DNA of 64,000 nucleotides, from assembly GCA_002841625.1 (NCBI GenBank), contig PHAG01000007.1, forward strand, positions 1 through 64,000, given 5' to 3'. Positions within the stretch are counted from its first letter, which is position 1; every line of letters starts with the position of its first letter. Source of the DNA: Firmicutes bacterium HGW-Firmicutes-1 (lineage in GTDB: Bacteria > Bacillota > Clostridia > Lachnospirales > Vallitaleaceae). This document shows, one piece after another, positions 1-64,000 of the stretch. Below the pieces are notes generated by a model, which saw only the letters and a list, made by a program, of their open reading frames with translations, was not told the origin of the DNA and made no database searches. The translations under genes were made by a program, and so were the position numbers.

Positions 1-200
1 GCATGTGGAGACGGTAGTGTTGATGTCAAAGGTACAGAAATAAATAGGGCGTAAAAGCATGGAAATCAAGGGTTTCTAGGTATTAGATCTACTTAGCCAG
101 TTGGTGGTTGAGAGATAAAATGCTTGGGAGTCCTTGCTTTTTGTGTTCTTGGGGACATATCGAAGGGATAAAAAGTGGTAGGGTTGAGGAGACAATTTAG
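1..200. repeat. Dispersed non-coding repeat, copy A
   Basis: This stretch is about 80% identical by eye to 6986-7185 over roughly 190 bp. Shared blocks include GCATGTGGAGACGGT, GTCAAAGGTACAGAA, AGGGCGTAAAAGC and TAGCCAGTTGGTGGTTGA. The window begins inside the copy, so its left end is missing. Only the spacer between this copy and the promoter at 355 follows; I see no coding sequence in 1-354. It belongs to a family with related pieces near 3.4, 7.0, 20.0, 21.0, 21.6 and 22.8 kb. Confidence 0.7.
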
Positions 201-354
201 ATAACGGGTATTTTTGATAGGTTTAGGAGACAGGATAGATTTGTTTAAATTCATTACAGTTTAATAGACTAAGATGTGATACTTGAGTGACGTGGTAATC
301 AATTTCATTTTTAGATTTAGCATAAGAGTTTTTTGTAACAGGTGAAACTTCGCA

Positions 355-400
355 TTGACAGAATGTACGGAATGTACTATTATTATTATAAAAGTACATT
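355..400 (+). promoter_or_regulatory. Sigma-A promoter with palindromic operator before the EF-Ts paralogue
   Basis: TTGACA (355-360), a 17-bp spacer and TATTAT (378-383) form a near-consensus promoter. The spacer holds a tandem GAATGTAC (361-368 and 370-377). An inverted repeat AATGTACT (371-378) / AGTACATT (393-400) covers the -10 and start region. The second gene of the operon encodes a TetR-family repressor, so autoregulation from this palindrome is a reasonable inference. Confidence 0.65.
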
Positions 401-414
401 TTGGAGGGTTTGGT

Positions 415-951
415 ATGAGTAATACGGAATTTATCAAGCAGTTACGTGAGCAGACAGGTGCAAAAATACTTGACTGTAAAAATGCGTTGATCATAGGAAA
501 TGGTGATTATAGCAAAGCACTAGTATTGTTAAAAGAAAAAGGGATTGAAAGTGCAAAAAGAAGAACATATAGATTGACTAAAAGCGGAATTATAGGTCAT
601 TATGTCCATAATAATCAACGGTTAGGAGTTTTAGTGGAGATTTATTGTGAAACTGAGCCCGCTACTTCCACACAGATTTTCAAAGATTTTGTTCGTGATA
701 TAGCAATGCATATAGCGGCCATGAAACCTAAATATATTACTACGGCTGATGTGCCATCTATTGATCTTGAGCAAATGAATTATGATGAGCATCAAGCATT
801 TTATAGAATAAACTGCTTGATGGAACAAGATTATTACAAGGACACAAACAAGAGCATTCAAGACGTGTTTCTAGAGATTATAGAAAAACTTAAGGAAAAT
901 GTGACTGTGAAGAGGTTTATCTATTTTGAGGTGAGCGATGATCATGAATAA
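415..951 (+). CDS. tsf: Divergent short elongation factor Ts paralogue
   Basis: EF-Ts normally catalyses GDP release from EF-Tu. The N-terminal UBA-like module is recognisable (LREQTGAKILDCKNAL, residues 10-25). So are a dimer-domain segment with AMHIAAMKPKY and a C-terminal segment with LMEQDYYKD and RFIYFEV. At 178 residues it is near the shortest bacterial EF-Ts type. The conserved TDFV motif that inserts into EF-Tu reads T80-E81-P82-A83 here, so exchange activity may be altered. The start at 415 is chosen because GGAGG lies just before it and EF-Ts similarity begins there. It overlaps the TetR gene by 14 bp. The usual rpsB-tsf context is absent, so this is probably a second copy; its role is unknown. 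Confidence 0.8.
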   Translation: MSNTEFIKQLREQTGAKILDCKNALIIGNGDYSKALVLLKEKGIESAKRRTYRLTKSGIIGHYVHNNQRLGVLVEIYCETEPATSTQIFKDFVRDIAMHIAAMKPKYITTADVPSIDLEQMNYDEHQAFYRINCLMEQDYYKDTNKSIQDVFLEIIEKLKENVTVKRFIYFEVSDDHE

Positions 952-1537
952 AAAAGCTGAAAAAATCTTAAACACCACATCGAAATTATTCCTTCAAAAC
1001 GGTGCCAAAAAAATAACCATGGATGATATTGCTGAACAAGCTAAAGTTTCAAAAGTAACCGTTTACAAATATTTTTCCGATAAAGACACGTTGTACTATG
1101 AAGTCGGTAAGCACATTTTATCTTTTCAGCTTTCAAAACTAAATGAGATTATTGAATCAAGAGATAGTCTCATAAATAGATTTTATAGTTATATTGACAT
1201 CTTGAGTGAGTTTACAGATAGCCGTCAATTATGGCTATGTAGCGAATTAACCAAGTTTAATGATCGCCTATCTAGTGAATACAATGGCTATATAAGCAAG
1301 CAAAATGAATCTCTATTAATTCTAATTGATGAGGGATACCGAAGCCGCTTGATCAAGCAAGACATTGATAGGCAGATTGTGTTCCATATGATAAATATGG
1401 GGATTGTTTACTATCAACAAAATGAGGAGTATAGAAGAATAATGCATACGGATTCGCATTTTCAGAAGACAATTTTGTTTCTCTTGCTAAATGGCATTTT
1501 TGTTGACACCAAAAGTATTATGAATGGTGAAATATAG
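938..1537 (+). CDS. TetR-family transcriptional regulator
   Basis: A 199-residue protein with an N-terminal TetR helix-turn-helix (ITMDDIAEQAKVSKVTVYKYF, roughly residues 27-48) and a helical ligand-binding C-terminal region that I cannot assign to a ligand class. A GAGG ribosome site at 928-931 fits the ATG at 938; an ATG at 944 is possible. Translation is probably coupled to the EF-Ts paralogue because the two genes overlap. The palindrome at 371-400 is a likely operator. The pairing of an EF-Ts-like protein with a TetR sensor suggests control by a small molecule, which is inference only. Confidence 0.85.
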   Translation: MIMNKKAEKILNTTSKLFLQNGAKKITMDDIAEQAKVSKVTVYKYFSDKDTLYYEVGKHILSFQLSKLNEIIESRDSLINRFYSYIDILSEFTDSRQLWLCSELTKFNDRLSSEYNGYISKQNESLLILIDEGYRSRLIKQDIDRQIVFHMINMGIVYYQQNEEYRRIMHTDSHFQKTILFLLLNGIFVDTKSIMNGEI

Positions 1538-1559
1538 TGATAAAGGGAGTAGAAATATT

Positions 1560-1886
1560 ATGGCAGAAGGTAGTGAATATGAAATACGTAGACCGACTGA
1601 TTATTATAGTAGATTAGCAAAAGAAGGATCTAAAGACTCAGTAAGAGAGATTATGAAAGACATTAACGAGCAAATGACAATCGCTGAGTCAAAATTAATA
1701 GATTTTGTTTTGGGTTATGTTGACACACTTGAAGGAATAAAGACTCTTGAAAATTACCTGTTTAATGGAACACAAATACAAAGAAATTATTGCGCATTAT
1801 ATTTCAATCGGCGTGAGGATTATAAAATCGTCAGAGAGGCTTATGATCAGGGTTTGATTGATATGAAGCAAGTGTTTTCAAGATGA
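1560..1886 (+). CDS. Conserved hypothetical protein, 108 residues
   Basis: I do not recognise this family. The protein is soluble and mostly helical and charged, with no signal peptide or membrane segment. The start at 1560 is preferred over an upstream in-frame ATG at 1524, because AGGGAG precedes 1560 and the upstream choice would run back into the TetR gene. It follows the TetR stop by 22 bp and is probably the third gene of the same operon. Confidence 0.55.
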   Translation: MAEGSEYEIRRPTDYYSRLAKEGSKDSVREIMKDINEQMTIAESKLIDFVLGYVDTLEGIKTLENYLFNGTQIQRNYCALYFNRREDYKIVREAYDQGLIDMKQVFSR

Positions 1887-2000
1887 ATTAGGAGTGAAGA
1901 CCTTCGATGCCTTTACAAATACAAAGCTATTGATATTATGGTGTAAATCCCTAGGTAATCATAGAAAAAAATCTATAGAATAATAAAAATATTTAACTAT

Positions 2001-2050
2001 ACGGCATAGTTTAAGGTCGACATGAGTGACCTCTGTACTTTGCCGTTTTT
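2001..2050 (+). terminator. Hairpin terminator after the EF-Ts/TetR operon
   Basis: ACGGCA (2001-2006) pairs with TGCCGT (2041-2046), followed by T residues. An inner hairpin AGGTC / GACCT lies within the loop. It sits between the hypothetical gene ending at 1886 and the ATPase promoter. Confidence 0.5.
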
Positions 2051-2079
2051 ATACCCGAGTGTAATGAATAGAAAAATAG

Positions 2080-2133
2080 TTATTGCACCAGAATGCAATA
2101 AGTATTGACATTCCATAAGTTTTTGCATATAAT
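2080..2133 (+). promoter_or_regulatory. Consensus promoter with upstream inverted repeat
   Basis: TTGACA (2105-2110), a 17-bp spacer and TATAAT (2128-2133) match the sigma-A consensus exactly. Just upstream is a perfect 8-bp inverted repeat, TTATTGCA (2080-2087) / TGCAATAA (2094-2101), with a 6-base loop. The repeat may be an operator for the ATPase gene at 2170. Confidence 0.7.
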
Positions 2134-2169
2134 AAATAGAAAACAAAATATATATGGGGAGCGTAGAGG

Positions 2170-3375
2170 ATGATTCAGCGAAATGAGTATTTTGAAAAAT
2201 TAAAAGGGTATAGAGATAAAAAGTTAATTAAAGTAGTTACAGGAATCAGACGTTGTGGTAAATCCACCTTACTCAAAATATTTCAGGAACATCTATTGGA
2301 AAATGGTGTTCAAGAAAATCAAATTATATCTATTAACTTTGAAGATTATGAATTTGATTATCTAAAAGATCCAAAGGTATTGTACAATTATATAAAAGAA
2401 AAAATAACCCTTGATAAAATGACATACATTTTTCTTGATGAAATCCAAAATGTGAAAGAATATGAGAAAGTAGTAGATAGTTTCTTCATTAAGGACCATA
2501 TAGATATTTATATGACCGGATCAAACGCTTATATGCTGTCTGGTGATTTAGCCACGCTTCTTTCGGGGAGATATATTAAAATAGAAATGCTACCATTCTC
2601 ATTTTCAGAGTATGTTAGGGCAAATGGAACAGGTAAAAGTGTAGAGGGAAATTATAGGGAGTATATTGAAACGAGCTCATTTCCGTACACATTAAGTCTG
2701 GAAAAAGAAACACGTCAGATCAAAGAATATCTTACAAGTATTTATGATACCATCGTTTTGAAAGATGTGATTGGAAGAAAAAAAATATCAGATGTCATGA
2801 TGTTGGAAAGTGTTATACGATTTTTGATGGACAATATAGGAAATCAATTATCGACTAAAAAAATAAGTGACACAATGACTTCGAATGGCAGAAGTATCAA
2901 TGTTAGAACTGTTGAATCTTATGTTTCTTCGTTTATGGAAGCATACATTGTTTATCAGGTAAAAAGATATGACATAAAAGGTAAGCAGTATCTAAAGACA
3001 TTGGAGAAATACTATATTGTTGATATTGGACTGCGTAATGCAATACTTGGGAATGCCGGTACAGATGTTGGGCGTGTTTTGGAAAATGTAGTATACCTTG
3101 AATTAATTAGAAGAGGATACGAGGTGTATGTTGGAAAAGTTGATAATGTAGAAGTAGATTTTGTTGTAAAAGATGAGAATGGAATAAAATATATTCAAGT
3201 TGCTGCTAGTGTGCGTGATGAAAACACCTTAGCCAGGGAACTTAGGCCTCTACAAAAAATCCAAGACAATTATTCGAAATGTATTATGACATTGGATTTA
3301 GATCCGGAAGTGGATTATGAAGGCATAAGAAAGATATATGCTTTAGACTATTTGATGCATAAGATTGAACTATAA
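2170..3375 (+). CDS. AAA-type ATPase with DUF4143 C-terminal domain
   Basis: A 401-residue protein of the AAA_14 / DUF4143 family. Walker A is GIRRCGKST (residues 25-33), Walker B is YIFLDEIQN, and the sensor region begins TGSNAYML. The C-terminal half has the DUF4143 pattern YIVDIGLRNAILGN, LENVVYLELIRRG and EVDFV, which resembles a restriction-endonuclease fold. The cellular role of this family is poorly defined; members are common in accessory regions of anaerobes. The gene stands alone behind an almost perfect promoter, with GGGGAG 8 bases before the ATG. Confidence 0.85.
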   Translation: MIQRNEYFEKLKGYRDKKLIKVVTGIRRCGKSTLLKIFQEHLLENGVQENQIISINFEDYEFDYLKDPKVLYNYIKEKITLDKMTYIFLDEIQNVKEYEKVVDSFFIKDHIDIYMTGSNAYMLSGDLATLLSGRYIKIEMLPFSFSEYVRANGTGKSVEGNYREYIETSSFPYTLSLEKETRQIKEYLTSIYDTIVLKDVIGRKKISDVMMLESVIRFLMDNIGNQLSTKKISDTMTSNGRSINVRTVESYVSSFMEAYIVYQVKRYDIKGKQYLKTLEKYYIVDIGLRNAILGNAGTDVGRVLENVVYLELIRRGYEVYVGKVDNVEVDFVVKDENGIKYIQVAASVRDENTLARELRPLQKIQDNYSKCIMTLDLDPEVDYEGIRKIYALDYLMHKIEL

Positions 3376-3406
3376 TTTATGCAGGGAGCATTAAGAAGTT
3401 TTAAAA

Positions 3407-3601
3407 AGTGGACATGTTTCCAAGAGCTGAAGCTCTCAAAATCTACCGCCAACATTCATCCTGTTTCCTCCACGCATGTGGAGACGGTTTGTCTGCTTAA
3501 ACGGTTGTAATAACTAGGGTTAAGTGGTTACACCGTGCTAGAATTTAAAGCGTGTGGAAACATAAATAGAGAAAGGCAGGCACTCAAAAATATTGTCCAC
3601 T
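3407..3601. repeat. Small repeat with short terminal inverted repeats (MITE-like), copy C
   Basis: The ends are AGTGGACA (3407-3414) and TGTCCACT (3594-3601), an 8-bp perfect terminal inverted repeat around about 195 bp without an open frame. Inside is the perfect hairpin CTCCAC-GCAT-GTGGAG (3468-3483) followed by ACGGT, which links it to copies A and B. The block GTGTGGAAACATAAATAGAG near its right end links it to the 20.1, 21.0 and 22.8 kb pieces. It may be a transposon-derived non-autonomous element; no target duplication is obvious. Confidence 0.5.
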
Positions 3602-4109
3602 AGAAATGAATTTCAAGAGTTTATTTATAATTTTTCCCTTCATAAACGAACTTCATATATGAGAGCAACAAAGGGAAAATATTGTAGGTTTGTTAAATGG
3701 AATTGATAGGAGATCATACAAATCCCAACTCCATTCCCATGTTTAAATATAGGATGATATAGATTTTAAGATTTTGCCACAGTTCTGATTACTGAAAAAG
3801 TAGTTGGGAGGTGGCATTTTTGCGATTTGGAACATGTAGACGCAGATTATGTATTAATAATCAATTATATATTAATTATTAGGTTATGTGAAATCATAAC
3901 TTTAACCCCTATCAATCCAAATAACATAAGGTGAAAGAGTAAAAGTTTCATATTGGTTCTAAACTTATAGGGTTTCAGGATACTTGGTTTTCTCACAATG
4001 GCTTTGCCGGAGGTACCAATGTCATGAACCCCTTTTTTTTTATATAAACTTACTTGACTAATTCCAAAAATGGCATTATAATCATAAATGGAAATAAAAG
4101 GAGGTAGTT
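3602..4109. other. Intergenic spacer, about 500 bp, no gene seen
   Basis: The sequence is AT-rich with stops in all frames. A GAGG-like ribosome site (GGAGG at 4100-4104) at the right end belongs to the gene at 4110. I see no RNA gene or clear terminator. Confidence 0.5.
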
Positions 4110-4622
4110 ATGAAAAATATTAACGAGATAATCTTAAATCCTGTTCGAATGAGAGTTATCCAGGAACTTTCTACAGGACAAACCATTACCGCCAATGAGC
4201 TTTGTGAAAGAATTAGTGACGTACCGCGGACAACCATGTATCGTCATATAAATATTCTGATAGATAACAATATTCTGTCTGTTATTTCAGAAAAAAAAGT
4301 TAGGGGAAGTCTTGAAAGAACAATTGCTTTGAATATTTCAGAAATTTCAAAGCACAACACCATTGAGAACGCTGCTCAAAACGCCTTTGGATTTCTGATG
4401 AGTAATTATGCCAAGTTTCACAAATATCTTAATGGACATAACCCTAATCCTACAATAGATAAAATTTTTTTGAACAATACTGTGCTGATGATGAGTGATA
4501 AGGAGTTCGACCAATTCATTGAGGAGCTACGACAACTTATTTTAAAATACAATTATGAATCAACTGAAAGAAGAATAGTCAGGGATATTTCAATTATTTC
4601 ATCACCTGTTGAGAAAAATTAA
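4110..4622 (+). CDS. Winged-helix (ArsR-like) transcriptional regulator
   Basis: A 170-residue protein whose first 80 residues form a winged helix-turn-helix (NPVRMRVIQELS, ITANELCERI, PRTTMYRHINILID). This pattern is typical of ArsR-like regulators. The remaining residues are helical and unassigned. GGAGG precedes the ATG. The gene lies 74 bp before a broken alpha/beta hydrolase gene, which was probably its partner or target. Confidence 0.75.
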   Translation: MKNINEIILNPVRMRVIQELSTGQTITANELCERISDVPRTTMYRHINILIDNNILSVISEKKVRGSLERTIALNISEISKHNTIENAAQNAFGFLMSNYAKFHKYLNGHNPNPTIDKIFLNNTVLMMSDKEFDQFIEELRQLILKYNYESTERRIVRDISIISSPVEKN

Positions 4623-4696
4623 AAGCAGAGAATAGGTATGAAAACCTTATATCAAACAAATCAGGCCAAATTTAAAATGAAGAGAGGGAAAAAATT

Positions 4697-5403
4697 ATGA
4701 TGATATTCGGAATAATAATTGCAGTGATTGCGGTTATTATGATAATTGGTGGAATTTTACATGCTACTTATTTTAAAGGAAAGTTAGAAAAAATAAAGCC
4801 TTATGGCCAGCTTGTTGACGTTGATGACGGACAAATGCATGTCTATTCAATGGGAAATGGCGAGAAAACAATTGTATTACTTCCTGGTATGGGTGTTGGG
4901 CTTCCGTCTGCTGATTTTGCTCCCCTCATGCGTAAACTCAGTGAAAAATATACGGCTGTTAGTATTGAGTATTTTGGTGTAGGCTTTAGCAGTGAAACAT
5001 CAAAGTTGCGTCACTACTCGCGCCTTTGGCAGTAAATAAAAAACAATTATTCTCATATGGATATACTGAGAAAGAGATCAATGACCTCATTACTTTTGCG
5101 GGCTTTTCAATTAACGATAACTTGTTGGAGCAGATGTCAAATTCAGCAGAATTCATAAAACAAACGATTGAATTGCCATTCCCTGAACCGATTCCTTATT
5201 TCAAGGTGATATCAAAAAAAACCTATGAAACTCCGAATAGCCAAATAAAAATGACGTCCCAGGAATACCAGAGCAAACATCTTGAACGAATCGGAAAACA
5301 CGTAAAATATGAAATACTTGAAGGTACTCACTTCATTTATTTAAATAATGTCGACCGGATTGCAGAGATTACAGATGATTTCTTATTCGAAACAAATCAA
5401 TAA
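4697..5403 (+). pseudogene. Alpha/beta hydrolase pseudogene (internal deletion and frameshift)
   Basis: The first part (4697-5035) encodes a membrane anchor, then YSMGNGEKTIVLLPGMG and EYFGVGFSSETS, the start of an alpha/beta hydrolase fold. The frame then shifts near 5000-5010 and stops at 5035. The second part, in another frame to 5403, encodes the C-terminal part ending with GTHFIYLNN, which carries the likely catalytic histidine. The central section with the GxSxG nucleophile elbow is missing, so a deletion of roughly 100 codons with a frameshift is inferred. The product cannot be a working hydrolase. Confidence 0.75.
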
Positions 5404-5510
5404 TATTTGACTTTTCGGTTCCAACATTCTTCATACTATAAATTACTTGGAAAGTTTATACGAAATACATACAGTGATGCTGTAATAATAAATGAGGAGG
5501 ATGATAAATC

Positions 5511-6218
5511 ATGGATCTATTTGAGATTATGAGCGAGATTGAATTGCTTGGCAATGCAAGAATGAAGAAATACTATGAAAGCCAAGGCGCGAGGGAACCA
5601 CTTTTCGGCGTTACAACAGGTGCCTTGAAGCCAATTGCTAAAAGAATAAAGAAAAATCAACAACTTGCTGAGGAATTATATGCAACTGGAAACTATGATG
5701 CGATGTATCTAGCCGGAATGTTAGCAGATCCTAAAAAGATGACTCCAGCAGATTTTGATTGTTGGATTGAAAAGGCGTACTTTCATATGATTTCAGACTT
5801 TATTGTCGCTGTAACACTTGCTGAAACCGATTTTGCTCAGGAGGTAGCGGATAAATTTATTGCAAGCAGGGATGAATTAATTATGTCTGCAGGATGGAGC
5901 TGTTACGAATGGTTAATCGGTTCAAGGAAGGATACCGAGTTTAACCCTAGTAAGATTCTTTCTATGCTCGATGTAGTTGAAAAAAATATACATGACCAAC
6001 CAAACAGAACTAGATATGCAATGAACGGTTTTGTTACTGCGGTAGGCATATCGTATATTCCACTGCACGAAGAAGCTATGCGTACGGCTGAACGGATAGG
6101 GGAAGTGTCGGTTTCTTCGGGCAAAAATGCATGCAGTGTACTCAATGCTTTTGAGAAAATCAAAAGTGAAACGGATAAAGGTCGGCTAGGATTCAAACGC
6201 AAAAATGTCAGATGTTAG
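5511..6218 (+). CDS. DNA alkylation repair family protein (AlkD-like HEAT repeats)
   Basis: A 235-residue all-helical protein of the DNA alkylation repair family. GVTTGALKPIAKRIKK near the N-terminus and repeated helical pairs such as AMYLAGMLADPKKM and MISDFIVAVTLAE are typical. AlkD members excise alkylated purines, but many homologues are uncharacterised, so the substrate is not certain. GAGGAGG precedes the ATG. The C-terminus is basic. Confidence 0.8.
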   Translation: MDLFEIMSEIELLGNARMKKYYESQGAREPLFGVTTGALKPIAKRIKKNQQLAEELYATGNYDAMYLAGMLADPKKMTPADFDCWIEKAYFHMISDFIVAVTLAETDFAQEVADKFIASRDELIMSAGWSCYEWLIGSRKDTEFNPSKILSMLDVVEKNIHDQPNRTRYAMNGFVTAVGISYIPLHEEAMRTAERIGEVSVSSGKNACSVLNAFEKIKSETDKGRLGFKRKNVRC

Positions 6219-6349
6219 AAGTCAAAATGGCTTTTAAGGACACACATGTAGAATGCTGCGTAGATAACATTTATGATATCAGCAAAATTCATGAAGAGGA
6301 AACCATCCGAGGATGTAATTGTTTATTGTTCAGCAAGTGCTTTATCTGA
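6212..6349 (+). pseudogene. Possible truncated small gene overlapping the AlkD-like stop
   Basis: A 45-codon frame begins at an ATG that overlaps the stop of the AlkD-like gene, an arrangement typical of coupled genes. Its first 36 residues read as protein-like sequence (MLEVKMAFKDTHVECC). The frame then runs into the convergent DUF4386 gene and stops. It may be the remnant of a gene cut at 6320. No family is recognised. Confidence 0.25.
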
Positions 6350-6943
6350 TAAGCCTTTTATCAGAATATATCCACCGGCAAAAAATTCAAATGGCGCATA
6401 TGGCAGCATCACGATAAATGGCACGTCAATACCATAAGTCTTTAAAAGTGTACCTATAAGCACAGGTATAACCGCTACCAGCCCCCAGAGTGAAAGCCAT
6501 GAAGGTATAGCCTTGATTTTTAATAACAAATAGTAAAATAAAACTGCGCCAACCCCAAAAGGTACAATATGCATATTATATGTAAAATCCTTCATCGTAA
6601 GCAATAACTGGCCTAATGCTTCAAGTGCTTTATCGTTGTTTGCTGAATAGGCACCACTGACCTGAATTAGGGCAAACCCGAAAAATTTGCTCACAATAAG
6701 CATACCTGCTTCTACTATGTATAAGGCCAGAGCAGTTGTCGCCCAGACCTGATTAACTTTTCGTAACAAGCTGAAAAACAACACCCCCAACCAAACGATG
6801 ACCAGCGCTGTGATGATGTCTAAAAATATGGAAGCATGAGCAATTGCTTGATTTGAAGTTGTATTGAGCATTATTTTTACAATATCGCTTTTGTCGGTGA
6901 AAGGACCAAGAAATAATGTTCCGCTGACCAAGAATGACACCAA
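6323..6943 (-). CDS. DUF4386 membrane protein, probably 5'-truncated
   Basis: About 206 residues with five or six hydrophobic segments, matching the DUF4386 family (compare the complete copy at 18532-19284). The function of the family is unknown. The first codon available is a TTG at 6943 and no good ribosome site precedes it. The frame stays open upstream (EDTKKIPLEPRGA) until it meets repeat copy B, whose edge is at about 6978-6986. The natural start has probably been lost to the repeat or a rearrangement. Confidence 0.65.
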   Translation of the reverse strand: MVSFLVSGTLFLGPFTDKSDIVKIMLNTTSNQAIAHASIFLDIITALVIVWLGVLFFSLLRKVNQVWATTALALYIVEAGMLIVSKFFGFALIQVSGAYSANNDKALEALGQLLLTMKDFTYNMHIVPFGVGAVLFYYLLLKIKAIPSWLSLWGLVAVIPVLIGTLLKTYGIDVPFIVMLPYAPFEFFAGGYILIKGLSDKALAEQ

Positions 6944-6977
6944 GGCCCCACGAGGTTCAAGCGGTATCTTTTTTGTA

Positions 6978-7185
6978 TCCTCAAGGCATGTGGAGATGGT
7001 CGTGTTGCTGTCAAAGGTACAGAATTAGGTAGGGCGTAAAAGCCTGTAAATCAAGGGTTTCAGAGTATTAAGTCTATTTAGCCAGTTGGTGGTTGATGGA
7101 GAAAATGCTTTGAGACCCTTGTTTTTTGTGCTCTTGGAAACATATCGAGTTTATATAATGTAGTAGGATTGAGAAAAATTAGCCA
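6978..7185. repeat. Dispersed non-coding repeat, copy B
   Basis: About 190 bp matching copy A at 1-200, including GGCATGTGGAGATGG, TGTCAAAGGTACAGAA, AGGGCGTAAAAGCC and TTAGCCAGTTGGTGGTTGA. The hairpin arm is imperfect here. It abuts the 5' end of the DUF4386 gene. The spacer from 7186 to 7348 holds nothing I can identify. Confidence 0.7.
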
Positions 7186-7348
7186 ATACCTTAACCTTTT
7201 TAAGGTGTTCAAGGTGAATTAAAGTCACTTCCTTTAATTAAAGCATAATCAATACCAGACCGTTTAACTTTTGAATTACTACTTTTTTCAGAAGAAGAAC
7301 TGTATCGGGACATAGATTATTTTTGTTGCCTCCTACTCGATTTGTGTA

Positions 7349-7376
7349 ACAAGACTTGTACAATAATCATAGAGTA
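7349..7376 (+). promoter_or_regulatory. Sigma-K-like sporulation promoter for the collagen-like gene
   Basis: AC at 7349-7350, a 17-bp spacer and CATAGAGTA (7368-7376) fit the mother-cell sigma-K pattern AC-N16/17-CATANNNTA. It lies 46 bp before the start of the spore collagen-like gene. No sigma-A promoter of similar quality is seen here. Late mother-cell expression is expected for an exosporium protein. Confidence 0.55.
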
Positions 7377-7422
7377 TATTAGCACAAAGGATGAACTATG
7401 AAAGGGGGGTGAAGAAGAATAT

Positions 7423-9879
7423 ATGAGAAATAGTCATGAAGAGTATGAAGAATGCGACGATAATGATTTTGATATGAGATGCAGCAGAAAAAAATGTAGA
7501 AAGTGCTACGATTGCGAGCAAGACCACGACTGTGAGAAAGACCACGAATGTGAAAAAAACAAGTGCTCAATCTGTCCGATCGGAGCGCCAGGACCAAGAG
7601 GGCCGATGGGACCGATGGGACCAAGAGGGGCAACAGGAGCAACCGGTCTAGCAGGTGTAGCGGGAGCAACAGGCCCAGCAGGAGCAACAGGTTCAGCAGG
7701 AGTGATGGGACCAGCAGGAGCGATGGGACCAGCAGGGGCAACAGGTTCAGCAGGAGCAATAGGTCCAGCAGGAGTAACAGGAGCGGCAGGCGTAACAGGA
7801 CCAGTAGGTGCAACTGGAGTAATGGGACCAGCAGGCGCAACAGGACTAGCAGGCGTAACAGGACCAGCAGGTGCGACTGGTGTAATTGGTTCAGCAGGTC
7901 TAGTAGGCGCAACAGGCCCAGCAGGAGCAACTGGCCCAGCAGGTGCAACGGGCGTAACGGGTTCGATTGGTCCAGCAGGGGTAGCAGGAGTAACAGGACC
8001 AGCGGGTGTAACAGGTGTAACAGGAGCAGCAGGCGCAATTGGTCCAGCAGGTGCAACAGGCGCAACTGGAACAGCAGGTGTAACAGGTCCAGCAGGAGCA
8101 ACCGGCCCAGCAGGTGTAGCAGGCGTCGTAGGTGCAACAGGGGTAGCAGGAGCAACCGGCCCAGCAGGTGCAACAGGAGCAACCGGTCTAGCAGGTGTAG
8201 CAGGCGCAACAGGGGTAGCAGGAGCAACCGGCCCAGCAGGTGCAACAGGAGCAACTGGTCTAGCAGGTGTAGCAGGAGCAACCGGCCCAGCAGGAGCGAC
8301 AGGTCCAGCAGGAGCAACGGGCGTAACGGGTCCAGTAGGTCCAGCAGGTGTAGCAGGTGTAGCAGGAGCAACAGGACCAGCGGGTATAACAGGAGCAACC
8401 GGCCTGGCAGGAGCAACTGGTCCAGCAGGTGCAACAGGCGTAACAGGACCAGCAGGTGTAACAGGTCCAGCAGGAGCAACCGGCCCAGCAGGTGTAGCAG
8501 GCGCAGTAGGTGTAGCAGGAGCAGCAGGAGCAACCGGCCCAGCAGGGGCAACAGGTGTAACAGGTCCAGCGGGTCTAGCAGGCGCAACAGGAGCAGCAGG
8601 AGCAACCGGCCCAGCAGGGGTAACAGGTGCAACCGGTACCGCGGGTCTAGCAGGCGCAACAGGAGCAGCAGGAGCAATCGGACCAGCAGGTGCAACAGGT
8701 GCAACAGGTGTAGCAGGTGTAGCAGGAGCAACCGGCCCAGCAGGGGCAACAGGACCAGCAGGAGCAACGGGCGTAACGGGGCCAGTAGGACCAGCAGGTG
8801 TAGCAGGAGAAATAGGTCCAGCGGGTGTAACAGGAGCAACCGGCCTGGCAGGAGCAACCGGTACAGCAGGTGCAACAGGCGTAACTGGCCCAGCAGGTGT
8901 AACAGGTCCAGCAGGAGCAACAGGACCAGCAGGTGTAGCAGGTGTAGCAGGTGTAACAGGAGCAGTAGGAGCAACTGGCCCAGCAGGTGCAACAGGTGTA
9001 ACAGGTCCAGCGGGTCCAGCAGGAGCAACAGGTGTAGCAGGAGCAATCGGCCCAGCAGGTGCAACGGGTGTAACGGGTTCAGCGGGTCTAGCAGGCGCAA
9101 CAGGAGCAGCAGGAGCAACCGGCCCAGCAGGGGCAACAGGTGTAACAGGTCCAGTGGGTCCAGCAGGTCCAGCAGGAGCAATAGGAGCAGCAGGAGCAAT
9201 AGGCGCAACAGGAGCAACAGGTGTAGCAGGTGTAGCAGGAGCAACGGGCCCAGTAGGTGTAACAGGTCCAGCAGGAGCAACGGGTCCAGCAGGTGTAGCA
9301 GGCGCAGCAGGAGCAACAGGTGCAGCAGGAGCAACCGGCCCAGCAGGGGCAACAGGTGTAACAGGTCCAGCGGGTCCAGCAGGTCCAGCAGGAGCAATAG
9401 GAGCAGCAGGAGCAACCGGCGTAACAGGTCCAGCAGGAGCAACAGGAGCAACAGGTGTTTTAAGCTTTGCTGATTTTTATGCTTTGATGTCCCCAGATAA
9501 TACAGCGACTGTTGCCGTAGGTGCAGCTGTAGAGTTTCCAAGAAATGGTCCAACAAGCGGTCCAGTAATTGTTCGTACGAGTAACAGTTCATTTAATTTG
9601 ACTCAAATTGGTACATACCAAGTTTTTTTCCAAGTAAGTGTAAATGAACCAGGACAACTAATCCTAGCACTCAATGGGATTGACCTCCAAGAAACAGTTG
9701 TTGGAAGAGCCACAGGCACTTCGCAAATTGTGGAAATGGCACTTGTTACGACGACATCTGTTAATTCTATCCTTACCGTACGAAATCCATCAGGAAATCC
9801 AGAAGCACTGACCATAACACCTTCGGCTGGAGGAGCAAGGTCAGTTTCGGCACATCTTGTGATTACAAAAATCAGTTAG
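7423..9879 (+). CDS. BclA-like collagen-like spore surface glycoprotein
   Basis: An 818-residue protein with three parts. Residues 1-53 are charged and Cys-rich (11 Cys) and may anchor or cross-link it. Residues 54-678 are an uninterrupted Gly-X-Y collagen region of about 208 triplets, dominated by GPA, GAT and GVT. Residues 679-818 are a beta-rich C-terminal domain of the BclA/TNF-like kind ([37 protein letters not shown]). Thr in the Y position is the usual O-glycosylation site in BclA proteins. The ribosome site GGGGGG lies 16-21 bases upstream of the ATG. The neighbouring glycosyltransferase and the sigma-K-like promoter support an exosporium filament role. No signal peptide is present, as expected for a mother-cell coat protein. 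Confidence 0.85.
7582..9456 (+). repeat. Collagen-triplet coding repeat array
   Basis: About 1.9 kb of degenerate 9-bp units (GCAGGAGCA, ACAGGTCCA and similar) coding Gly-X-Y. Longer duplicated blocks are visible, for example the near-identical stretches around 8150-8200 and 8210-8260. Such arrays commonly change length by recombination. Confidence 0.9.
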
Positions 9880-9914
9880 TGAATATCAACAAAATTTTAG
9901 AATAGGGTAGGATA

Positions 9915-9942
9915 GAGGGAAATGTTTTGCATTTCCCTTTTT
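9915..9942 (+). terminator. Rho-independent terminator after the collagen-like gene
   Basis: AGGGAAATG (9916-9924) pairs with CATTTCCCT (9930-9938), followed by a T-run. It separates the collagen-like gene from the glycosyltransferase gene, so the latter probably has its own promoter or depends on read-through. Confidence 0.8.
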
Positions 9943-10009
9943 CAAAAAAGTAAGAGCTGTGAGTAAAGCATCATCGAGCAATGTAATATAAAGGGGAATA
10001 AAAACAAAA

Positions 10010-12100
10010 ATGACTACTATCAGTCTTTGTATGATCGTAAAAAATGAACAAGTTGTTCTTGAACGTTGCTTAGCATCGGTGCAAGACATTGTAGATGAAA
10101 TAATCATCGTTGATACGGGTTCGACAGATAGAACAAAAGAAATAGCGAGACTTTTTACGGACAAGATTTATAATTTTAAATGGATTAATGACTTCTCTGC
10201 GGCTAGAAATTTTTCGTTTTCCTATGCAAGTAAGGATTATATATTATGGTTAGATGCTGACGACGTGCTTCTTGAAGAAGACAGGGTAAAACTAAAGCAA
10301 CTCAAAGTGTCTATAGAGCCATCAGTCGATGCTGTCATGATGAAATACAACTATGCTTTTGACGAGTTTGGTAAGGTAATCTTAAGCTTTTATAGAGAGC
10401 GTTTGGTGAAAAGAAGTTTAGAACCCAAATGGCAGGACCCTATCCATGAATTTATTGGTGTTATTGGTTATGTCATAAATTCAGATATTTGCGTAACGCA
10501 CAAAAGAATCCACCAAAATACAGATAGAAACCTAAAAATATTCGAGGTAATGTTGTCAGGCGAACGCAGATTGACTCCAAGAAATCTTTTTTATTATGCG
10601 CAAGAATTGTATTATCACAATAGATATGATGAGGCCATTCAATATTTTAAGAAATTTATTGACACAAATGAAGGGTGGGTCGAAGATGTTATTAATGCCT
10701 GTTACTTGCTCTCAGTATGCTATGGTGCACTGAAAGATGAAGAAAATTATATAAGTGTTTTATATAACAGCTTTGTATATGACTTGCCTAGGGCAGAGAT
10801 TTGCTGTCAGCTTGGGGCGCACTATTTTAATAAAGAAAACTATCATAAAGCGATCTTTTGGTATGAACTGGCTACTCAGCTTGAAAGACCTAAATCCAGC
10901 TGGGGCTTTATATTAGAAGATTGTTGGGGATTTTTACCTAATATTCAGTTATGTGTATGCTATGACAGAGAGGGGGACATTGAAAAGGCAATAAAGTACA
11001 ATGATGTAGCAGCTGAATATAAGCCACAAGCACCAGCAGTTTTACATAACAAAAGTTACTTCGAAGAACTTAAGAACCCACTTACTATGGATCATCGTTG
11101 GATGGAGGGCAGGCATCATGAAAATGGCAACTTGAGAATTGTTATGGTGGCACCCGATATCTATCCAATTCCTCCTCAAAATTATGGGGGTATTGAAAGA
11201 GTGGTATATGATTTAACAGAAGAGCTAGTAAAAATGGGGCATGAGGTTTTTCTTTTTGCTCCAAAGTATAGTGCCAGTAGTGCAAATATCATGAATTATC
11301 AGCATTATGGGCCAAATCCTGAGGAAATTGCTAGTTTTGTAAAAGCCCATTTGCCTAAAAACATAGATATCATTCATGATCATACCCATGCGTCCATAGT
11401 AGGTAGAGAAAACCTGAGTATTCCTACTGTTTGCACCATTCATACCCCTGTTACAAACTCTGTTAAGTACCCCATTTATATAAGTAGGAGAGCACGTGAG
11501 ATACTTGCTGGTGGGAAAGGGTATTTTTCTTATAATGGCATCAATCCAGACGAGTTTGAGTTTAGTGAGCAGAAAGAGGACTACATTCTCTATATGGGCA
11601 TGCTTGCTTGGTACAAAGGAATTACTCATTTGCTAGAATTAGCTGAGAGAACAGGGCAAAAGCTAATCATCGCAGGACCTATTTATGATATGAATTATTA
11701 TAGGAACGAAATCGAGACAAGAATAACAAATAACGTCAACATTGAATACATTGGAGAAGTTGGAGGACAACAAAGGCAGAACTTATTGAAACATGCCAAA
11801 TATTTATTGCTACCAACAATTTGTGAAGAGCCTTTTGGCCTCATTCTTGTGGAGGCAATGGCATGCGGAACAGCGCCTTTGGCTTTTTCAAATGGAGCAA
11901 TTCCTGAGATTCTACGGGAATTTCCTCAACTAATCTGTAGTTCGGTAGATGAAATGGTGGATAAGGTGTTACATCAACAGGCTCCCGACCCACTAGCTTT
12001 GAGAAAATACGCCCTTGAAAATTTTTCAAGGGGCAAAATGGCAGAAACTTATGTAAAAATCTATTCTGAAATCATAGTTAAAAGCAATTCCAATAGTTAG
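10010..12100 (+). CDS. GT2-TPR-GT4 fusion glycosyltransferase
   Basis: A 696-residue protein combining two glycosyltransferase modules. Residues 4-100 are a GT2 fold (SLCMIVKNEQ, IIIVDTGSTDRT, metal motif DADD at 82-85). Residues about 190-350 hold TPR-like helical repeats (FYYAQELYYHNRYDEAIQYF). From about 379 a GT4 module begins (MVAPDIYPIPPQNYGGIERV) and contains the EEPFGLILVEAMACG nucleotide-sugar motif near 606-620. No membrane segment is seen, so it acts in the cytoplasm. Its position after the collagen-like gene suggests it glycosylates the Thr-rich collagen region, as proposed for glycosyltransferases beside bclA genes in other spore-formers. Two transfer activities in one chain could build a disaccharide. 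Confidence 0.85.
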   Translation: MTTISLCMIVKNEQVVLERCLASVQDIVDEIIIVDTGSTDRTKEIARLFTDKIYNFKWINDFSAARNFSFSYASKDYILWLDADDVLLEEDRVKLKQLKVSIEPSVDAVMMKYNYAFDEFGKVILSFYRERLVKRSLEPKWQDPIHEFIGVIGYVINSDICVTHKRIHQNTDRNLKIFEVMLSGERRLTPRNLFYYAQELYYHNRYDEAIQYFKKFIDTNEGWVEDVINACYLLSVCYGALKDEENYISVLYNSFVYDLPRAEICCQLGAHYFNKENYHKAIFWYELATQLERPKSSWGFILEDCWGFLPNIQLCVCYDREGDIEKAIKYNDVAAEYKPQAPAVLHNKSYFEELKNPLTMDHRWMEGRHHENGNLRIVMVAPDIYPIPPQNYGGIERVVYDLTEELVKMGHEVFLFAPKYSASSANIMNYQHYGPNPEEIASFVKAHLPKNIDIIHDHTHASIVGRENLSIPTVCTIHTPVTNSVKYPIYISRRAREILAGGKGYFSYNGINPDEFEFSEQKEDYILYMGMLAWYKGITHLLELAERTGQKLIIAGPIYDMNYYRNEIETRITNNVNIEYIGEVGGQQRQNLLKHAKYLLLPTICEEPFGLILVEAMACGTAPLAFSNGAIPEILREFPQLICSSVDEMVDKVLHQQAPDPLALRKYALENFSRGKMAETYVKIYSEIIVKSNSNS

Positions 12101-12101
12101 C

Positions 12102-12145
12102 AAAAAGATGCGTTGCTCTAGTGTTCAAGCAACTCATCTTTTTTA
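12102..12145 (+). terminator. Terminator after the glycosyltransferase gene
   Basis: AAAAGATG (12103-12110) pairs with CATCTTTT (12135-12142), with an inner TTGC/GCAA pair and a T-run. Confidence 0.75.
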
Positions 12146-12256
12146 CTTACTAAAGGAGTCTATTTCCTCAACGAAAATGTAGAAAAGTAAGCTGTCTATA
12201 AAGACATTTGTACAAGTTTGTATTTCGAATAAACATAAAAAAAATAAAATATCATA

Positions 12257-12329
12257 TTGACTACATCGCTATTGCGTGATACTATATAGTGGTAGTAAGT
12301 AATACTGATTACCAGTCATACTAAATAGT
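12257..12329 (+). promoter_or_regulatory. PadR operon promoter with paired palindromes
   Basis: TTGACT (12257-12262), a 17-bp spacer and TACTAT (12280-12285) form the promoter. The perfect palindrome ACTATATAGT (12281-12290) overlaps the -10. A near copy, ACTAAATAGT (12320-12329), lies 39 bp further on, and an ATACTGATTACCAGT block lies between. PadR repressors often bind ATACT/AGTAT-type palindromes, so autoregulation is likely. Confidence 0.65.
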
Positions 12330-12344
12330 GAAGAGGTGGTTTTT

Positions 12345-12668
12345 TTGGAAAATATAACGGAAATGTTAAAGGGTGTACTGGAAGGCTGCGTCCTTGAAAT
12401 AATCAACCACGAGGAAATCTACGGTTACGAGATCACACGAAGACTAAATACCCTTGGATTTTCGGACGTTGTGGATGGGACAGTATACACCATTTTAGTG
12501 CGGCTTGAGAAGAATAAACTCGTGGACATAGAAAAAAAGCCATCCGATATGGGACCACCGCGAAAGTTTTTTAAGCTCAACGACGCTGGGCGTGAGGAGC
12601 TGAGAAGGTTCTGGGAAAGATGGGAATTCGTATCATCAAAAATTAACGAGTTAAAGGAGATGAAATAA
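12345..12668 (+). CDS. PadR-family transcriptional regulator
   Basis: About 107 residues with the PadR winged helix (LEGCVLEIINHEEIYGYEI, FSDVVDGTVYTILVRLEKN, GPPRKFFKLNDAGREEL). The start is taken as TTG at 12345, because the ribosome site AAGAGGTGG (12331-12339) would overlap the alternative GTG at 12336. It overlaps the next gene by one base. The usual partners of this type are DUF1048 proteins and a drug ABC exporter, both found downstream. Confidence 0.85.
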   Translation: MENITEMLKGVLEGCVLEIINHEEIYGYEITRRLNTLGFSDVVDGTVYTILVRLEKNKLVDIEKKPSDMGPPRKFFKLNDAGREELRRFWERWEFVSSKINELKEMK

Positions 12669-13015
12669 TGAAATTTTGGGAAAAAATAACGGGAAGCGAT
12701 ATGACCATAGAATTTAAAAATTTTGAATCACGAGTCAAAAAATTACCGGCTGATTATCAAGTGGCATGGGTAAAAATTAAGGATAATCTTTGGCCGCACT
12801 CAGATTTCACAGGTCGTAACCTCATGTCAATTCTTGATGGTGTGATTGGTCTGCTCGAAGAAACAGCTGGAGACGGTCAGAGTGCACAAGAGGCTTTGGG
12901 TGACGATATCAAAGGTTTCTGTGCAGCGTTAATCGGCGAAGAAGGGTCAAAGTCTTTTCGCAACACGTGGCGCAAGCAACTCAATAATAACATCTCAAAA
13001 AAATTAGGTAAATAG
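12668..13015 (+). CDS. DUF1048 family protein, first copy
   Basis: A 115-residue DUF1048 protein. The conserved parts are LPADYQVAWVKIKDNLW, ILDGVIGLLEETAGDG and DIKGFCAALIGE. The family is all-helical and of unknown function. It is usually encoded between a PadR regulator and an ABC exporter, which matches this locus. The start follows GGAGATGAAATA and overlaps the PadR stop. Confidence 0.8.
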   Translation: MKFWEKITGSDMTIEFKNFESRVKKLPADYQVAWVKIKDNLWPHSDFTGRNLMSILDGVIGLLEETAGDGQSAQEALGDDIKGFCAALIGEEGSKSFRNTWRKQLNNNISKKLGK

Positions 13016-13024
13016 GAGGATAAA

Positions 13025-13369
13025 ATGCAAATAAAAGATATCATCGAAGGCAAAAAAGAGTGGCGAGCGCACATGGCACGTGTAAAAGCGCTACCTAAAG
13101 ATTATCAGATTGTATATGAAGAGATTCAAAAGTATTTCTTTAAGGTCGGACCAGTTGAACTAATAGACGGAATTGGCTTACTTTCGGGGATTATTGATCT
13201 TTTTGAAGAAGGCGCTGCAATGGGGAAAGGTGTGCTCGATGTGACGGGCAGTAACGTTGCGGATTTCTGCGACGATTTAGTCAAAGATTCAAAAACTTAC
13301 TTTGATAGTTATCAAGAATCTGTTGACCAAAAAATTAGCAAGGCCATGAAAAAGGTTACAGATAAATAA
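13025..13369 (+). CDS. DUF1048 family protein, second copy
   Basis: A 114-residue paralogue of the preceding gene (LPKDYQIVYEEIQKYFF, IDGIGLLSGIIDLFEEGAA, VADFCDDLVKD). TAGGAGG precedes the ATG by 6 bases and the gap to the first copy is 9 bp. Tandem DUF1048 pairs may form a hetero-oligomer; this is inference. Confidence 0.8.
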   Translation: MQIKDIIEGKKEWRAHMARVKALPKDYQIVYEEIQKYFFKVGPVELIDGIGLLSGIIDLFEEGAAMGKGVLDVTGSNVADFCDDLVKDSKTYFDSYQESVDQKISKAMKKVTDK

Positions 13370-13431
13370 AGTAAAAGTTATATAACAAGGATGAAAAGTA
13401 ATCAAAAAACATAAATTAAAGGGATGGTAAA

Positions 13432-13620
13432 GTGTTTAAATACGAGTGGCTATTATGCCCAGTCTGTGGCAACAAAACAAGGGTCAAGATACGTGAGGAT
13501 ACGGTGCTTAAAAACTTTCCATTATTTTGTCCCAAGTGTAAACAGGAAAAGATAATTAACGTAAAACAACTGAATATATCAGTTATTGAAGAGCCAGACG
13601 CTAAGACGCAGAGCCGATAA
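13432..13620 (+). CDS. Cysteine-rich KTR domain protein
   Basis: A 62-residue zinc-ribbon protein with CPVCGNKTRVKIRED and CPKCKQE, the hallmark of the Cys-rich KTR family. The ending EPDAKTQSR is typical of that family. The function is unknown. Relatives are common near conjugative elements in Firmicutes, so this gene may have come in with mobile DNA. It starts with GTG and is followed at once by its own terminator. It lies between the DUF1048 pair and the ABC genes, which are normally adjacent. Confidence 0.8.
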   Translation: MFKYEWLLCPVCGNKTRVKIREDTVLKNFPLFCPKCKQEKIINVKQLNISVIEEPDAKTQSR

Positions 13621-13653
13621 CATGTGAGTGAATCACAGTTGTCGGCTCTTTTA
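13610..13653 (+). terminator. Strong terminator after the KTR gene
   Basis: AGAGCCGA (13610-13617) pairs with TCGGCTC (13642-13648), extended by inner TGTG/CACA pairs, and a T-run follows. The stem begins inside the stop region of the KTR gene. Confidence 0.8.
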
Positions 13654-13735
13654 TTGTGATAACGATTCAAACTGCATTGAAAGGATTAGACGCAGATTTG
13701 AATGTGGTTACTTTATTGTAGAGGAGGAAAAGAAA

Positions 13736-14497
13736 GTGAAAAATAGCATCATACAAATTAAAGGCGTTAAGAAATCTTATAAAGATGTTGAAGTACTGGG
13801 AGGCGTAGATTTTGAAGTAGAGCAGGGGGGGATCTTTGCATTACTAGGTTCCAATGGATCTGGAAAAACAACGATGATTAGAATCATGACGACTTTGCTT
13901 AAAGCAGATGCGGGGCATGTTGTGATCAATGGTTTTGATATTGAAAAAAATGCAATGAACATTAGAGGTTCTATCAGTCTTACGGGTCAGGTTGCTGCTA
14001 TTGATGAAATTTTGACTGGACGTGAAAATCTTCAAATGATAGCAAAACTTAGACATCTTAAAAATCCAAATGAAGTTGCAGATGCGTTAATAAAACGTTT
14101 TGGTATGAGTGAGGCTTCAGGCCGAAGAGTCAGTACTTACTCAGGAGGTATGAAAAGAAGAATAGATATAGCAATGAGCCTTGTTGGAAATCCAAAGATC
14201 ATTTTCCTAGATGAGCCAACGACAGGTCTTGATCCAGAATCACGCTTGGAAGTTTGGAAGATTGTAAAAGAGTTATCAGCTTTAGGAACGACTATATTTT
14301 TAACAACTCAATATTTAGAAGAAGCAGAACAACTTGCAGATATAATCGCTATTCTTCATGATGGAAAAATCATTGCTCAAGATACACTAGAAGGATTGAA
14401 AAAATTAATACCACCTGCAAAAGTAGAATATGTAGAAAAACAACCAACATTGGAAGAAATATTTTTAACAATCATAGGCAAAAAGGGGGAAAAATAA
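13736..14497 (+). CDS. ABC transporter ATP-binding protein (DrrA-like)
   Basis: About 253 residues with a complete ABC ATPase: Walker A LLGSNGSGKTTM, a Q-loop in SLTGQVAAIDE, signature TYSGGMKRRIDIA, Walker B IIFLDEPTTGLDPESR and H-loop region TTQYLEEAEQL. It resembles daunorubicin-resistance DrrA and bacteriocin-type exporters. GTG at 13736 is chosen because GAGGAGG lies just before it; an upstream in-frame ATG lies inside the terminator. It forms a pair with the permease, which starts directly after its stop. Confidence 0.85.
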   Translation: MKNSIIQIKGVKKSYKDVEVLGGVDFEVEQGGIFALLGSNGSGKTTMIRIMTTLLKADAGHVVINGFDIEKNAMNIRGSISLTGQVAAIDEILTGRENLQMIAKLRHLKNPNEVADALIKRFGMSEASGRRVSTYSGGMKRRIDIAMSLVGNPKIIFLDEPTTGLDPESRLEVWKIVKELSALGTTIFLTTQYLEEAEQLADIIAILHDGKIIAQDTLEGLKKLIPPAKVEYVEKQPTLEEIFLTIIGKKGEK

Positions 14498-15262
14498 ATG
14501 GAATCAACAAATAAATATTTTATGAAAGATATGAGTGTCATGTTTGGACGTTCTATGCGTCATATTTTTAGAAGTATGGATACAATTATTACAGTTAGTA
14601 TTACACCAATCGCGATTATGCTATTATTCGTTTATGTATTTGGTGGTGCAATTCAAACAGGCACTGATAATTATATTGATTATCTATTACCTGGTGTGAT
14701 GTTGATGACTATTGGTAGTGGGATTGCATATGTCGCTTACCGCTTATTTACAGATAAACAACGCGGTATCTTTGAACGTTTTCATTCTATGCCGATCGCG
14801 CGATCTACTGTATTGTGGGGACATGTATTAACCTCTATAATCTCTAATGGAATTTCTGTAGTAGTGATTATACTTGTTGCATTATTGATGGGTTTTCGTT
14901 CTTCAGCAGGAATCTTAGAGTGGTTAGCAGTATTTGGAATACTTGGGGTATTTACACTTGCTTTGACTTGGATTGCTGTAATTGCTGGACTTGCAGCAAA
15001 AACACCAGATGGTGCAGGTGCATTTTCCTACCCAATTATCTTCTTACCATTTATCAGCTCTGCTTTTGTACCAACAAATACGATGCCTTCAGCAGTACGC
15101 ATTTTTGCCGAAAATCAACCTGTTACGCCAATAGTTGAAGCGATTCGTAATTTATTGTCAAACAAACCAGTAGGAAATGATATTTGGGTTGCAATTGTTT
15201 GGTGTATAGCCATAATAGTTGTAGCGTATATATTTGCTATGAGGATATATAAACGAATATAG
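14498..15262 (+). CDS. ABC-2 type permease (DrrB-like)
   Basis: A 254-residue membrane protein with about six transmembrane segments and the ABC-2 pattern (YIDYLLPGVMLM, RGIFERFHSMPIARS, AFVPTNTMPSAVRIFAENQP). Together with the ATPase it should form a drug or lipid exporter in the cytoplasmic membrane. GGGGG precedes the ATG, which lies immediately after the ATPase stop. Confidence 0.85.
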   Translation: MESTNKYFMKDMSVMFGRSMRHIFRSMDTIITVSITPIAIMLLFVYVFGGAIQTGTDNYIDYLLPGVMLMTIGSGIAYVAYRLFTDKQRGIFERFHSMPIARSTVLWGHVLTSIISNGISVVVIILVALLMGFRSSAGILEWLAVFGILGVFTLALTWIAVIAGLAAKTPDGAGAFSYPIIFLPFISSAFVPTNTMPSAVRIFAENQPVTPIVEAIRNLLSNKPVGNDIWVAIVWCIAIIVVAYIFAMRIYKRI

Positions 15263-15351
15263 CCTAAATCAATAACCATTTGCGTCATTGTATTGTCTAC
15301 TCTGGATATGTTCAAGCGCTCAGTGAGGATAAGGGGGGTTATAAAATCATT

Positions 15352-15380
15352 TTTACTTTTACACTTATTTCATGTATAAT
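15352..15380 (+). promoter_or_regulatory. Promoter for the LuxR/MalT-like regulator
   Basis: TTTACT (15352-15357), a 17-bp spacer and TATAAT (15375-15380). The gene starts 38 bases downstream of the -10. Confidence 0.6.
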
Positions 15381-15417
15381 ATAAGCATAAAAATGAGTGA
15401 GAGTGGTGAGAGGACCT

Positions 15418-17736
15418 ATGATATTTCCCGTATTGACGACAAAACTGCATAAGCCTCAGCTACCTGACAGCGTGATTTCAAGAGAGGAACTGCTAAAGGA
15501 CAGCCACTTGGCAAGAGTGATTCTAGTGTCTGCACAGGCGGGCTCAGGTAAATCAACGGTTGTAAGTGCCTGGCTATCGAAACAGAACAGGGCTTACTGC
15601 TGGTATTCCCTAGATGATTGGGATAACGATTTGATGCAGTTTTTTGCATATCTAGTAGCTGGGATTAAGCCTATTGATGAGCATGTTTCTGAAGCGCTGG
15701 AGCAGTTACTAGACGCTTTTCAATCTATTGGGTTTGAGGCGTTTTTAATAGCATTGATCAATCAGATACATACCATTAAGTCTCCATTTATCTTGATATT
15801 AGATGATTATCATGTCATACGAAATGAACAAATCCATCAAGTGCTTAGGACGATGCTCGAACACTTTCCACCGTCGTTGCAGTTAGTTTTGATTACCAGG
15901 GAAGATCCTCCATTTCCACTGGCAAAGATGCGCGCAAGCAAGAGGCTTCTCGAACTCAGAATTTCAGAGCTCAGATTCACAGAGGATGAGGTGAAAGTTT
16001 ATTTTTCGCAGCAGCTTCATTTAACATTAGAAGAGGCACAACTGCAGCACCTTATCAAGCGAACAGAAGGTTGGATTGCGGGTCTTCAGATGACGGCGCT
16101 CTCGATGCAGGGACTTGATGATATAGGAGTTTTTATCGAGGCGTTTACAGACAGTCATTATTATATTATGGACTATCTGATGGAGGAGGTACTTGAGCAC
16201 CATCCTCCAGAAATCAAGACGTTTCTACTTAAAACTTCCATGCTAGAGTTTTTTTCAGGTGATCTCTGTGATGCTGTGCTCCAGCTCGAAGCAGGCGTCG
16301 GCAGTACCACCATTGAGAGGCTTGTGAAGACGAACAGTTTTATCATCTCTGCGGATTCATCTCATCAATGGTATCGATATCATCACCTCTTTAGAGATCT
16401 TCTCAGACAACGTCTAGACCATCAGTTAAAGAGTGAGTTAGAAAAGCTCCATCTTCGTGCGGGGCTTTGGTTCAAAACAAATGGACGTGAGCAAGAGGCC
16501 ATTCATCACTTGCTAAAGGCAAATGCATTTGAGGAAGCGGCAGCACTGATTGAGTGTAAATGGGCTGAAATGGACATTCAGCTTCAGTCGACATCGTGGC
16601 TTGACATGGCAAAGAGATTGCCTGCGGTTATTATTGACAGAAGTCCTGTACTTGCCATGGGGTATGGGTGGGCACTGCTCGATATGGGAGAGATGGAAGC
16701 TAGTAGAGCGTGGTTTGACAAGGCGCAGGACTTGTACGATCGGTGTCAAGCAGATGCGTGTTCCCAAGACATTATTATAAGCGACATTACTCAGTTTGAT
16801 TTATTGCCAGCGACGATTGCATCCGCATATGGGTATCTTGCCGCTGCTACAGGGGATGTTGAAGGGATTTTCACACATGCTCGGGACGCCCTCATACGGA
16901 TTCCCAGCGAGCAGTATTATAAGCGAGGGGTTGTGAGCATGTTGCTCGCAATCGCACATTGGGGAATGGGAGATCTACATGAGGCAGAAGTAGTGATTGC
17001 CCAGTCCTTAAAGAGCATTAGGAGTTTTGTGAATCCACTGACTGAGAATTCCTTTTACATGGTGCTCGGTGAATTGTATATTCAGCAGGGAGCCTTGAGT
17101 AAAGCAAAAGCTCTATTTGAACAGACGATTTCAAGAGTGATTGAGCAGAATTGCGTCCCTATCCTACTGGCTAGTCTATACTTGGGCTTAGCCAAAATCG
17201 CCTTTTTACGAAGTGAAAACAGGGATGCATACGCATTGCTCGAGAAGAGCAAGGCCTATGGTCAGCGATATGCTATAATGGACTGGAAATACAAATACTA
17301 TCTGCTCCTTTCGAGAGTTTATTGTAGTGAGGGTTTCTATGATTTAGCACGCGACTGCATCATGGAGGGCAAAGTGTATTACTTTATGAATCCACTTCCT
17401 GATGAAATTACCCTCGAAGAAATGGAAATCATGATTGATAACGCAGAGACACCCCTTCACCCAGATCCGGTATTGGAGGTAGAGGCATTAAACAAGGGCA
17501 ATAGACCGTCGTTTAAAAAGGAACATGCCAATCAGTCGCTCTCAGAACTCCTCACAGTTAGAGAGCTTGAGGTGCTGGCGTTGATCGTGTCGGGATTATC
17601 CAACCAAGAAATTTGTGACACACTTTTTTTAGCACTTAGTACTGTAAAGGGTTATAATCAAAACATCTTTGGAAAGTTACAAGTGAATCGCCGTACACAG
17701 GCAGTGGCCAAAGCGAAAGAGCTTGGCTTGGTATAG
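15418..17736 (+). CDS. MalT-like LuxR-family ATP-dependent regulator (LAL type)
   Basis: About 772 residues. The N-terminal STAND-type ATPase has Walker A AGSGKST (41-47) and FILILDDYHVI as Walker B. The middle is TPR-like helical repeats. A C-terminal LuxR helix-turn-helix follows (LTVRELEVLALIVSGLSNQEI, ALSTVKGY, NRRTQAVAKAKELGL). Such large regulators respond to an inducer bound by the repeats. The ATG at 15418 is preferred over a GTG at 15397 because GAGAGG precedes it. Two small genes downstream (17861, 18290) are likely targets, as similar small proteins often lie beside LAL regulators in clostridia. Confidence 0.85.
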   Translation: MIFPVLTTKLHKPQLPDSVISREELLKDSHLARVILVSAQAGSGKSTVVSAWLSKQNRAYCWYSLDDWDNDLMQFFAYLVAGIKPIDEHVSEALEQLLDAFQSIGFEAFLIALINQIHTIKSPFILILDDYHVIRNEQIHQVLRTMLEHFPPSLQLVLITREDPPFPLAKMRASKRLLELRISELRFTEDEVKVYFSQQLHLTLEEAQLQHLIKRTEGWIAGLQMTALSMQGLDDIGVFIEAFTDSHYYIMDYLMEEVLEHHPPEIKTFLLKTSMLEFFSGDLCDAVLQLEAGVGSTTIERLVKTNSFIISADSSHQWYRYHHLFRDLLRQRLDHQLKSELEKLHLRAGLWFKTNGREQEAIHHLLKANAFEEAAALIECKWAEMDIQLQSTSWLDMAKRLPAVIIDRSPVLAMGYGWALLDMGEMEASRAWFDKAQDLYDRCQADACSQDIIISDITQFDLLPATIASAYGYLAAATGDVEGIFTHARDALIRIPSEQYYKRGVVSMLLAIAHWGMGDLHEAEVVIAQSLKSIRSFVNPLTENSFYMVLGELYIQQGALSKAKALFEQTISRVIEQNCVPILLASLYLGLAKIAFLRSENRDAYALLEKSKAYGQRYAIMDWKYKYYLLLSRVYCSEGFYDLARDCIMEGKVYYFMNPLPDEITLEEMEIMIDNAETPLHPDPVLEVEALNKGNRPSFKKEHANQSLSELLTVRELEVLALIVSGLSNQEICDTLFLALSTVKGYNQNIFGKLQVNRRTQAVAKAKELGLV

Positions 17737-17860
17737 TGGGTGCTCAGTAAAGGAAAACCTACTTTTTATAGTGCGATACCCTACTTTAGAAGGTGCACAG
17801 ACCTCATCGATTTTAGTATGCTTATAATAAATAAGTAACTATAACGAGGAGGTTTTTTTA

Positions 17861-18283
17861 GTGAAGACACAAAGCTCAGTACTACCGGAAAAACAAAGTG
17901 AACAGATACCTATGCTGCTATCAAAGCTGTGGATATTTCTTTCCCTGAACTACATTTTGTGCGATCTCTTAAGCAATATGGAGATGTCGGTTATAAGGGG
18001 ATTGGTTGAGGGCAATATCGCAGGAATTCCGATGACAGAGGGATTTTTACTGCTTGCAGGAATCTCACTGGAAATTCCGATTTTGATGGTCGTATTATCG
18101 ATAATTCTGCCTTACAAGGCCAATAGAAGGATGAATATCGGTGCTGGCATTCTCATGATCATCTATCAACTTGGGTCATTTTTTGTGGGATCGGACGTAA
18201 TACTCCATTATATGTTTTTCTCAGCAGTGGAGATTCTAGGAAATGCGTCGATTATAGTGCTTGCACTTAAGTGGAAGAGGTGA
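17861..18283 (+). CDS. Four-helix membrane protein (DUF6326-like)
   Basis: A 140-residue protein with four predicted membrane helices. The pattern YILCDLLSNMEMSVIRG resembles DUF6326 proteins, whose function is unknown. It starts with GTG after GAGGAGG. The gene follows the LuxR/MalT-like regulator and is 6 bp from the next small gene, so it is a plausible target of that regulator. Confidence 0.65.
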   Translation: MKTQSSVLPEKQSEQIPMLLSKLWIFLSLNYILCDLLSNMEMSVIRGLVEGNIAGIPMTEGFLLLAGISLEIPILMVVLSIILPYKANRRMNIGAGILMIIYQLGSFFVGSDVILHYMFFSAVEILGNASIIVLALKWKR

Positions 18284-18289
18284 TGAAGC

Positions 18290-18535
18290 GTGCTATACGT
18301 AATTGTCATTAGTGGGTATATTCAAGAGACGTGGTTTGAAGAGCTTATTATTATAAAGCAGCCCAATTTAACCACGAAGCTATGTGGACATTTCATCGAT
18401 CAATCGGCTTTGTATGGCGTCCTTCGGAAAATTAATGACTTGGGTATTGACTTGATTTCGGTCAATCACATAGAAGATGAGTTTTCTTATGAAATCATAG
18501 AAGATAAGAGCAAAAGGGAGGATAATTCAAAATGA
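18290..18535 (+). CDS. Small conserved protein associated with LuxR regulators
   Basis: An 81-residue soluble protein. The core LTTKLCGHFIDQSALYGVLR and INDLGIDLISVN resembles a small family encoded near LuxR-type regulators in Firmicutes and actinobacteria. No function is established. GTG start after AAGAGGTGATG. Its stop overlaps the start of the DUF4386 gene by 4 bp. Confidence 0.6.
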   Translation: MLYVIVISGYIQETWFEELIIIKQPNLTTKLCGHFIDQSALYGVLRKINDLGIDLISVNHIEDEFSYEIIEDKSKREDNSK

Positions 18536-19284
18536 CAAATAATAATTTTACAGATAACATAACCCAAATGAAATACAACGGAGGAGAAAACATCATTTCG
18601 AACAAAAAAACTGCACGGATTGCAGGTCTTTTCTTCCTGCTAATGGTGGTATTCGGTTTGTTTGCGGAGATTTTTTTCCGTCAAAAACTATTCGTCTCAA
18701 AAGATATTGTTGCAACAGCCAGTAACATTTTATCAAATGTCTTCTTATATCGAATAGGAATTGTAAGTGATATCCTAATGTCTCTGAGTTATTTGTTCAC
18801 TGCCTTGATTTTATATAAACTGCTTTCTTCAGTAAATAAGAATATGGCAGCGGCAATGGTCATATTTGCAATTGCTGGGAGCGTATTGCTTATGTTTAAT
18901 ATTCTGAATGAATTTGCACCACTATACATCTTAAGCGGTAATGATTATCCGGGTGCTTTTAATTCCAGCCAGCGTCAGTCTCTGGCAATGCTTTTTTATA
19001 ATTTACATGGGCATGGATATATGATCGGTCAGATTTTCTTTGCCCTATGGGTACTTCCTCTTGGATTTTTGATCTATAAGTCGAGATTTATTCCAAAAGT
19101 GTTCGGTATTCTGTTTGTAATTGAAACCATATTTGGACTGATGGCAGTTATAGTACATTTTCTCATTCCAAATGGAACTATAGAGACAATCCTATTGTTG
19201 CCGACAACAATAGCTGAATTCTCATTTATGTTTTGGCTGTTAATTCGGGGAATTAATGAATCGACTTATTGCTCGAAAAAATAA
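18532..19284 (+). CDS. DUF4386 family membrane protein (complete copy)
   Basis: A 250-residue protein with about six membrane helices, beginning KTARIAGLFFLLMVVFGLFAE, the typical DUF4386 start. The function is unknown. AGGGAGG precedes the ATG at 18532. An internal ribosome site (GGAGGAG) with a possible later start lies near codon 19-23. It overlaps the preceding small gene. It is a useful complete reference for the truncated relative at 6323-6943. Confidence 0.8.
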   Translation: MTNNNFTDNITQMKYNGGENIISNKKTARIAGLFFLLMVVFGLFAEIFFRQKLFVSKDIVATASNILSNVFLYRIGIVSDILMSLSYLFTALILYKLLSSVNKNMAAAMVIFAIAGSVLLMFNILNEFAPLYILSGNDYPGAFNSSQRQSLAMLFYNLHGHGYMIGQIFFALWVLPLGFLIYKSRFIPKVFGILFVIETIFGLMAVIVHFLIPNGTIETILLLPTTIAEFSFMFWLLIRGINESTYCSKK

Positions 19285-19354
19285 ACTTTTTTGGGAAAAA
19301 TCTTTAATAGTAAATTGGCTATTTTTTAACCGATAAAGTATGGAGGTGAAAACT

Positions 19355-19873
19355 ATGAAGGAAGAAAGCAAATCTACAGGTACCGTGTCAACAAAGTGTC
19401 TTATTATAGTCTATTCATATCATCATAACAATACCTCGAAAATTGCTGATGAATTTTCGAAGGTGCTGAATGCACAGGTAATAGCACCTAAGCATGTAAT
19501 TCTGGAAGAACTTCAAGAGTATAATCTTATAGGATTCGGTGCAGGTATAGACAGCGGAAGGCATTACAAACCGTTGCTTGATCTTGCCGACATGCTACCG
19601 GAAGCGAATAAAAAGCCAGCCTTTATTTTCTCAACAAGCGCAATACAGGGAGATGCCAAGGTTGCTAAGGACCATTCTATGCTAAGACAAAAGCTGCAGT
19701 CAAAGGGGTACGCAATAGTAGGCGAATTCAGCTGCAAAGGCTTTAACACTAACAGCTTTCTAAAGTATTTCGGGGGAATGAACAAGGGTAAACCTGACAG
19801 TGATGACCTTAAACATGCAGAAGAATTTGCTTTGAACCTGTTGCTATGCAATCTTAGGAGAAAAGCAGACTAG
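19355..19873 (+). CDS. Flavodoxin family protein
   Basis: About 172 residues with a flavodoxin-like fold. LIIVYSYHHNNTSKIADEF is the FMN phosphate loop, YNLIGFGAGIDSG the second conserved strand, and KPAFIFSTSAIQG the third. It probably carries electrons or reduces quinones using FMN. GGAGGTGA precedes the ATG at 19355. It stands 70 bp after the DUF4386 gene. Confidence 0.8.
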   Translation: MKEESKSTGTVSTKCLIIVYSYHHNNTSKIADEFSKVLNAQVIAPKHVILEELQEYNLIGFGAGIDSGRHYKPLLDLADMLPEANKKPAFIFSTSAIQGDAKVAKDHSMLRQKLQSKGYAIVGEFSCKGFNTNSFLKYFGGMNKGKPDSDDLKHAEEFALNLLLCNLRRKAD

Positions 19874-19991
19874 TAATTTGATTTTTGATTTAAAACAGCA
19901 TGGATATGTTCCCGAGGTCTGACCCATCCTAATAATAAGCAGTTAAAATTTAATAAACAGTAAAAAAGCAGATGTTTATTTAAAAGAGACA

Positions 19992-20132
19992 ACAGAAATA
20001 GAGGGGGTAAAAGCCGGTAAATCAATTATAAACATTGGGTTGAGTAAGTACGCATAATTAGTACTTGAAGAATGTGGAAATATAGATAGAGAATGCTTAC
20101 TAGGTAATACCCTAAGGAACATTCTCTTTTTT
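19992..20132 (+). repeat. Dispersed repeat piece E1 ending in a terminator hairpin
   Basis: ACAGAAATAGAGGGGGTAAA and AGCCGGTAAATCAA match copies A and B. The second half (GGGTTGAGTAAGTACG, GAATGTGGAAATATAGATAG) matches pieces at 21.0 and 22.8 kb. It ends with the hairpin AGAGAATG (20088-20095) / CATTCTCT (20120-20127) plus T-run, a good terminator. The rest of the 19874-20229 spacer shows a possible TATAAT at 20145-20150 and nothing else. Confidence 0.6.
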
Positions 20133-20229
20133 GTAAATTTCTGCTATAATGAATCAAGTTAAATTAACATAGATTTCTTTTCCCCTTGGGAGAGTAAAAG
20201 TAGTGATTTCGTAAATTAGGAGGAAAATC

Positions 20230-20764
20230 ATGAAAGTATCAGACCAATTAACAAAATCACAAATAAGGGCGCTAAATTATATAACAAAATACGCAAGAAG
20301 TCAAAAAAATGAAGCTCAGCTAACAATTAAGGAAGTGCTTCAAATGTCAAATATCGATCAGAAAGCATTTGGAGAGGCTGTAGATAAGATAAAGGGTCAT
20401 GCTAGGGTTGCTTTGCATTTTCATCCAGATCGACCAGGTCATAACCGATACGTTCCTTAGAGATTGTGCAATAGGTGAAAAAAACCTTACACCACGAAAG
20501 CTACTTGATCATTTGCTAGTTAATCTAGAAAAGCCCTTCGCAGATCCTTCAAACAAAGAGCCAAACCGTAATCTTAATCAATATATTGAAGCCCAAGTTC
20601 ATGGAGATATTTCTTTGAAAAACGACGTGGAAGTGTTAGTGATAGATCCTTCATTTAAGGGTATTTATACTGGACGAATTTTGGAGCGGATATGTAATGA
20701 ATACTCAATTGAACGCTACTGGCACATGGGTTTTGCGTTAGGGGTTACTAGAAAAAGAGCCTAA
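20230..20764 (+). pseudogene. DUF3626 protein pseudogene (frameshifted and shortened)
   Basis: The first frame (20230-20460) carries the start of a DUF3626 protein with the hallmark HARVALHFHPDRPG, then stops. A second frame (to 20764) continues with FLRDCAIGEKNL and the conserved NLNQYIEAQVHGDISL, DVEVLVIDPSFKGIYTG and WHMGFAL. The frame changes just after the HFHPDR motif. The segment usually found between the two parts (QFETxISNG-like) is absent, which points to a deletion. AGGAGG precedes the first ATG. The gene is probably not functional. Confidence 0.75.
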
Positions 20765-21000
20765 GAAAAATTGATGAGCAACAATCTAATCACCCACGGG
20801 CCTATGGAGTAATACATCGCATAACTACTTTAAGAGAAAAAAGAGGTGTTGCAACATTTTGTTTAGATTGGTGTTTTAAAGAATGCGGAAATATCCGAAT
20901 AGACACCCATAGAAATAACATTCCGATGTTAATGGCCTTAAAAAAGAATGATTATTTGCAGTGTGGTATTATTTATCTTGAAAATGGGAAGAAAAAATAG
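20761..21000 (+). pseudogene. GNAT acetyltransferase C-terminal remnant
   Basis: An open frame without a start codon reads YGVIHRITTLREKRGVATF, then NIRIDTHRNNIPMLMALKK and CGIIYLENGKKK before TAG at 20998. This is the acetyl-CoA binding and C-terminal part of a GNAT N-acetyltransferase. The N-terminal half and the start are missing; the fragment abuts the DUF3626 pseudogene. The locus seems to be a deletion junction between two decayed genes. Confidence 0.75.
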
Positions 21001-21020
21001 CCTTTCAGACGTATAAACAC

Positions 21021-21080
21021 TGGTGTTGAGCAGGTACGGAGTATTACAATTTCAAGAGTATGGAAAAATAAATGGAAAAT
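21021..21080 (+). repeat. Dispersed repeat piece E2
   Basis: GTTGAGCAGGTACGGAGTAT and TCAAGAGTATGGAAAAATAA match the right half of piece E1 and the piece at 22750. It directly follows the acetyltransferase remnant and precedes the ribosome site of the next gene. Confidence 0.5.
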
Positions 21081-21096
21081 AAAGGAGATGTTAATT

Positions 21097-21516
21097 ATGT
21101 ATAAACTAAAAACACAAGAAAATGACAATAACGTCATCGAATTTATTGAAAAAATAGAAAATCTCAATAAACGTGAGGATGCGTATGCATTATTAGATAT
21201 TTTTTCTGAAACGACTGGTCTTGAAGCAAAGATGTGGGGGACAAGTATTATTGGATTTGGTTCATATCATTACAAATATGATTCTGGCCATATAGGAGAT
21301 GCTATGCTCGTTGGTTTTTCGCCACGCAAGGCAAAAATTAGCTTGTACTTAGCAACAGGGGATGTAGAATGGGGGAAATTACTGAAGGATTTTGGAAAAC
21401 ATACGTCGGGGAAAGCATGTGTATATATTAATAAAGTATCAGAAATTGATGTTGAGGTGTTAAAGAAATTAGTAAATCAATCTGTTGCATTTTTGAAAGA
21501 AAAATATCCAAGTTAA
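21097..21516 (+). CDS. DUF1801 domain protein
   Basis: A 139-residue DUF1801 (YdhG-like) protein, with MWGTSIIGFGSYHYKY, AMLVGFSPRKAKISLYL and SGKACVYINKVSEID. The fold resembles a small ligand- or metal-binding domain; the function is unknown. The ATG at 21097 is preferred over 21088, because GGAG at 21084-21087 directly abuts the earlier ATG. Confidence 0.8.
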   Translation: MYKLKTQENDNNVIEFIEKIENLNKREDAYALLDIFSETTGLEAKMWGTSIIGFGSYHYKYDSGHIGDAMLVGFSPRKAKISLYLATGDVEWGKLLKDFGKHTSGKACVYINKVSEIDVEVLKKLVNQSVAFLKEKYPS

Positions 21517-21555
21517 TATACTATTGTGGAGGAATAGTATCAAATGTACTATCTG

Positions 21556-21600
21556 CCACCTCCACCCAACCATGTTGAGACGGTGGTGTTGATGTCAAAT
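21556..21600. repeat. Dispersed repeat piece D
   Basis: CCTCCACCCAACCATGTTGAG forms a variant of the CTCCAC/GTGGAG hairpin, and ACGGTGGTGTTGATGTCAAA matches copy A exactly at most positions. The remaining 21601-21759 spacer is AT-rich without a clear feature. Confidence 0.55.
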
Positions 21601-21759
21601 ATATAAATTATGCAAGTTCAACATAATGGATGTTTAAGAAGAAATATATAATTAGTCGCTGAATTGATTGATTTTCTCTTGAGAATGTGGCATGATTAGA
21701 ATAATGTAATGTGCATAATAGTGCATTATTTGAAATATTAAAAAGAAAGAAGGGTGACC

Positions 21760-22749
21760 ATGATACATCAAGAGATTGGTATTGATTTGGGCACAGCCAA
21801 TACGTTAATTTATAGAAGCCATAAGGGGCTGGTTTATAACGAGCCAACTGTTATTGCAGTGAATAAAGGAAGTAATCGGGTTTTGGCTGTTGGAACTGAA
21901 GCGAAAGAAATGCTTGGCAGAACCCATGATGGCGTTAAAGCTGTCAAGCCACTACTTCAAGGTATCATTTCAAATTATGAATATGCAGAGCTTATGTTGA
22001 AATATTGTTTACAAAAAACAGGGGGTACAGGTCTATTCAAACCCAATATTACTATTTGTGTGCCGAGTGGTGTTTCAGAAATTGAAAGAAGAGCTGTTGA
22101 AGAAGTCAGTTACCGTTTGGGTGCAAGAAATGTTTTTATCTTAGATGAACCTATTGCTGCGGCAGTAGGAATTGGCATCGATATTAATGGTGCTGTTGGA
22201 AATATGTTGATAGATGTGGGTGGTGGTACCACAGATATTGCTGTTATTTCACTTGGTGGGCTGGTAACAAATACATCAGTTAAGTTAGCCAGTGATGACT
22301 TTGATAATGCAATTATTAAATTGGTACGTGAAGTGCACCATGTTCTTATTGGAGAGCTTATGGCAGAAAAAATCAAGATGAAACTTGGAACCGTTGATTC
22401 TAAGTATGAGTATAAAGAAATGACCGTTAGTGGATTGGACATGGTGAAAGGTATTCCACAAATTATTAAAGTCAATTCAACAGAAATTAAAAATATCCTT
22501 ATGCCGATCGCACTTATTTTAACTGAACAGGTGCAACAGGTTTTAGAAAGGACGCCTCCAGAGTTAGTGGCCGATATTGGACTAAAAGGTATTGTCTTAA
22601 CAGGTGGTGGAAGTTGCCTTGATGGAATAGACAAGTTGATTGAGGAAAAAATTGGAGTAAGTGTCAAAAGAGCAGAGGAACCATTGTCATCTGTCGGAAC
22701 AGGCCTGATGAAAAAGATAAATGGAAAATACATCAAAGTAAAAAACTAA
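21760..22749 (+). CDS. MreB/Mbl-family actin-like protein
   Basis: A 329-residue actin-fold protein: GIDLGTANTLIYRSHKG (phosphate 1), LIDVGGGTTDIAVISLG (phosphate 2) and GIVLTGGGSCLDG (adenosine motif). It should form membrane-associated filaments that guide lateral wall synthesis. GAAGGG with the ATG at 21760 is better spaced than the GTG at 21754. No mreC or mreD lies nearby, so this is an Mbl/MreBH-type stand-alone gene, as is common in Firmicutes. Confidence 0.9.
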   Translation: MIHQEIGIDLGTANTLIYRSHKGLVYNEPTVIAVNKGSNRVLAVGTEAKEMLGRTHDGVKAVKPLLQGIISNYEYAELMLKYCLQKTGGTGLFKPNITICVPSGVSEIERRAVEEVSYRLGARNVFILDEPIAAAVGIGIDINGAVGNMLIDVGGGTTDIAVISLGGLVTNTSVKLASDDFDNAIIKLVREVHHVLIGELMAEKIKMKLGTVDSKYEYKEMTVSGLDMVKGIPQIIKVNSTEIKNILMPIALILTEQVQQVLERTPPELVADIGLKGIVLTGGGSCLDGIDKLIEEKIGVSVKRAEEPLSSVGTGLMKKINGKYIKVKN

Positions 22750-22838
22750 GGCTCGCAGTACTTAAATATCGAGAGTGTGGAACATAAATATGGAGAATGC
22801 ATCCTTAGTCAATAAATTAGGTGTGCATTCTCTTTTTT
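22750..22838 (+). repeat. Dispersed repeat piece E3 with terminator
   Basis: CGAGAGTGTGGAACATAAAT and GGAGAATGC match pieces E1, E2 and C. The hairpin GAGAATGCA (22793-22801) / TGCATTCTC (22824-22832) plus T-run acts as a terminator for the MreB gene. The repeat family therefore seems to carry a terminator at one end. Confidence 0.6.
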
Positions 22839-22866
22839 ATAGCAACCTGTAAAATCGGTCACAAAT

Positions 22867-24486
22867 CTAAATTGAAATATTTGTCCCATCAAACTTAGTG
22901 AATTTAAATCCTGTGAAATTTTCATTATATGTATTCTTATAGTCTTGTAATAATCGAATGGCCACAGTCTCCCCAAGCTTCATCCCTTCCATTCCATCTG
23001 AACGCCAATGTACACCTGACATATCTCGGCCTAGCGAAATATTACTAGCGAGTTTATTTAATTCACCACCAATAGTTAAGGGTTTACCTTTAAAAGCGCT
23101 TAATGACAATCCGTTTGAACTAGGCACAACTGGGTCAGGAATCACATAATCTTCATTAAAAAATGCTTTTAAAATGGTTACAGCAGCTCCCGCAATAGTA
23201 GCATGTCCAGCAGGATATGCTGGGTGTGTAGGGCAACCATCAGGATAGGCCATTGGCAATAAATAGGAACCAAATTTAGAATAAACTTCATTTACTACAG
23301 GTGAGTTGAGTATTTCTGGGTTGATCGGATAATTGGAATAATCTTTTAGTACATTATCTACACATCCGCCATATTCCTCAGGACGCAACCTACGATGGAC
23401 TTGAAATTTTTGAAACCAAGCAGCCTCCAATCCCAATCTTGCAGCACGTGCAGTAAAATCTAACACATGAGCTGATCCAAAAGTTACAAATCCAATCTGA
23501 GTTTTTGAGCGCAAGTATGGATTTGTGGGTGCTAGTGCCTCTTGTCCGTAATTCAAGAGTATTAAACAAGCTGCCAGATACCCTTGATATGTAAAGTCAT
23601 AGTGTACCCACTCACCTAAACCACGACCATTGTATATGTATCTGGGTTTAGATTCATAGCTACTTTTTGTACGCGGATTTAAACCGTTTTGAATATTTAA
23701 CCATTCTTTATATTTTGTCATAAAGTATTCACCTGGTAAGGTTGTATTGTAGTATTGAAGAAGGGTGCGATCACCATAGGGTATGTCCAACAATAAAAAC
23801 TGTGATATATATGGTCCGTTAAGGGTTCCAGGAAAACCACTTCGAAACAATGTCCTTGGTGTTACCATGCCTTTTTCTTTTGGTCCTTTAAATGCTGAAA
23901 AAAAAGACAAATCTTTTGCTGCTTGGATGGTGAAGTGATTGGTGCTATAATCCATAAAAGGTACATCTCTCACCAATGACATCCAATAAACCTCAGCCAT
24001 TTCGCTTGCAATCCATGCACTACTAAAACTAGGTGGAACGGCTATCCCTAAATGATGTGAATCCGCTCCAGCAAGTTCATATGCATAACTTCCTTGGGGG
24101 TTACTTAGTTTTTTGTCGCCACCTAAGGGGATTTCTTCAAAGACACAAGGACTACCTATTGCGATAGCGCGCTTATATGCTTTGTAAGCGTATAAGTCGA
24201 CTTCTCCAAGTTCATTATGTGGTAACGCCTTTGAATAGTTACCAATCTTATCTTTGTACTTTTCTTCATCATCGTTTGTTGGATGCTCTGGAATAGGAAG
24301 GTTCTTCTCGAAATTTGTGGCTTCTTCTCTTATTTGAGAGGCCTCTTCATTTCTTTGAGATGGTGTTAAGGGCCCAATATCTGCATCTGCTTGTCCAATG
24401 TTACGATTACATTTGTATCTTCTTTTATGATTTCTTCTGCAGTGATTCTCGATAAAATGTGTTTTTGGTGCTTTTTTCTGAATAAT
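22867..24486 (-). CDS. Vanadium-dependent haloperoxidase-like protein, start codon abnormal
   Basis: The protein belongs to the vanadium haloperoxidase/acid phosphatase family. It shows FQVHRRLRPEEYGG (vanadate-binding Lys/Arg region), HPAYPAGHATIAGA, and GRDMSGVHWRSDG with the axial histidine. These enzymes oxidise halides with peroxide. The first ATG is at 24000, which would give 377 residues. The frame stays open to a stop at 24496-24498, and the extra part is clearly family sequence (IGPLTPSQRNEEA, LPIPEHPTNDDEEKY, AYELAGADSHHLGI). No ATG, GTG or TTG occurs in that part. AAGGGAG lies just before two ATT codons (24486-24481), so an ATT start (about 539 residues) or a lost start codon is inferred. 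Confidence 0.75.
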   Translation of the reverse strand: MIQKKAPKTHFIENHCRRNHKRRYKCNRNIGQADADIGPLTPSQRNEEASQIREEATNFEKNLPIPEHPTNDDEEKYKDKIGNYSKALPHNELGEVDLYAYKAYKRAIAIGSPCVFEEIPLGGDKKLSNPQGSYAYELAGADSHHLGIAVPPSFSSAWIASEMAEVYWMSLVRDVPFMDYSTNHFTIQAAKDLSFFSAFKGPKEKGMVTPRTLFRSGFPGTLNGPYISQFLLLDIPYGDRTLLQYYNTTLPGEYFMTKYKEWLNIQNGLNPRTKSSYESKPRYIYNGRGLGEWVHYDFTYQGYLAACLILLNYGQEALAPTNPYLRSKTQIGFVTFGSAHVLDFTARAARLGLEAAWFQKFQVHRRLRPEEYGGCVDNVLKDYSNYPINPEILNSPVVNEVYSKFGSYLLPMAYPDGCPTHPAYPAGHATIAGAAVTILKAFFNEDYVIPDPVVPSSNGLSLSAFKGKPLTIGGELNKLASNISLGRDMSGVHWRSDGMEGMKLGETVAIRLLQDYKNTYNENFTGFKFTKFDGTNISI

Positions 24487-24637
24487 CTCACTCCCTTATA
24501 TATTCGTATATTACATTGTATGTGATTTGATATAAATGTGCTATTAAGCGACTGGGAAAAGTAGAGGAACACATAAAAAAAGGTCGTGCTATTAGCAGAT
24601 GAATAAAAAGTAATCTATTTTCGAAGGCAGGCTCATA

Positions 24638-24687
24638 AAAAAACTCATTTCTAGTTACCAGTAGTTATTTACCAGAAAAGAGTTTTT
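24638..24687. terminator. Bidirectional hairpin terminator
   Basis: AAAAACTC (24638-24645) pairs with GAGTTTTT (24680-24687), with inner TCT/AGA pairs. It can end transcription of the minus-strand NeuD-like gene. Confidence 0.6.
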
Positions 24688-24736
24688 ACACACTTTATTT
24701 TATAGACTTTTTAAATATTAACAAAGGTTTGCTTCC

Positions 24737-25423
24737 TTATTTTTTTTCCATTTTCGTTGCTGCTTTACAAATGACAGTAGTATTCTCTTCAATATCTTTG
24801 ACAACGATAGCCCCTAACCCTGCAGTACTGTTTTGACCAAGGATCAGATTTTCTTTGATGCTGGCACAGGCACCAATTAATGAACCTTTTTTAACTTTTA
24901 CGTTCGCAGAAATACAAGACAACGGGTTTATGGTACAATAATCTTCAATTGTTATATCATGGCCAACCGTTGAATTGAAGTTAACAACTACAAAATTACC
25001 CAACTTGATGTTTGTTGCGAATGATACGCCTGCAAAAATGATAGAACCTATACCAAGGTCATTCGTACAACCGGCAGGTATATTTGCGTTAGGATGAATA
25101 AGATTAGGGCATACAATATTATCGCATTTTATTAAAATGTTTTCTTCAATAGTTTGTTTTGCTGACGGTGCACCAATTGCAATTGCAATTCCAAGTAATT
25201 TATTTTTTTTTGAAAAGTCTTCAAATAAATCATTTGAAATAATAATCTTTAATCCGTTCACTTCTTGTCCTATATCATCAGAGTTATTAGAAACATACCC
25301 CAATAGATCGTAAATTCTATTATTTGAACTCTTATTGATATCATCAACTAAACCCTTTACTTGCGTAGCCAAACCACCGATACCAAATATTACAAGCGGA
25401 AGCCCATTCCATTGTCTGCCCAC
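24737..25423 (-). CDS. NeuD/PglD-like sugar O-acyltransferase
   Basis: About 228 residues with an N-terminal Rossmann-like part (LVIFGIGGLATQVKG) and a left-handed beta-helix of hexapeptide repeats (NFNSTVGHDITIEDYCTI). It is typical of acetyl- or acyl-transferases that modify nonulosonic or amino sugars. The catalytic His is in VGHD. The GTG at 25423 is chosen because GGAGGG lies 7 bases before it; longer starts at 25438 and 25462 exist. It is the last gene of a four-gene minus-strand cluster. Confidence 0.75.
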   Translation of the reverse strand: MGRQWNGLPLVIFGIGGLATQVKGLVDDINKSSNNRIYDLLGYVSNNSDDIGQEVNGLKIIISNDLFEDFSKKNKLLGIAIAIGAPSAKQTIEENILIKCDNIVCPNLIHPNANIPAGCTNDLGIGSIIFAGVSFATNIKLGNFVVVNFNSTVGHDITIEDYCTINPLSCISANVKVKKGSLIGACASIKENLILGQNSTAGLGAIVVKDIEENTTVICKAATKMEKK

Positions 25424-25487
25424 TTCATTTCCCTCCATTATTTTCTTTAATCCAGTAATCAAATAGTACTATAGCTTTACATTACGT

Positions 25488-26324
25488 TTATTCAAGATTG
25501 AGGATCTTTCTTGCTTCATCCGGTGTAGCAACCTCTTTATTTAATTCAGTTATAACTCTTTTTGCTCTTTCTACCAATTCTGTATTAGATTTTGCCAATA
25601 TCCCTTTTGAATAATAAATATTATCCTCCATACCTACTCTAATGTGTCCGCCAAGAGCAAGGGTTGCATACATGATGGGCAAATGCGCCTTGGAAATACC
25701 AAAGGCTCCCCATGTAGAACCTGAAGGTATTAAGCTTTTTAAGAATACCAAATTCTCTATTGTAGCATCCATACCGCCCGCAGTTCCTAGAACAAATTGA
25801 AAATGGAGAGGAGCTTCCAAAATTCCTTCCCTTAAATAGTAAAGTGCATTATAAATCATTCCTGCGTCAAATACTTCTATTTCGGGTTTTATATGGTTAT
25901 CCTGTATTATCTTCCCAAGTTTTTCGAGGAATCTAGGACTATTTAGATGAATATCAGAATGCATCCAGTTCATTGACCCACAGTCATAGGAGGCCAGTTC
26001 CGGTTTTAATTCAACAAGATGCTTTATTCTGTCATCATCAGGAAGCCCTAATTGTCCTGAAGTTGTAAGGTTGATCAAGATGGGGCACCCAGTATCTCGG
26101 ATATATTTAACGGTTTCTTTGAATTTTTCCAAATCCATTGATGCCTTGCCATGATCATCACGGACATGAATGTGTGCTATAGAAGCACCTGCTTTCCAGC
26201 ATGCATATATCTCGGTTGCGATTTCCTTCGGTTGAAGAGGAATAAAAGTTGTATCCTGCTTTGAAGACCTCGAACCCGTTGTAGCTACTGTAACAATTAC
26301 TTTATTATTTAGTTCAGTCATCAT
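25488..26324 (-). CDS. Beta-keto acid cleavage enzyme family protein (BKACE, DUF849)
   Basis: About 278 residues of the BKACE family (the 3-keto-5-aminohexanoate cleavage enzyme, Kce, is a member). The metal motif HIHVRD is near residue 50 and EIEVFDAGMI is downstream. These enzymes condense a beta-keto acid with acetyl-CoA to give acetoacetate and a new acyl-CoA. The rest of lysine fermentation is absent here. In this sugar-modifying cluster the acyl-CoA may feed the neighbouring NeuD-like acyltransferase, which is inference. AAAGGA precedes the ATG at 26324; the adjacent ATG at 26321 is also possible. Confidence 0.8.
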   Translation of the reverse strand: MMTELNNKVIVTVATTGSRSSKQDTTFIPLQPKEIATEIYACWKAGASIAHIHVRDDHGKASMDLEKFKETVKYIRDTGCPILINLTTSGQLGLPDDDRIKHLVELKPELASYDCGSMNWMHSDIHLNSPRFLEKLGKIIQDNHIKPEIEVFDAGMIYNALYYLREGILEAPLHFQFVLGTAGGMDATIENLVFLKSLIPSGSTWGAFGISKAHLPIMYATLALGGHIRVGMEDNIYYSKGILAKSNTELVERAKRVITELNKEVATPDEARKILNLE

Positions 26325-26353
26325 AATCATTCCTTTCAAAGGATATTTTCATG

Positions 26354-27085
26354 TCACTTTTTAGTGCCGACTAAAACTCTGTTTAATAAGTATGCTGGCT
26401 CACTGATGATAGTTCTGATATGTTCAAATCCAGCGCTTTCCATTGCTTGGATCCAGAATTCAGTAGTAGCCAAACATTCCCCGTTTTCTGTCAGGAATCT
26501 AGGCATTAGTTTTATCTGTAGTAACATCCTCTCAAAGCTAACCTCTTGAAGATAGTATTTAGCTTTCTTTGTTAAAAGATCTAGGATATGTAGAATTCTC
26601 TCTTCACTCTGTACAGGCCCCATAACCAAAGCAAACTGGTCTCCGTGTACAAACTTCCCACCAGACTTTAGGATACGATAAACCTCCCTGGCACAAGTTA
26701 TCTTATCTTCATGAGCTAAATGATGCAAAGCCCAATTCGTGACAACATAATCAAAGGTATTTGCCTCAAACTCCAGTTTATGAGCACTACCAACCGTATA
26801 TTGTATATTACTGTTTGTACTAAATTTTTTCTGTAGCAAGTTTAACATCTCAGAGGCGGGATCTAATGCAAAGTATTCTATGTCGGGATACTTTTTTATA
26901 GCTTTTTCAAGAATCGCTCCGGTCCCACAACCTAAGTCAAGAATTCTCTTTGGTGAACTGCTTATTTCTGCAACGATAGTCTCAAGTTGTATTTGGTAAG
27001 ATTTATCCTTTGCCATTAGGTTGTCATAATCAGAACTAACATCATTCCAATGAGTCGTTACATTGTTCTTATCAGACAATAACAT
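26354..27085 (-). CDS. Class I SAM-dependent methyltransferase
   Basis: A 243-residue methyltransferase. SAM motif I is ILDLGCGTGAIL and motif II includes YFALDPASEML. The sequence FDYVVTNWALHHL is typical of the UbiE-like type 11 subgroup. The substrate is unknown, perhaps a sugar or acyl intermediate given the neighbours. AAGGAG precedes the ATG. A 173-bp gap separates it from the upstream glycosyltransferase gene, so it may also have its own promoter. Confidence 0.8.
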   Translation of the reverse strand: MLLSDKNNVTTHWNDVSSDYDNLMAKDKSYQIQLETIVAEISSSPKRILDLGCGTGAILEKAIKKYPDIEYFALDPASEMLNLLQKKFSTNSNIQYTVGSAHKLEFEANTFDYVVTNWALHHLAHEDKITCAREVYRILKSGGKFVHGDQFALVMGPVQSEERILHILDLLTKKAKYYLQEVSFERMLLQIKLMPRFLTENGECLATTEFWIQAMESAGFEHIRTIISEPAYLLNRVLVGTKK

Positions 27086-27258
27086 TCACTCCTTATATGT
27101 AATATTGCAATTATAGAATCATTATATGTGGACATGCTTTGTTTTGTTCCATGAACGAACCATGAAAACAGGCAGAACCTAATTAAGCGAGGAACGATTA
27201 TTTCAAAACAACAAAAGCTATGCATTTTTAGACGGTGGAAAAACATCGTCAATCATAA

Positions 27259-28800
27259 TCAGGGCATCGTATTCTTAACACCTTTTAAATTGGTTTTCAA
27301 ATAGTTTTGAGTTATTCTAAATTCATCATCATAAGCATAATTTAGAAACCGATTATAGTCATCGATACATTCAATCATTGTTTGTATTTTTTTATAAGAA
27401 CTTAGGCTGGACCAAATCCCTTCGTCATGAATTCTATAAAGTGTCATAGGAGCCTTCACATAACCAATATCTCCAAATTGTGAATAGTAAATATTTAACA
27501 TCCAGTCACCAACAAACATTTCATAAAATTGTTCCGGAATTTGATCGAAATATTCGCTGCTATAAAAACAACAGGACATGGTTCCAAGGAGGTATTTTGT
27601 AATGATATACGACGTCGTAAAAATTTCACCAATTTCTACTTGTTGTAAATCGAATAGCACTTTCGTATTCTTATTTTGATCATAAATATGAATACTATCA
27701 AATGTAATGGCACATTCAGGATGACTTTCCATAAATGCTATATGGCTTTCAATTTTATGATTGTCAATCCAGTAATCATCACCATTCATGAGTGCAGTAT
27801 ATTGACTTCCACTACAGGCTTTAAGTACTCGCTTTAAGTTTCTTACCATACCCAAATTTTCTTCGTTTTTCAAAACTTCAAAAGTTATGTTTTCTTCTAA
27901 TTTTGTATTTTTAAAGTAATCATCAATTATTTCTGCAGTTTTATCGGTTGATGTATCCTCTCCGATAATGATGTTTAATCTGAAATGACCCTTTTGATGA
28001 ACAATTGAATTGAGACATTCAACTATATATTTTTCTTGATTATAGGTAAATAAACCGACATTAACAGTCGGTAATTTCTCCTCACTCTTATTTTGCATTT
28101 CAAGCAATTTTGTATATAAGTTTTTAAGCTTTATCGATATAAGCTCTGCGCTGTGTATATTGTTCTGAGTTTTTTCCTTTTTTTGAAATATACCAAATCG
28201 AGTTGTTTCATATAGTAAAATATAATCTTCTTTTAATTGCTTATATAAGCATTTTACAGTGTCTTTATGTAGGGCATCTATGACAATTAGGCCATTGTCA
28301 CTTACTGAAGGTATATAATAATCAATACTAGTTTGAAGATTCTTACGATTAAGATAGCCATTGATATACAGCATATCAATTTTGATGTTTTCAGTTTCAG
28401 AAACCGCTGTTGAAGAAGGCTTTCTTATTGTTTTGACAACTTGAGTAAGCCCAAATTTCCCAGTATTAATTAGGACATTCTGATACATAGCTTCATAATC
28501 AATATCTTTGAGAGTGTTGTTTGCGGACTGATCTGATTTTTCATATGTATCATATTCATCTACGCAGTAAGGGAAAATTCCATAAGCTTTTCCATTATTG
28601 TCTTTAAATGCTTCTGCAAGAGAAAAAAAGCTCCTGCCGTCGTATACACCAATTTCTAAGTGGTTTTTTAGACCAAAGTTTTTTGCCAAATACGCCATTA
28701 AATAACATTGTGATAATGGTGCACCGTTGTCATACGCATATAAAGAATGATCACTATGTATATTCTTGATTCTATTAAATAAGCTGTTTTCCCATTGCAT
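27259..28800 (-). CDS. Methyltransferase-like / GT2 glycosyltransferase fusion
   Basis: About 513 residues. The first 220 resemble a class I methyltransferase fold of the type found on surface-glycan proteins (HLEIGVYDGRSFFSLAEAF, GLIVIDALHKDTV), though a canonical DxGxG-like loop is weak. From about 245 a GT2 glycosyltransferase follows (VNVGLFTYNQEKYIVECLNS, IIGEDTSTDKTAEII, LMNGDDYWID with the metal motif). It is cytoplasmic. GGAGAGG precedes the ATG at 28800, which is preferred over 28818. It is the first gene of the minus-strand cluster, suggesting assembly of a modified sugar on a surface structure. Confidence 0.75.
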   Translation of the reverse strand: MQWENSLFNRIKNIHSDHSLYAYDNGAPLSQCYLMAYLAKNFGLKNHLEIGVYDGRSFFSLAEAFKDNNGKAYGIFPYCVDEYDTYEKSDQSANNTLKDIDYEAMYQNVLINTGKFGLTQVVKTIRKPSSTAVSETENIKIDMLYINGYLNRKNLQTSIDYYIPSVSDNGLIVIDALHKDTVKCLYKQLKEDYILLYETTRFGIFQKKEKTQNNIHSAELISIKLKNLYTKLLEMQNKSEEKLPTVNVGLFTYNQEKYIVECLNSIVHQKGHFRLNIIIGEDTSTDKTAEIIDDYFKNTKLEENITFEVLKNEENLGMVRNLKRVLKACSGSQYTALMNGDDYWIDNHKIESHIAFMESHPECAITFDSIHIYDQNKNTKVLFDLQQVEIGEIFTTSYIITKYLLGTMSCCFYSSEYFDQIPEQFYEMFVGDWMLNIYYSQFGDIGYVKAPMTLYRIHDEGIWSSLSSYKKIQTMIECIDDYNRFLNYAYDDEFRITQNYLKTNLKGVKNTMP

Positions 28801-29139
28801 TAGTATCCTCTCCAACAAAAATAATTTTGAAATTGTCTCTGTTCATACTCACTTTAGAGCAGTTGGAAACACATGCATATTAGAACATGTACTATTATTG
28901 TATGTAAGATTTGTTTTAATGGTGCTCTCCTGTAAGGGTGTTTTCTGTCTGAATGGACGAGAAATGCACTTGTTTTTTCACCCTTCTGGTAAGCTTATTG
29001 GCGTTTTTTGAATTGGTCACAATAGTGTATATAGGAACTTGAAGAAGGTGGTTGTTAAAATGAGAAATAAACGAATAAAATATTTAGACGAGGTATTTTC
29101 ACCCTATGAGGACTTGCATACGGTCAAGGAAATGTATCT
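28801..29139. other. Intergenic spacer between converging-away genes
   Basis: About 340 bp between the minus-strand glycosyltransferase start and the minus-strand RsmH stop. It is AT-rich. A plus-strand frame at 29039-29242 runs antisense into the RsmH gene and is not credible as a whole. I see no clear hairpin terminator for the RsmH gene. Confidence 0.4.
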
Positions 29140-30189
29140 TTATGCTTTTATAGCCCAACGCAGTTTAGCAGAACGAGCACGACTATTGGCATTACATTCT
29201 TCTGATGATGGTCGAATAGAATCGGGAGCTATTTCAAGGTAGACGCCTTCACGAAAAAAGCGTTGAAAAGATTTTTTAACGAGACGATCTTCTCCTGAAT
29301 GAAATGAAAGTATAGCAACGCGCCCACCTTTGGCAAGGGTAGCAGGAAGTTTTTCCAAAAATTCATATAACACTTCAAATTCATTATTGACATCAATTCT
29401 GAGCGCTTGAAAACATCGTTGACAGGATTTTTTTATCTCATGGTCCCTATCATTTTCTGGAATAAAGTTCAGAGCATCTTTGATGATTTGTTGGAGTTGA
29501 GTTGTTGTTGAAAGGTCTTTTCCTTTTTTTATCTCGGAAATAATGGCACGAGCAATTGCTGCAGCATTAGGCTCATCCGCATTTTCTAACAACATACCTT
29601 GTAATTCAACTTGTGAAATGGTTTTTAAACGAGCTGCTGCAGAGATACCTCTATTAGGATTAAGTCGCAAGTCTAAGGGCCCTTCGTTCTTAAATGAAAA
29701 TCCTCTTTCAGGATTGTCTATTTGCATTGAAGAGACCCCTAAATCTGCCAATACAAAATGGAGCGGTCCCGATTCGACAGTAATTTGATCTATATTGGAA
29801 AAGTTCATTTGTTTGATCGTTAAAATTTCGGAACCATAACCTAAACGCTCTAAACGCTCCTTAGTGCGCGGTAATTCAATAGAATCTACATCAATTGCAT
29901 ACAAGTGCCCTTTTGAATCTAAACATTTAAGCATCTCTAAAGTATGACCGCCATAACCTAGGGTTGCATCTAATCCAGTTTGTCCAGGAGTAATTTGTAA
30001 GAATTCTAATATTTCATTAACGCAAATTGAACGATGCATACCAGCAGGAGTACTACCCTTTTGAATAACCTTTGCCACAGCATCAGCATATTTCTCTGGT
30101 TGCAGTTCCTTGTATTTTTCTTTAAAAACTTTAGGATGAGTGCCGTTATATCGAATACGTCGCGGACGTTTTGGCTCTTGATTATCCAT
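29140..30189 (-). CDS. rsmH: RsmH-like 16S rRNA (cytosine-N4) methyltransferase
   Basis: A 349-residue RsmH/MraW homologue with an N-terminal extension of about 50 residues. SAM motif LDATLGYGGHTLEML, then LADLGVSSMQIDNPERGFSF, LDLRLNP and AILSFHSGEDRLVKKSF are diagnostic. RsmH methylates C1402 of 16S rRNA. The usual gene sits at the head of the mra/dcw cell-division cluster. Here it stands alone with the extension (RPRRIRYNGTHPKVF), so it is probably a second copy whose target could differ. No good ribosome site precedes the ATG. Confidence 0.8.
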   Translation of the reverse strand: MDNQEPKRPRRIRYNGTHPKVFKEKYKELQPEKYADAVAKVIQKGSTPAGMHRSICVNEILEFLQITPGQTGLDATLGYGGHTLEMLKCLDSKGHLYAIDVDSIELPRTKERLERLGYGSEILTIKQMNFSNIDQITVESGPLHFVLADLGVSSMQIDNPERGFSFKNEGPLDLRLNPNRGISAAARLKTISQVELQGMLLENADEPNAAAIARAIISEIKKGKDLSTTTQLQQIIKDALNFIPENDRDHEIKKSCQRCFQALRIDVNNEFEVLYEFLEKLPATLAKGGRVAILSFHSGEDRLVKKSFQRFFREGVYLEIAPDSIRPSSEECNANSRARSAKLRWAIKA

Positions 30190-30311
30190 TGCATAACCAT
30201 AATGATTTTGCGTTTATAAATTCGAAATTTGAAATTGATGTTTTATAAAACGTTGAGATCATGTTTTCCTCCACTTTTTTAATTTCTTATTGTAATGTTG
30301 TTACAAAGCCT

Positions 30312-30340
30312 ATGATACCAAATACAAAGTATAAAAGCAA
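30312..30340 (-). promoter_or_regulatory. Likely promoter of the RsmH-like gene
   Basis: On the minus strand TTGCTT (30340-30335), a 17-bp spacer and TATCAT (30317-30312). Confidence 0.45.
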
Positions 30341-30573
30341 ACTCAATTGGGGTCTTGCGTATAAAATTACAATTTAATGAGAGCAGGATGCAAAAATGTT
30401 TTATTTATGATGAGAATATACCCAAATATAGTAAAGTTTATGGCTAAAAAAATCTATCTATAATCACTTATATAATTAAATTAAATACCCTGAAATTTTT
30501 TTGTGGACAGATGTAACCTTATTTTTTGTGTTAGTTAGAATATATCTAGACTGGTCTCAATGACTAGTAATAC

Positions 30574-30602
30574 TTGACATATATTAATATTTATAATATG
30601 CT
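30574..30602 (+). promoter_or_regulatory. Likely promoter of the zinc-ribbon repeat protein gene
   Basis: TTGACA (30574-30579), a 17-bp spacer and TATGCT (30597-30602). The rest of the 30190-30644 spacer is AT-rich with no further feature seen. Confidence 0.45.
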
Positions 30603-30644
30603 AAAATTAGCTAATTTTCTTGGGGAGAAAAAGGAGATATACAT

Positions 30645-31408
30645 ATGTTATGTGGGAATTGTGGTAAACAAATGTTAGATGGGGCGTTAGCCTGCTCAAG
30701 CTGTGCAGAGAAAAATCCTTTTGCACCAGTAAGAGAACCAATTAAGCCATTTGCAGAAGTGGTAAAAGAAGCACCAGTAAGGGAGCCAATTAAGCCGTTT
30801 TCAGAAGTAGCAAAAGAAGCACCAGTGAGGGAGCCAATTAAGCCGTATTCAGAAATGGAGAGGCAAAAGAAGCACCAGTGAGGGAGCCAATTAAGCCATT
30901 TGCAGAAGAGGCAAAAGAAGCACCAGTGAGGGAGCCAATTAAGCCATTTGCAGAAGTAGCAAAAGAAGCACCAGTGAGGGAGCCAATTAAGCCGTTTACA
31001 GAAGAGGCAAAAGAAGCACCAGTAAGGGAGCCAATTAAGCCGTTTTCAGAAGTGGTAAAAGAAGCACCAGTGAGGGAGCCAATTAAGCCATTTACAGAAG
31101 AGGTAAAAGAAGCACCAGTGAGGGAACCAATTAAGCCATTTGCAGAAGAGGCAAAAGAAGCACCGGTGAGGGAGCCAATTAAGCCATTTGCAGAAGAGGT
31201 AAAAGAAGCACCAGTGAGGGAGCCAATTAAGCCGTTTTCAGAAGTGGTGAATAAGATTTATGAAGAAGATAATAGTTTATCTCCAAAAGAAGATACAGAG
31301 GATCTTTGCGTTATTAATGATGAATCTTCAGATTCATTGGATCTAGCAAGGTTTCTAGTTGGATTATGTTTAGTAGTGTTAATGTTTGTCCTTAAGATAT
31401 GGAAATAG
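30645..31408 (+). pseudogene. Zinc-ribbon / 16-residue repeat / membrane-anchor protein, frameshifted
   Basis: The product starts with a zinc ribbon (CGNCGKQM, CSSCAEK). It continues with eleven copies of a 16-residue unit around APVREPIKPFxExxKE and ends with a C-terminal membrane helix (FLVGLCLVVLMFVLKIW). The third unit has five extra bases near 30855-30865. As a result the first frame stops at 30881, and the remaining eight units and the anchor lie in another frame to 31408. Removing five bases restores one frame of about 252 codons. AAGGAG precedes the ATG. Function is unknown; the repeats are Pro-rich and charged. The frameshift may be decay, slippage variation or a sequencing error. 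Confidence 0.65.
30723..31255 (+). repeat. 48-bp coding tandem repeat, 11 units
   Basis: Units begin at the GCA of GCACCAGTRAGGGAGCC. The first starts at 30723 and the eleventh at 31208, that is ten times 48 plus five bases, which places exactly one 5-base insertion in the array. Confidence 0.9.
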
Positions 31409-31442
31409 AATATTAATCTATTAATATTTTCGAACAATTTTA

Positions 31443-31466
31443 GCCGCCTTTAATAGGCGGTTTTTT
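31443..31466 (+). terminator. Rho-independent terminator
   Basis: CCGCCT (31444-31449) pairs with AGGCGG (31455-31460), followed by six T. Confidence 0.85.
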
Positions 31467-31545
31467 ATTTATAAAATCTAATAATAGTAATTTCTAGAAA
31501 GTGTGATAAGATGTAATATAGTATTTATGTGAAAGGAGAAATTAA

Positions 31546-32685
31546 ATGGTATTTCAAGATTTAAAATTAAATCCATCTATTATAAAAGCAATAGAAGATC
31601 AAAAATATGAAAAACCAACTCCAATACAAGAAAAAGCGATTCCGTCAATATTAAGTGGAAAAGATTTGCTTGGATGTGCACAGACAGGAACTGGTAAAAC
31701 AGCTGCTTTTGCAATTCCTATATTACAAATGCTTTCAGAAGATAGTATCGATCATGAAGTGTACAATCAAATTAAAGCATTGGTTTTAGCACCTACTCGT
31801 GAATTAGCTATTCAAATTGGTGAAAGTTTTCAAACTTATGGACAACATCTAAATATTCAGACCGGTATTATTTATGGGGGAGTAACTCCAAAAAGACATA
31901 TCAAGGTAATGAAAAGAGAGCCCAATATTTTAGTTGCAACACCTGGGCGACTTCTTGACTTGATTGAACAAGGATATGTTGATTTAAATAGTATAAAAAT
32001 GTTTGTACTTGATGAAGCAGATAGGATGCTTGATTTAGGAATGATACGAGATGTTAAAAATATCATATCAAAATTGCCAAAAGAGAGACAAAACCTTTTG
32101 TTTTCAGCAACTATGCCGCAAGAAGTTTCGAAACTTGTTCATTCAATTTTAAGAAATCCTGTAAAAATAGAAGTTAAAAGTAATAGCAAGACTTCAAATG
32201 AAATGGATATTAAACAACAAGTATATTTCGTTGATGAACCAGACAAAACATCATTGTTATTGCATTTGCTTGAAGATAAATCATTTGAATCTGTATTGGT
32301 TTTTGCAAGAACTAAAATGAAAGCAGATAAAGTTAGTAAAGCGATTAATATAAAAAATATAAGATCTAAAGCTATTCATGGCGATAAAAATCAATCTGAA
32401 AGGCTAAAGGCTTTGGAGCGTTTTAAAAATAAAGAAATAAGGGTTTTGGTTGCCACAGATGTAGCGGCAAGAGGGATTGATATAGAAAAATTGTCACATG
32501 TAGTGAACATGGATATTCCAAACGTTCCCGAAACATATATTCACAGAATTGGACGTACAGGTAGAGCCGGGATGGGTGGAACAGCAATTTCACTTTGTAG
32601 CAATCAAGAAACAGCATTTTTAAAAGATATTGAAAAACTTCAAGGCAAATCAATAGAGGTTGTGGAAAATCATCCATATGTATGA
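31546..32685 (+). CDS. DEAD-box RNA helicase (RhlE/CshA-like)
   Basis: A 379-residue helicase core with all motifs: Q motif region PTPIQEKAIPSIL, motif I AQTGTGKTAA, Ia PTRELAIQ, Ib TPGRLLDL, II LDEADRMLDLG, III FSATMP, IV VLVFARTK, V ATDVAARGIDI and VI HRIGRTGRAG. It lacks the long C-terminal extension of CshA or DbpA, so it is close to a minimal RhlE type. It should unwind RNA during ribosome assembly or RNA decay. AAAGGAG precedes the ATG. Confidence 0.9.
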   Translation: MVFQDLKLNPSIIKAIEDQKYEKPTPIQEKAIPSILSGKDLLGCAQTGTGKTAAFAIPILQMLSEDSIDHEVYNQIKALVLAPTRELAIQIGESFQTYGQHLNIQTGIIYGGVTPKRHIKVMKREPNILVATPGRLLDLIEQGYVDLNSIKMFVLDEADRMLDLGMIRDVKNIISKLPKERQNLLFSATMPQEVSKLVHSILRNPVKIEVKSNSKTSNEMDIKQQVYFVDEPDKTSLLLHLLEDKSFESVLVFARTKMKADKVSKAINIKNIRSKAIHGDKNQSERLKALERFKNKEIRVLVATDVAARGIDIEKLSHVVNMDIPNVPETYIHRIGRTGRAGMGGTAISLCSNQETAFLKDIEKLQGKSIEVVENHPYV

Positions 32686-32824
32686 CTGTTCTTCGTAAAA
32701 CTTAAGACTGGATTTAATTATCCTAAAAGAAGTTATTTTATAAAAGGTTGAGGAGATAGGGTAGAGAAATTAGAAATTAGAAATTATAATTATAAGCGTG
32801 AAGCTAGATATAGATGTTCCACCT

Positions 32825-32864
32825 AAAAACAGTTTTGAATCGTTTGATTCAAAACTGTTTTTTT
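32825..32864. terminator. Strong hairpin terminator
   Basis: AAACAGTTTTGAATC (32827-32841) pairs perfectly with GATTCAAAACTGTTT (32846-32860), followed by T residues. It ends the helicase transcript. The rest of 32686-33079 shows no gene. Confidence 0.85.
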
Positions 32865-33079
32865 GAGATTAATAATCGTATTAATCTATGCTTGGGCAAG
32901 CATCATTTGTGTTTCACGTAATTATAGCATACTTTGCCCCTGTTGCATATAAAATGATGATAATTCTTGACAGCGATGATTATTTTGGAAGGTATTGCAA
33001 TCCGAAATAGTAAGGTTCTAGTAGAAAAAGCACTTTAAGTTATGGTAGTATGATATTAAGTAGGATCTAGGAGGGGTTT

Positions 33080-33156
33080 ATGAGTAATAAAACTACATCT
33101 TTATGGCAGTGTTACTGCTAGTGGGTGAATGGGTTCTAATAAGAATTAAACAATAG
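33080..33156 (+). other. Two overlapping tiny frames, possibly a split membrane peptide
   Basis: AGGAGGGG followed by ATG at 33080 opens a 13-codon frame (MSNKTTSLWQCYC) ending at 33121. An overlapping frame from 33103 reads MAVLLLVGEWVLIRIKQ and stops at 33156, inside the ribosome site of the next gene. Joined by a one-base shift they would give a single-helix membrane peptide of about 25 residues. This may be a decayed or leader-like micro-gene. Confidence 0.3.
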
Positions 33157-33166
33157 GAGGATGACT

Positions 33167-33535
33167 ATGAAATTTTTATGGACTACAATTTATGTAAACG
33201 ATATGGAAGCTTCTCTAAAGTTTTATCAAGAAGTGGTAGGATTGCCACTCAAAAGAAGATTTACTTCACCAACAGGCATGGAACTTGCTTTTTTAGGTTC
33301 TGGAGAAACAGAGGTTGAGCTGATTTGCGAAAAAGATGGTAAGGAAAAACTCATTGGGAAAGAAATTTCAATGGGTTTTGAAATCAATTCAGTGGATGAG
33401 AAAATTAAAGAGTTTGAAGCAAATGGGATAGAAATCTACAGTGGACCTGTGCAACCCAACCCTATGATTCGTTTCTTCTATGTACTAGATCCAAATGGTC
33501 TAAAGATACAGTTTGTGGAGCGAATTCAAGCTTAA
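33167..33535 (+). CDS. VOC family (glyoxalase-like) protein
   Basis: A 122-residue single vicinal-oxygen-chelate domain: TTIYVNDMEASLKFYQEVVG, ELAFLGSGETEVELI and FFYVLDPNGLKIQFVE with the C-terminal Glu metal ligand. The substrate is unknown; relatives include glyoxalase I and resistance proteins. The ATG at 33167 is preferred because AGGAGG directly abuts the ATG at 33161. Confidence 0.8.
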   Translation: MKFLWTTIYVNDMEASLKFYQEVVGLPLKRRFTSPTGMELAFLGSGETEVELICEKDGKEKLIGKEISMGFEINSVDEKIKEFEANGIEIYSGPVQPNPMIRFFYVLDPNGLKIQFVERIQA

Positions 33536-33652
33536 TATTATTTCCTTCTTCGTTCTTTGAATGTAGAAGGATTTTTTTGTATTGCGGCCCATGAGAGAAT
33601 AAATTATACTTTAAGTAGAAAAGTCGGTCGGGAATGTTTAAGGAGGGTTATG

Positions 33653-34492
33653 ATGTCAAAGAACATAATTTATTATTTTTCAGGTACAGGTAATTCGCTT
33701 TCTATAGCAATGGAGTTAGCAGAGAAATTGGGTGAAGCAGCTTTAATTCCTGTATTGTCTATTGACAGTGATTATATGATTTCATCTGAGGTTGAGACAG
33801 TAGGGCTTGTTTATCCAATTTACATGAATGCTACGCCACAAATCATTCAGGAATTTATTAGTAGGATAAAGTTTGAAAAAAACTGCTATGTTTATGCAAT
33901 AGCAACTCATGGGGGTATTCCAGGTAAGGCAGGGTGTCATCTACATAAGGTGTTAAAAGACGAGAATATTAGTTTGAAGGCATATTTTGAAATATGTATG
34001 ATTAACAATACACCTAAAGGGGTAGCACCGAAATTCTTAATGAATTTAGATTGGGAAAAAGAGATTGCTGAGGATAAGGTTATCCCTATTCTTCAACAAT
34101 CTATTGAAGAAATACAGAGCATTGTCTCTTTTATACAATCAAGAGACACAAGTTCCATTGAGGTACTACAAGCAAAAGAAAAAGGATTTCAGTATTGGAT
34201 CATGAAGCAATTGTGGAAGGTAAGCGGGCATTCAAAGCCGAAACTTCAATTTTTACTGGGAGATGGATGTATCGGTTGTGGTATATGTGAGAAAGTTTGC
34301 ACAACAAATCGTATTAAACTTTCAGCTGGTAAGCCCTATTGGGAAGGGGAAAAATGCCATTATTGTTATGCTTGTTTTAACTTTTGTCCAGTTCAAGTGA
34401 TTGGAGTCAAGTACTATACAAAAAAATTAGGTAGATATCATCATCCTGATGTTGGTTGGGAAGATGTTGCTGCGCAGAAACATCTACAGTAA
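33653..34492 (+). CDS. EFR1-type flavodoxin-ferredoxin protein
   Basis: About 279 residues. The N-terminal flavodoxin-like part (IIYYFSGTGNSLSIAMELAE, LVYPIYMNATPQI) is followed by a C-terminal 2[4Fe-4S] ferredoxin module (CIGCGICEKVCTTN and CHYCYACFNFCPVQ). This is the EFR1 family of anaerobes. It should shuttle electrons between FMN and ferredoxin centres. The ATG at 33653 is chosen for its spacing from AGGAGG; the ATG at 33650 is adjacent and a longer N-terminal reading is not credible. Confidence 0.85.
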   Translation: MSKNIIYYFSGTGNSLSIAMELAEKLGEAALIPVLSIDSDYMISSEVETVGLVYPIYMNATPQIIQEFISRIKFEKNCYVYAIATHGGIPGKAGCHLHKVLKDENISLKAYFEICMINNTPKGVAPKFLMNLDWEKEIAEDKVIPILQQSIEEIQSIVSFIQSRDTSSIEVLQAKEKGFQYWIMKQLWKVSGHSKPKLQFLLGDGCIGCGICEKVCTTNRIKLSAGKPYWEGEKCHYCYACFNFCPVQVIGVKYYTKKLGRYHHPDVGWEDVAAQKHLQ

Positions 34493-34521
34493 AGGCAATA
34501 GTTAACTGGCCCATTTAACTG

Positions 34522-34590
34522 ATGTGCAAGCGAAGCTTGCATTCGGTTACGAAACCGTAGCGAATGCGGAGATTTTGTAACATTGAATAT
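34522..34590. repeat. REP-like palindromic element
   Basis: Contains GCAAGC-GAA-GCTTGC and the nested pair GCATTC / GAATGC enclosing CGGTT / AACCG. It ends with CGGAGATTTTGTAACATTGA. A partial copy lies at 37829-37862. No coding frame. Confidence 0.5.
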
Positions 34591-34694
34591 TTTTACTTGC
34601 AAAATAGTATAAAGAGTGTAAGATTGTCTATGTAATGCCTTTCTGAATAAATCGAGAAGAATTGAAAGGTGTAGCTTGACGTGGAGGCAATATC

Positions 34695-36491
34695 ATGAAA
34701 ACAACAAAATCCAATACTTTTACAATATTACCCAATACAAAAATATTCATTCAGCAGGGTGATCCTGTATTTTTAGGATCTCCGTATGCGAAGATAAAGG
34801 CTTTTTTAGAAGAGCAGTATTCCTATAAACTGCTATTAAACATCCAGAAGAAAAGCCAAGTGATTGATGAAGATAGAGAGGAAAATGCCATTTATTTTAT
34901 TCTATCAGATAAAGTGTGCTCAGGAGAAGGCTATCAACTTTGCATTACGCCAAAAACGATTAAAATCATTGCATCAACACATGTCGGACAGTATTATGGG
35001 GTTGCTACCTTGATTGATCTTATTATGAATCAAGGTCTTCGATTGAATGAAAAGGTCTTAGATGACGAACCTTATTTTAAACACAGAGGTGTTATGTTAG
35101 ATATTACCAGAGGACGCATTCCAAAATTATCTTATCTCAAAGAAGTGATTGATGTTTTATCACACTATAAAGTGAATCAGCTACAGATGTATATGGAACA
35201 TACCTTTCAGTTTTCGTTTATGAGTGAAGCGAGTATGGGAAAGGATGGTCTTTCCTCCATGGAATTTATGGAGCTGGATGCCTATTGTTATGAACGGCAT
35301 ATTGAGTTGATTCCCTGCATTGCAACCTTTGGACATCTTTATGAATTGTTAAAAAGCCACAGCTTTAAGCATCTATGCGAATATGAAAATTTTAACGATG
35401 AACATTTTTCATGGATGAATCGTCAAATGCGACATACCATCGATTGTATGAATCCTGAGAGCTTAGAACTTGTGAGGCAAATGATTAAAGAAATTACTCC
35501 TTGTTTTCGAAGCAAGTATCTGAATATTTGTGGTGATGAAACCTACGATATGGGAAAAGGGCGGAATAAAGAAAGATTTACTGAAATAGGAGGAGCAAGG
35601 CTGTATGTTGACTTTTTAAATCAAATACTTGATACGGTTATTGAACATGATAAGATCCCAATGTACTGGGGGGATGTTATATTACAATACCCTGAATACA
35701 TCAATGAGATTCGGACAGATGCCATACCCCTTCATTGGTGGTATGAGGCAACGGTGAAAGAAGCTGATTTCGCTGTATTTGAGAGAACACATAGACCTTA
35801 TTATTCTTGTCCTGCTACAGCAGGTTGGAACCATTTTATGAATGATTATAAACGCGCATATAGCAATATAGATAAAATGATTGAATATGGCGTGAAATAT
35901 AATGCAGCAGGTATTTTGGTGACCGACTGGGGTGATTTTGGACAAATTAATCATCTTTCTACTTCGCTCCCACTACTAAAATATGGTGCAAAAAAAGCTT
36001 GGAATCCAAGTGCTAAGCCTGCTGATAGATTGTTTGACAAGTCCTATGTCGAGATGCTAGAAGATATTGGAAATGAGCGTGTTGTTACTTGGGAACATTT
36101 AATGAAGTGGTTTTATGGTCGATATCATAATGATTTTATGCTTGGAGACATTACCAATGAATTTCAAGGTCTAAAAGAGTCACTTTTACTAGAAAGCTAT
36201 GACCGACTAGAAGTACTTGAAGAACGTGTCTCAGGGATAGCACCTTTTTATAACGGTTCCATAAGCGATGATCTTGTAGAAGTTTTTTGCGATATACAAG
36301 GGATGAAGTGGATGATCGAATTTGTAAGAGTTATAAAAGAAGAACGAACAGATGCTAAGCTCGCTACTACAATTGAGAATTGGTTTATGGATTATGAAGA
36401 TTTATGGAGAAAACGTTACAGAGAAAGTGAGCTTTATAGAATACGGGAAGTAATTATAAAGCTATGTAGTTTCTTGAGGACCAATATATAA
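34695..36491 (+). CDS. GH20 family beta-N-acetylhexosaminidase, cytoplasmic
   Basis: A 598-residue protein. The N-terminal GH20b-like domain (GYQLCITPKTIKIIASTHVGQ) precedes a TIM barrel (FKHRGVMLDITRGRIPKL, NQLQMYMEHTFQF). The catalytic pair is D281-E282 in LNICGDETYD. It should release terminal GlcNAc or GalNAc residues by substrate-assisted catalysis. No signal peptide is present, so it acts on imported oligosaccharides. GGAGG precedes the ATG. No sugar transporter is adjacent. Confidence 0.85.
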   Translation: MKTTKSNTFTILPNTKIFIQQGDPVFLGSPYAKIKAFLEEQYSYKLLLNIQKKSQVIDEDREENAIYFILSDKVCSGEGYQLCITPKTIKIIASTHVGQYYGVATLIDLIMNQGLRLNEKVLDDEPYFKHRGVMLDITRGRIPKLSYLKEVIDVLSHYKVNQLQMYMEHTFQFSFMSEASMGKDGLSSMEFMELDAYCYERHIELIPCIATFGHLYELLKSHSFKHLCEYENFNDEHFSWMNRQMRHTIDCMNPESLELVRQMIKEITPCFRSKYLNICGDETYDMGKGRNKERFTEIGGARLYVDFLNQILDTVIEHDKIPMYWGDVILQYPEYINEIRTDAIPLHWWYEATVKEADFAVFERTHRPYYSCPATAGWNHFMNDYKRAYSNIDKMIEYGVKYNAAGILVTDWGDFGQINHLSTSLPLLKYGAKKAWNPSAKPADRLFDKSYVEMLEDIGNERVVTWEHLMKWFYGRYHNDFMLGDITNEFQGLKESLLLESYDRLEVLEERVSGIAPFYNGSISDDLVEVFCDIQGMKWMIEFVRVIKEERTDAKLATTIENWFMDYEDLWRKRYRESELYRIREVIIKLCSFLRTNI

Positions 36492-36533
36492 AGTGAAGCA
36501 GCTTTATTGGATAAAATCTATAGGAGAAAATGT

Positions 36534-37103
36534 ATGGCCTGGAGTAAAACAAAACAATATCTGGAGAGCTTTCTTAGTCCTGGACTAGTGGGTAGGGTGG
36601 AATACCGTACTACGAGCTATCGTTATTTACCGGATAAGTCAGGTCGGTGTAATATAATAGTAGATAAGAAGGAAGTCTTCAATATGAGTGACATAACTAC
36701 CATGATTCGGTGGTATCAGACAGAGCAGGAAATAAAAAATGATTCTAAGTTACAAATTCCGATCAGTAATGAAGACATTGAAACGATCAGAAAAGATACC
36801 GGGGGAATGGTACCAAATGAGCGACTAGGGGTGATTGCTAGGGACCGAAAAATAGCTGTCTACGCAAAAGAAATGCTGGTTGCGCAGACAGTTTTATGTA
36901 AATCGGATTTTTATTCTGTTTCTAATATATTTTTATCTGAGTCCATAGAAAGAAATATGGATAGTAAGGATATTTTATTAAATGTTTTGGCGTTGGTGGA
37001 CAGACGAGTTGGGAAAAAGAGGCTTTTAAGCTTAGAGGAAAAGATAAGGTTGAAGCACCCAATTGTGCAGTATTTTTATGACCTACGGTGCAGCACATTA
37101 TAA
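36534..37103 (+). CDS. Conserved hypothetical protein (SF0329-like)
   Basis: About 189 residues, soluble. The start MAWSKTKQYLESFLSPGL and the end VDRRVGKKRLL, HPIVQYFYDLRC resemble the small SF0329-like family of unknown function. The ATG at 36534 is used because AGGAGA lies 6 bases before it; the in-frame TTG at 36507 is less likely. It follows the hexosaminidase by about 40 bp. Confidence 0.65.
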   Translation: MAWSKTKQYLESFLSPGLVGRVEYRTTSYRYLPDKSGRCNIIVDKKEVFNMSDITTMIRWYQTEQEIKNDSKLQIPISNEDIETIRKDTGGMVPNERLGVIARDRKIAVYAKEMLVAQTVLCKSDFYSVSNIFLSESIERNMDSKDILLNVLALVDRRVGKKRLLSLEEKIRLKHPIVQYFYDLRCSTL

Positions 37104-37158
37104 TTATTCTGCTAAATCAAAAATACAAGCTTAGCTTTATAGAAGAAAGGAGAAACAA

Positions 37159-37791
37159 ATGAATGTAGAAAAATTAAAACAAGCAGAGCATGAATTTCTG
37201 ATGCGTTATCCAGGAGGATTTGAACATCCTGACATGGTGAAAATTAGTAAAAAGCATCATCCTGAGAAAATGAATCAACTGGCACAAACTGTATTTGCAC
37301 CGGAGAAATTTGCTTTTCCAGAAGAAATCGTGAACAATATGGTCAAGGTCGTGAGCCAGTCATCGATGATCTCGTTATTTGAAAAACCTAAATTTCGAGA
37401 TTTTGTTAATACACTCAATGCTGATGAAAGAATGCTTCTAGCAAAAGGCTTAGAGGAAACCATCCATGGTAATCAAGAGATGGGTTTCCAATGGATCATT
37501 GATATCTTGCTAATTGGAAAGATGGCAAAGTGGCCTATTGTAACAATCTGTCCAGTTTACTATCGACCAACAGTTGAAGTGTTTGTAAAGCCAACAACCG
37601 CCAAGTTCATTGTACAACAGTTTGAACTTAAAGAAATTAAATATCAGTCACGTCCTAATTTCGATTTTTATCAACGTTTTAAAGAGTATATTGATGAAAT
37701 GAAGACGCTGGTCTCACCAACTTTGTCGCCTAGTAATCCTGCATTTACAGGATTTTTAATGATGGGAATGCCAGAACACAATCTATTGTAA
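37159..37791 (+). CDS. Hypothetical protein, 210 residues
   Basis: I do not recognise the family. The protein is soluble, with mixed helix and strand, no signal peptide, and a short hydrophobic end (GFLMMGMP). AAAGGAG precedes the ATG. It may be co-transcribed with the preceding hypothetical gene, 55 bp upstream. Confidence 0.7.
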   Translation: MNVEKLKQAEHEFLMRYPGGFEHPDMVKISKKHHPEKMNQLAQTVFAPEKFAFPEEIVNNMVKVVSQSSMISLFEKPKFRDFVNTLNADERMLLAKGLEETIHGNQEMGFQWIIDILLIGKMAKWPIVTICPVYYRPTVEVFVKPTTAKFIVQQFELKEIKYQSRPNFDFYQRFKEYIDEMKTLVSPTLSPSNPAFTGFLMMGMPEHNLL

Positions 37792-37828
37792 ACCATTTGT
37801 GTTATAATATGGAAGATTCGTTATTTTA

Positions 37829-37862
37829 TTTAACCGAATGCGAAGGTTTTGTAACATTGACA
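37829..37862. repeat. Partial REP-like element copy
   Basis: AACCGAATGCGAAGGTTTTG and TAACATTGA match the right part of the element at 34522-34590. It lies just before the selD ribosome site. Confidence 0.4.
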
Positions 37863-37874
37863 AAGGAGCCATAA

Positions 37875-38909
37875 ATGAAAAAAATAAAACTTACCGAATA
37901 TAGCCATGGAGCTGGTTGTGGATGCAAGATTTCACCAGCAATTTTAGACGCTATTTTAAAAACAAATCAAAATACTACTTTAAACTATCCAAACTTACTT
38001 GTTGGAAATAGTACGAAGGACGATGCAGCAGCCTATGATTTGGGCAATGGATTTTCAGTTTTAAGCACAACAGATTTTTTTATGCCGATTGTAGATGATC
38101 CTTACACCTTTGGAAAAATTGCTGCTACAAATGCGATGAGTGATATTTATGCAATGGGTGGAAAACCACTGATGGCAATTTCTATCCTGGGTTGGCCAAT
38201 CAACGTTCTTTCACCAGAAATTGCTAGAGAGGTGATTGAAGGTGGACGAGCTGTTTGTGAAGATGCAGGTATTCCACTTGCAGGAGGGCATTCTATTGAC
38301 TCACCTGAGCCGATCTTTGGACTTGCAGTCACTGGAATTGTTGAAAATAGCAGGTTAAAACAAAATAACAAAGCAGTTTCGGGATGTGAAATATTCTTAA
38401 CCAAACCTCTAGGAATTGGTATTTTAACAACTGCACAAAAAAGAAAAAAGATAGAAGACGGACATATTGATGTGGCAATTGCTGCTATGTGTACATTGAA
38501 CAAGATTGGTTCACAGCTTTCATCACTAGAAAGTGTAGTTGCATTAACAGATATTACGGGGTTCGGATTACTTGGACATTTAGGAGAAGTATGTGAAGGT
38601 AGTGGTATTTCGGCTATTATTGAATATGATAAAATCCCATTATTACCAAATACAAAAAAATACCTCAAAATGGACTGTATATCTGGAGGGACAATAAACA
38701 ATTTTAAAAGCTATGGGCACACAATTGAAGAAATGACGGAAGAACAAAAATATATCTTATGTGATGCACAAACATCTGGTGGACTGCTTGCTATTGTGAA
38801 AAAGGAAGGTGTTTCAGACTTTCTAAAAATAACCTCTCAAGCGGGTTTATCTCTTCAATCCATTGGTCATACGTGCAATCGATTTGAAAGTTTAATAAAG
38901 GTTATATAA
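37875..38909 (+). CDS. selD: Selenide, water dikinase (selenophosphate synthetase)
   Basis: A 344-residue SelD. It makes selenophosphate from selenide and ATP. The glycine-rich active loop HGAGCGCK holds Cys15 (equivalent to the catalytic Cys17 of E. coli) and Lys18. The motifs [35 protein letters not shown] and [10 protein letters not shown] are typical. It is a Cys form, not a selenocysteine form, so no SECIS element is needed. AAAGGAG precedes the ATG. mnmH starts 2 bp after its stop, so the selenophosphate is destined at least for tRNA 2-selenouridine. Confidence 0.95.
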
Positions 38910-38911
38910 AA

Positions 38912-40018
38912 ATGAATCAATATGAATGGAAAGATTTTGAAAGAATTGTTATTGACGAAATACCCCTAATTGATGTACGTGCACCCATTGAATTTGAAAA
39001 AGGTTCTTTTATAAACGCTGTCAATCTGCCACTTATGAATGATGAAGAAAGACACTTGGTAGGAATCTGTTATAAAGAAAAAGGCAACGAAGAGGCTGTC
39101 CTATTAGGACATCAATTGGTGTCAGGAGAAATAAGACAAGCACGAATAAATTCCTGGAAAACTCATTTGGACCAATACCCAAATAGTTTGATCTATTGCT
39201 TTAGAGGGGGTCTTCGATCTCAAATTAGCCAACAATGGATTGAGGAGGCAACAGGTAAAAAAATACACAGACTGGAAGGTGGTTATAAAGTCTTTCGAAA
39301 TTATTTGATTAAGGCCCTTGAACCTTCCCAACAAAAGAGCAAACCTATTTTAATAGGTGGGTGCACAGGAGTAGGTAAAACCATATTACTTAAGAAGCTT
39401 GATTATGCTATAGATCTCGAAAGTATCGCTAATCACAGAGGTTCATCCTTTGGGAAGCAATTAGAACCTCAACCTAGTCAAATCAACTTTGAAAATAATC
39501 TTGCTTATGCACTCCTTCAACATAGACATAAAGATCACCGATATATGATTCTTGAGGACGAAGGATACAATGTAGGTCGATGCCTTATACCAAGACCACT
39601 GGCTGAATACTTTAAAGGTGGTGAGTTAGTGATATTAGAAGCCTCTTTTGAGGATCGTGTTCATAATACGCTAAATGAATATGTTATTCAATCTCAAGCC
39701 CTTTATCGAAAGGCATATGGGGGAGAGCAAGGAATGGTTGAATGGTCTAATTATATACGAGATAGCATAAAGAGAATTAAAAATCGCCTTGGAGGCGATC
39801 GTTATAAAAAGGTCTTAGATTTTTTTGAACACGCTTATCAAGAACAATTGTATTCAGGAGGATTTCATCTACACAAAAATTGGGTTGAAATGCTTTTAAG
39901 AGATTATTATGATCCAATGTACAATTATCAAATAGAAAAGACTACAAGTAAAATAGTATTTAAGGGGAACGATGACCAAGTGTTTGCTTATTTGGAAAAT
40001 AAATTATTCGATAAATGA
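38912..40018 (+). CDS. mnmH: tRNA 2-selenouridine synthase
   Basis: A 368-residue MnmH (SelU, YbbB). It replaces sulfur by selenium in wobble 2-thiouridine through a geranylated intermediate. The N-terminal rhodanese domain has IDVRAPIEFEKGSF and the active Cys96 in YCFRGGLRSQ. The C-terminal P-loop domain has GGCTGVGKT. It is directly behind selD with only a weak AAAGG ribosome site in the end of selD, so the two are translationally coupled. Confidence 0.95.
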   Translation: MNQYEWKDFERIVIDEIPLIDVRAPIEFEKGSFINAVNLPLMNDEERHLVGICYKEKGNEEAVLLGHQLVSGEIRQARINSWKTHLDQYPNSLIYCFRGGLRSQISQQWIEEATGKKIHRLEGGYKVFRNYLIKALEPSQQKSKPILIGGCTGVGKTILLKKLDYAIDLESIANHRGSSFGKQLEPQPSQINFENNLAYALLQHRHKDHRYMILEDEGYNVGRCLIPRPLAEYFKGGELVILEASFEDRVHNTLNEYVIQSQALYRKAYGGEQGMVEWSNYIRDSIKRIKNRLGGDRYKKVLDFFEHAYQEQLYSGGFHLHKNWVEMLLRDYYDPMYNYQIEKTTSKIVFKGNDDQVFAYLENKLFDK

Positions 40019-40061
40019 GAGGCAAATGAAATATTAAGACCTATGAAAAGAAGGTGATATT

Positions 40062-40370
40062 ATGGAAAAAGTTTATAATTATACAATAACAAATCAAGAA
40101 ATATTTGAGAATGTTTTTAAAGATGATAAGGTTCTAATGAATCATGTTGTTGTTCCACCAGGCAAAGTGTTTCCTAAGCATCCAACTGATGCGATTGTTT
40201 ATGTTCTTATCATTCGAGGGGAATTAAGTATAACCTTTGAGAATAATGAAACCAAAATTTTTAAAGTCGGTCAAGTAGTAAATCTTTCTAAAGGAGTTAA
40301 CTCTGAACTAGGCAACAGAGGGGAAGACCTTTTAGAGCTTTTTGTTGTTAAATATGAATACGATCTTTAA
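40062..40370 (+). CDS. Small cupin domain protein
   Basis: A 102-residue single-domain cupin: VVVPPGKVFPKHPTDAIVYV (motif 1), LSITFENNETKIFKVGQVV and a C-terminal strand. One expected metal ligand pattern is partly kept (H with D/E nearby). The function is unknown. AAGGTGA precedes the ATG. It sits 43 bp after mnmH and may share its transcript. Confidence 0.75.
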   Translation: MEKVYNYTITNQEIFENVFKDDKVLMNHVVVPPGKVFPKHPTDAIVYVLIIRGELSITFENNETKIFKVGQVVNLSKGVNSELGNRGEDLLELFVVKYEYDL

Positions 40371-40466
40371 GATGAATATCGAACTTTAGTAGAAACGAAT
40401 GAGGGGATAATTTCTTTTGATCTGGAAATAATATGTTTACAGTAAAAGAAAGGACTCTAAAATATT

Positions 40467-40610
40467 ATGAACAAGTCAAAAAATAAAAACACTCCCAATC
40501 CAACGTATGCTAGTACTGCTCACAATAACAATGCCACAATCGATTATCAGTCAAAAGATAGAGAAAATGCTATTGAAAACATCAAAAAAACATATCCTAC
40601 AAAAAGATAA
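40467..40610 (+). CDS. Small hypothetical protein, 47 residues
   Basis: MNKSKNKNTPNPTYASTAHN begins a short hydrophilic Asn/Lys-rich peptide ending KKTYPTKR. GAAAGGA lies about 10 bases before the ATG, and a terminator follows at 40653. No family is recognised. The Asn-rich small size recalls minor spore proteins, but this is only a resemblance. Confidence 0.4.
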   Translation: MNKSKNKNTPNPTYASTAHNNNATIDYQSKDRENAIENIKKTYPTKR

Positions 40611-40652
40611 TAATACGAAGTTGGAAATGATGATGAGTAGGATACACAGTTT

Positions 40653-40676
40653 GAGCCCGAAAGTTGGGCTTTTTTA
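40653..40676 (+). terminator. Rho-independent terminator
   Basis: AGCCC (40654-40658) pairs with GGGCT (40666-40670), followed by T residues. Confidence 0.7.
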
Positions 40677-40746
40677 TTGCAACAATTTATGTTATTCTAT
40701 GGTAAATGAGGATATGATAAAAATCACCATTTTAGGAGGTTTATTG

Positions 40747-41274
40747 ATGAATAACAATGATATACTAATTAGATTAAGATATGCACTAGAGATAAGAAAT
40801 TCAGATTTGGTGGAGATATTTAAGCTTGGTGGCATTGAAGTAACACAAGAAGAAGTTATGAAAATGCTCATAAAATCAAAGAATAGTGACCATGATGATA
40901 TTGATAATAATGATGATATAGAAGAGAATGATGAGAAAATAAAATGCACTTATTTTATGATAGATTCATTTTTAAATGGCTTTATTATATTTAAAAGAGG
41001 TCAACAAGGTTCAAAAACAGGACAACACGAAAGTCCGGCACCGTCTATGAAGAGTAGTGAAAGTGTTAATAATCTCATGCTAAAAAAATTGAAAATAGCA
41101 CTATCTTTAACAAGTGACGATATCCTTGACATATTAAATGAAGCGGGAATCATCATATCAAAAGGAGAATTAAGTGCGGTATTAAGAAAAGAAGGACATA
41201 GGAATTATAAAGAATGTGGAGATAAATATGCTAGGAATTTTCTGAAAGGATTGGCTATAAAATATAGAGAATAA
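40747..41274 (+). CDS. DUF1456 (YehS-like) protein
   Basis: A 175-residue protein with two tandem DUF1456 repeats: NNDILIRLRYALEIRNSDLV with FKLGGIEVT, and LKKLKIALSLTSDDILDI with NEAGIIISKGEL, ending GHRNYKECGDKYARNFLKGL. Between them is an acidic Asp/Asn-rich linker. The function is unknown. The ATG at 40747 follows TAGGAGG; upstream in-frame codons run back through the previous terminator and are not used. Confidence 0.85.
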   Translation: MNNNDILIRLRYALEIRNSDLVEIFKLGGIEVTQEEVMKMLIKSKNSDHDDIDNNDDIEENDEKIKCTYFMIDSFLNGFIIFKRGQQGSKTGQHESPAPSMKSSESVNNLMLKKLKIALSLTSDDILDILNEAGIIISKGELSAVLRKEGHRNYKECGDKYARNFLKGLAIKYRE

Positions 41275-41301
41275 TTTTTGCTTTTAAGCCCTACAATAGC
41301 A

Positions 41302-41335
41302 AACCCACACCAGTTTGAAGGTGTGGGTTGTTTTA
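41302..41335. terminator. Bidirectional terminator between convergent genes
   Basis: AACCCACACC (41302-41311) pairs with GGTGTGGGTT (41320-41329), and a T-rich tail follows. It lies between the DUF1456 gene and the minus-strand ferritin-like gene. Confidence 0.85.
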
Positions 41336-41656
41336 TTGTAAGGGTATTTGAAAGTTTTGCTGTTCTTGCTGCTGAATGGTCTGCTTACCTTTTTCAATTT
41401 GTTGGGCATCATTTGGGCTAATCACATAGAGTAGTTGTTGAAGTTCACCGACATGTTTCTTTTCTTCATCTGCGATATGTTGTAGAACTTTTTTTGCGCG
41501 TTCATCAGTGGTAGCCATCACATGGGATTCATAACCAATTATGGCTTCGTACTCTCCAGCAATATCAACACGTAAAGCTTGAGCTAATTCTTCATTTGAC
41601 ATTTGACGAGGCACGTTTGATACAAAGGGATTTCCTAAAATTGCGATAAAAAACAC
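41333..41656 (-). CDS. Ferritin-like diiron protein
   Basis: About 107 residues with a ferritin/rubrerythrin-like helical pair: DIAGEYEAIIGYESHV and VLQHIADEEKKHVGEL carry the Glu and His ligands of a half-site. Two chains would be needed for a complete diiron centre. It may handle iron or peroxide. The start is unclear: GTG at 41656 directly abuts its ribosome site, while family members commonly begin near AILGNPF, where this gene has ATC (41647-41645). Confidence 0.75.
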   Translation of the reverse strand: MFFIAILGNPFVSNVPRQMSNEELAQALRVDIAGEYEAIIGYESHVMATTDERAKKVLQHIADEEKKHVGELQQLLYVISPNDAQQIEKGKQTIQQQEQQNFQIPLQ

Positions 41657-41716
41657 CTTCCTTTCTTCAAGTTAGACTTAGTTTAGCCAAAAAGAGAAGA
41701 AGTATACAAATACCTA

Positions 41717-42094
41717 TTAATTACGACTTTTCTTTTGCTTAGATTTTTTTCGATTTAAAACCTCAATATCTTCTTGGAATGAAAGGTCTTCTTGACCAGC
41801 CATTGCCTCAATATGGTGTATTAACTCATGTTTTATAGTATCCATTATTTCTTTGTGCCAAATATTTAAAGGTTCATCTTCTAGAAAATATTGAAAAGAT
41901 CCATAATACAATACCACTTGATTTCCCAATTCATCTTGAATGTATTCCCCCATAATATAATAATCTTTTTCTTCATTATCCTCAAGTCTTTTAGGGCTCA
42001 CATGGATTCCCATGTTTAAGTCTCTGAGTAGTATAGGGGGTATTTCTTTTTCGGATACATACACAACATAATCTGAGAATTCATCAATTTTCAT
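41717..42094 (-). CDS. Metallopeptidase-like protein (zincin, HExxH)
   Basis: About 125 residues of the small minimal-zincin family, with the zinc site HELIHHIE near residue 90. The N-terminus is MKIDEFSDYVVYVSEKEIP and the tail is Lys-rich. Substrate unknown. The ATG at 42094 follows AAAGGAAG at the right distance; an upstream in-frame start at 42139 is unlikely. Confidence 0.8.
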   Translation of the reverse strand: MKIDEFSDYVVYVSEKEIPPILLRDLNMGIHVSPKRLEDNEEKDYYIMGEYIQDELGNQVVLYYGSFQYFLEDEPLNIWHKEIMDTIKHELIHHIEAMAGQEDLSFQEDIEVLNRKKSKQKKSRN

Positions 42095-42245
42095 TTTTTG
42101 TACTTCCTTTAGGTTACTAATAACTATGTGTGTTGACAAGGAAAGTTCTGCATAAGCAATTGGAAAAGCGGCAGATATGAACGAGAGTTTAAACTCGGTG
42201 TATAAATAACAATGTTATTTAACACTGCGTAGCCGATTTTCTTCT

Positions 42246-43181
42246 TTAAATATATTGTCGATGTATCAACTTAAACATGACTTGGTTTTCCATTGCCAGT
42301 GGGTTTGAATGAGCAAAGAAAATGACACCGTTGGTAGGTGACAAAATCTGTGCGATTACATTACCTTCATAGGGATGGAGGATTTCAGCGAGCACCTGTT
42401 GATAAACTACGTCGTCACCGGGTTTAACCTTGCTTCTAAAGATACCAGCAGTATGTGTGTGGACGGTGATGAGATTGTCATCTTCTAAGGAACTGGAAAT
42501 GTATCCACTGTGGGTATGGTATTTGATAATGCCCATACGACTTAAGAATCTCAAGATTGAGGTAACGGCTTCTTTTGCCGATGCTTCATCGATAGCATCC
42601 GTCTGATTTGTGTAGAGAGAAAAAGCTTGGGTGCCTTTTATCTGCCAGTTGAAGTTAAGGGTAGTTTTGTCAAACAGTTTAGGCGTACGAACAAAGACAT
42701 ATTTAAGACCAAATAAAGTTGCCAAGCTAGCATTGTTGTAGCCAGTTTCCATCATTCGAACATGGGGGATGAAGTCACCGGGCATATAAAAGCTGGCAAA
42801 CTGTATTCCATAAGTGTAACCACTCACCTGTTCAAGTACACCAGCAGCAATCCTTTGGGTTGTTTCACCTTCAATATTGCCGGGGAACATACGATTGATA
42901 TCGGTATTATCCAATGTCCAAAAACGCTTGCCAATATTCATTGCGTAATGATTTAAGGAAGGGATGACCAAGATTTTATGGTTCTTAGATATTGAACCTT
43001 TCTTTTCAAGGCTTAACAGTGTTTGAATGAGTTGAGAACAAATATAAAGCTGTTGAATTTCATTGCCGCGCATAGGACCGATAATAGCGGCGGAAGGGCT
43101 ACCTTGACCGAAAGTAAAACCGTTTATTTGAAAATTGTTTCTATAAGGTGATTGTAGTTCGAATATAATTTCTTTATTCAT
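42246..43181 (-). CDS. AstE/aspartoacylase-like paralogue lacking metal ligands
   Basis: About 311 residues of the succinylglutamate desuccinylase/aspartoacylase family. Fold motifs are kept (LNHYAMNIGKRFWTLDNTDINRMFPG; C-terminal biotinyl-like lobe with VKPGDDVVYQQVLAEI). The metal site is not: HGxE of the partner reads MRGNE here, and the second His in DIHSS reads IQFAS. The catalytic Glu region is also changed (AFSLYTNQ). It is probably a regulatory or structural partner of the intact enzyme, with which it overlaps by 8 bp. GGAGG precedes the ATG at 43181. Confidence 0.8.
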   Translation of the reverse strand: MNKEIIFELQSPYRNNFQINGFTFGQGSPSAAIIGPMRGNEIQQLYICSQLIQTLLSLEKKGSISKNHKILVIPSLNHYAMNIGKRFWTLDNTDINRMFPGNIEGETTQRIAAGVLEQVSGYTYGIQFASFYMPGDFIPHVRMMETGYNNASLATLFGLKYVFVRTPKLFDKTTLNFNWQIKGTQAFSLYTNQTDAIDEASAKEAVTSILRFLSRMGIIKYHTHSGYISSSLEDDNLITVHTHTAGIFRSKVKPGDDVVYQQVLAEILHPYEGNVIAQILSPTNGVIFFAHSNPLAMENQVMFKLIHRQYI

Positions 43182-44115
43182 CTTGAGCACCTCCTATCAA
43201 CCTTGCTAACAAAGAACCTTTATAAACAACGGGATACTCTCTGAGAGTCAAAATTAGACCGTCGCAGGGTGCCAATAATGTCTCAAGGATTTCCCCATTT
43301 AGTGTATCAAGGATATCACCAAGGGGTGTTTCTTTTTTTACATAAACAGCATGATCAATTCTAGGTATAAAGATCCCAGAATAACTGGCACTAACCAGCT
43401 GAATATCATTGTCTTGAATCGTGCGAGGTATTTTTGCTGAAGTAGCATCTCCTTGCCATATACCTAATTCTTTCATAAGGCGAAAGATACCTTCAACCAA
43501 CATATCACCATAATGGGTAGTGATACGCATACCTACACCCATTTCAACAACCATTGTTGGAACACCAATTTCATTTAGACTTTGAGCGAGGGTAGCGTGA
43601 TGGACTTGTTCCTTTGGGTTGATCCATATAAAATCCGTATTCAGCAATTGACTATAGGGCAAAAGAGTTTTTGATGCTGCCTCGCTCATACGAACTTGGG
43701 GCGCCTCTCTTAAAAAGATATTGCTGGAATGGATATCTATACACATTGTTGCTTCGGCGATATCTTTAAGTATTTTGGAAGCAATATTTTCAGCAACAGC
43801 ACCATTCTCAGACCCGGGGAAAATACGGTTCATATCCATGTCAAACATTGGTATGCCCCTTGAGATGGAGTCAATTCCTAATGGATTAAGTGCTGGATAA
43901 ACATCTACGATTCCAGTTAACTTGTCTTGATTATCTTTAAGTCTCTTTATTATTTGATAACAGACGTATTGTCCTTCTAATTCATCACCGTGGATACCTG
44001 TTACGATACAGATTCTTTTCTCATCACCATGTAACTGAGGTGGCATAAGACGGTTCTTTTTGATTTCTAATTTTTCTTCGACAAAAAGATCAATAGAGAC
44101 GATGCTTTCTACCAT
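43174..44115 (-). CDS. AstE/aspartoacylase-family metallohydrolase
   Basis: About 313 residues. Zinc ligands are in VTGIHGDELEG (His, Glu) and CIDIHSSN (His), and the catalytic Glu is in PTMVVEMGVG. NPLGIDSISRGIPMFDMDMNR is the family substrate-loop segment. Members remove acyl or similar groups from amino acids or peptides; the substrate is not clear. AGGGGG precedes the ATG at 44115. It overlaps the ligand-free paralogue, so the two products are probably made together and may form a heteromer. Confidence 0.85.
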   Translation of the reverse strand: MVESIVSIDLFVEEKLEIKKNRLMPPQLHGDEKRICIVTGIHGDELEGQYVCYQIIKRLKDNQDKLTGIVDVYPALNPLGIDSISRGIPMFDMDMNRIFPGSENGAVAENIASKILKDIAEATMCIDIHSSNIFLREAPQVRMSEAASKTLLPYSQLLNTDFIWINPKEQVHHATLAQSLNEIGVPTMVVEMGVGMRITTHYGDMLVEGIFRLMKELGIWQGDATSAKIPRTIQDNDIQLVSASYSGIFIPRIDHAVYVKKETPLGDILDTLNGEILETLLAPCDGLILTLREYPVVYKGSLLARLIGGAQDE

Positions 44116-44207
44116 ATATATACCCCCTATAATGCTAGTTTTTATCAATTATAATATATCTTTTAAAGCATTACAAGTGTTGTATCAAATGATTTTCAAC
44201 ATAAAAA

Positions 44208-44234
44208 AGAAGGCACCTACGATCGGTGCCTTTT
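44208..44234. terminator. Hairpin, possible bidirectional terminator
   Basis: AAGGCACC (44210-44217) pairs with GGTGCCTT (44225-44232), flanked by A and T runs. Confidence 0.55.
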
Positions 44235-44583
44235 CAAAAGGATGAGGGGGAGAGTATTTAATATGTAAGAGGTAACTATTCTTACAAGAGCTAATTATAG
44301 TACATTTGTCGCATTATGTCAATTAGTAAAAATATAGGAGTAATAACTGATGTTAACGATAAGAACTGTAACATATAATTTAATTTAGCACTTGCAAACT
44401 GCTCTGAATATGTAGTACAGTAGTACTAATAATGACATAATTCGACAAAAAAAGCTTGAAAGTAAATTTAATAATTTAATATCAATAACTGAGGCGGATG
44501 ATATAACTGATTTAGCCCCCGAAGATCATAAGTATCCATTCAAATATAAAATACTATAAAATATCAATGTGAGGTGGACTGGC
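44235..44583 (+). promoter_or_regulatory. Upstream region of the chemoreceptor gene with a Spo0A-box match
   Basis: TTCGACA at 44441-44447, in the context AATTCGACAAA, is the reverse complement of the 0A box TGTCGAA. A tandem GTAGTAC lies near 44411-44425. A frame without start codon (SKFNNLISITEADDITDLAP and onward, ending at 44559) reads protein-like and may be a gene remnant. Confidence 0.45.
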
Positions 44584-46080
44584 ATGAAAAATTTTTTGAA
44601 GAACAAGAACTGTAATGAAGCAATTTGTCTATTAGCGTACGTTGAAAATCTTATGAATGATATTGAAACAGAAGAGCCATCTGCAGATTATCCAATTCAT
44701 AAAACGATGATAGATTTGTTTAAAAGGCTTCAAAGTAATGAAAGACAATTATCTGATACCACTAAGAAAACTTTAGATGTAGCAGTTTCCTTAAGTGAAT
44801 TTGATGTTACAATGACGCATACAGCTACTAAACTTATTCGTTTCTCAGATGAGATGGCAACACTTAGTGAATCAAATCTAGCCATTGTTGAAGAAACAAC
44901 CGCTAGTATGAATCAAGTTAATGAAACAATAACAACCGTTTCAGATACGTTAATGGATCTTTCAGTACATTCGGGGGTAATACTAGAAAGTAATAAAAAT
45001 GGATTGAATAATTTGACTGGTGTTAATAAATTAAAAGAAACGGTTATAAGAGATGCAAATCTAATGAAAGTTGAAATAGAAAAGTTGATTGATTTGAGTC
45101 AAAAGATTGATGGTATCGTTGCAAGTGTAAGTCAAATTGCAGATCAAACAAATCTACTGGCATTAAATGCTTCTATTGAAGCAGCCCGTGCGGGTGAAAG
45201 TGGTAGGGGATTTGCTGTTGTTGCTGATGAGATTAAAAAGCTTGCAGACAGCACCAAGCATAACTTAGAAGGTATGAATGCATTTGTCAGTAATATTCGA
45301 ATTACTGCAAATGAAGGTAAAAAAAGTATGGACAATACGCTGAAATCAACGAATGAAATGAGTCAACAAATTGACCGTGTATTTATAACTGTATCTGAGA
45401 GTGTTGAAATGCTTGATCATTCAATAAATGAAATAACAAATGTCAATCATTCAATGACAGAGGTTAAGCTAGCTTCAGAGGAGATTAATAGTGCAATGAA
45501 TTCATCCAGTCAAGATGCAGAAAGGTTAAGTTATATGACGAAAATAATTCGTGATGATGCAATTGAAAGTAAACAACTCGCTAAGAAATTTTCGGAAGTG
45601 GATGATTTATTATCAGTAATTAACAAGGAAGCGATTGAAGCATTAAAGGGTAGCAAAAATGCATTAAGCAATGATGAAATACTTAAAATAATCGAAAGTG
45701 CAAAACAAGGTCATCTTGGATGGTTGGATAAATTGAAAACAATAGTAGATACAAATAAAGTGATTCCATTACAAGTGAATGGACACAAATGTAAATTTGG
45801 TCACTTTTATCACAGTATAGATATTGATTTTCCTTTGATAAAAAACAAGTGGTATGAAATTGATGCACTTCACGAACAATTACACAAATATGGAGAGGCT
45901 GTAATACAAGCTGTTGAGAACAATCAAATTGAAGTAGCTCGTACCAACTATGAAAAAAGTAAAGATTGTGGAAGGAAAATATTTGTAATATTTGAAGATA
46001 TAAGTCAAATTATTAAAAAAGAAAGCCTCAATAACGTACAAATATTACAAAGAAACAAGCTTGTTGAGAGAAATATCTAA
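44584..46080 (+). CDS. Soluble methyl-accepting chemotaxis protein with CZB domain
   Basis: About 498 residues, no membrane segment. The central signalling hairpin is intact ([20 protein letters not shown], then [19 protein letters not shown]). The C-terminal chemoreceptor zinc-binding (CZB) domain has [11 protein letters not shown] and a later [11 protein letters not shown] His. It should sense metal-linked redox or hypochlorite-like signals in the cytoplasm and act on CheA. The ATG at 44584 follows GAGGTGG. No other chemotaxis gene lies in the window. Confidence 0.85.
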
Positions 46081-46258
46081 TAGCATTAATTTGATGTTGT
46101 GATTTTGGCGAATTATTGATATAATATCTGTGATATGTTAATAACAGAACAACTATTTATGTAATGGATTGAATATTTTCAGACAAATCTATCCTTGTTT
46201 TTTGGGGTCAGATGGTTTTAAATCTTAAATCCAAAAAAATCAAGGAGGTAAAATTAGA

Positions 46259-46555
46259 ATGGCAGATAAAACAATTGTATGTAAGGGATGTAACTCAGAT
46301 TTTGTTTTCACGGATAGTGAACAAGCTTTTTACAAGGAAAAGGGTTTTGAAAACGAGCCACAAAAGTGTCCTGATTGTAGAGCAGCAAAAAAACAACAAT
46401 CAAGAGGAAATAACAGAGGTGGTTTTGGTAGATCAGAACGTGAAATGTTTCCAGCTGTATGTGCTGAGTGTGGAAAGAATACAACGGTTCCTTTTAAGCC
46501 AAATGGCGAAAAACCAGTTTATTGCAAAGATTGCTACCGCCCTACAGGCAGATAG
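46259..46555 (+). CDS. Small zinc-ribbon protein with two CxxC pairs
   Basis: A 98-residue protein with CKGCNSDFVFTDSEQAFY and CPDCRAAKKQQ (a zf_Tbcl-type zinc ribbon), a Gly/Arg-rich linker, and CAECGKNTTVPF with CKDCYRP (second zinc ribbon). It may bind nucleic acid. CAAGGAGG precedes the ATG. A longer overlapping frame at 46212-46622 is not credible. Confidence 0.8.
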   Translation: MADKTIVCKGCNSDFVFTDSEQAFYKEKGFENEPQKCPDCRAAKKQQSRGNNRGGFGRSEREMFPAVCAECGKNTTVPFKPNGEKPVYCKDCYRPTGR

Positions 46556-46593
46556 TAATTTATTTAAAAAAAAATTAAAAATTAGTAATATGA

Positions 46594-46633
46594 AGAAAAC
46601 CCCTTTAAGCATTTATGCTTAAGGGGGTTTTCT
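46594..46633 (+). terminator. Rho-independent terminator before the biotin operon
   Basis: AAAACCCCTTTAAGC pairs with GCTTAAGGGGGTTTT around a short loop, a long stem with a T-rich end. Confidence 0.85.
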
Positions 46634-46655
46634 GCGAATCAGAACTTCCATGCGC

Positions 46656-46711
46656 GTAATGTTAACCTATATGTAAATCTGGTTGACATTACGATGATTA
46701 TAGTTTATTCT
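46656..46711 (+). promoter_or_regulatory. BirA-type biotin operator and promoter
   Basis: GTAATGTTAACC (46656-46667) and GGTTGACATTAC (46681-46692) form 12-bp inverted arms with one mismatch, separated by 13 bp. This matches the BirA operator pattern TTGTAAACC-N14/15-GGTTTACAA in shape. The right arm contains TTGACA (46683-46688), which with a 17-bp spacer and TATTCT (46706-46711) forms the promoter, so bound repressor would block the -35. The bioF start is 55 bp downstream. Confidence 0.85.
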
Positions 46712-46766
46712 TTTATTATCTTTTTGCAGAGTTTATAGGAAGAGAATTGTTATAGGAGATAGAAAA

Positions 46767-47936
46767 ATGCACCAATTATTAAATGAGAAAATACAAAGTA
46801 TAAAAGAAAAAGGTTTATATAGAAAGCTTAGATATCTTGAAAATGCACAAGCTCCTCGAGTTGTTATTGACAGCAAAAATGTGATTTTGATGGGATCGAA
46901 TAATTATTTAGGGCTTTGTGATGATGATCGTCTTAAGGAAACGGCAATAAAAGCCATTCAAAAATATGGTGTAGGATCTGGAGGCTCAAGATTGACCACG
47001 GGCAGCTATGATCTCCATAAGGAATTAGAGCGAAAAATTGCTGAGTTCAAAGGAACTGAAGCCAGCATTGTTTTTAACACTGGATATATGGCTAATGTAG
47101 GCACAATCAATGCGATAACAGATCGAGATTGGGTTATCTTTAGTGATAGATTAAATCACGCTAGTATTGTGGATGGAAGTCGTCTAAGTGGAGCAGAGTT
47201 GATTCGATATAAGCATTGTGATATGGATGATTTGGTGCAGAAAATTAAGAAATATAAAAAAGATAAATGTTTGCTTGTAACCGATGGTGTATTTAGTATG
47301 GATGGTGATATAGCACCGCTACCTGATCTTGTTGAAATTGCTGAAAAATATTCTATCATGACAATGGTGGATGATGCTCATGCGACTGGTATATTAGGAA
47401 AAAATGGAGCAGGGACACCAGAATATTTTGGACTAGAAAATCAAATCGATGTTCATATGGGTACATTAAGCAAAGCGATAGCCTCTGAAGGTGGTTATGT
47501 TGCTGGAAAACAGATTTTAATTGACTACCTAATCAACCATGCAAGAAGCTTTATTTATTCCACTGCATTAGCACCTGCCTCTATAGCAGTTTCTATAAAC
47601 GCAATAGAAATTATGAAGCAAGAGCCAGAAAGAAGGATTGCATTGCTGAAGTTCTCAGATTACTTTCAAAACAAATTAGATTTATCAGGTTTTGAAATTA
47701 AAAAAAGCAGTACTGCGATTATTCCAATTATGATTGGGGGAGCTGAAAAGGCTGCCATGTTCAGCCAATTATTATTTGAAGAAGGCATTTATGTGCCTGC
47801 TATACGTCCTCCTACAGTGCCAACTGGAACCAGTCGATTAAGAGTCTCTTTGATGGCGACTCATACGAAGGAAGATTTAGATGAGGTGATTCATAAGATG
47901 ATTCTTATAGGAAAGAAATTAGAGATTATTGCATAG
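46767..47936 (+). CDS. bioF: 8-amino-7-oxononanoate synthase
   Basis: A 389-residue PLP enzyme of the alpha-oxoamine synthase family. It joins pimeloyl-ACP (or CoA) and alanine to KAPA. Motifs are MGSNNYLGLCDD, GSGGSRLTTGSYDLHKELE, VDDAHATGILGKNG and the PLP lysine in GTLSKAIASEGGYV. Its place at the head of a biotin operon under a BirA operator makes BioF much more likely than 2-amino-3-ketobutyrate ligase. TAGGAG precedes the ATG. Confidence 0.95.
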   Translation: MHQLLNEKIQSIKEKGLYRKLRYLENAQAPRVVIDSKNVILMGSNNYLGLCDDDRLKETAIKAIQKYGVGSGGSRLTTGSYDLHKELERKIAEFKGTEASIVFNTGYMANVGTINAITDRDWVIFSDRLNHASIVDGSRLSGAELIRYKHCDMDDLVQKIKKYKKDKCLLVTDGVFSMDGDIAPLPDLVEIAEKYSIMTMVDDAHATGILGKNGAGTPEYFGLENQIDVHMGTLSKAIASEGGYVAGKQILIDYLINHARSFIYSTALAPASIAVSINAIEIMKQEPERRIALLKFSDYFQNKLDLSGFEIKKSSTAIIPIMIGGAEKAAMFSQLLFEEGIYVPAIRPPTVPTGTSRLRVSLMATHTKEDLDEVIHKMILIGKKLEIIA

Positions 47937-47985
47937 GGTCAATGGACTGCCCCTTCGGTTAAAAAATAATGATTAGGTGAATAAA

Positions 47986-48750
47986 ATGAATAAACCATAT
48001 TTAGTAATGCTCCCAGGTTGGGGAATGGGTTCATATATTTGGAAACCCGTTCAGGAAATGCTATCAGCCGACTTTGAATTACTATTCGTCGAATGGAATG
48101 ATATTACTTCCGTAGATGGATATAAAGAAAAAGTTGTGCAATTAATGAATCAATATAAGATGGATTCTTTCTCTTTGTTAGGATGGTCTTTAGGTGCTCT
48201 AGTGGCGCTAGAACTAGCAAGCCAATACACATCTCAAATAAAATATGTCTTTTTAATAAGTGGTACAAGTCGATTTACTATTTATAAGGAGGAACAGTAT
48301 TTAATCGGCTGGAATAAAAAAATTATTGAACGAATGAAATTTAAACTTGAAAAAGACCAGCAAGAAACAAGATTAAACTTCAACAAAGCGATGTTTTCAA
48401 ATACTGAAAATTCGAATGGACAAGCCCAGAGTTTCTTTGAAATGGTTGAATTAAATAATAGTGATTACAGTACTAATTCGTTATTGATAGGCTTGGATTA
48501 TCTTATTCAAGCAGATGTGCGGAAGCGAATCAATCATATTATAGCACCTATGTTGTTGCTTCATGGTGAAGAGGATCAAATTTGTCCTTTAGCAGCAATA
48601 GAATATATACGATCGAAGAAGACGTATCAAACGAGATTAATATCACTTGCACATACAGGACATATACCTTTTTTTACGAATCCAAAACAATGTTACGATA
48701 GCATTAAGGAATTTGTAAAGGCATGTGAGGAAGGAAGTTTATATGATTGA
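47986..48750 (+). CDS. Alpha/beta hydrolase, BioH-like pimeloyl-ACP methyl ester esterase
   Basis: About 254 residues. The nucleophile is in LLGWSLGALVALE, the acid in LHGEEDQICP and the histidine in AHTGHIPFF. The oxyanion strand MLPGWGMG is typical of BioH. It should hydrolyse the pimeloyl-ACP methyl ester made by the BioC route. The ATG at 47986 follows TTAGGTGA; the GTG at 47977 lies inside the ribosome site. Its end overlaps bioC by 8 bp, so a functional pair is likely. Similarity to E. coli BioH is general, so the symbol is left out. Confidence 0.8.
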   Translation: MNKPYLVMLPGWGMGSYIWKPVQEMLSADFELLFVEWNDITSVDGYKEKVVQLMNQYKMDSFSLLGWSLGALVALELASQYTSQIKYVFLISGTSRFTIYKEEQYLIGWNKKIIERMKFKLEKDQQETRLNFNKAMFSNTENSNGQAQSFFEMVELNNSDYSTNSLLIGLDYLIQADVRKRINHIIAPMLLLHGEEDQICPLAAIEYIRSKKTYQTRLISLAHTGHIPFFTNPKQCYDSIKEFVKACEEGSLYD

Positions 48751-49552
48751 CAAAAAATTGCTCAAAATGCGGTTTAGTAATAATGCGAAAACTTATGATC
48801 AATATGCCAACATTCAGAAAAAGATGGCAGAAGAACTTCTGTCCTTTTGTAATTTGAATGTACTGGTCCATTGTAAGATAAATCGCATTCTAGATATTGG
48901 ATGTGGAACCGGTTATTTAACTAAGTTATTAAGCACTCTTTTTCCTGCTGCATATATTACAGCGATAGATCTTGCTTCAGGCATGATTGAAATAGCAAAA
49001 CAACAATGCATTGAATCAAGTAAAATAGAATATATCTGCGGAGATATTGAAGAAATTGAGCTTAACGATACCTATGATTTGATTATTTCAAATGCAACCT
49101 TTCAATGGTTCAACCAACTACCTCAAACGCTTCATAAACTTCACGAATTGTTAGCTGAAAATGGCATTCTTTGTTTTTCAACGTTTGGCACACAAACTTT
49201 TACGGAATTAAATCAAGCGTATACAAAAGCAAAAGAGCAACTTAATCTAGTTTCAGAAGCTTCCCCTAGTCAAGCATTTTACAGCTTTACAGAATTAAAT
49301 CAATTGTGTTTAGCGGAAGCTAGAGAGATAGATATAAAGGAAAGCTTAGAATATGAATATTTTGATTGTACAAAGGATTTTTTTCGTTCAGTTAAAAAAG
49401 TAGGTGCAAATAACAGCAATGTTCAGGGGAGATGCCAATCCCCAATGTTAATAAGTGAAGTTATTAACATTTATGATTCTGACTATAGAGAAAACGAAAA
49501 GGTTAGGGCTACTTACCATTGTCTTTATCTAAAATTAGTGAAACAACAATAA
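48743..49552 (+). CDS. bioC: Malonyl-ACP O-methyltransferase
   Basis: A 269-residue SAM methyltransferase. Motifs are SNNAKTYDQYANIQ near the start, a BioC signature, then ILDIGCGTGYLTKLL and LIISNATFQWFNQL. It methylates malonyl-ACP so that fatty acid synthesis can build the pimeloyl chain. The ATG at 48743 overlaps the previous gene by 8 bp, and GAGGAAGG precedes it. Confidence 0.9.
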   Translation: MIDKKLLKMRFSNNAKTYDQYANIQKKMAEELLSFCNLNVLVHCKINRILDIGCGTGYLTKLLSTLFPAAYITAIDLASGMIEIAKQQCIESSKIEYICGDIEEIELNDTYDLIISNATFQWFNQLPQTLHKLHELLAENGILCFSTFGTQTFTELNQAYTKAKEQLNLVSEASPSQAFYSFTELNQLCLAEAREIDIKESLEYEYFDCTKDFFRSVKKVGANNSNVQGRCQSPMLISEVINIYDSDYRENEKVRATYHCLYLKLVKQQ

Positions 49553-49567
49553 AAGGAGATACATATT

Positions 49568-50530
49568 ATGAAAGAATTTATAACAAAAATGGAACAGAAG
49601 ATTATGCTAGGAGACAGTATTAACCTGGAAGAAGCTTTAAGGCTTACTGAAACTGAGGATTTAGAAGACTTGTTTTCAGCTGCAAATAGAATTCGCATCA
49701 AATTTATGGGTAACAAGGTAGATTTGTGTACGATTATGAATGCGAAATCTGGTAAGTGTACAGAGAATTGTAAGTATTGTGCTCAATCAGGACACTATCA
49801 TACAGGTGTTGAGGAATATCCATTGGTCTCTGTTGAGCAAGCGCTTGAATTGGCTAGAGAAAATGAAAGACAAGGGGTAAATCGTTTTTCCTTAGTTACG
49901 AGTGGAAGAGGTCCTTCCGATGAAGAATTTGAAAAACTACTTGAAATTTACAAAGAACTAAAAGAAAAAACAAACATAAAATTATGTGCCTCCCACGGTA
50001 TTATTTCTTATGAACAAGCGGTCAGATTAAAGGAAGTCGGTGTGGAAATGTATCATCACAATATAGAAACAAGTGAAGATAATTTTGATACAATCTGTGA
50101 TTCTCATACGTATGAAGATCGTATAGAAACGATAAAAAATGTAATAAAAGCTGGGCATGACGTTTGCTGTGGTGGTATTTTAGGCATGGGAGAATCCATG
50201 GAACAACGACTTAAAATGGCCTTTGAGATAAAGGCGTTAAATATAAAGTCGATCCCAGTTAATGTATTGAATCCAATTTCGGGAACACCGTTAGGAGAGC
50301 AAAAAGTACTAGAAGCTAAAGAAATTCTAAAAATAATGGCAGTATTTCGATTTATACTTCCAGATGGTTATATTCGATATGCTGGTGGAAGAAAGGCATT
50401 AGGAGAGCTTCAAAGCAAAGGGTTAGAAGCTGGGGTTAATGCAGCCTTGGTTGGAAATTATTTAACAACCATAGGAAATAACATTTCTGAAGATTTGAAA
50501 ATGCTTTCTGAAGCAGGATTTGAGGTGTGA
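49568..50530 (+). CDS. bioB: Biotin synthase (radical SAM)
   Basis: A 320-residue radical SAM enzyme that inserts sulfur into dethiobiotin. The [4Fe-4S] cysteines C64, C68 and C71 are in KCTENCKYCAQSG. Other motifs are YHHNIETSEDNFDTICDSHT, CCGGILGMGES and RYAGGRKALGELQ. AAAAGGAGA precedes the ATG. The [2Fe-2S] cysteines appear to be present in the central part (CASHGI, DVCCGG). Confidence 0.95.
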   Translation: MKEFITKMEQKIMLGDSINLEEALRLTETEDLEDLFSAANRIRIKFMGNKVDLCTIMNAKSGKCTENCKYCAQSGHYHTGVEEYPLVSVEQALELARENERQGVNRFSLVTSGRGPSDEEFEKLLEIYKELKEKTNIKLCASHGIISYEQAVRLKEVGVEMYHHNIETSEDNFDTICDSHTYEDRIETIKNVIKAGHDVCCGGILGMGESMEQRLKMAFEIKALNIKSIPVNVLNPISGTPLGEQKVLEAKEILKIMAVFRFILPDGYIRYAGGRKALGELQSKGLEAGVNAALVGNYLTTIGNNISEDLKMLSEAGFEV

Positions 50531-50531
50531 T

Positions 50532-51239
50532 ATGTCAAAAGGAGTCTTTATTATAGGAACTGATACTGATGTAGGAAAAACCGTAGTATCCGCAGGACTT
50601 ATGCACCTTCTTCGAAAAAATGGATATACCGCTTGTTATTTTAAACCTGTACTCAGTGGTGCAATAGAGGATCATAGAGAACTGATTCCTGGAGATACTC
50701 GATTTGTAAAAACTGTTGCAAACCTAGAGGAGACTCTAGAAAATATGACCCCTTATAAATTTCAAACGCCAGTAGCACCTCATTTAGCGTCAAAAATAGA
50801 AAACATCCCTATTCAAGTGGAGGTTATTAAAAAAAGCTATCAAAATTTATGTGAAAAATACTCCTATATTCTTGCCGAGGGTGCTGGTGGGCTAGTTGTT
50901 CCTCTTACAGAAGAAGGTTATATGCTCTATAATCTTGTACTGGATTTTGAGTTGCCGATTATCATCGTGGCTCGACCAGGGTTAGGCACCATAAACCATA
51001 CAGTTATGACGGTTAGATATGCACAAAACCTTGGTATTACGGTAAAAGGCATTATTATCAACGGGTATGATGACGCAAATGTTTGTCATATGGATAACAA
51101 AATAACTATTGAGAAGTTAACCAATGTCCCAATATTAGGGCTTATTCCTATTTTAAATGACATTGATGTCGAGAAGCTTCAATGGGGTGATTTAAGGGAA
51201 TGCTTCGAAAAAAATATCTCAGTAGATATACTATTTTAA
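50532..51239 (+). CDS. bioD: Dethiobiotin synthetase
   Basis: A 235-residue ATP-dependent carboxylase-cyclase. The P-loop is GTDTDVGKT (residues 9-17), with YFKPVLSGA and EGAGGLVVPL typical of BioD. It closes the ureido ring of DAPA with CO2. The ATG at 50532 lies one base after the bioB stop, with GAGGTG as ribosome site, so the two are coupled. Confidence 0.95.
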   Translation: MSKGVFIIGTDTDVGKTVVSAGLMHLLRKNGYTACYFKPVLSGAIEDHRELIPGDTRFVKTVANLEETLENMTPYKFQTPVAPHLASKIENIPIQVEVIKKSYQNLCEKYSYILAEGAGGLVVPLTEEGYMLYNLVLDFELPIIIVARPGLGTINHTVMTVRYAQNLGITVKGIIINGYDDANVCHMDNKITIEKLTNVPILGLIPILNDIDVEKLQWGDLRECFEKNISVDILF

Positions 51240-51314
51240 TGAATAGGTATACCAATAATATACTATGATTTTTCAAAATGCTGATTAATGACAAGGTCTA
51301 TATAAATTAATAAA

Positions 51315-51555
51315 GATAACAATTGATAGAGATAACAATTGATAGAGATAACAATTGATAGAGATAACAATTGATAGAGATAACAATTGATAGAGATAAC
51401 AATTGATAGAGATAACAATTAATAGAGATAACAATTAATAGAGATAACAATTAATAGAGATAACAATTAATAGAGATAACAATTTATAAACATAACAATT
51501 TATAAAGATAAAAATTTATAAAGACAACAACTAATACAAGATAACAATGAGGTAA
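51315..51555 (+). repeat. 16-bp tandem repeat array between bioD and bioA
   Basis: Fourteen units in exact 16-bp register start at 51315, with the unit GATAACAATTGATAGA drifting to GATAACAATTAATAGA and then CATAACAATTTATAAA. A fifteenth degenerate unit starts at 51540 and runs into the bioA ribosome site. The left units are identical and the right units diverge. The 51240-51314 part of the spacer shows no gene. Confidence 0.95.
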
Positions 51556-51560
51556 CAAAA

Positions 51561-52907
51561 ATGAATGATTTACAAAAAAAGGACATGCAGTACATATGGC
51601 ATCCCTGTTCTCAAATGAAGGATTATGAAAGCTTTCCACCAATCGTATTAGAAAGTGGTAGTGGTGCCTATTTAAAAGACGTTGATGGCAATCAATATTT
51701 AGATGCGGTTTCTTCCTGGTGGGTTAACTTATTTGGTCATTGCAATAAACGTATTAATGCGGCTATTGATAGACAAATCAATACCTTAGAACATGCTATT
51801 TTTGCTAACTTTTCTCATCGACCAGCGATTGACCTTGCAGAACGACTTGTGAAGCTTACACCAGAAGGGCTAAATAAAGTTTTTTTCTCAGACAATGGTT
51901 CTTCAGCCATAGAAGTAGCTTTAAAGTTGAGCTTTCAATATCACCAACAAACTGGAAACCCAAATAAAACGAGATTTGTTGCAATTTCAGATGGATACCA
52001 TGGGGAGACCATCGGAGCACTTTCTGTAGGAGATTTGGGTTTATATAATGAAATTTTCAAACCATTATTATTAAATACTTTTAAGCCACAGGGACCTGAC
52101 TGTTTCAGATGTCCCTATGGTCAAAAGAGAGAAGAATGTAATGCCGAGTGTTTTGAGCATATGGAAAAAACAATTATTGAAAACCACGAGCAGATTAGTG
52201 GTGTTTTAATCGAACCGATGATTCAAGGCGCAGCCGGGATGAAAATCTACTCTCCAATTTATCTGAAAAAGCTAAGAAAGCTGTGTACTGAATATAATGT
52301 ACATTTTATAGCAGATGAAATTGCGGTGGGATTTGGTCGTACTGGAAAGATGTTTGCTTGTGAACATGCAGATGTATCGCCTGATATGATGTGCCTTTCA
52401 AAAGGGATCACGGCTGGTTATATGCCACTATCAGTGACACTTATGAATGATACGATTTATGATGCATTCTATAGTGATTACACTGACTTAAGAGCTTTCA
52501 TGCATAGTCATAGCTATTCGGGTAATACATTAGCCTGTGCCATTGCCTGCGAGTCCTTGAATATATTTGAAGATGAACATATATTAGAAAGTAATCAGAA
52601 AAAAACAAAGCTGATTCGAGATATGGTTAGTACAATGTTTAAGGATCATCCCTATGTAGGAGAATTTCGACAATTAGGCATGGTAGGGGCAATCGAATTG
52701 GTTAAAGATCAGAAGACGAAAGAAGGTTTTGATTGGAAAGAACGCGTAGGATATAACATATATCAGATTGCACTTAAAAAAGGAATATTGCTTCGGCCGT
52801 TAGGAAATGTTATTTATTTTATGCCACCGTATGTTGTTGAAGAAAAAGATATTGAGTTCATGGTTTCAGGTGCGTTACAATCCATAAATGAATATTTTAG
52901 CATTTAG
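51561..52907 (+). CDS. bioA: Adenosylmethionine-8-amino-7-oxononanoate aminotransferase
   Basis: A 448-residue class III PLP aminotransferase that turns KAPA into DAPA using SAM as amino donor. Motifs are YIWHPCSQMKDYE, LDAVSSWWVNLFGH, FADNGSS-like FFSDNGSSAIEVALK, the PLP lysine in CLSKGITAGYMPLSVT, and HSYSGNTLACA. The ATG follows GAGGTAAC, which belongs to the degenerate last repeat unit. It is the last biotin gene in this cluster. Confidence 0.95.
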   Translation: MNDLQKKDMQYIWHPCSQMKDYESFPPIVLESGSGAYLKDVDGNQYLDAVSSWWVNLFGHCNKRINAAIDRQINTLEHAIFANFSHRPAIDLAERLVKLTPEGLNKVFFSDNGSSAIEVALKLSFQYHQQTGNPNKTRFVAISDGYHGETIGALSVGDLGLYNEIFKPLLLNTFKPQGPDCFRCPYGQKREECNAECFEHMEKTIIENHEQISGVLIEPMIQGAAGMKIYSPIYLKKLRKLCTEYNVHFIADEIAVGFGRTGKMFACEHADVSPDMMCLSKGITAGYMPLSVTLMNDTIYDAFYSDYTDLRAFMHSHSYSGNTLACAIACESLNIFEDEHILESNQKKTKLIRDMVSTMFKDHPYVGEFRQLGMVGAIELVKDQKTKEGFDWKERVGYNIYQIALKKGILLRPLGNVIYFMPPYVVEEKDIEFMVSGALQSINEYFSI

Positions 52908-53038
52908 TAGAGCACGTCTTACAGATATAACGCCCTTAATAGAGCTTTTGGAAGAATAATTATCTACAGGTAATATATAACAAAATGAACATCTTGACAA
53001 ATACAAGTCTGACATCCATAATAATATTTATCAAACAA

Positions 53039-53045
53039 TTCGACA
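53039..53045 (+). promoter_or_regulatory. Spo0A-box match before the FIST signalling cassette
   Basis: TTCGACA in the context AATTCGACAAA is the reverse complement of TGTCGAA, with flanks that also match the extended 0A consensus. It lies 102 bp before the FIST gene. The same context occurs at 44439-44449. No clear sigma-A promoter was identified nearby. Confidence 0.5.
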
Positions 53046-53146
53046 AATATAGACAAGAATCTTGAATTGTTGTTCAATAATGAATATCCTCTATAGAAAC
53101 TAAGATAAGGAACCTCATTAATTCAAAATTGTAAGGAGAGACAGTT

Positions 53147-54286
53147 ATGAAAATTGATCAACTGATATACGCAAATAATAAATTTAAAGGTGAAGTCACC
53201 TTAGGCGATAAGGCACAATGGATTTTAGTTTTTGGAAGCAAACAATTAATTTGTCAATCAGAAATATTTGATCAAATTAAGTGTTTATATCCCAATGGTT
53301 ATATTATGGGGTGTTCATCAGCAGGAGAAATTCAAGGTTGTAATGTCGCTGATGATACATTAATTGTTACGGCCGTTTTTCTTGAGAAAAGTTCGGTCGT
53401 TTTTAGTAGATTTGAATTGGAGAACAACTCGAATTATCATATAACTGGCAAGAAAATTATGGATTCCTTGTCAGCTGAAGAATTGAAGCATGTATTTATT
53501 TTATGCGAGGGCCTAAATATCAATGGAAGCAAATTGGTAGAAGGAATGAGAGAGAACAATCAATTTAATATACCTATAACTGGCGGATTATCAGGAGATG
53601 GCTCGGAATTTAAGGCTACATATGTACTAGCAAATGATTATGCAAGGTCCAATCAAATCGTAGTTGCAGCCTTTTATGGAGATATAAACACAAGCTATGC
53701 TTCTATGGGGGGATGGGATACCTTTGGAGTTGAACGAATTGTGACGAAAGCGCGCAACAATGTACTTTATGAAATTGATGGTAAACCAGCATTGGATTTA
53801 TATAAGGAATATTTGGGTGAAAAAGCCAATGAATTACCAGCTAGCGCACTACTATTTCCACTCAGTATTAGAGAAAGGAAATCAGCTCATAGCTATGTGA
53901 GAACAATTCTAGCCGTTGATGAAGAGAAAAAAACATTAACTTTTGCTGGAGATATTCCTGTTGGTGCATATTGCCGATTAATGAAAGCCAATACAGACAA
54001 TCTAATTGATGGTTCAAGGCACGCAATTGAATTAAGTAGAGACATGATTAGTGGACAGCGTGCAGATCTGGCTATACTTATTAGTTGCATTGGTAGAAAG
54101 CTAGTGCTTAAGCAAATGGTAGACGAAGAAGTAGGCGTGGTTAAGGAGCTTATGGGAAATGATACAATTATTTCAGGATTTTATTCTTATGGAGAGATTT
54201 CTCCTTATAAGAAAGATACCACCTGTGAACTTCACAACCAAACAATGACTATTACGTTGATAGGTGAGGAGTGTTGCCATGGATGA
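53147..54286 (+). CDS. FIST domain sensory protein
   Basis: A 379-residue protein covering the FIST N-terminal (MGCSSAGEIQG, PITGGLSGDG, FYGDINTSYASMGGWDTFG) and C-terminal (ALLFPLSIRE, SCIGRKLVLKQ, GFYSYGEISPY) parts. FIST domains sense small ligands and usually work with histidine kinases. There is no membrane segment. AAGGAGA precedes the ATG. It overlaps the following kinase gene by 8 bp, so the kinase is its direct partner. Confidence 0.9.
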   Translation: MKIDQLIYANNKFKGEVTLGDKAQWILVFGSKQLICQSEIFDQIKCLYPNGYIMGCSSAGEIQGCNVADDTLIVTAVFLEKSSVVFSRFELENNSNYHITGKKIMDSLSAEELKHVFILCEGLNINGSKLVEGMRENNQFNIPITGGLSGDGSEFKATYVLANDYARSNQIVVAAFYGDINTSYASMGGWDTFGVERIVTKARNNVLYEIDGKPALDLYKEYLGEKANELPASALLFPLSIRERKSAHSYVRTILAVDEEKKTLTFAGDIPVGAYCRLMKANTDNLIDGSRHAIELSRDMISGQRADLAILISCIGRKLVLKQMVDEEVGVVKELMGNDTIISGFYSYGEISPYKKDTTCELHNQTMTITLIGEECCHG

Positions 54287-55328
54287 ATACAATATATTAT
54301 TAAAAAAACAGATTAATAAAATTTTTGGTAGTCAAGAGACTTGTGAAGGACTTCACCCTCAAGTGAAGGAATTTCTAGAACTCATCAACAGAACATATAT
54401 TGACTATGATAATGATAAAATCCTACTTGAAAGAAGTATTGACATCAGCTCTAGTGAATATATAGAAAGCATTGAAAAAATGAATAATTTGCAGGCCCAG
54501 CTTGTAAGCAATGAAAAGATGGCAGGTATTGGTGAACTTTCCGCAGGGATTGCTCATGAAATCAATAACCCCTTGGGTTTTGTACAGAGTAATATGGAAA
54601 TATTTAAAAAATATATTATAAAAATGCAAGGACTTTATGAGCTTAATCAAAATATGGTTAACTATTCGAGAAGTGAAGATGATTGTGGAAAATTATGCCA
54701 AGAAGTGTTAGCTTATATGAAAACGAATAAAATGGATGCCATTTTTAACGATTTAGAAGCCATCAATGAAGAGACACTTGATGGTCTTCAAAGAATTGAA
54801 AAAATTATTAAGAGCTTGCTAGGGTTTTCCAGAAGAGGTAATGCAGAGGAATTTGTAGATTATGATTTGAACACGGGCATTAAAGATACTTTAGTAATTG
54901 TTAATAATGAAATTAAATATAATGCCAATGTCATAGAACAACTTGAGACTATCCCTTTGATATCTGCTTTATTTGGAGAGATTAATCAAGTGCTGTTAAA
55001 TTTAATTGTGAATGCTTCTCATGCGATCAAAAGCAAAGGTATTTTTGGTAATATAACAATACATACTTTCGCTGACGAGAATTTTGTTTACTGTGAAATA
55101 ACAGATGATGGAGCCGGAATCCCTTCCAATTGCTTAAACAGGGTATTTGAACCCTTCTTTACCACGAAACCAGTTGGGAGTGGTACGGGTTTGGGTCTTA
55201 GCATTGCACATGATATTATTGTTAACAAGCATAAGGGTAATATTGATGTCAAGAGCACAATTGGAGAAGGAACTGTTTTTACGCTAACTCTACCAATTCA
55301 TAGTGAGCAGGAGCATGTTGATTATTAA
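54279..55328 (+). CDS. Soluble sensor histidine kinase
   Basis: A 349-residue kinase without membrane segments. A short N-terminal helical part precedes a coiled segment and the phosphoacceptor H93 in [14 protein letters not shown]. The ATPase has QVLLNLIVNASHAIKSK (N box), ITDDGAGIP and GTGLGLSIAHDI. It is likely to receive the signal from the FIST protein, whose gene it overlaps. GAGGAG precedes the ATG at 54279. Its kinase core is very similar to those at 55349 and 58974. Confidence 0.9.
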   Translation: MDEYNILLKKQINKIFGSQETCEGLHPQVKEFLELINRTYIDYDNDKILLERSIDISSSEYIESIEKMNNLQAQLVSNEKMAGIGELSAGIAHEINNPLGFVQSNMEIFKKYIIKMQGLYELNQNMVNYSRSEDDCGKLCQEVLAYMKTNKMDAIFNDLEAINEETLDGLQRIEKIIKSLLGFSRRGNAEEFVDYDLNTGIKDTLVIVNNEIKYNANVIEQLETIPLISALFGEINQVLLNLIVNASHAIKSKGIFGNITIHTFADENFVYCEITDDGAGIPSNCLNRVFEPFFTTKPVGSGTGLGLSIAHDIIVNKHKGNIDVKSTIGEGTVFTLTLPIHSEQEHVDY

Positions 55329-55348
55329 TCATTAAGGAGTTGTAAAAC

Positions 55349-56638
55349 ATGAGAGTACTTGTTGTAGATGATGATCGCTTCAATTTAATGGTGGCACAAG
55401 GCTATTTGCAGTATTATTTCAAGGAATATACCGTTTTTCTTTGCCAAGATCCTAAAGCAGTAATGGGTATGCTGGAAACAGAAAATATTGATATACTTTT
55501 ACTTGATATCATGATGCCTGAAATAGATGGTATAGATATCCTTAGGCAAATACGTAGCAACGAAGCATATGGTGATTTGCAAGTGATTATGTTGACTGCA
55601 ATGAATGATAGTGAAAGCTTCAAAACGTGTTTTGAAATAGGTGCAAGTGATTATGTTAGAAAGCCAATTGATATAACGGAATTTCAAGCTAGACTTAAAG
55701 CTGTGGCAAAAAATAGAAGCAATACGCTTATGCTTAAAGACATGATTGATGTGATGAAGAAACAAAACATTGAACTCAAAACGGTTAACGCTTTATTAAA
55801 AGACACTCAATTTCATTTGGTTCAATCTGAAAAGATGGCAGCGATTGGAGAGCTTGCGGCAGGAGTCGCCCATGAAATTAACAATCCCATTGGGTATATT
55901 GGCAGTAATCTTGAAACCTTATCCAATTATTTGAAAAAAATAAATGAATACTTTATTTACAATCAAGAATGCTTAGAGGGCATGGTTACGTGTTTTGAAG
56001 ATTCACAATATAAACAGATTATGGATACAATAAAAGGAAAATACAATCAACTTAAAATTGAAGCCATAACAGGAGATTTAGAAAATATTATAACAGATTC
56101 CAAAAATGGTATTCAAAGGGTTGCAGAAATTATTCAATCTCTTTTAAATCTTTCCACAACCAGTTTAGATCAAGAAAAGGATTTCTGCTTATTGGAGCTA
56201 ATCGTTAATCAGGTTTTTCTTATTGTAAAACATGAAGCGGAGAACGTGGCAGTAATAACTCAAAACAATACGATGCTTCCTGAAATCTATTGTAATGCGG
56301 GGCAAATTGGTCAAGTTCTATTGAATATACTTCTCAATGCAATTCAAGCCATTAAGTTGCAAAGTAAAGAATCTCTGGGACATATAGAAGTCAATACATA
56401 TCAAGAGGCAGATTATATGTGCATTTCAATTACAGATGATGGACCAGGAATACCAGAGGAAAATCTGGATAAAATCTACAACCCATTTTTTACTTCGAGG
56501 GATGTTGGCCAGGGTACTGGATTAGGATTAAGTATTTCCTTTGACATCATAGTTAATAAGCATAAGGGTGTATTAGATGTAAAAAGTATATTAAATGAAG
56601 GCACAACTTTTATTATTAAGCTACCAATATCGGTATAG
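55349..56638 (+). CDS. Receiver-histidine kinase hybrid
   Basis: A 429-residue protein with an N-terminal receiver domain (phosphoacceptor D53 in LLLDIMMPEIDG, K105 in RKPID) followed by a coiled linker and a complete kinase. H175 lies in [14 protein letters not shown]. The ATPase has ITDDGPGIPEE and GTGLGLSISFDI. The receiver-first order lets phosphorylation of D53 control the downstream kinase. AAGGAG precedes the ATG and the gap to the FIST-linked kinase is 20 bp. Confidence 0.9.
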   Translation: MRVLVVDDDRFNLMVAQGYLQYYFKEYTVFLCQDPKAVMGMLETENIDILLLDIMMPEIDGIDILRQIRSNEAYGDLQVIMLTAMNDSESFKTCFEIGASDYVRKPIDITEFQARLKAVAKNRSNTLMLKDMIDVMKKQNIELKTVNALLKDTQFHLVQSEKMAAIGELAAGVAHEINNPIGYIGSNLETLSNYLKKINEYFIYNQECLEGMVTCFEDSQYKQIMDTIKGKYNQLKIEAITGDLENIITDSKNGIQRVAEIIQSLLNLSTTSLDQEKDFCLLELIVNQVFLIVKHEAENVAVITQNNTMLPEIYCNAGQIGQVLLNILLNAIQAIKLQSKESLGHIEVNTYQEADYMCISITDDGPGIPEENLDKIYNPFFTSRDVGQGTGLGLSISFDIIVNKHKGVLDVKSILNEGTTFIIKLPISV

Positions 56639-56671
56639 TCACTAATGAAAAATAGTGTCAGGGAGGTTATC

Positions 56672-57841
56672 ATGAAGAAAATATTGTTTGTTGATGACGA
56701 GACTCAAATATTAAAGGCGTTAGGTAGAGTTCTTATGGATACGGATTACAAAGTAAATACAGTTGATAGTGGAGAAATGGCCTTAGAATTTCTAAAACAC
56801 AATAACGTTGATTTAATCATATCGGATATGCGAATGCCTTTTATGGACGGGTATGAATTACTGTCCAAAGTAAAATTGCTATATCCTAATATCATACGAA
56901 TTATTCTAAGTGGATATTCAGATGAAAAAGTCGTTTTCAATGCACTTCAAAAAAACATAGCTAAATTATATATTATGAAACCTTGGGAAAATGATAAGCT
57001 CTTGACAATCATTGATCAAGTATTTAAGACAGAAGAAATATTGACCTCTGTTAATTTACTAACATTAATTAATGGTACAGAACATCTGCCTACGATAAAA
57101 GAAAGCTACCAAAGAATACTTCAACTTATTGATAAGGAATCTGACTTATCTAATATTGCTCTAGAAATTGAGCGAGATCAATCAATTGCTTCAAAGCTAT
57201 TACATGTTGCAAATTCGGCATATTATAGTGCAAAAACAGGTTCGCTTAAACAAGCAATTACCTATATAGGAATTCAAAATACTAGGAATTTAGTTATTTC
57301 TACCTCAATAATTGAAGGATTTAAATCAAACAGTATTGTTAAAGAAAAAATGGAAAAAATATGGAACCATGCATTTATTACGAATAAGCTATTGAGCTTC
57401 ATTTATCAAAAACATTTGCATAAAAAGCTGCCTGAAACCTTATCTGCAACGGGGTTACTGCACAATATTGGTCTTGTATTATTTTTGAGTAACTACGGAC
57501 AAGAATATTTAAAACTTATGCTAAATGCAAAAACACAAAAAAAATGTATTGAAGAATTAGAGTTAGAGAAGTTTAAAGTGACACATAATGAAGCAGGTAG
57601 CTATCTGTTAAATTGGTGGGAATTCCCATATGCTATTGTTGAAGCTACAATGTATCATCATAAACCATTTGACGAAAACATAACGAATAATGAACTAGTA
57701 TGTGCACTTCATATTGCACAGAGATATGCATGGGACTTGATGAAAGAAGAAACGTATGAAGATTTTGATCTGCGTGTTTTTGAATATTTAAAAATATCAA
57801 AAGGTGATTTTGAGATTAGTTTGGCTTCGTTTAAATTATAA
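56672..57841 (+). CDS. Receiver-HDOD domain response regulator
   Basis: About 389 residues. The receiver has D52 in IISDMRMPFMDG. The C-terminal HDOD domain shows LASKLLHVANS-like SKLLHVANSAYYSAK, QAITYIGIQNTRNLVIST and LLHNIGLVLFLSNYG. HDOD proteins are non-catalytic relatives of HD phosphohydrolases and often control signalling or cell-cycle steps. The ATG at 56672 follows GGGAGG and is preferred over 56645. Confidence 0.9.
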   Translation: MKKILFVDDETQILKALGRVLMDTDYKVNTVDSGEMALEFLKHNNVDLIISDMRMPFMDGYELLSKVKLLYPNIIRIILSGYSDEKVVFNALQKNIAKLYIMKPWENDKLLTIIDQVFKTEEILTSVNLLTLINGTEHLPTIKESYQRILQLIDKESDLSNIALEIERDQSIASKLLHVANSAYYSAKTGSLKQAITYIGIQNTRNLVISTSIIEGFKSNSIVKEKMEKIWNHAFITNKLLSFIYQKHLHKKLPETLSATGLLHNIGLVLFLSNYGQEYLKLMLNAKTQKKCIEELELEKFKVTHNEAGSYLLNWWEFPYAIVEATMYHHKPFDENITNNELVCALHIAQRYAWDLMKEETYEDFDLRVFEYLKISKGDFEISLASFKL

Positions 57842-57885
57842 AATTCTTTGAAAAAATAGTTGTTATATATAGGGGGGGTAATACA

Positions 57886-58938
57886 GTGTATGAAAAATAT
57901 TCGGTACTATTTGTAGATGATGAAGTTAATATATTAAACTCTCTTCAAAGAGGGTTGATGGATGAAGAATATAAATGCTATTTTGCTTCAAGTGGGAAAG
58001 AAGCTTTAAAGCTTTTAGAAAAAACAAAGATCAGTGTGATCGTAAGTGATATGCGTATGCCAGAAATGGATGGACTAAAATTGCTTAAAGAAGTTGAGGA
58101 TCAGTATCCTCGAATGATTAAAATAGTACTATCAGGTTATACACAATTGCCTCAGATATTGGTAACCATAAATCAAGTAGATATTTTTAAATTTATTACC
58201 AAACCATGGAAGTTAGAAGGAGAGTTCAAAGTAGTTATTCACAAAGCCCTTGATTATTATATTATGCAAGAAGAAAATGATGAAATTAAAAAAGCCTTAC
58301 AAAATAAAAATTTAGCATATACCAACATTCTAAAAAATATTGAGGATACAGTTGCTTCGGCAAAGAAAAGCAGTGAAATTCTTGCAGAATGCGGAAAACA
58401 AATAATAGATTTTAATCGTAAAACCAGTAACCAATCAAAAGAAGTATACACGAGCTTTATAGATTTGCAAGGGAAGGTGTTTGACTTATTTATTCAAGCA
58501 GTAAAAGGTGATGAAAAAGAAACCTCATGTGAGGCATTATTTAATGAAGTTATTCAAGTTATTGAGACGTATATACCTATTTCAAATACCGAATTAAAAA
58601 CTAGTTTCCGACAAAAAGCAAAAATTTATTATAAGATTGCAGTAGCACTTTTGTTGTCATGTACATTGATATTAGAAGATTTATATAATAAAAATGGCTT
58701 GTATATTGTTGCAGCTGTTAACAATACAAATAATCCAACCATTAGTTTGATATGTCCAAAGGTAAGCTTAAATCAATCAGAGGATGCTGATAAAGAAGGT
58801 TTGTTGTTAGACATAAGAATGGATTTACTTAATTCGGTTATTGCAAATGTTGCAAAGCTGAGCAAGATGGATTTTTATGTGACCCAATTGAATGGTAGTT
58901 TGATTGCAGTATTGACATTAAGTTTACAACAGGAATAA
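57886..58938 (+). CDS. Receiver protein with unclassified C-terminal region
   Basis: A 350-residue protein. Residues 1-120 are a receiver domain with D55 in VIVSDMRMPEMDG and a conserved Lys in FITKPWK. Residues 125-350 contain a coiled segment and then a globular part (SYTSFIDLQGKVFDLF-like helices, ILEDLYNKNGLYIVAAVNN, LNGSLIAVLTLSL) that I cannot assign. The GTG start follows a G-rich ribosome site. It may be a terminal output or phosphate sink of the cassette. Confidence 0.75.
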   Translation: MYEKYSVLFVDDEVNILNSLQRGLMDEEYKCYFASSGKEALKLLEKTKISVIVSDMRMPEMDGLKLLKEVEDQYPRMIKIVLSGYTQLPQILVTINQVDIFKFITKPWKLEGEFKVVIHKALDYYIMQEENDEIKKALQNKNLAYTNILKNIEDTVASAKKSSEILAECGKQIIDFNRKTSNQSKEVYTSFIDLQGKVFDLFIQAVKGDEKETSCEALFNEVIQVIETYIPISNTELKTSFRQKAKIYYKIAVALLLSCTLILEDLYNKNGLYIVAAVNNTNNPTISLICPKVSLNQSEDADKEGLLLDIRMDLLNSVIANVAKLSKMDFYVTQLNGSLIAVLTLSLQQE

Positions 58939-58973
58939 CATTGCCTTGTAGCGAGTGAAAGGATGGTCGATCA

Positions 58974-61163
58974 ATGAGTGCACATCAGATTGCGATTTTA
59001 GTGAGTATGACTAATTCTATTGTTATGTCTCTATTATTGCTTTTATTTTCAATAAAAAGTAAAGAAAAGTATTTATTGTATTGGGCTTGGGGATGGGGTA
59101 TGTTCAGTATACACTGTATAAATCACTTGCTTTGTAGTTTCTTTTTTCATTTACCTAGTTTGAGCATTCTTACAAATTTTTTTGCTTGGATAAGTATACT
59201 TCTTATTTATAAGGGTGTTATGGTTTATAGAAATAAGAAAATTAACAAAATATATATTAGGATTAATTTAACTGCATTGCTTTTAATATACCTATTACAT
59301 ACTTTGTACAAAACAATAGATATGTTCAGTGTTTCAATATATTTTGCCTTATTGTTTTTTTGGACAGCATTTTTGATCTTTAAATATTTTACAGAAGGCT
59401 TGCTGGGAAAAGTCATAGCTGGTGGTGGATACATGGCTATGGGAATGATTTATGCGATTTCTCCTTTTTTAGCTGTAGTATTTAAGGAAGGAGTTTTTGA
59501 TCATGTTGCAATTTCTGTTATTTCCCTTTTATGTGCGATTGGATTTGTTGTATTTTATTTTGAACGAATGCATCAAATAGTGATTCTTGAAAATTCAGAA
59601 ATAAAAGCACTGCAGAGGGCATTGGAAAAATACAAGAGTCTTGCAGACTATGTAACTGATCTTGTGATTTTTATTGACAGCGATGGGAAAATAATAGATG
59701 CAAATCAAGCGGCAATCGAAAAGTACGGATATACAAAGGAAGAGCTTTTAAATAGCACAATCTATAAACTAAGAGGCTTGATGGATGTATCAATAATAAC
59801 GAATCAAATAAATACAGCAATAAATGAGGGTATTCTATTTGAGACCATTCATTATACTAAAGATGGAAGAGCTTTTCCTGTTGAAGTTAATGCAACTGGA
59901 ATACCATTTGATGGCAAGCGGATGATTGTTAACGTTATTCGAGATATCTCGGATAGAAAGAAGACAGAAGAAAACCTATTAAAGTTGACTAGAGCTGTTG
60001 AGCAAAGCTCTAGTGGGATTGTAATAACAGATATTTATAGTCATATCGAATATGTGAACCCGAATTTTACAAAAGTAACTGGATTTAAAAAGGAAGAGGT
60101 TATTGGTCAAAATCCTAGGTTTCTTACTTTGGGGCTCAATGGAGATGATAAATATAAAGAACTGTGGGGAACAATTACGGCTGGATTAGAGTGGAGAGGA
60201 GAGCTACTTTATAGAAAGAAAAATGGTGATGTCTATTGGGGTCTTACGACTATTTCTCCGGTAAAGAATGTAAATGGTGATATTGTTAATTATATTGCTA
60301 TACAAGAAGATATAACTGAAATTAAAAATCTTCATGAGAGACTTTGTCAGAGTAATTTAGAAGCCAACAAACTATTAAACGAACTTCAACTGACCCAAGG
60401 TCAACTCATTCAACAAGAAAAACTTGCAGGGGTTGGTCAATTGGCGGCAGGAGTAGCCCATGAAATTAATAATCCACTAGGTTTTGTTGCAAGTAACTTT
60501 GAGACCATGAAAAAATACATAGAAACTTTAACAGAATTATTAAAGGATAAATTACAGGGTGATTCAACTAGTAAAAAGATTACTTTTATGATGCAAGATA
60601 TTCCAGAGCTACTTAAGGACACAGAAAACGGACTCGATAGGATTACTTCTATTGTAAAAAGTCTTAAAAACTTTTCTAGAATCGAACAAACCGATATCCA
60701 ACAACCGTATGATTTAAACGAAGGAATTAGAGATTCATTAACCATAATAAATAACGAAATTAAATATTGTGCGGTAGTTCAGACTGACTTAGGTGAGATT
60801 CCAGATATCATAGCAAATGGAGGCCAAATCAACCAGGTGCTGTTGAATATTTTGGTCAACTGCACACAAGCCATCAAATCCAAATACAAAGAACCTCTAG
60901 GGTGTATCCGGATTATTACTAAATGTATAAATGATCAGGTCATTTGTATGATTGAAGATAATGGTCCAGGAATTCCTGAAGAATTAAGGGAAAAGATTTT
61001 CGCACCATTCTTTACTACAAAACAAGTTGGGCAGGGAACAGGACTCGGATTGGGAATTGCTTACGATATTATTGTTAATAAACATAAAGGACGAATTACC
61101 GCTACTGAGTCTGAATTAGGAGGTGCTTTGTTTCAGATTTGTCTTCCCATTCAAAAAACATAA
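58974..61163 (+). CDS. Membrane PAS-domain sensor histidine kinase
   Basis: A 729-residue kinase. The N-terminal third has about seven membrane helices (residues 1-200). Two PAS domains follow ([20 protein letters not shown] and [18 protein letters not shown] with PAC-like [14 protein letters not shown]). The phosphoacceptor H496 is in [14 protein letters not shown], and the ATPase has [11 protein letters not shown] and [12 protein letters not shown]. The core matches the two other kinases of the cassette. The membrane part should sense a signal at the membrane. It is the last gene before a terminator. Confidence 0.9.
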
Positions 61164-61230
61164 GTGAAAGCACACATCAAAGCTTTCTGATTAGTAGATC
61201 TATAAGCGATGTATTCAAAATATATGAAAT

Positions 61231-61263
61231 AAACTGGGTAGAGATTTTTTCTACCCAGTTTTG
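61231..61263 (+). terminator. Terminator of the signalling cassette
   Basis: AACTGGGTAGA (61232-61242) pairs with TCTACCCAGTT (61250-61260), followed by T. Confidence 0.85.
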
Positions 61264-61292
61264 AATTTATCTAACTCAACATATTTGACTTG

Positions 61293-61733
61293 TTATAAAT
61301 CAATTCTCTTTATTTGTTGCCTTAAGTCTTTAAATAAATCAAGCATAAAAAGCTGCTCATCAATAATATGCTTCACTAATTCTTGCCAAGCCTTATTTTC
61401 CTCACCAAATTCTAACAATTCAGGATAAAAACATAAAGCTTGAGAATCATAAAGCAAAAAATCATGAATAGTCTTCTTCACTGCCCTAATATCTTTATCA
61501 TTTAAGTCTGGATTTCCTAAAATATGTTTTTTTAAGCGTTTAACGTAGGTATATAATCCGTGAAATGTTTTGTGTAAATCGTCAAGGGTAGCGACTGCCT
61601 CTTTGGGTAACTTCACATTGGATAGAGAAGCTACAATCTTTAGAAAATTAGGATGATCACTAGATATATGACTCCATAATTGAAGTTCATTGAAAATACA
61701 AGAGAATTCATTTACAAAAGTGTAACAATACAT
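61293..61733 (-). CDS. DUF2935-like helical protein, single repeat
   Basis: About 146 residues, all-helical, with FNELQLWSHISSDHPNFLKI and LYDSQALCFYPELLEFGEE. The pattern resembles one half of DUF2935 proteins, which usually have two such repeats with His and Glu residues able to bind metal. Function unknown. AGGAGG precedes the ATG at 61733. Confidence 0.55.
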   Translation of the reverse strand: MYCYTFVNEFSCIFNELQLWSHISSDHPNFLKIVASLSNVKLPKEAVATLDDLHKTFHGLYTYVKRLKKHILGNPDLNDKDIRAVKKTIHDFLLYDSQALCFYPELLEFGEENKAWQELVKHIIDEQLFMLDLFKDLRQQIKRIDL

Positions 61734-61836
61734 GCCATTTCCTCCTAAAAAATTGTACCAATACATTATATGTGAGTTATAATATTAGGTGACGGAGAAT
61801 AGGAAAGAATAATCACATTATACGAGGAGATTAAAT

Positions 61837-62076
61837 ATGAGAAAAGCTGGGATAAGTACAATTGAACTTACGAAAGAACAAAAGAAACAAGCATCGCAAG
61901 AAATCATAGAATACTTTGCTCGGGAGAGAGAAGAATCGATTGGAGATTTGGCAGGAGAGCTTATTTTGGATTTCATAACAAACAAAATCGGTCCATATTT
62001 TTATAATCAGGCAATTGTTGATGTACAAAAATACATGAGTGAAAAAATTGAAGATATGTATGGGCTTATGCACTAA
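61837..62076 (+). CDS. DUF2164 family protein
   Basis: A 79-residue protein matching DUF2164: ELTKEQKKQASQEIIEYFAR, SIGDLAGELILDFITNKIGP and YFYNQAIVDVQKYM. It is all-helical with unknown function. ACGAGGAG precedes the ATG. Confidence 0.8.
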   Translation: MRKAGISTIELTKEQKKQASQEIIEYFAREREESIGDLAGELILDFITNKIGPYFYNQAIVDVQKYMSEKIEDMYGLMH

Positions 62077-62151
62077 GCTTTTGAATAAATCTTTTCCTTT
62101 ACATAGATACTAAAGAGAACTATAAACCATTTAGTAGAAAGGAAAAGAAAT

Positions 62152-62292
62152 ATGGATAACAACAAAAATAGAATGAGAGATAGAGAAAAAAGCACTCCTG
62201 ATTTAAGAAAGATGCAGCCAAAAGACAATGAAGATGTTGGGATTATTGATGGTCAGAAAATTGAGGTACATGAAAGCAAGCATGAAAAATAG
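62152..62292 (+). CDS. Small hydrophilic protein, 46 residues
   Basis: MDNNKNRMRDREKSTPDLRK begins a highly charged peptide ending KIEVHESKHEK. GAAAGGA lies about 10 bases before the ATG. It has no membrane segment or cysteine. The family is not recognised. Confidence 0.5.
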   Translation: MDNNKNRMRDREKSTPDLRKMQPKDNEDVGIIDGQKIEVHESKHEK

Positions 62293-62485
62293 TTACATGT
62301 TCAAAGGTTATCAATGAAAAGATAGCCTTTTATCTTTATAATATGACATACTGTTGTCAAGGAGCAGGTGTTATATTACTGAAATTATGATTAAAGTGAA
62401 TTTTTTGACGCTAAATACTCATTAGGAATTATTGCGCGACAAAAGCATTTGTTCCGATGCAAAAAATTGAATTTTCAGAATTACA

Positions 62486-62555
62486 TTGACGTTACATATA
62501 TATAAAGGTATAATTATAGTATTAGCACTCGGATGTGGCGAGTGCTAATACTATA
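62486..62555 (+). promoter_or_regulatory. Consensus promoter with exact CIRCE (HrcA) operator
   Basis: TTGACG (62486-62491), a 17-bp spacer and TATAAT (62509-62514) form the promoter. TTAGCACTC (62522-62530), 9 bases, GAGTGCTAA (62540-62548) is an exact CIRCE element at the transcription start; the arms extend perfectly to 62515 and 62555. HrcA repression with heat induction is expected. The first gene downstream is the L25/Ctc-family gene at 62734. The leader 62556-62733 holds only a short startless frame ending at a TGA near 62680. Confidence 0.9.
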
Positions 62556-62733
62556 ATTGATTAGACATTATCTCAAGGATTTATCCATTTCTTGAATATT
62601 TTCAAATACATTAACAAAGGATATTATTACCACAATGAACAAGCTGAACTAGCAGAGATTATTGAAAAGTTTGAATGAGCTTAAGTAATCTTTTGCATAA
62701 TGATGAATGGCTATATGCCAATATAGGAGAAAT

Positions 62734-63327
62734 ATGGAAGAGATTATTTTAGAAGCAGTAGAAAGAACGAAACAACCAGGAAAATTCAGAGAAGCTGGTT
62801 TTGTACCGGGTGTAATTTACGGAGATAGTGTTGCTGGAGCAACTTCTGTAAAATTTAATGCAATTGCCTTAAGAAAGATAATTAACAAACATGGCTCTAA
62901 CGCTAAAATATGGATTAAGTTTAATGACAGTAAGAAATTTGGATTTATTAAAGAGGTACAACAAAATCCGATCTCAAGGAATATTACTCATTTAGATGTT
63001 CAAATGGTTTCAAAAGAGCATGAAATAAAAATGCAAATCCCTATTATATTTAATGGTGATGAAGCGTTAAAAACGAGACAACTACAGCTACAAATATACA
63101 AATCTGAAATATCAGTTTTTGGGAAGATGGCTTTAATGCCCGATTCATTGACTGTCGATGTATCAGATATGCAATTAGGTGATTCCATCACTTTAAATAA
63201 TTTTACTTTGGATGAAAAGTTGAAAGTGAATGAAATGGAAGATGTAATCTTAGGAATGATAATTCATTTAAAGAATCAAGCAGCAGAAGTTGAAGATGAA
63301 GCTGAAGTTGAAGCTGAAACTAAGTAA
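62734..63327 (+). CDS. rplY: Ribosomal protein L25 / general stress protein Ctc family
   Basis: A 197-residue long-form L25 (TL5/Ctc type). The N-terminal 5S rRNA-binding domain has GKFREAGFVPGVIYGD and FIKEVQQNPISRNITHLDVQ. The C-terminal beta domain ends in an acidic tail (EVEDEAEVEAE). It binds 5S rRNA in the large subunit; Ctc is a general stress protein in Bacillus. Here an HrcA operator lies upstream, so heat control is likely. The ATG at 62734 follows TAGGAG; an earlier in-frame ATG at 62707 is less likely. Confidence 0.9.
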   Translation: MEEIILEAVERTKQPGKFREAGFVPGVIYGDSVAGATSVKFNAIALRKIINKHGSNAKIWIKFNDSKKFGFIKEVQQNPISRNITHLDVQMVSKEHEIKMQIPIIFNGDEALKTRQLQLQIYKSEISVFGKMALMPDSLTVDVSDMQLGDSITLNNFTLDEKLKVNEMEDVILGMIIHLKNQAAEVEDEAEVEAETK

Positions 63328-63368
63328 GAAATTCTACATTATATCTGTCTATTAACATGAAATATAAA

Positions 63369-63420
63369 TTCAAACTGAACTGGGACTTTGTTTTAGGTCA
63401 CAGTTCATATTTGAACTTTC
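63369..63420 (+). terminator. Possible terminator after the L25 gene
   Basis: TTCAAA and GAACTG (63377-63382) pair with CAGTTC (63401-63406) and TTTGAA (63410-63415), with a T-rich tail. The stem is interrupted. Confidence 0.4.
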
Positions 63421-63523
63421 TTTATCGACAACCATATCTTAAACACCTCAATTAACTTATCTTAAACTCAAATCAAATTTACGACTCTTGATTAACCTGC
63501 CTAGAAAATTACGGAGGAAAAAA

Positions 63524-64000
63524 ATGAAAGCACTATTTCTTGCCGGAGGGATGGGCACTAGACTTCAACCTCTAACGGATAAGCTGCCCAAACCGATGGT
63601 TCCTATTATGAATAAACCATTACTTGAAAGAACTATGCTCAACCTTAAAAAGTGCGGCATATCGGATATTATAATAAGCACTTGCTATCAACCCGAATAC
63701 ATTGAACACTATTTCGGAAATGGAAGTAGTTTGAATTTAAACATAGAATATATAGTAGAAGATAGTCCAATGGGTACTGGTGGAGCTGTTAAAATGGCAG
63801 AAGATAAATTCGATGATTCTTTTGTTGTGTTTAACTCAGATATACTAAGTGATATTGACTTAAGCAAAATGATCGATTTCCATAAATCAAAACAAGCAAT
63901 TGCCACAATAGCAGTAACTGAAGTTCAGGATCCTTCGATGTATGGCGTCATTGAATGTGATTCAAGTGGATATGCGACTTCGTTTAAAGAAAAGCCAAAA
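63524..64000 (+). CDS. Sugar-phosphate nucleotidyltransferase, partial
   Basis: The first 159 codons of an NDP-sugar pyrophosphorylase, cut by the window end. The nucleotide loop FLAGGMGTRLQPLTDKLPKP, then YIVEDSPMGTGGAVKMAE and FVVFNSDILSDIDL are diagnostic. The best match by eye is to mannose-1-phosphate guanylyltransferase or glucose-1-phosphate nucleotidyltransferase types. The sugar and nucleotide cannot be decided from this part. ACGGAGG precedes the ATG. Confidence 0.9.
   Translation, partial: MKALFLAGGMGTRLQPLTDKLPKPMVPIMNKPLLERTMLNLKKCGISDIIISTCYQPEYIEHYFGNGSSLNLNIEYIVEDSPMGTGGAVKMAEDKFDDSFVVFNSDILSDIDLSKMIDFHKSKQAIATIAVTEVQDPSMYGVIECDSSGYATSFKEKPK

Follow-up and report, generated by a model that had tools for sequence, protein, structure and literature searches.

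Firmicutes bacterium HGW-Firmicutes-1 has a second EF-Ts gene, here called tsf2, which is complete and encodes a short-form EF-Ts. On balance, tsf2 seems to be a conditionally expressed accessory EF-Ts that was gained by lateral transfer, is repressed by TetR and acts on the EF-Tu of its host. Normally, EF-Ts is the product of a single constitutive gene beside rpsB. No bacterial chromosomal EF-Ts paralogue with a regulator of its own was found in the open literature, which was covered mostly by titles and abstracts. A second EF-Ts with such a regulator would offer a simple means of tuning elongation conditionally. The DNA analysed, referred to below as the window, comprises positions 1-64,000 of the forward strand of contig PHAG01000007.1 (C7; assembly GCA_002841625.1); it begins at the first base of the contig, and the genome measures 3.95 Mb.

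Three genes follow each other in the same direction on the forward strand: tsf2 (415-951, 178 aa), a TetR/AcrR-family regulator gene, tetR (938-1537, with its start at ATG 938 or 944), and a gene for an orphan 108-aa protein (1560-1886). The tsf2 frame is intact from ATG 415, which has GGAGG upstream, to the stop at 951, which lies inside the start of tetR, the two genes thus overlapping. The TTG at 355 that the ORF list gives as the start of tsf2 was rejected, since it belongs to the -35 box of a putative sigma-A-type promoter, TTGACA-17 bp-TATTAT (355-383), recognized by its match to 11 of 12 consensus positions. Downstream of the operon there is a weak terminator-like hairpin (2014-2050), one such hairpin being found against 1.4 expected by chance. 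A search of Rfam gave no match.

The tsf2 product scores above the curated cut-off of TIGR00116 (109.3 bits against 104.05) and above that of PF00889 (73.9 bits against 27). Its AlphaFold model, built from an alignment of 30 rows, has a mean pLDDT of 90; the best PDB match of the model is the Thermus EF-Ts 1aip_C (TM 0.85, 35% identity), and both the UBA-like N domain and the core fold are present in the model. Two features that are common in EF-Ts, although not defining, are absent, namely the TDF[VA] motif and the linkage to rpsB. The first-pass annotation had described a protein of EF-Ts fold with TEPA instead of TDFV, encoded together with a TetR gene and a small protein and without an adjoining rpsB. 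The profiles, the model, the alignment and the ORFs at 938/944-1537 and 1560-1886 bear out this description.

The canonical rpsB-tsf-pyrH set, whose rpsB-tsf pair the first-pass annotation suggested looking for elsewhere in the genome, is present on contig C2 and encodes an EF-Ts of 309 aa. Therefore, tsf2 is not the sole tsf and is a true second EF-Ts. For EF-Tu, a single match in this genome exceeds the family cut-off, and its GHADY and TREHILL segments are preserved; a dedicated second EF-Tu was rejected on that ground. No comparable gene was found in the other genomes among 59 relatives, 22 family members and 392 genomes drawn from the order, three overlapping sets of which the last is a sample. 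In a sample of the class, 188 of 391 genomes have a match to tsf2 at E 1e-21 or better. The best 29 other loci of this sample, which were read and in part aligned, encode short EF-Ts proteins of about 215 aa with TDF[VA], and rpsB is in view at most of those for which the coding strand was listed.

In two phylogenetic trees, the tsf2 product falls, at no firm position, among these short clostridial EF-Ts proteins, with identities of about 38-43%. Its terminal branch is 1.81 and 1.95 changes per column, respectively, against medians of 0.13 and 0.17 (11-14 times longer). Forcing tsf2 together with the long tsf genes of its own family is rejected (p-AU 0.017), as is forcing it together with the resident tsf alone (p-AU 0.035); both tests use 95 columns, involve a long branch and compare groups that were defined once the tree was known. 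That tsf2 arose recently by duplication of the resident tsf (309 aa) was rejected by the tree and these tests. Long-branch effects weaken the placement of tsf2, and we infer, as the simplest reading of its origin, a lateral gain from a Clostridia lineage using short EF-Ts. The third-position GC of tsf2 resembles that of the neighbouring genes; such a gain therefore need not be recent.

The residues E79-T80-E81-P82-A83 of the tsf2 product correspond to ETDFV in E. coli, the contacting pair D80-F81 being replaced by E-P. Among 128 other EF-Ts proteins aligned in this region, 127 have TDF[VA] and one has TDPV. The TDFV motif has been described as strictly conserved (PMC3747624). Phe81 is the residue with the largest EF-Tu contact area, and its intrusion near His84 has been tied to the loss of Mg2+ coordination (PMC5770160). 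The change could therefore be read as the mark of an inhibitory modulator, which would bind EF-Tu without opening the nucleotide pocket and compete with the resident EF-Ts, slowing translation or shielding EF-Tu upon release by TetR. The conditional operon layout and the retention of binding residues beside a changed intruding pair are in line with such a protein. The same changes, D to E and F to P, are however standard in a group of canonical, single-copy EF-Ts proteins of actinobacteria, so that exchange need not vanish with them, and we regard the inhibitory modulator as unlikely. Its more specific form, an "anti-EF-Ts" that has kept EF-Tu binding, has lost catalysis, and would throttle or protect EF-Tu when released by a TetR sensing a small molecule, appears less likely still.

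This actinobacterial group came to light through the TDPV protein, which belongs to an actinobacterium whose rpsB-tsf-pyrH set is normal. The class of this actinobacterium was searched with the TDPV protein as query, and the best 30 loci (L152-L181), the TDPV locus included, were aligned: 25 have TEPV, two SEPV, and one each TDPV, TDFV and TEFV. Motifs of rpsB are present at each of the 30 loci, and every genome concerned has one EF-Ts match. Because the loci are the top-ranking ones for a TDPV protein, they indicate a sizeable group and not a frequency in the class. As sole copies, the EF-Ts proteins with [TS]EPV should be active, and the E-P change appears to be a natural variant compatible with a working EF-Ts. 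Since 27 of these 30 EF-Ts proteins, canonical and linked to rpsB, have [TS]EPV, the motif alone is no evidence for lost exchange or for an inhibitor, and the argument from TEPA to lost activity was rejected. The first-pass annotation had proposed a conditional modulator of EF-Tu, while allowing that the change might be a widespread variant in which exchange is normal. What stands of this proposal is a second EF-Ts, the expression of which is probably conditional, and the modulator or inhibitor role finds no support in the motif; the variant does recur in those 27 best-matching loci of one class, where an active EF-Ts is to be expected. Given that TDFV has been called strictly conserved, the [TS]EPV group also bears on how EF-Ts opens EF-Tu.

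Outside the motif, 20 of the 25 columns that are invariant in 29 other EF-Ts proteins are kept in the tsf2 product, including the EF-Tu-contacting R11, whereas neutral drift over the length of the tsf2 branch would, under a crude model, have left about 5 of the 25. The changed ones are K49, D81, F82, G124 and G160. R11 and the likewise retained K22 and H99 correspond to R13, K24 and H149 of the Mycobacterium tuberculosis EF-Ts, where K24 is in contact with EF-Tu and alanine in place of R13 or H149 disrupts the formation of the complex (PMC9529903). In the motif loop, A83, S85 and T86 have precedents in other short EF-Ts proteins of the alignment, T84 alone having none. A gap of 21 residues follows residue 118, and a comparable one is seen in even shorter EF-Ts proteins from candidate phyla. 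Given the retention of 20 of the 25 invariant residues, EF-Tu-contacting ones included, the tsf2 product is probably under selection and probably binds EF-Tu. Some exchange activity is more likely than none or than a pure inhibitor, although exchange is possibly altered, and the very long end branch (1.8-1.95) means that the function may have shifted.

This retention also bears on the idea that tsf2 is a drifting relic, left by an accessory EF-Ts that was mobile or carried by a phage. Nearly all EF-Ts genes of 29 viral contigs lack a nearby rpsB, their products mostly being about 200 aa long, a truncated EF-Ts is described in Caulobacter phage Colossus (PMC3556154), and the contig starts inside a dispersed repeat, all of which would suit a relic. 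Drift is, however, hard to reconcile with an intact frame, Shine-Dalgarno sequence and promoter, or with 20 retained residues against the roughly 5 of the neutral model; moreover, phage genes are absent among the nearby ORFs that were read, and the viral EF-Ts proteins are separate from the tsf2 product in the tree. We hold a relic to be improbable. A prophage setting was rejected, there being no phage genes recognized by eye near the operon and no close viral or phage copy of tsf2.

The promoter itself carries the heptamer AATGTAC twice in direct orientation, at 362 and 371, and once inverted, at 394, so that a putative operator (362-400) covers the spacer, the -10 box and the start region. 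The arms of the inverted repeat, AATGTACT (371-378) and AGTACATT (393-400), are separated by 14 nt. Markov sampling of the local sequence produces a perfect inverted repeat at least this long in 2% of cases; the palindrome therefore hints at an operator, which is plausible at this place, but does not prove one. Among all loci examined, the exact double box occurs once, at this promoter; no further operator copy was found in the window at 3 mismatches, nor an exact one in the other loci examined. The tetR product, about 200 aa long, contains a TetR_N helix-turn-helix domain (PF00440, 1.2e-12), also matches TetR chains of the PDB, and may well be what controls this putative operator. Its library matches are scattered across many different TetR families and single out no ligand class.

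Small toxic molecules are frequent ligands of TetR-family regulators, which suits a further idea, that TetR senses an antibiotic directed at EF-Tu and the tsf2 product relieves its effect. A precedent is FusB, which binds EF-G and confers resistance to fusidic acid (PMC3352095). Yet no resistance family is matched, the operon contains neither an efflux nor a modification gene, the library matches give no indication of the TetR ligand class, and a literature search on EF-Ts supply and kirromycin yielded nothing relevant by title and abstract. Nothing found points directly to the link with an antibiotic or a stress that the first-pass annotation had suggested. Such a resistance or protection factor seems quite unlikely.

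An accessory EF-Ts under TetR control might work as follows. First, tsf2 would have been acquired laterally from a Clostridia lineage using short EF-Ts. Second, TetR would bind the AATGTAC boxes and keep the operon, tetR included, repressed for as long as its ligand is absent. The tsf2 product would then reach the single host EF-Tu through its N-terminal helices (R11, K22), a helical E-P-A loop and H99, where it may supplement or modify GDP/GTP exchange or guard EF-Tu. The failure to find an orthologue, the five changed invariant residues and the very long branch count against this reading.

The 108-aa protein is probably all-helical, according to a low-confidence model from its single sequence. 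It has no relatives in the phages, plasmids, viral contigs, related genomes and class sample searched, and two matches at E ~1e-3, inside long proteins, were judged to be due to chance. Beyond the operon, a perfect TTGACA-17-TATAAT promoter (2105-2133) precedes a gene for an AAA_14/DUF4143 ATPase (2170-3375), which scores 527 bits to the PADLOC candidate defence family PDC-S01. A dispersed repeat, within which the contig starts, lies at 1-188 and 6986-7173 (82% identical over 188 bp); its first 15 bases recur at 3474, and a palindrome, CTCCACGCATGTGGAG, lies at 3468-3483, contigs C5 and C6 holding two sites that are related to it. An apparent alpha/beta hydrolase (4697-5403) spans two overlapping frames (4697-5035 and 5026-5403) and is, judged by eye, probably a broken gene. 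At 7423-9879, an 818-aa collagen-like protein with long repeats resembles spore-surface glycoproteins, and the opposite strand of its gene holds a long open frame.

Among known systems, phage-borne EF-Ts genes (IMG/VR loci; Colossus gp247) resemble tsf2 in being accessory and not linked to rpsB. The viral-contig genes (L190-L218) stand alone, mostly with no rpsB in view; they differ from tsf2 in their phage setting, in nearly all having TDFV (a tally in which the motif finder matched another place in four rows), and in not grouping with the tsf2 product. The actinobacterial TEPV proteins show the same replacement of D80-F81, but are of the long form, rpsB-linked and single-copy. Thermus thermophilus EF-Ts (1aip) shares the fold and represents the short dimeric type to which the tsf2 product would belong, the two differing in the motif, the helical gap and the genomic setting. 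Finally, compared with the short canonical clostridial EF-Ts (about 215 aa, rpsB-tsf-pyrH), tsf2 lies away from rpsB as a second copy with its own tetR, and its product has TEPA for TDF[VA], 21 residues fewer after 118 and no C-terminal tail; with these proteins, however, it shares the domain order and 38-43% identity, and they are its nearest relatives in the tree.
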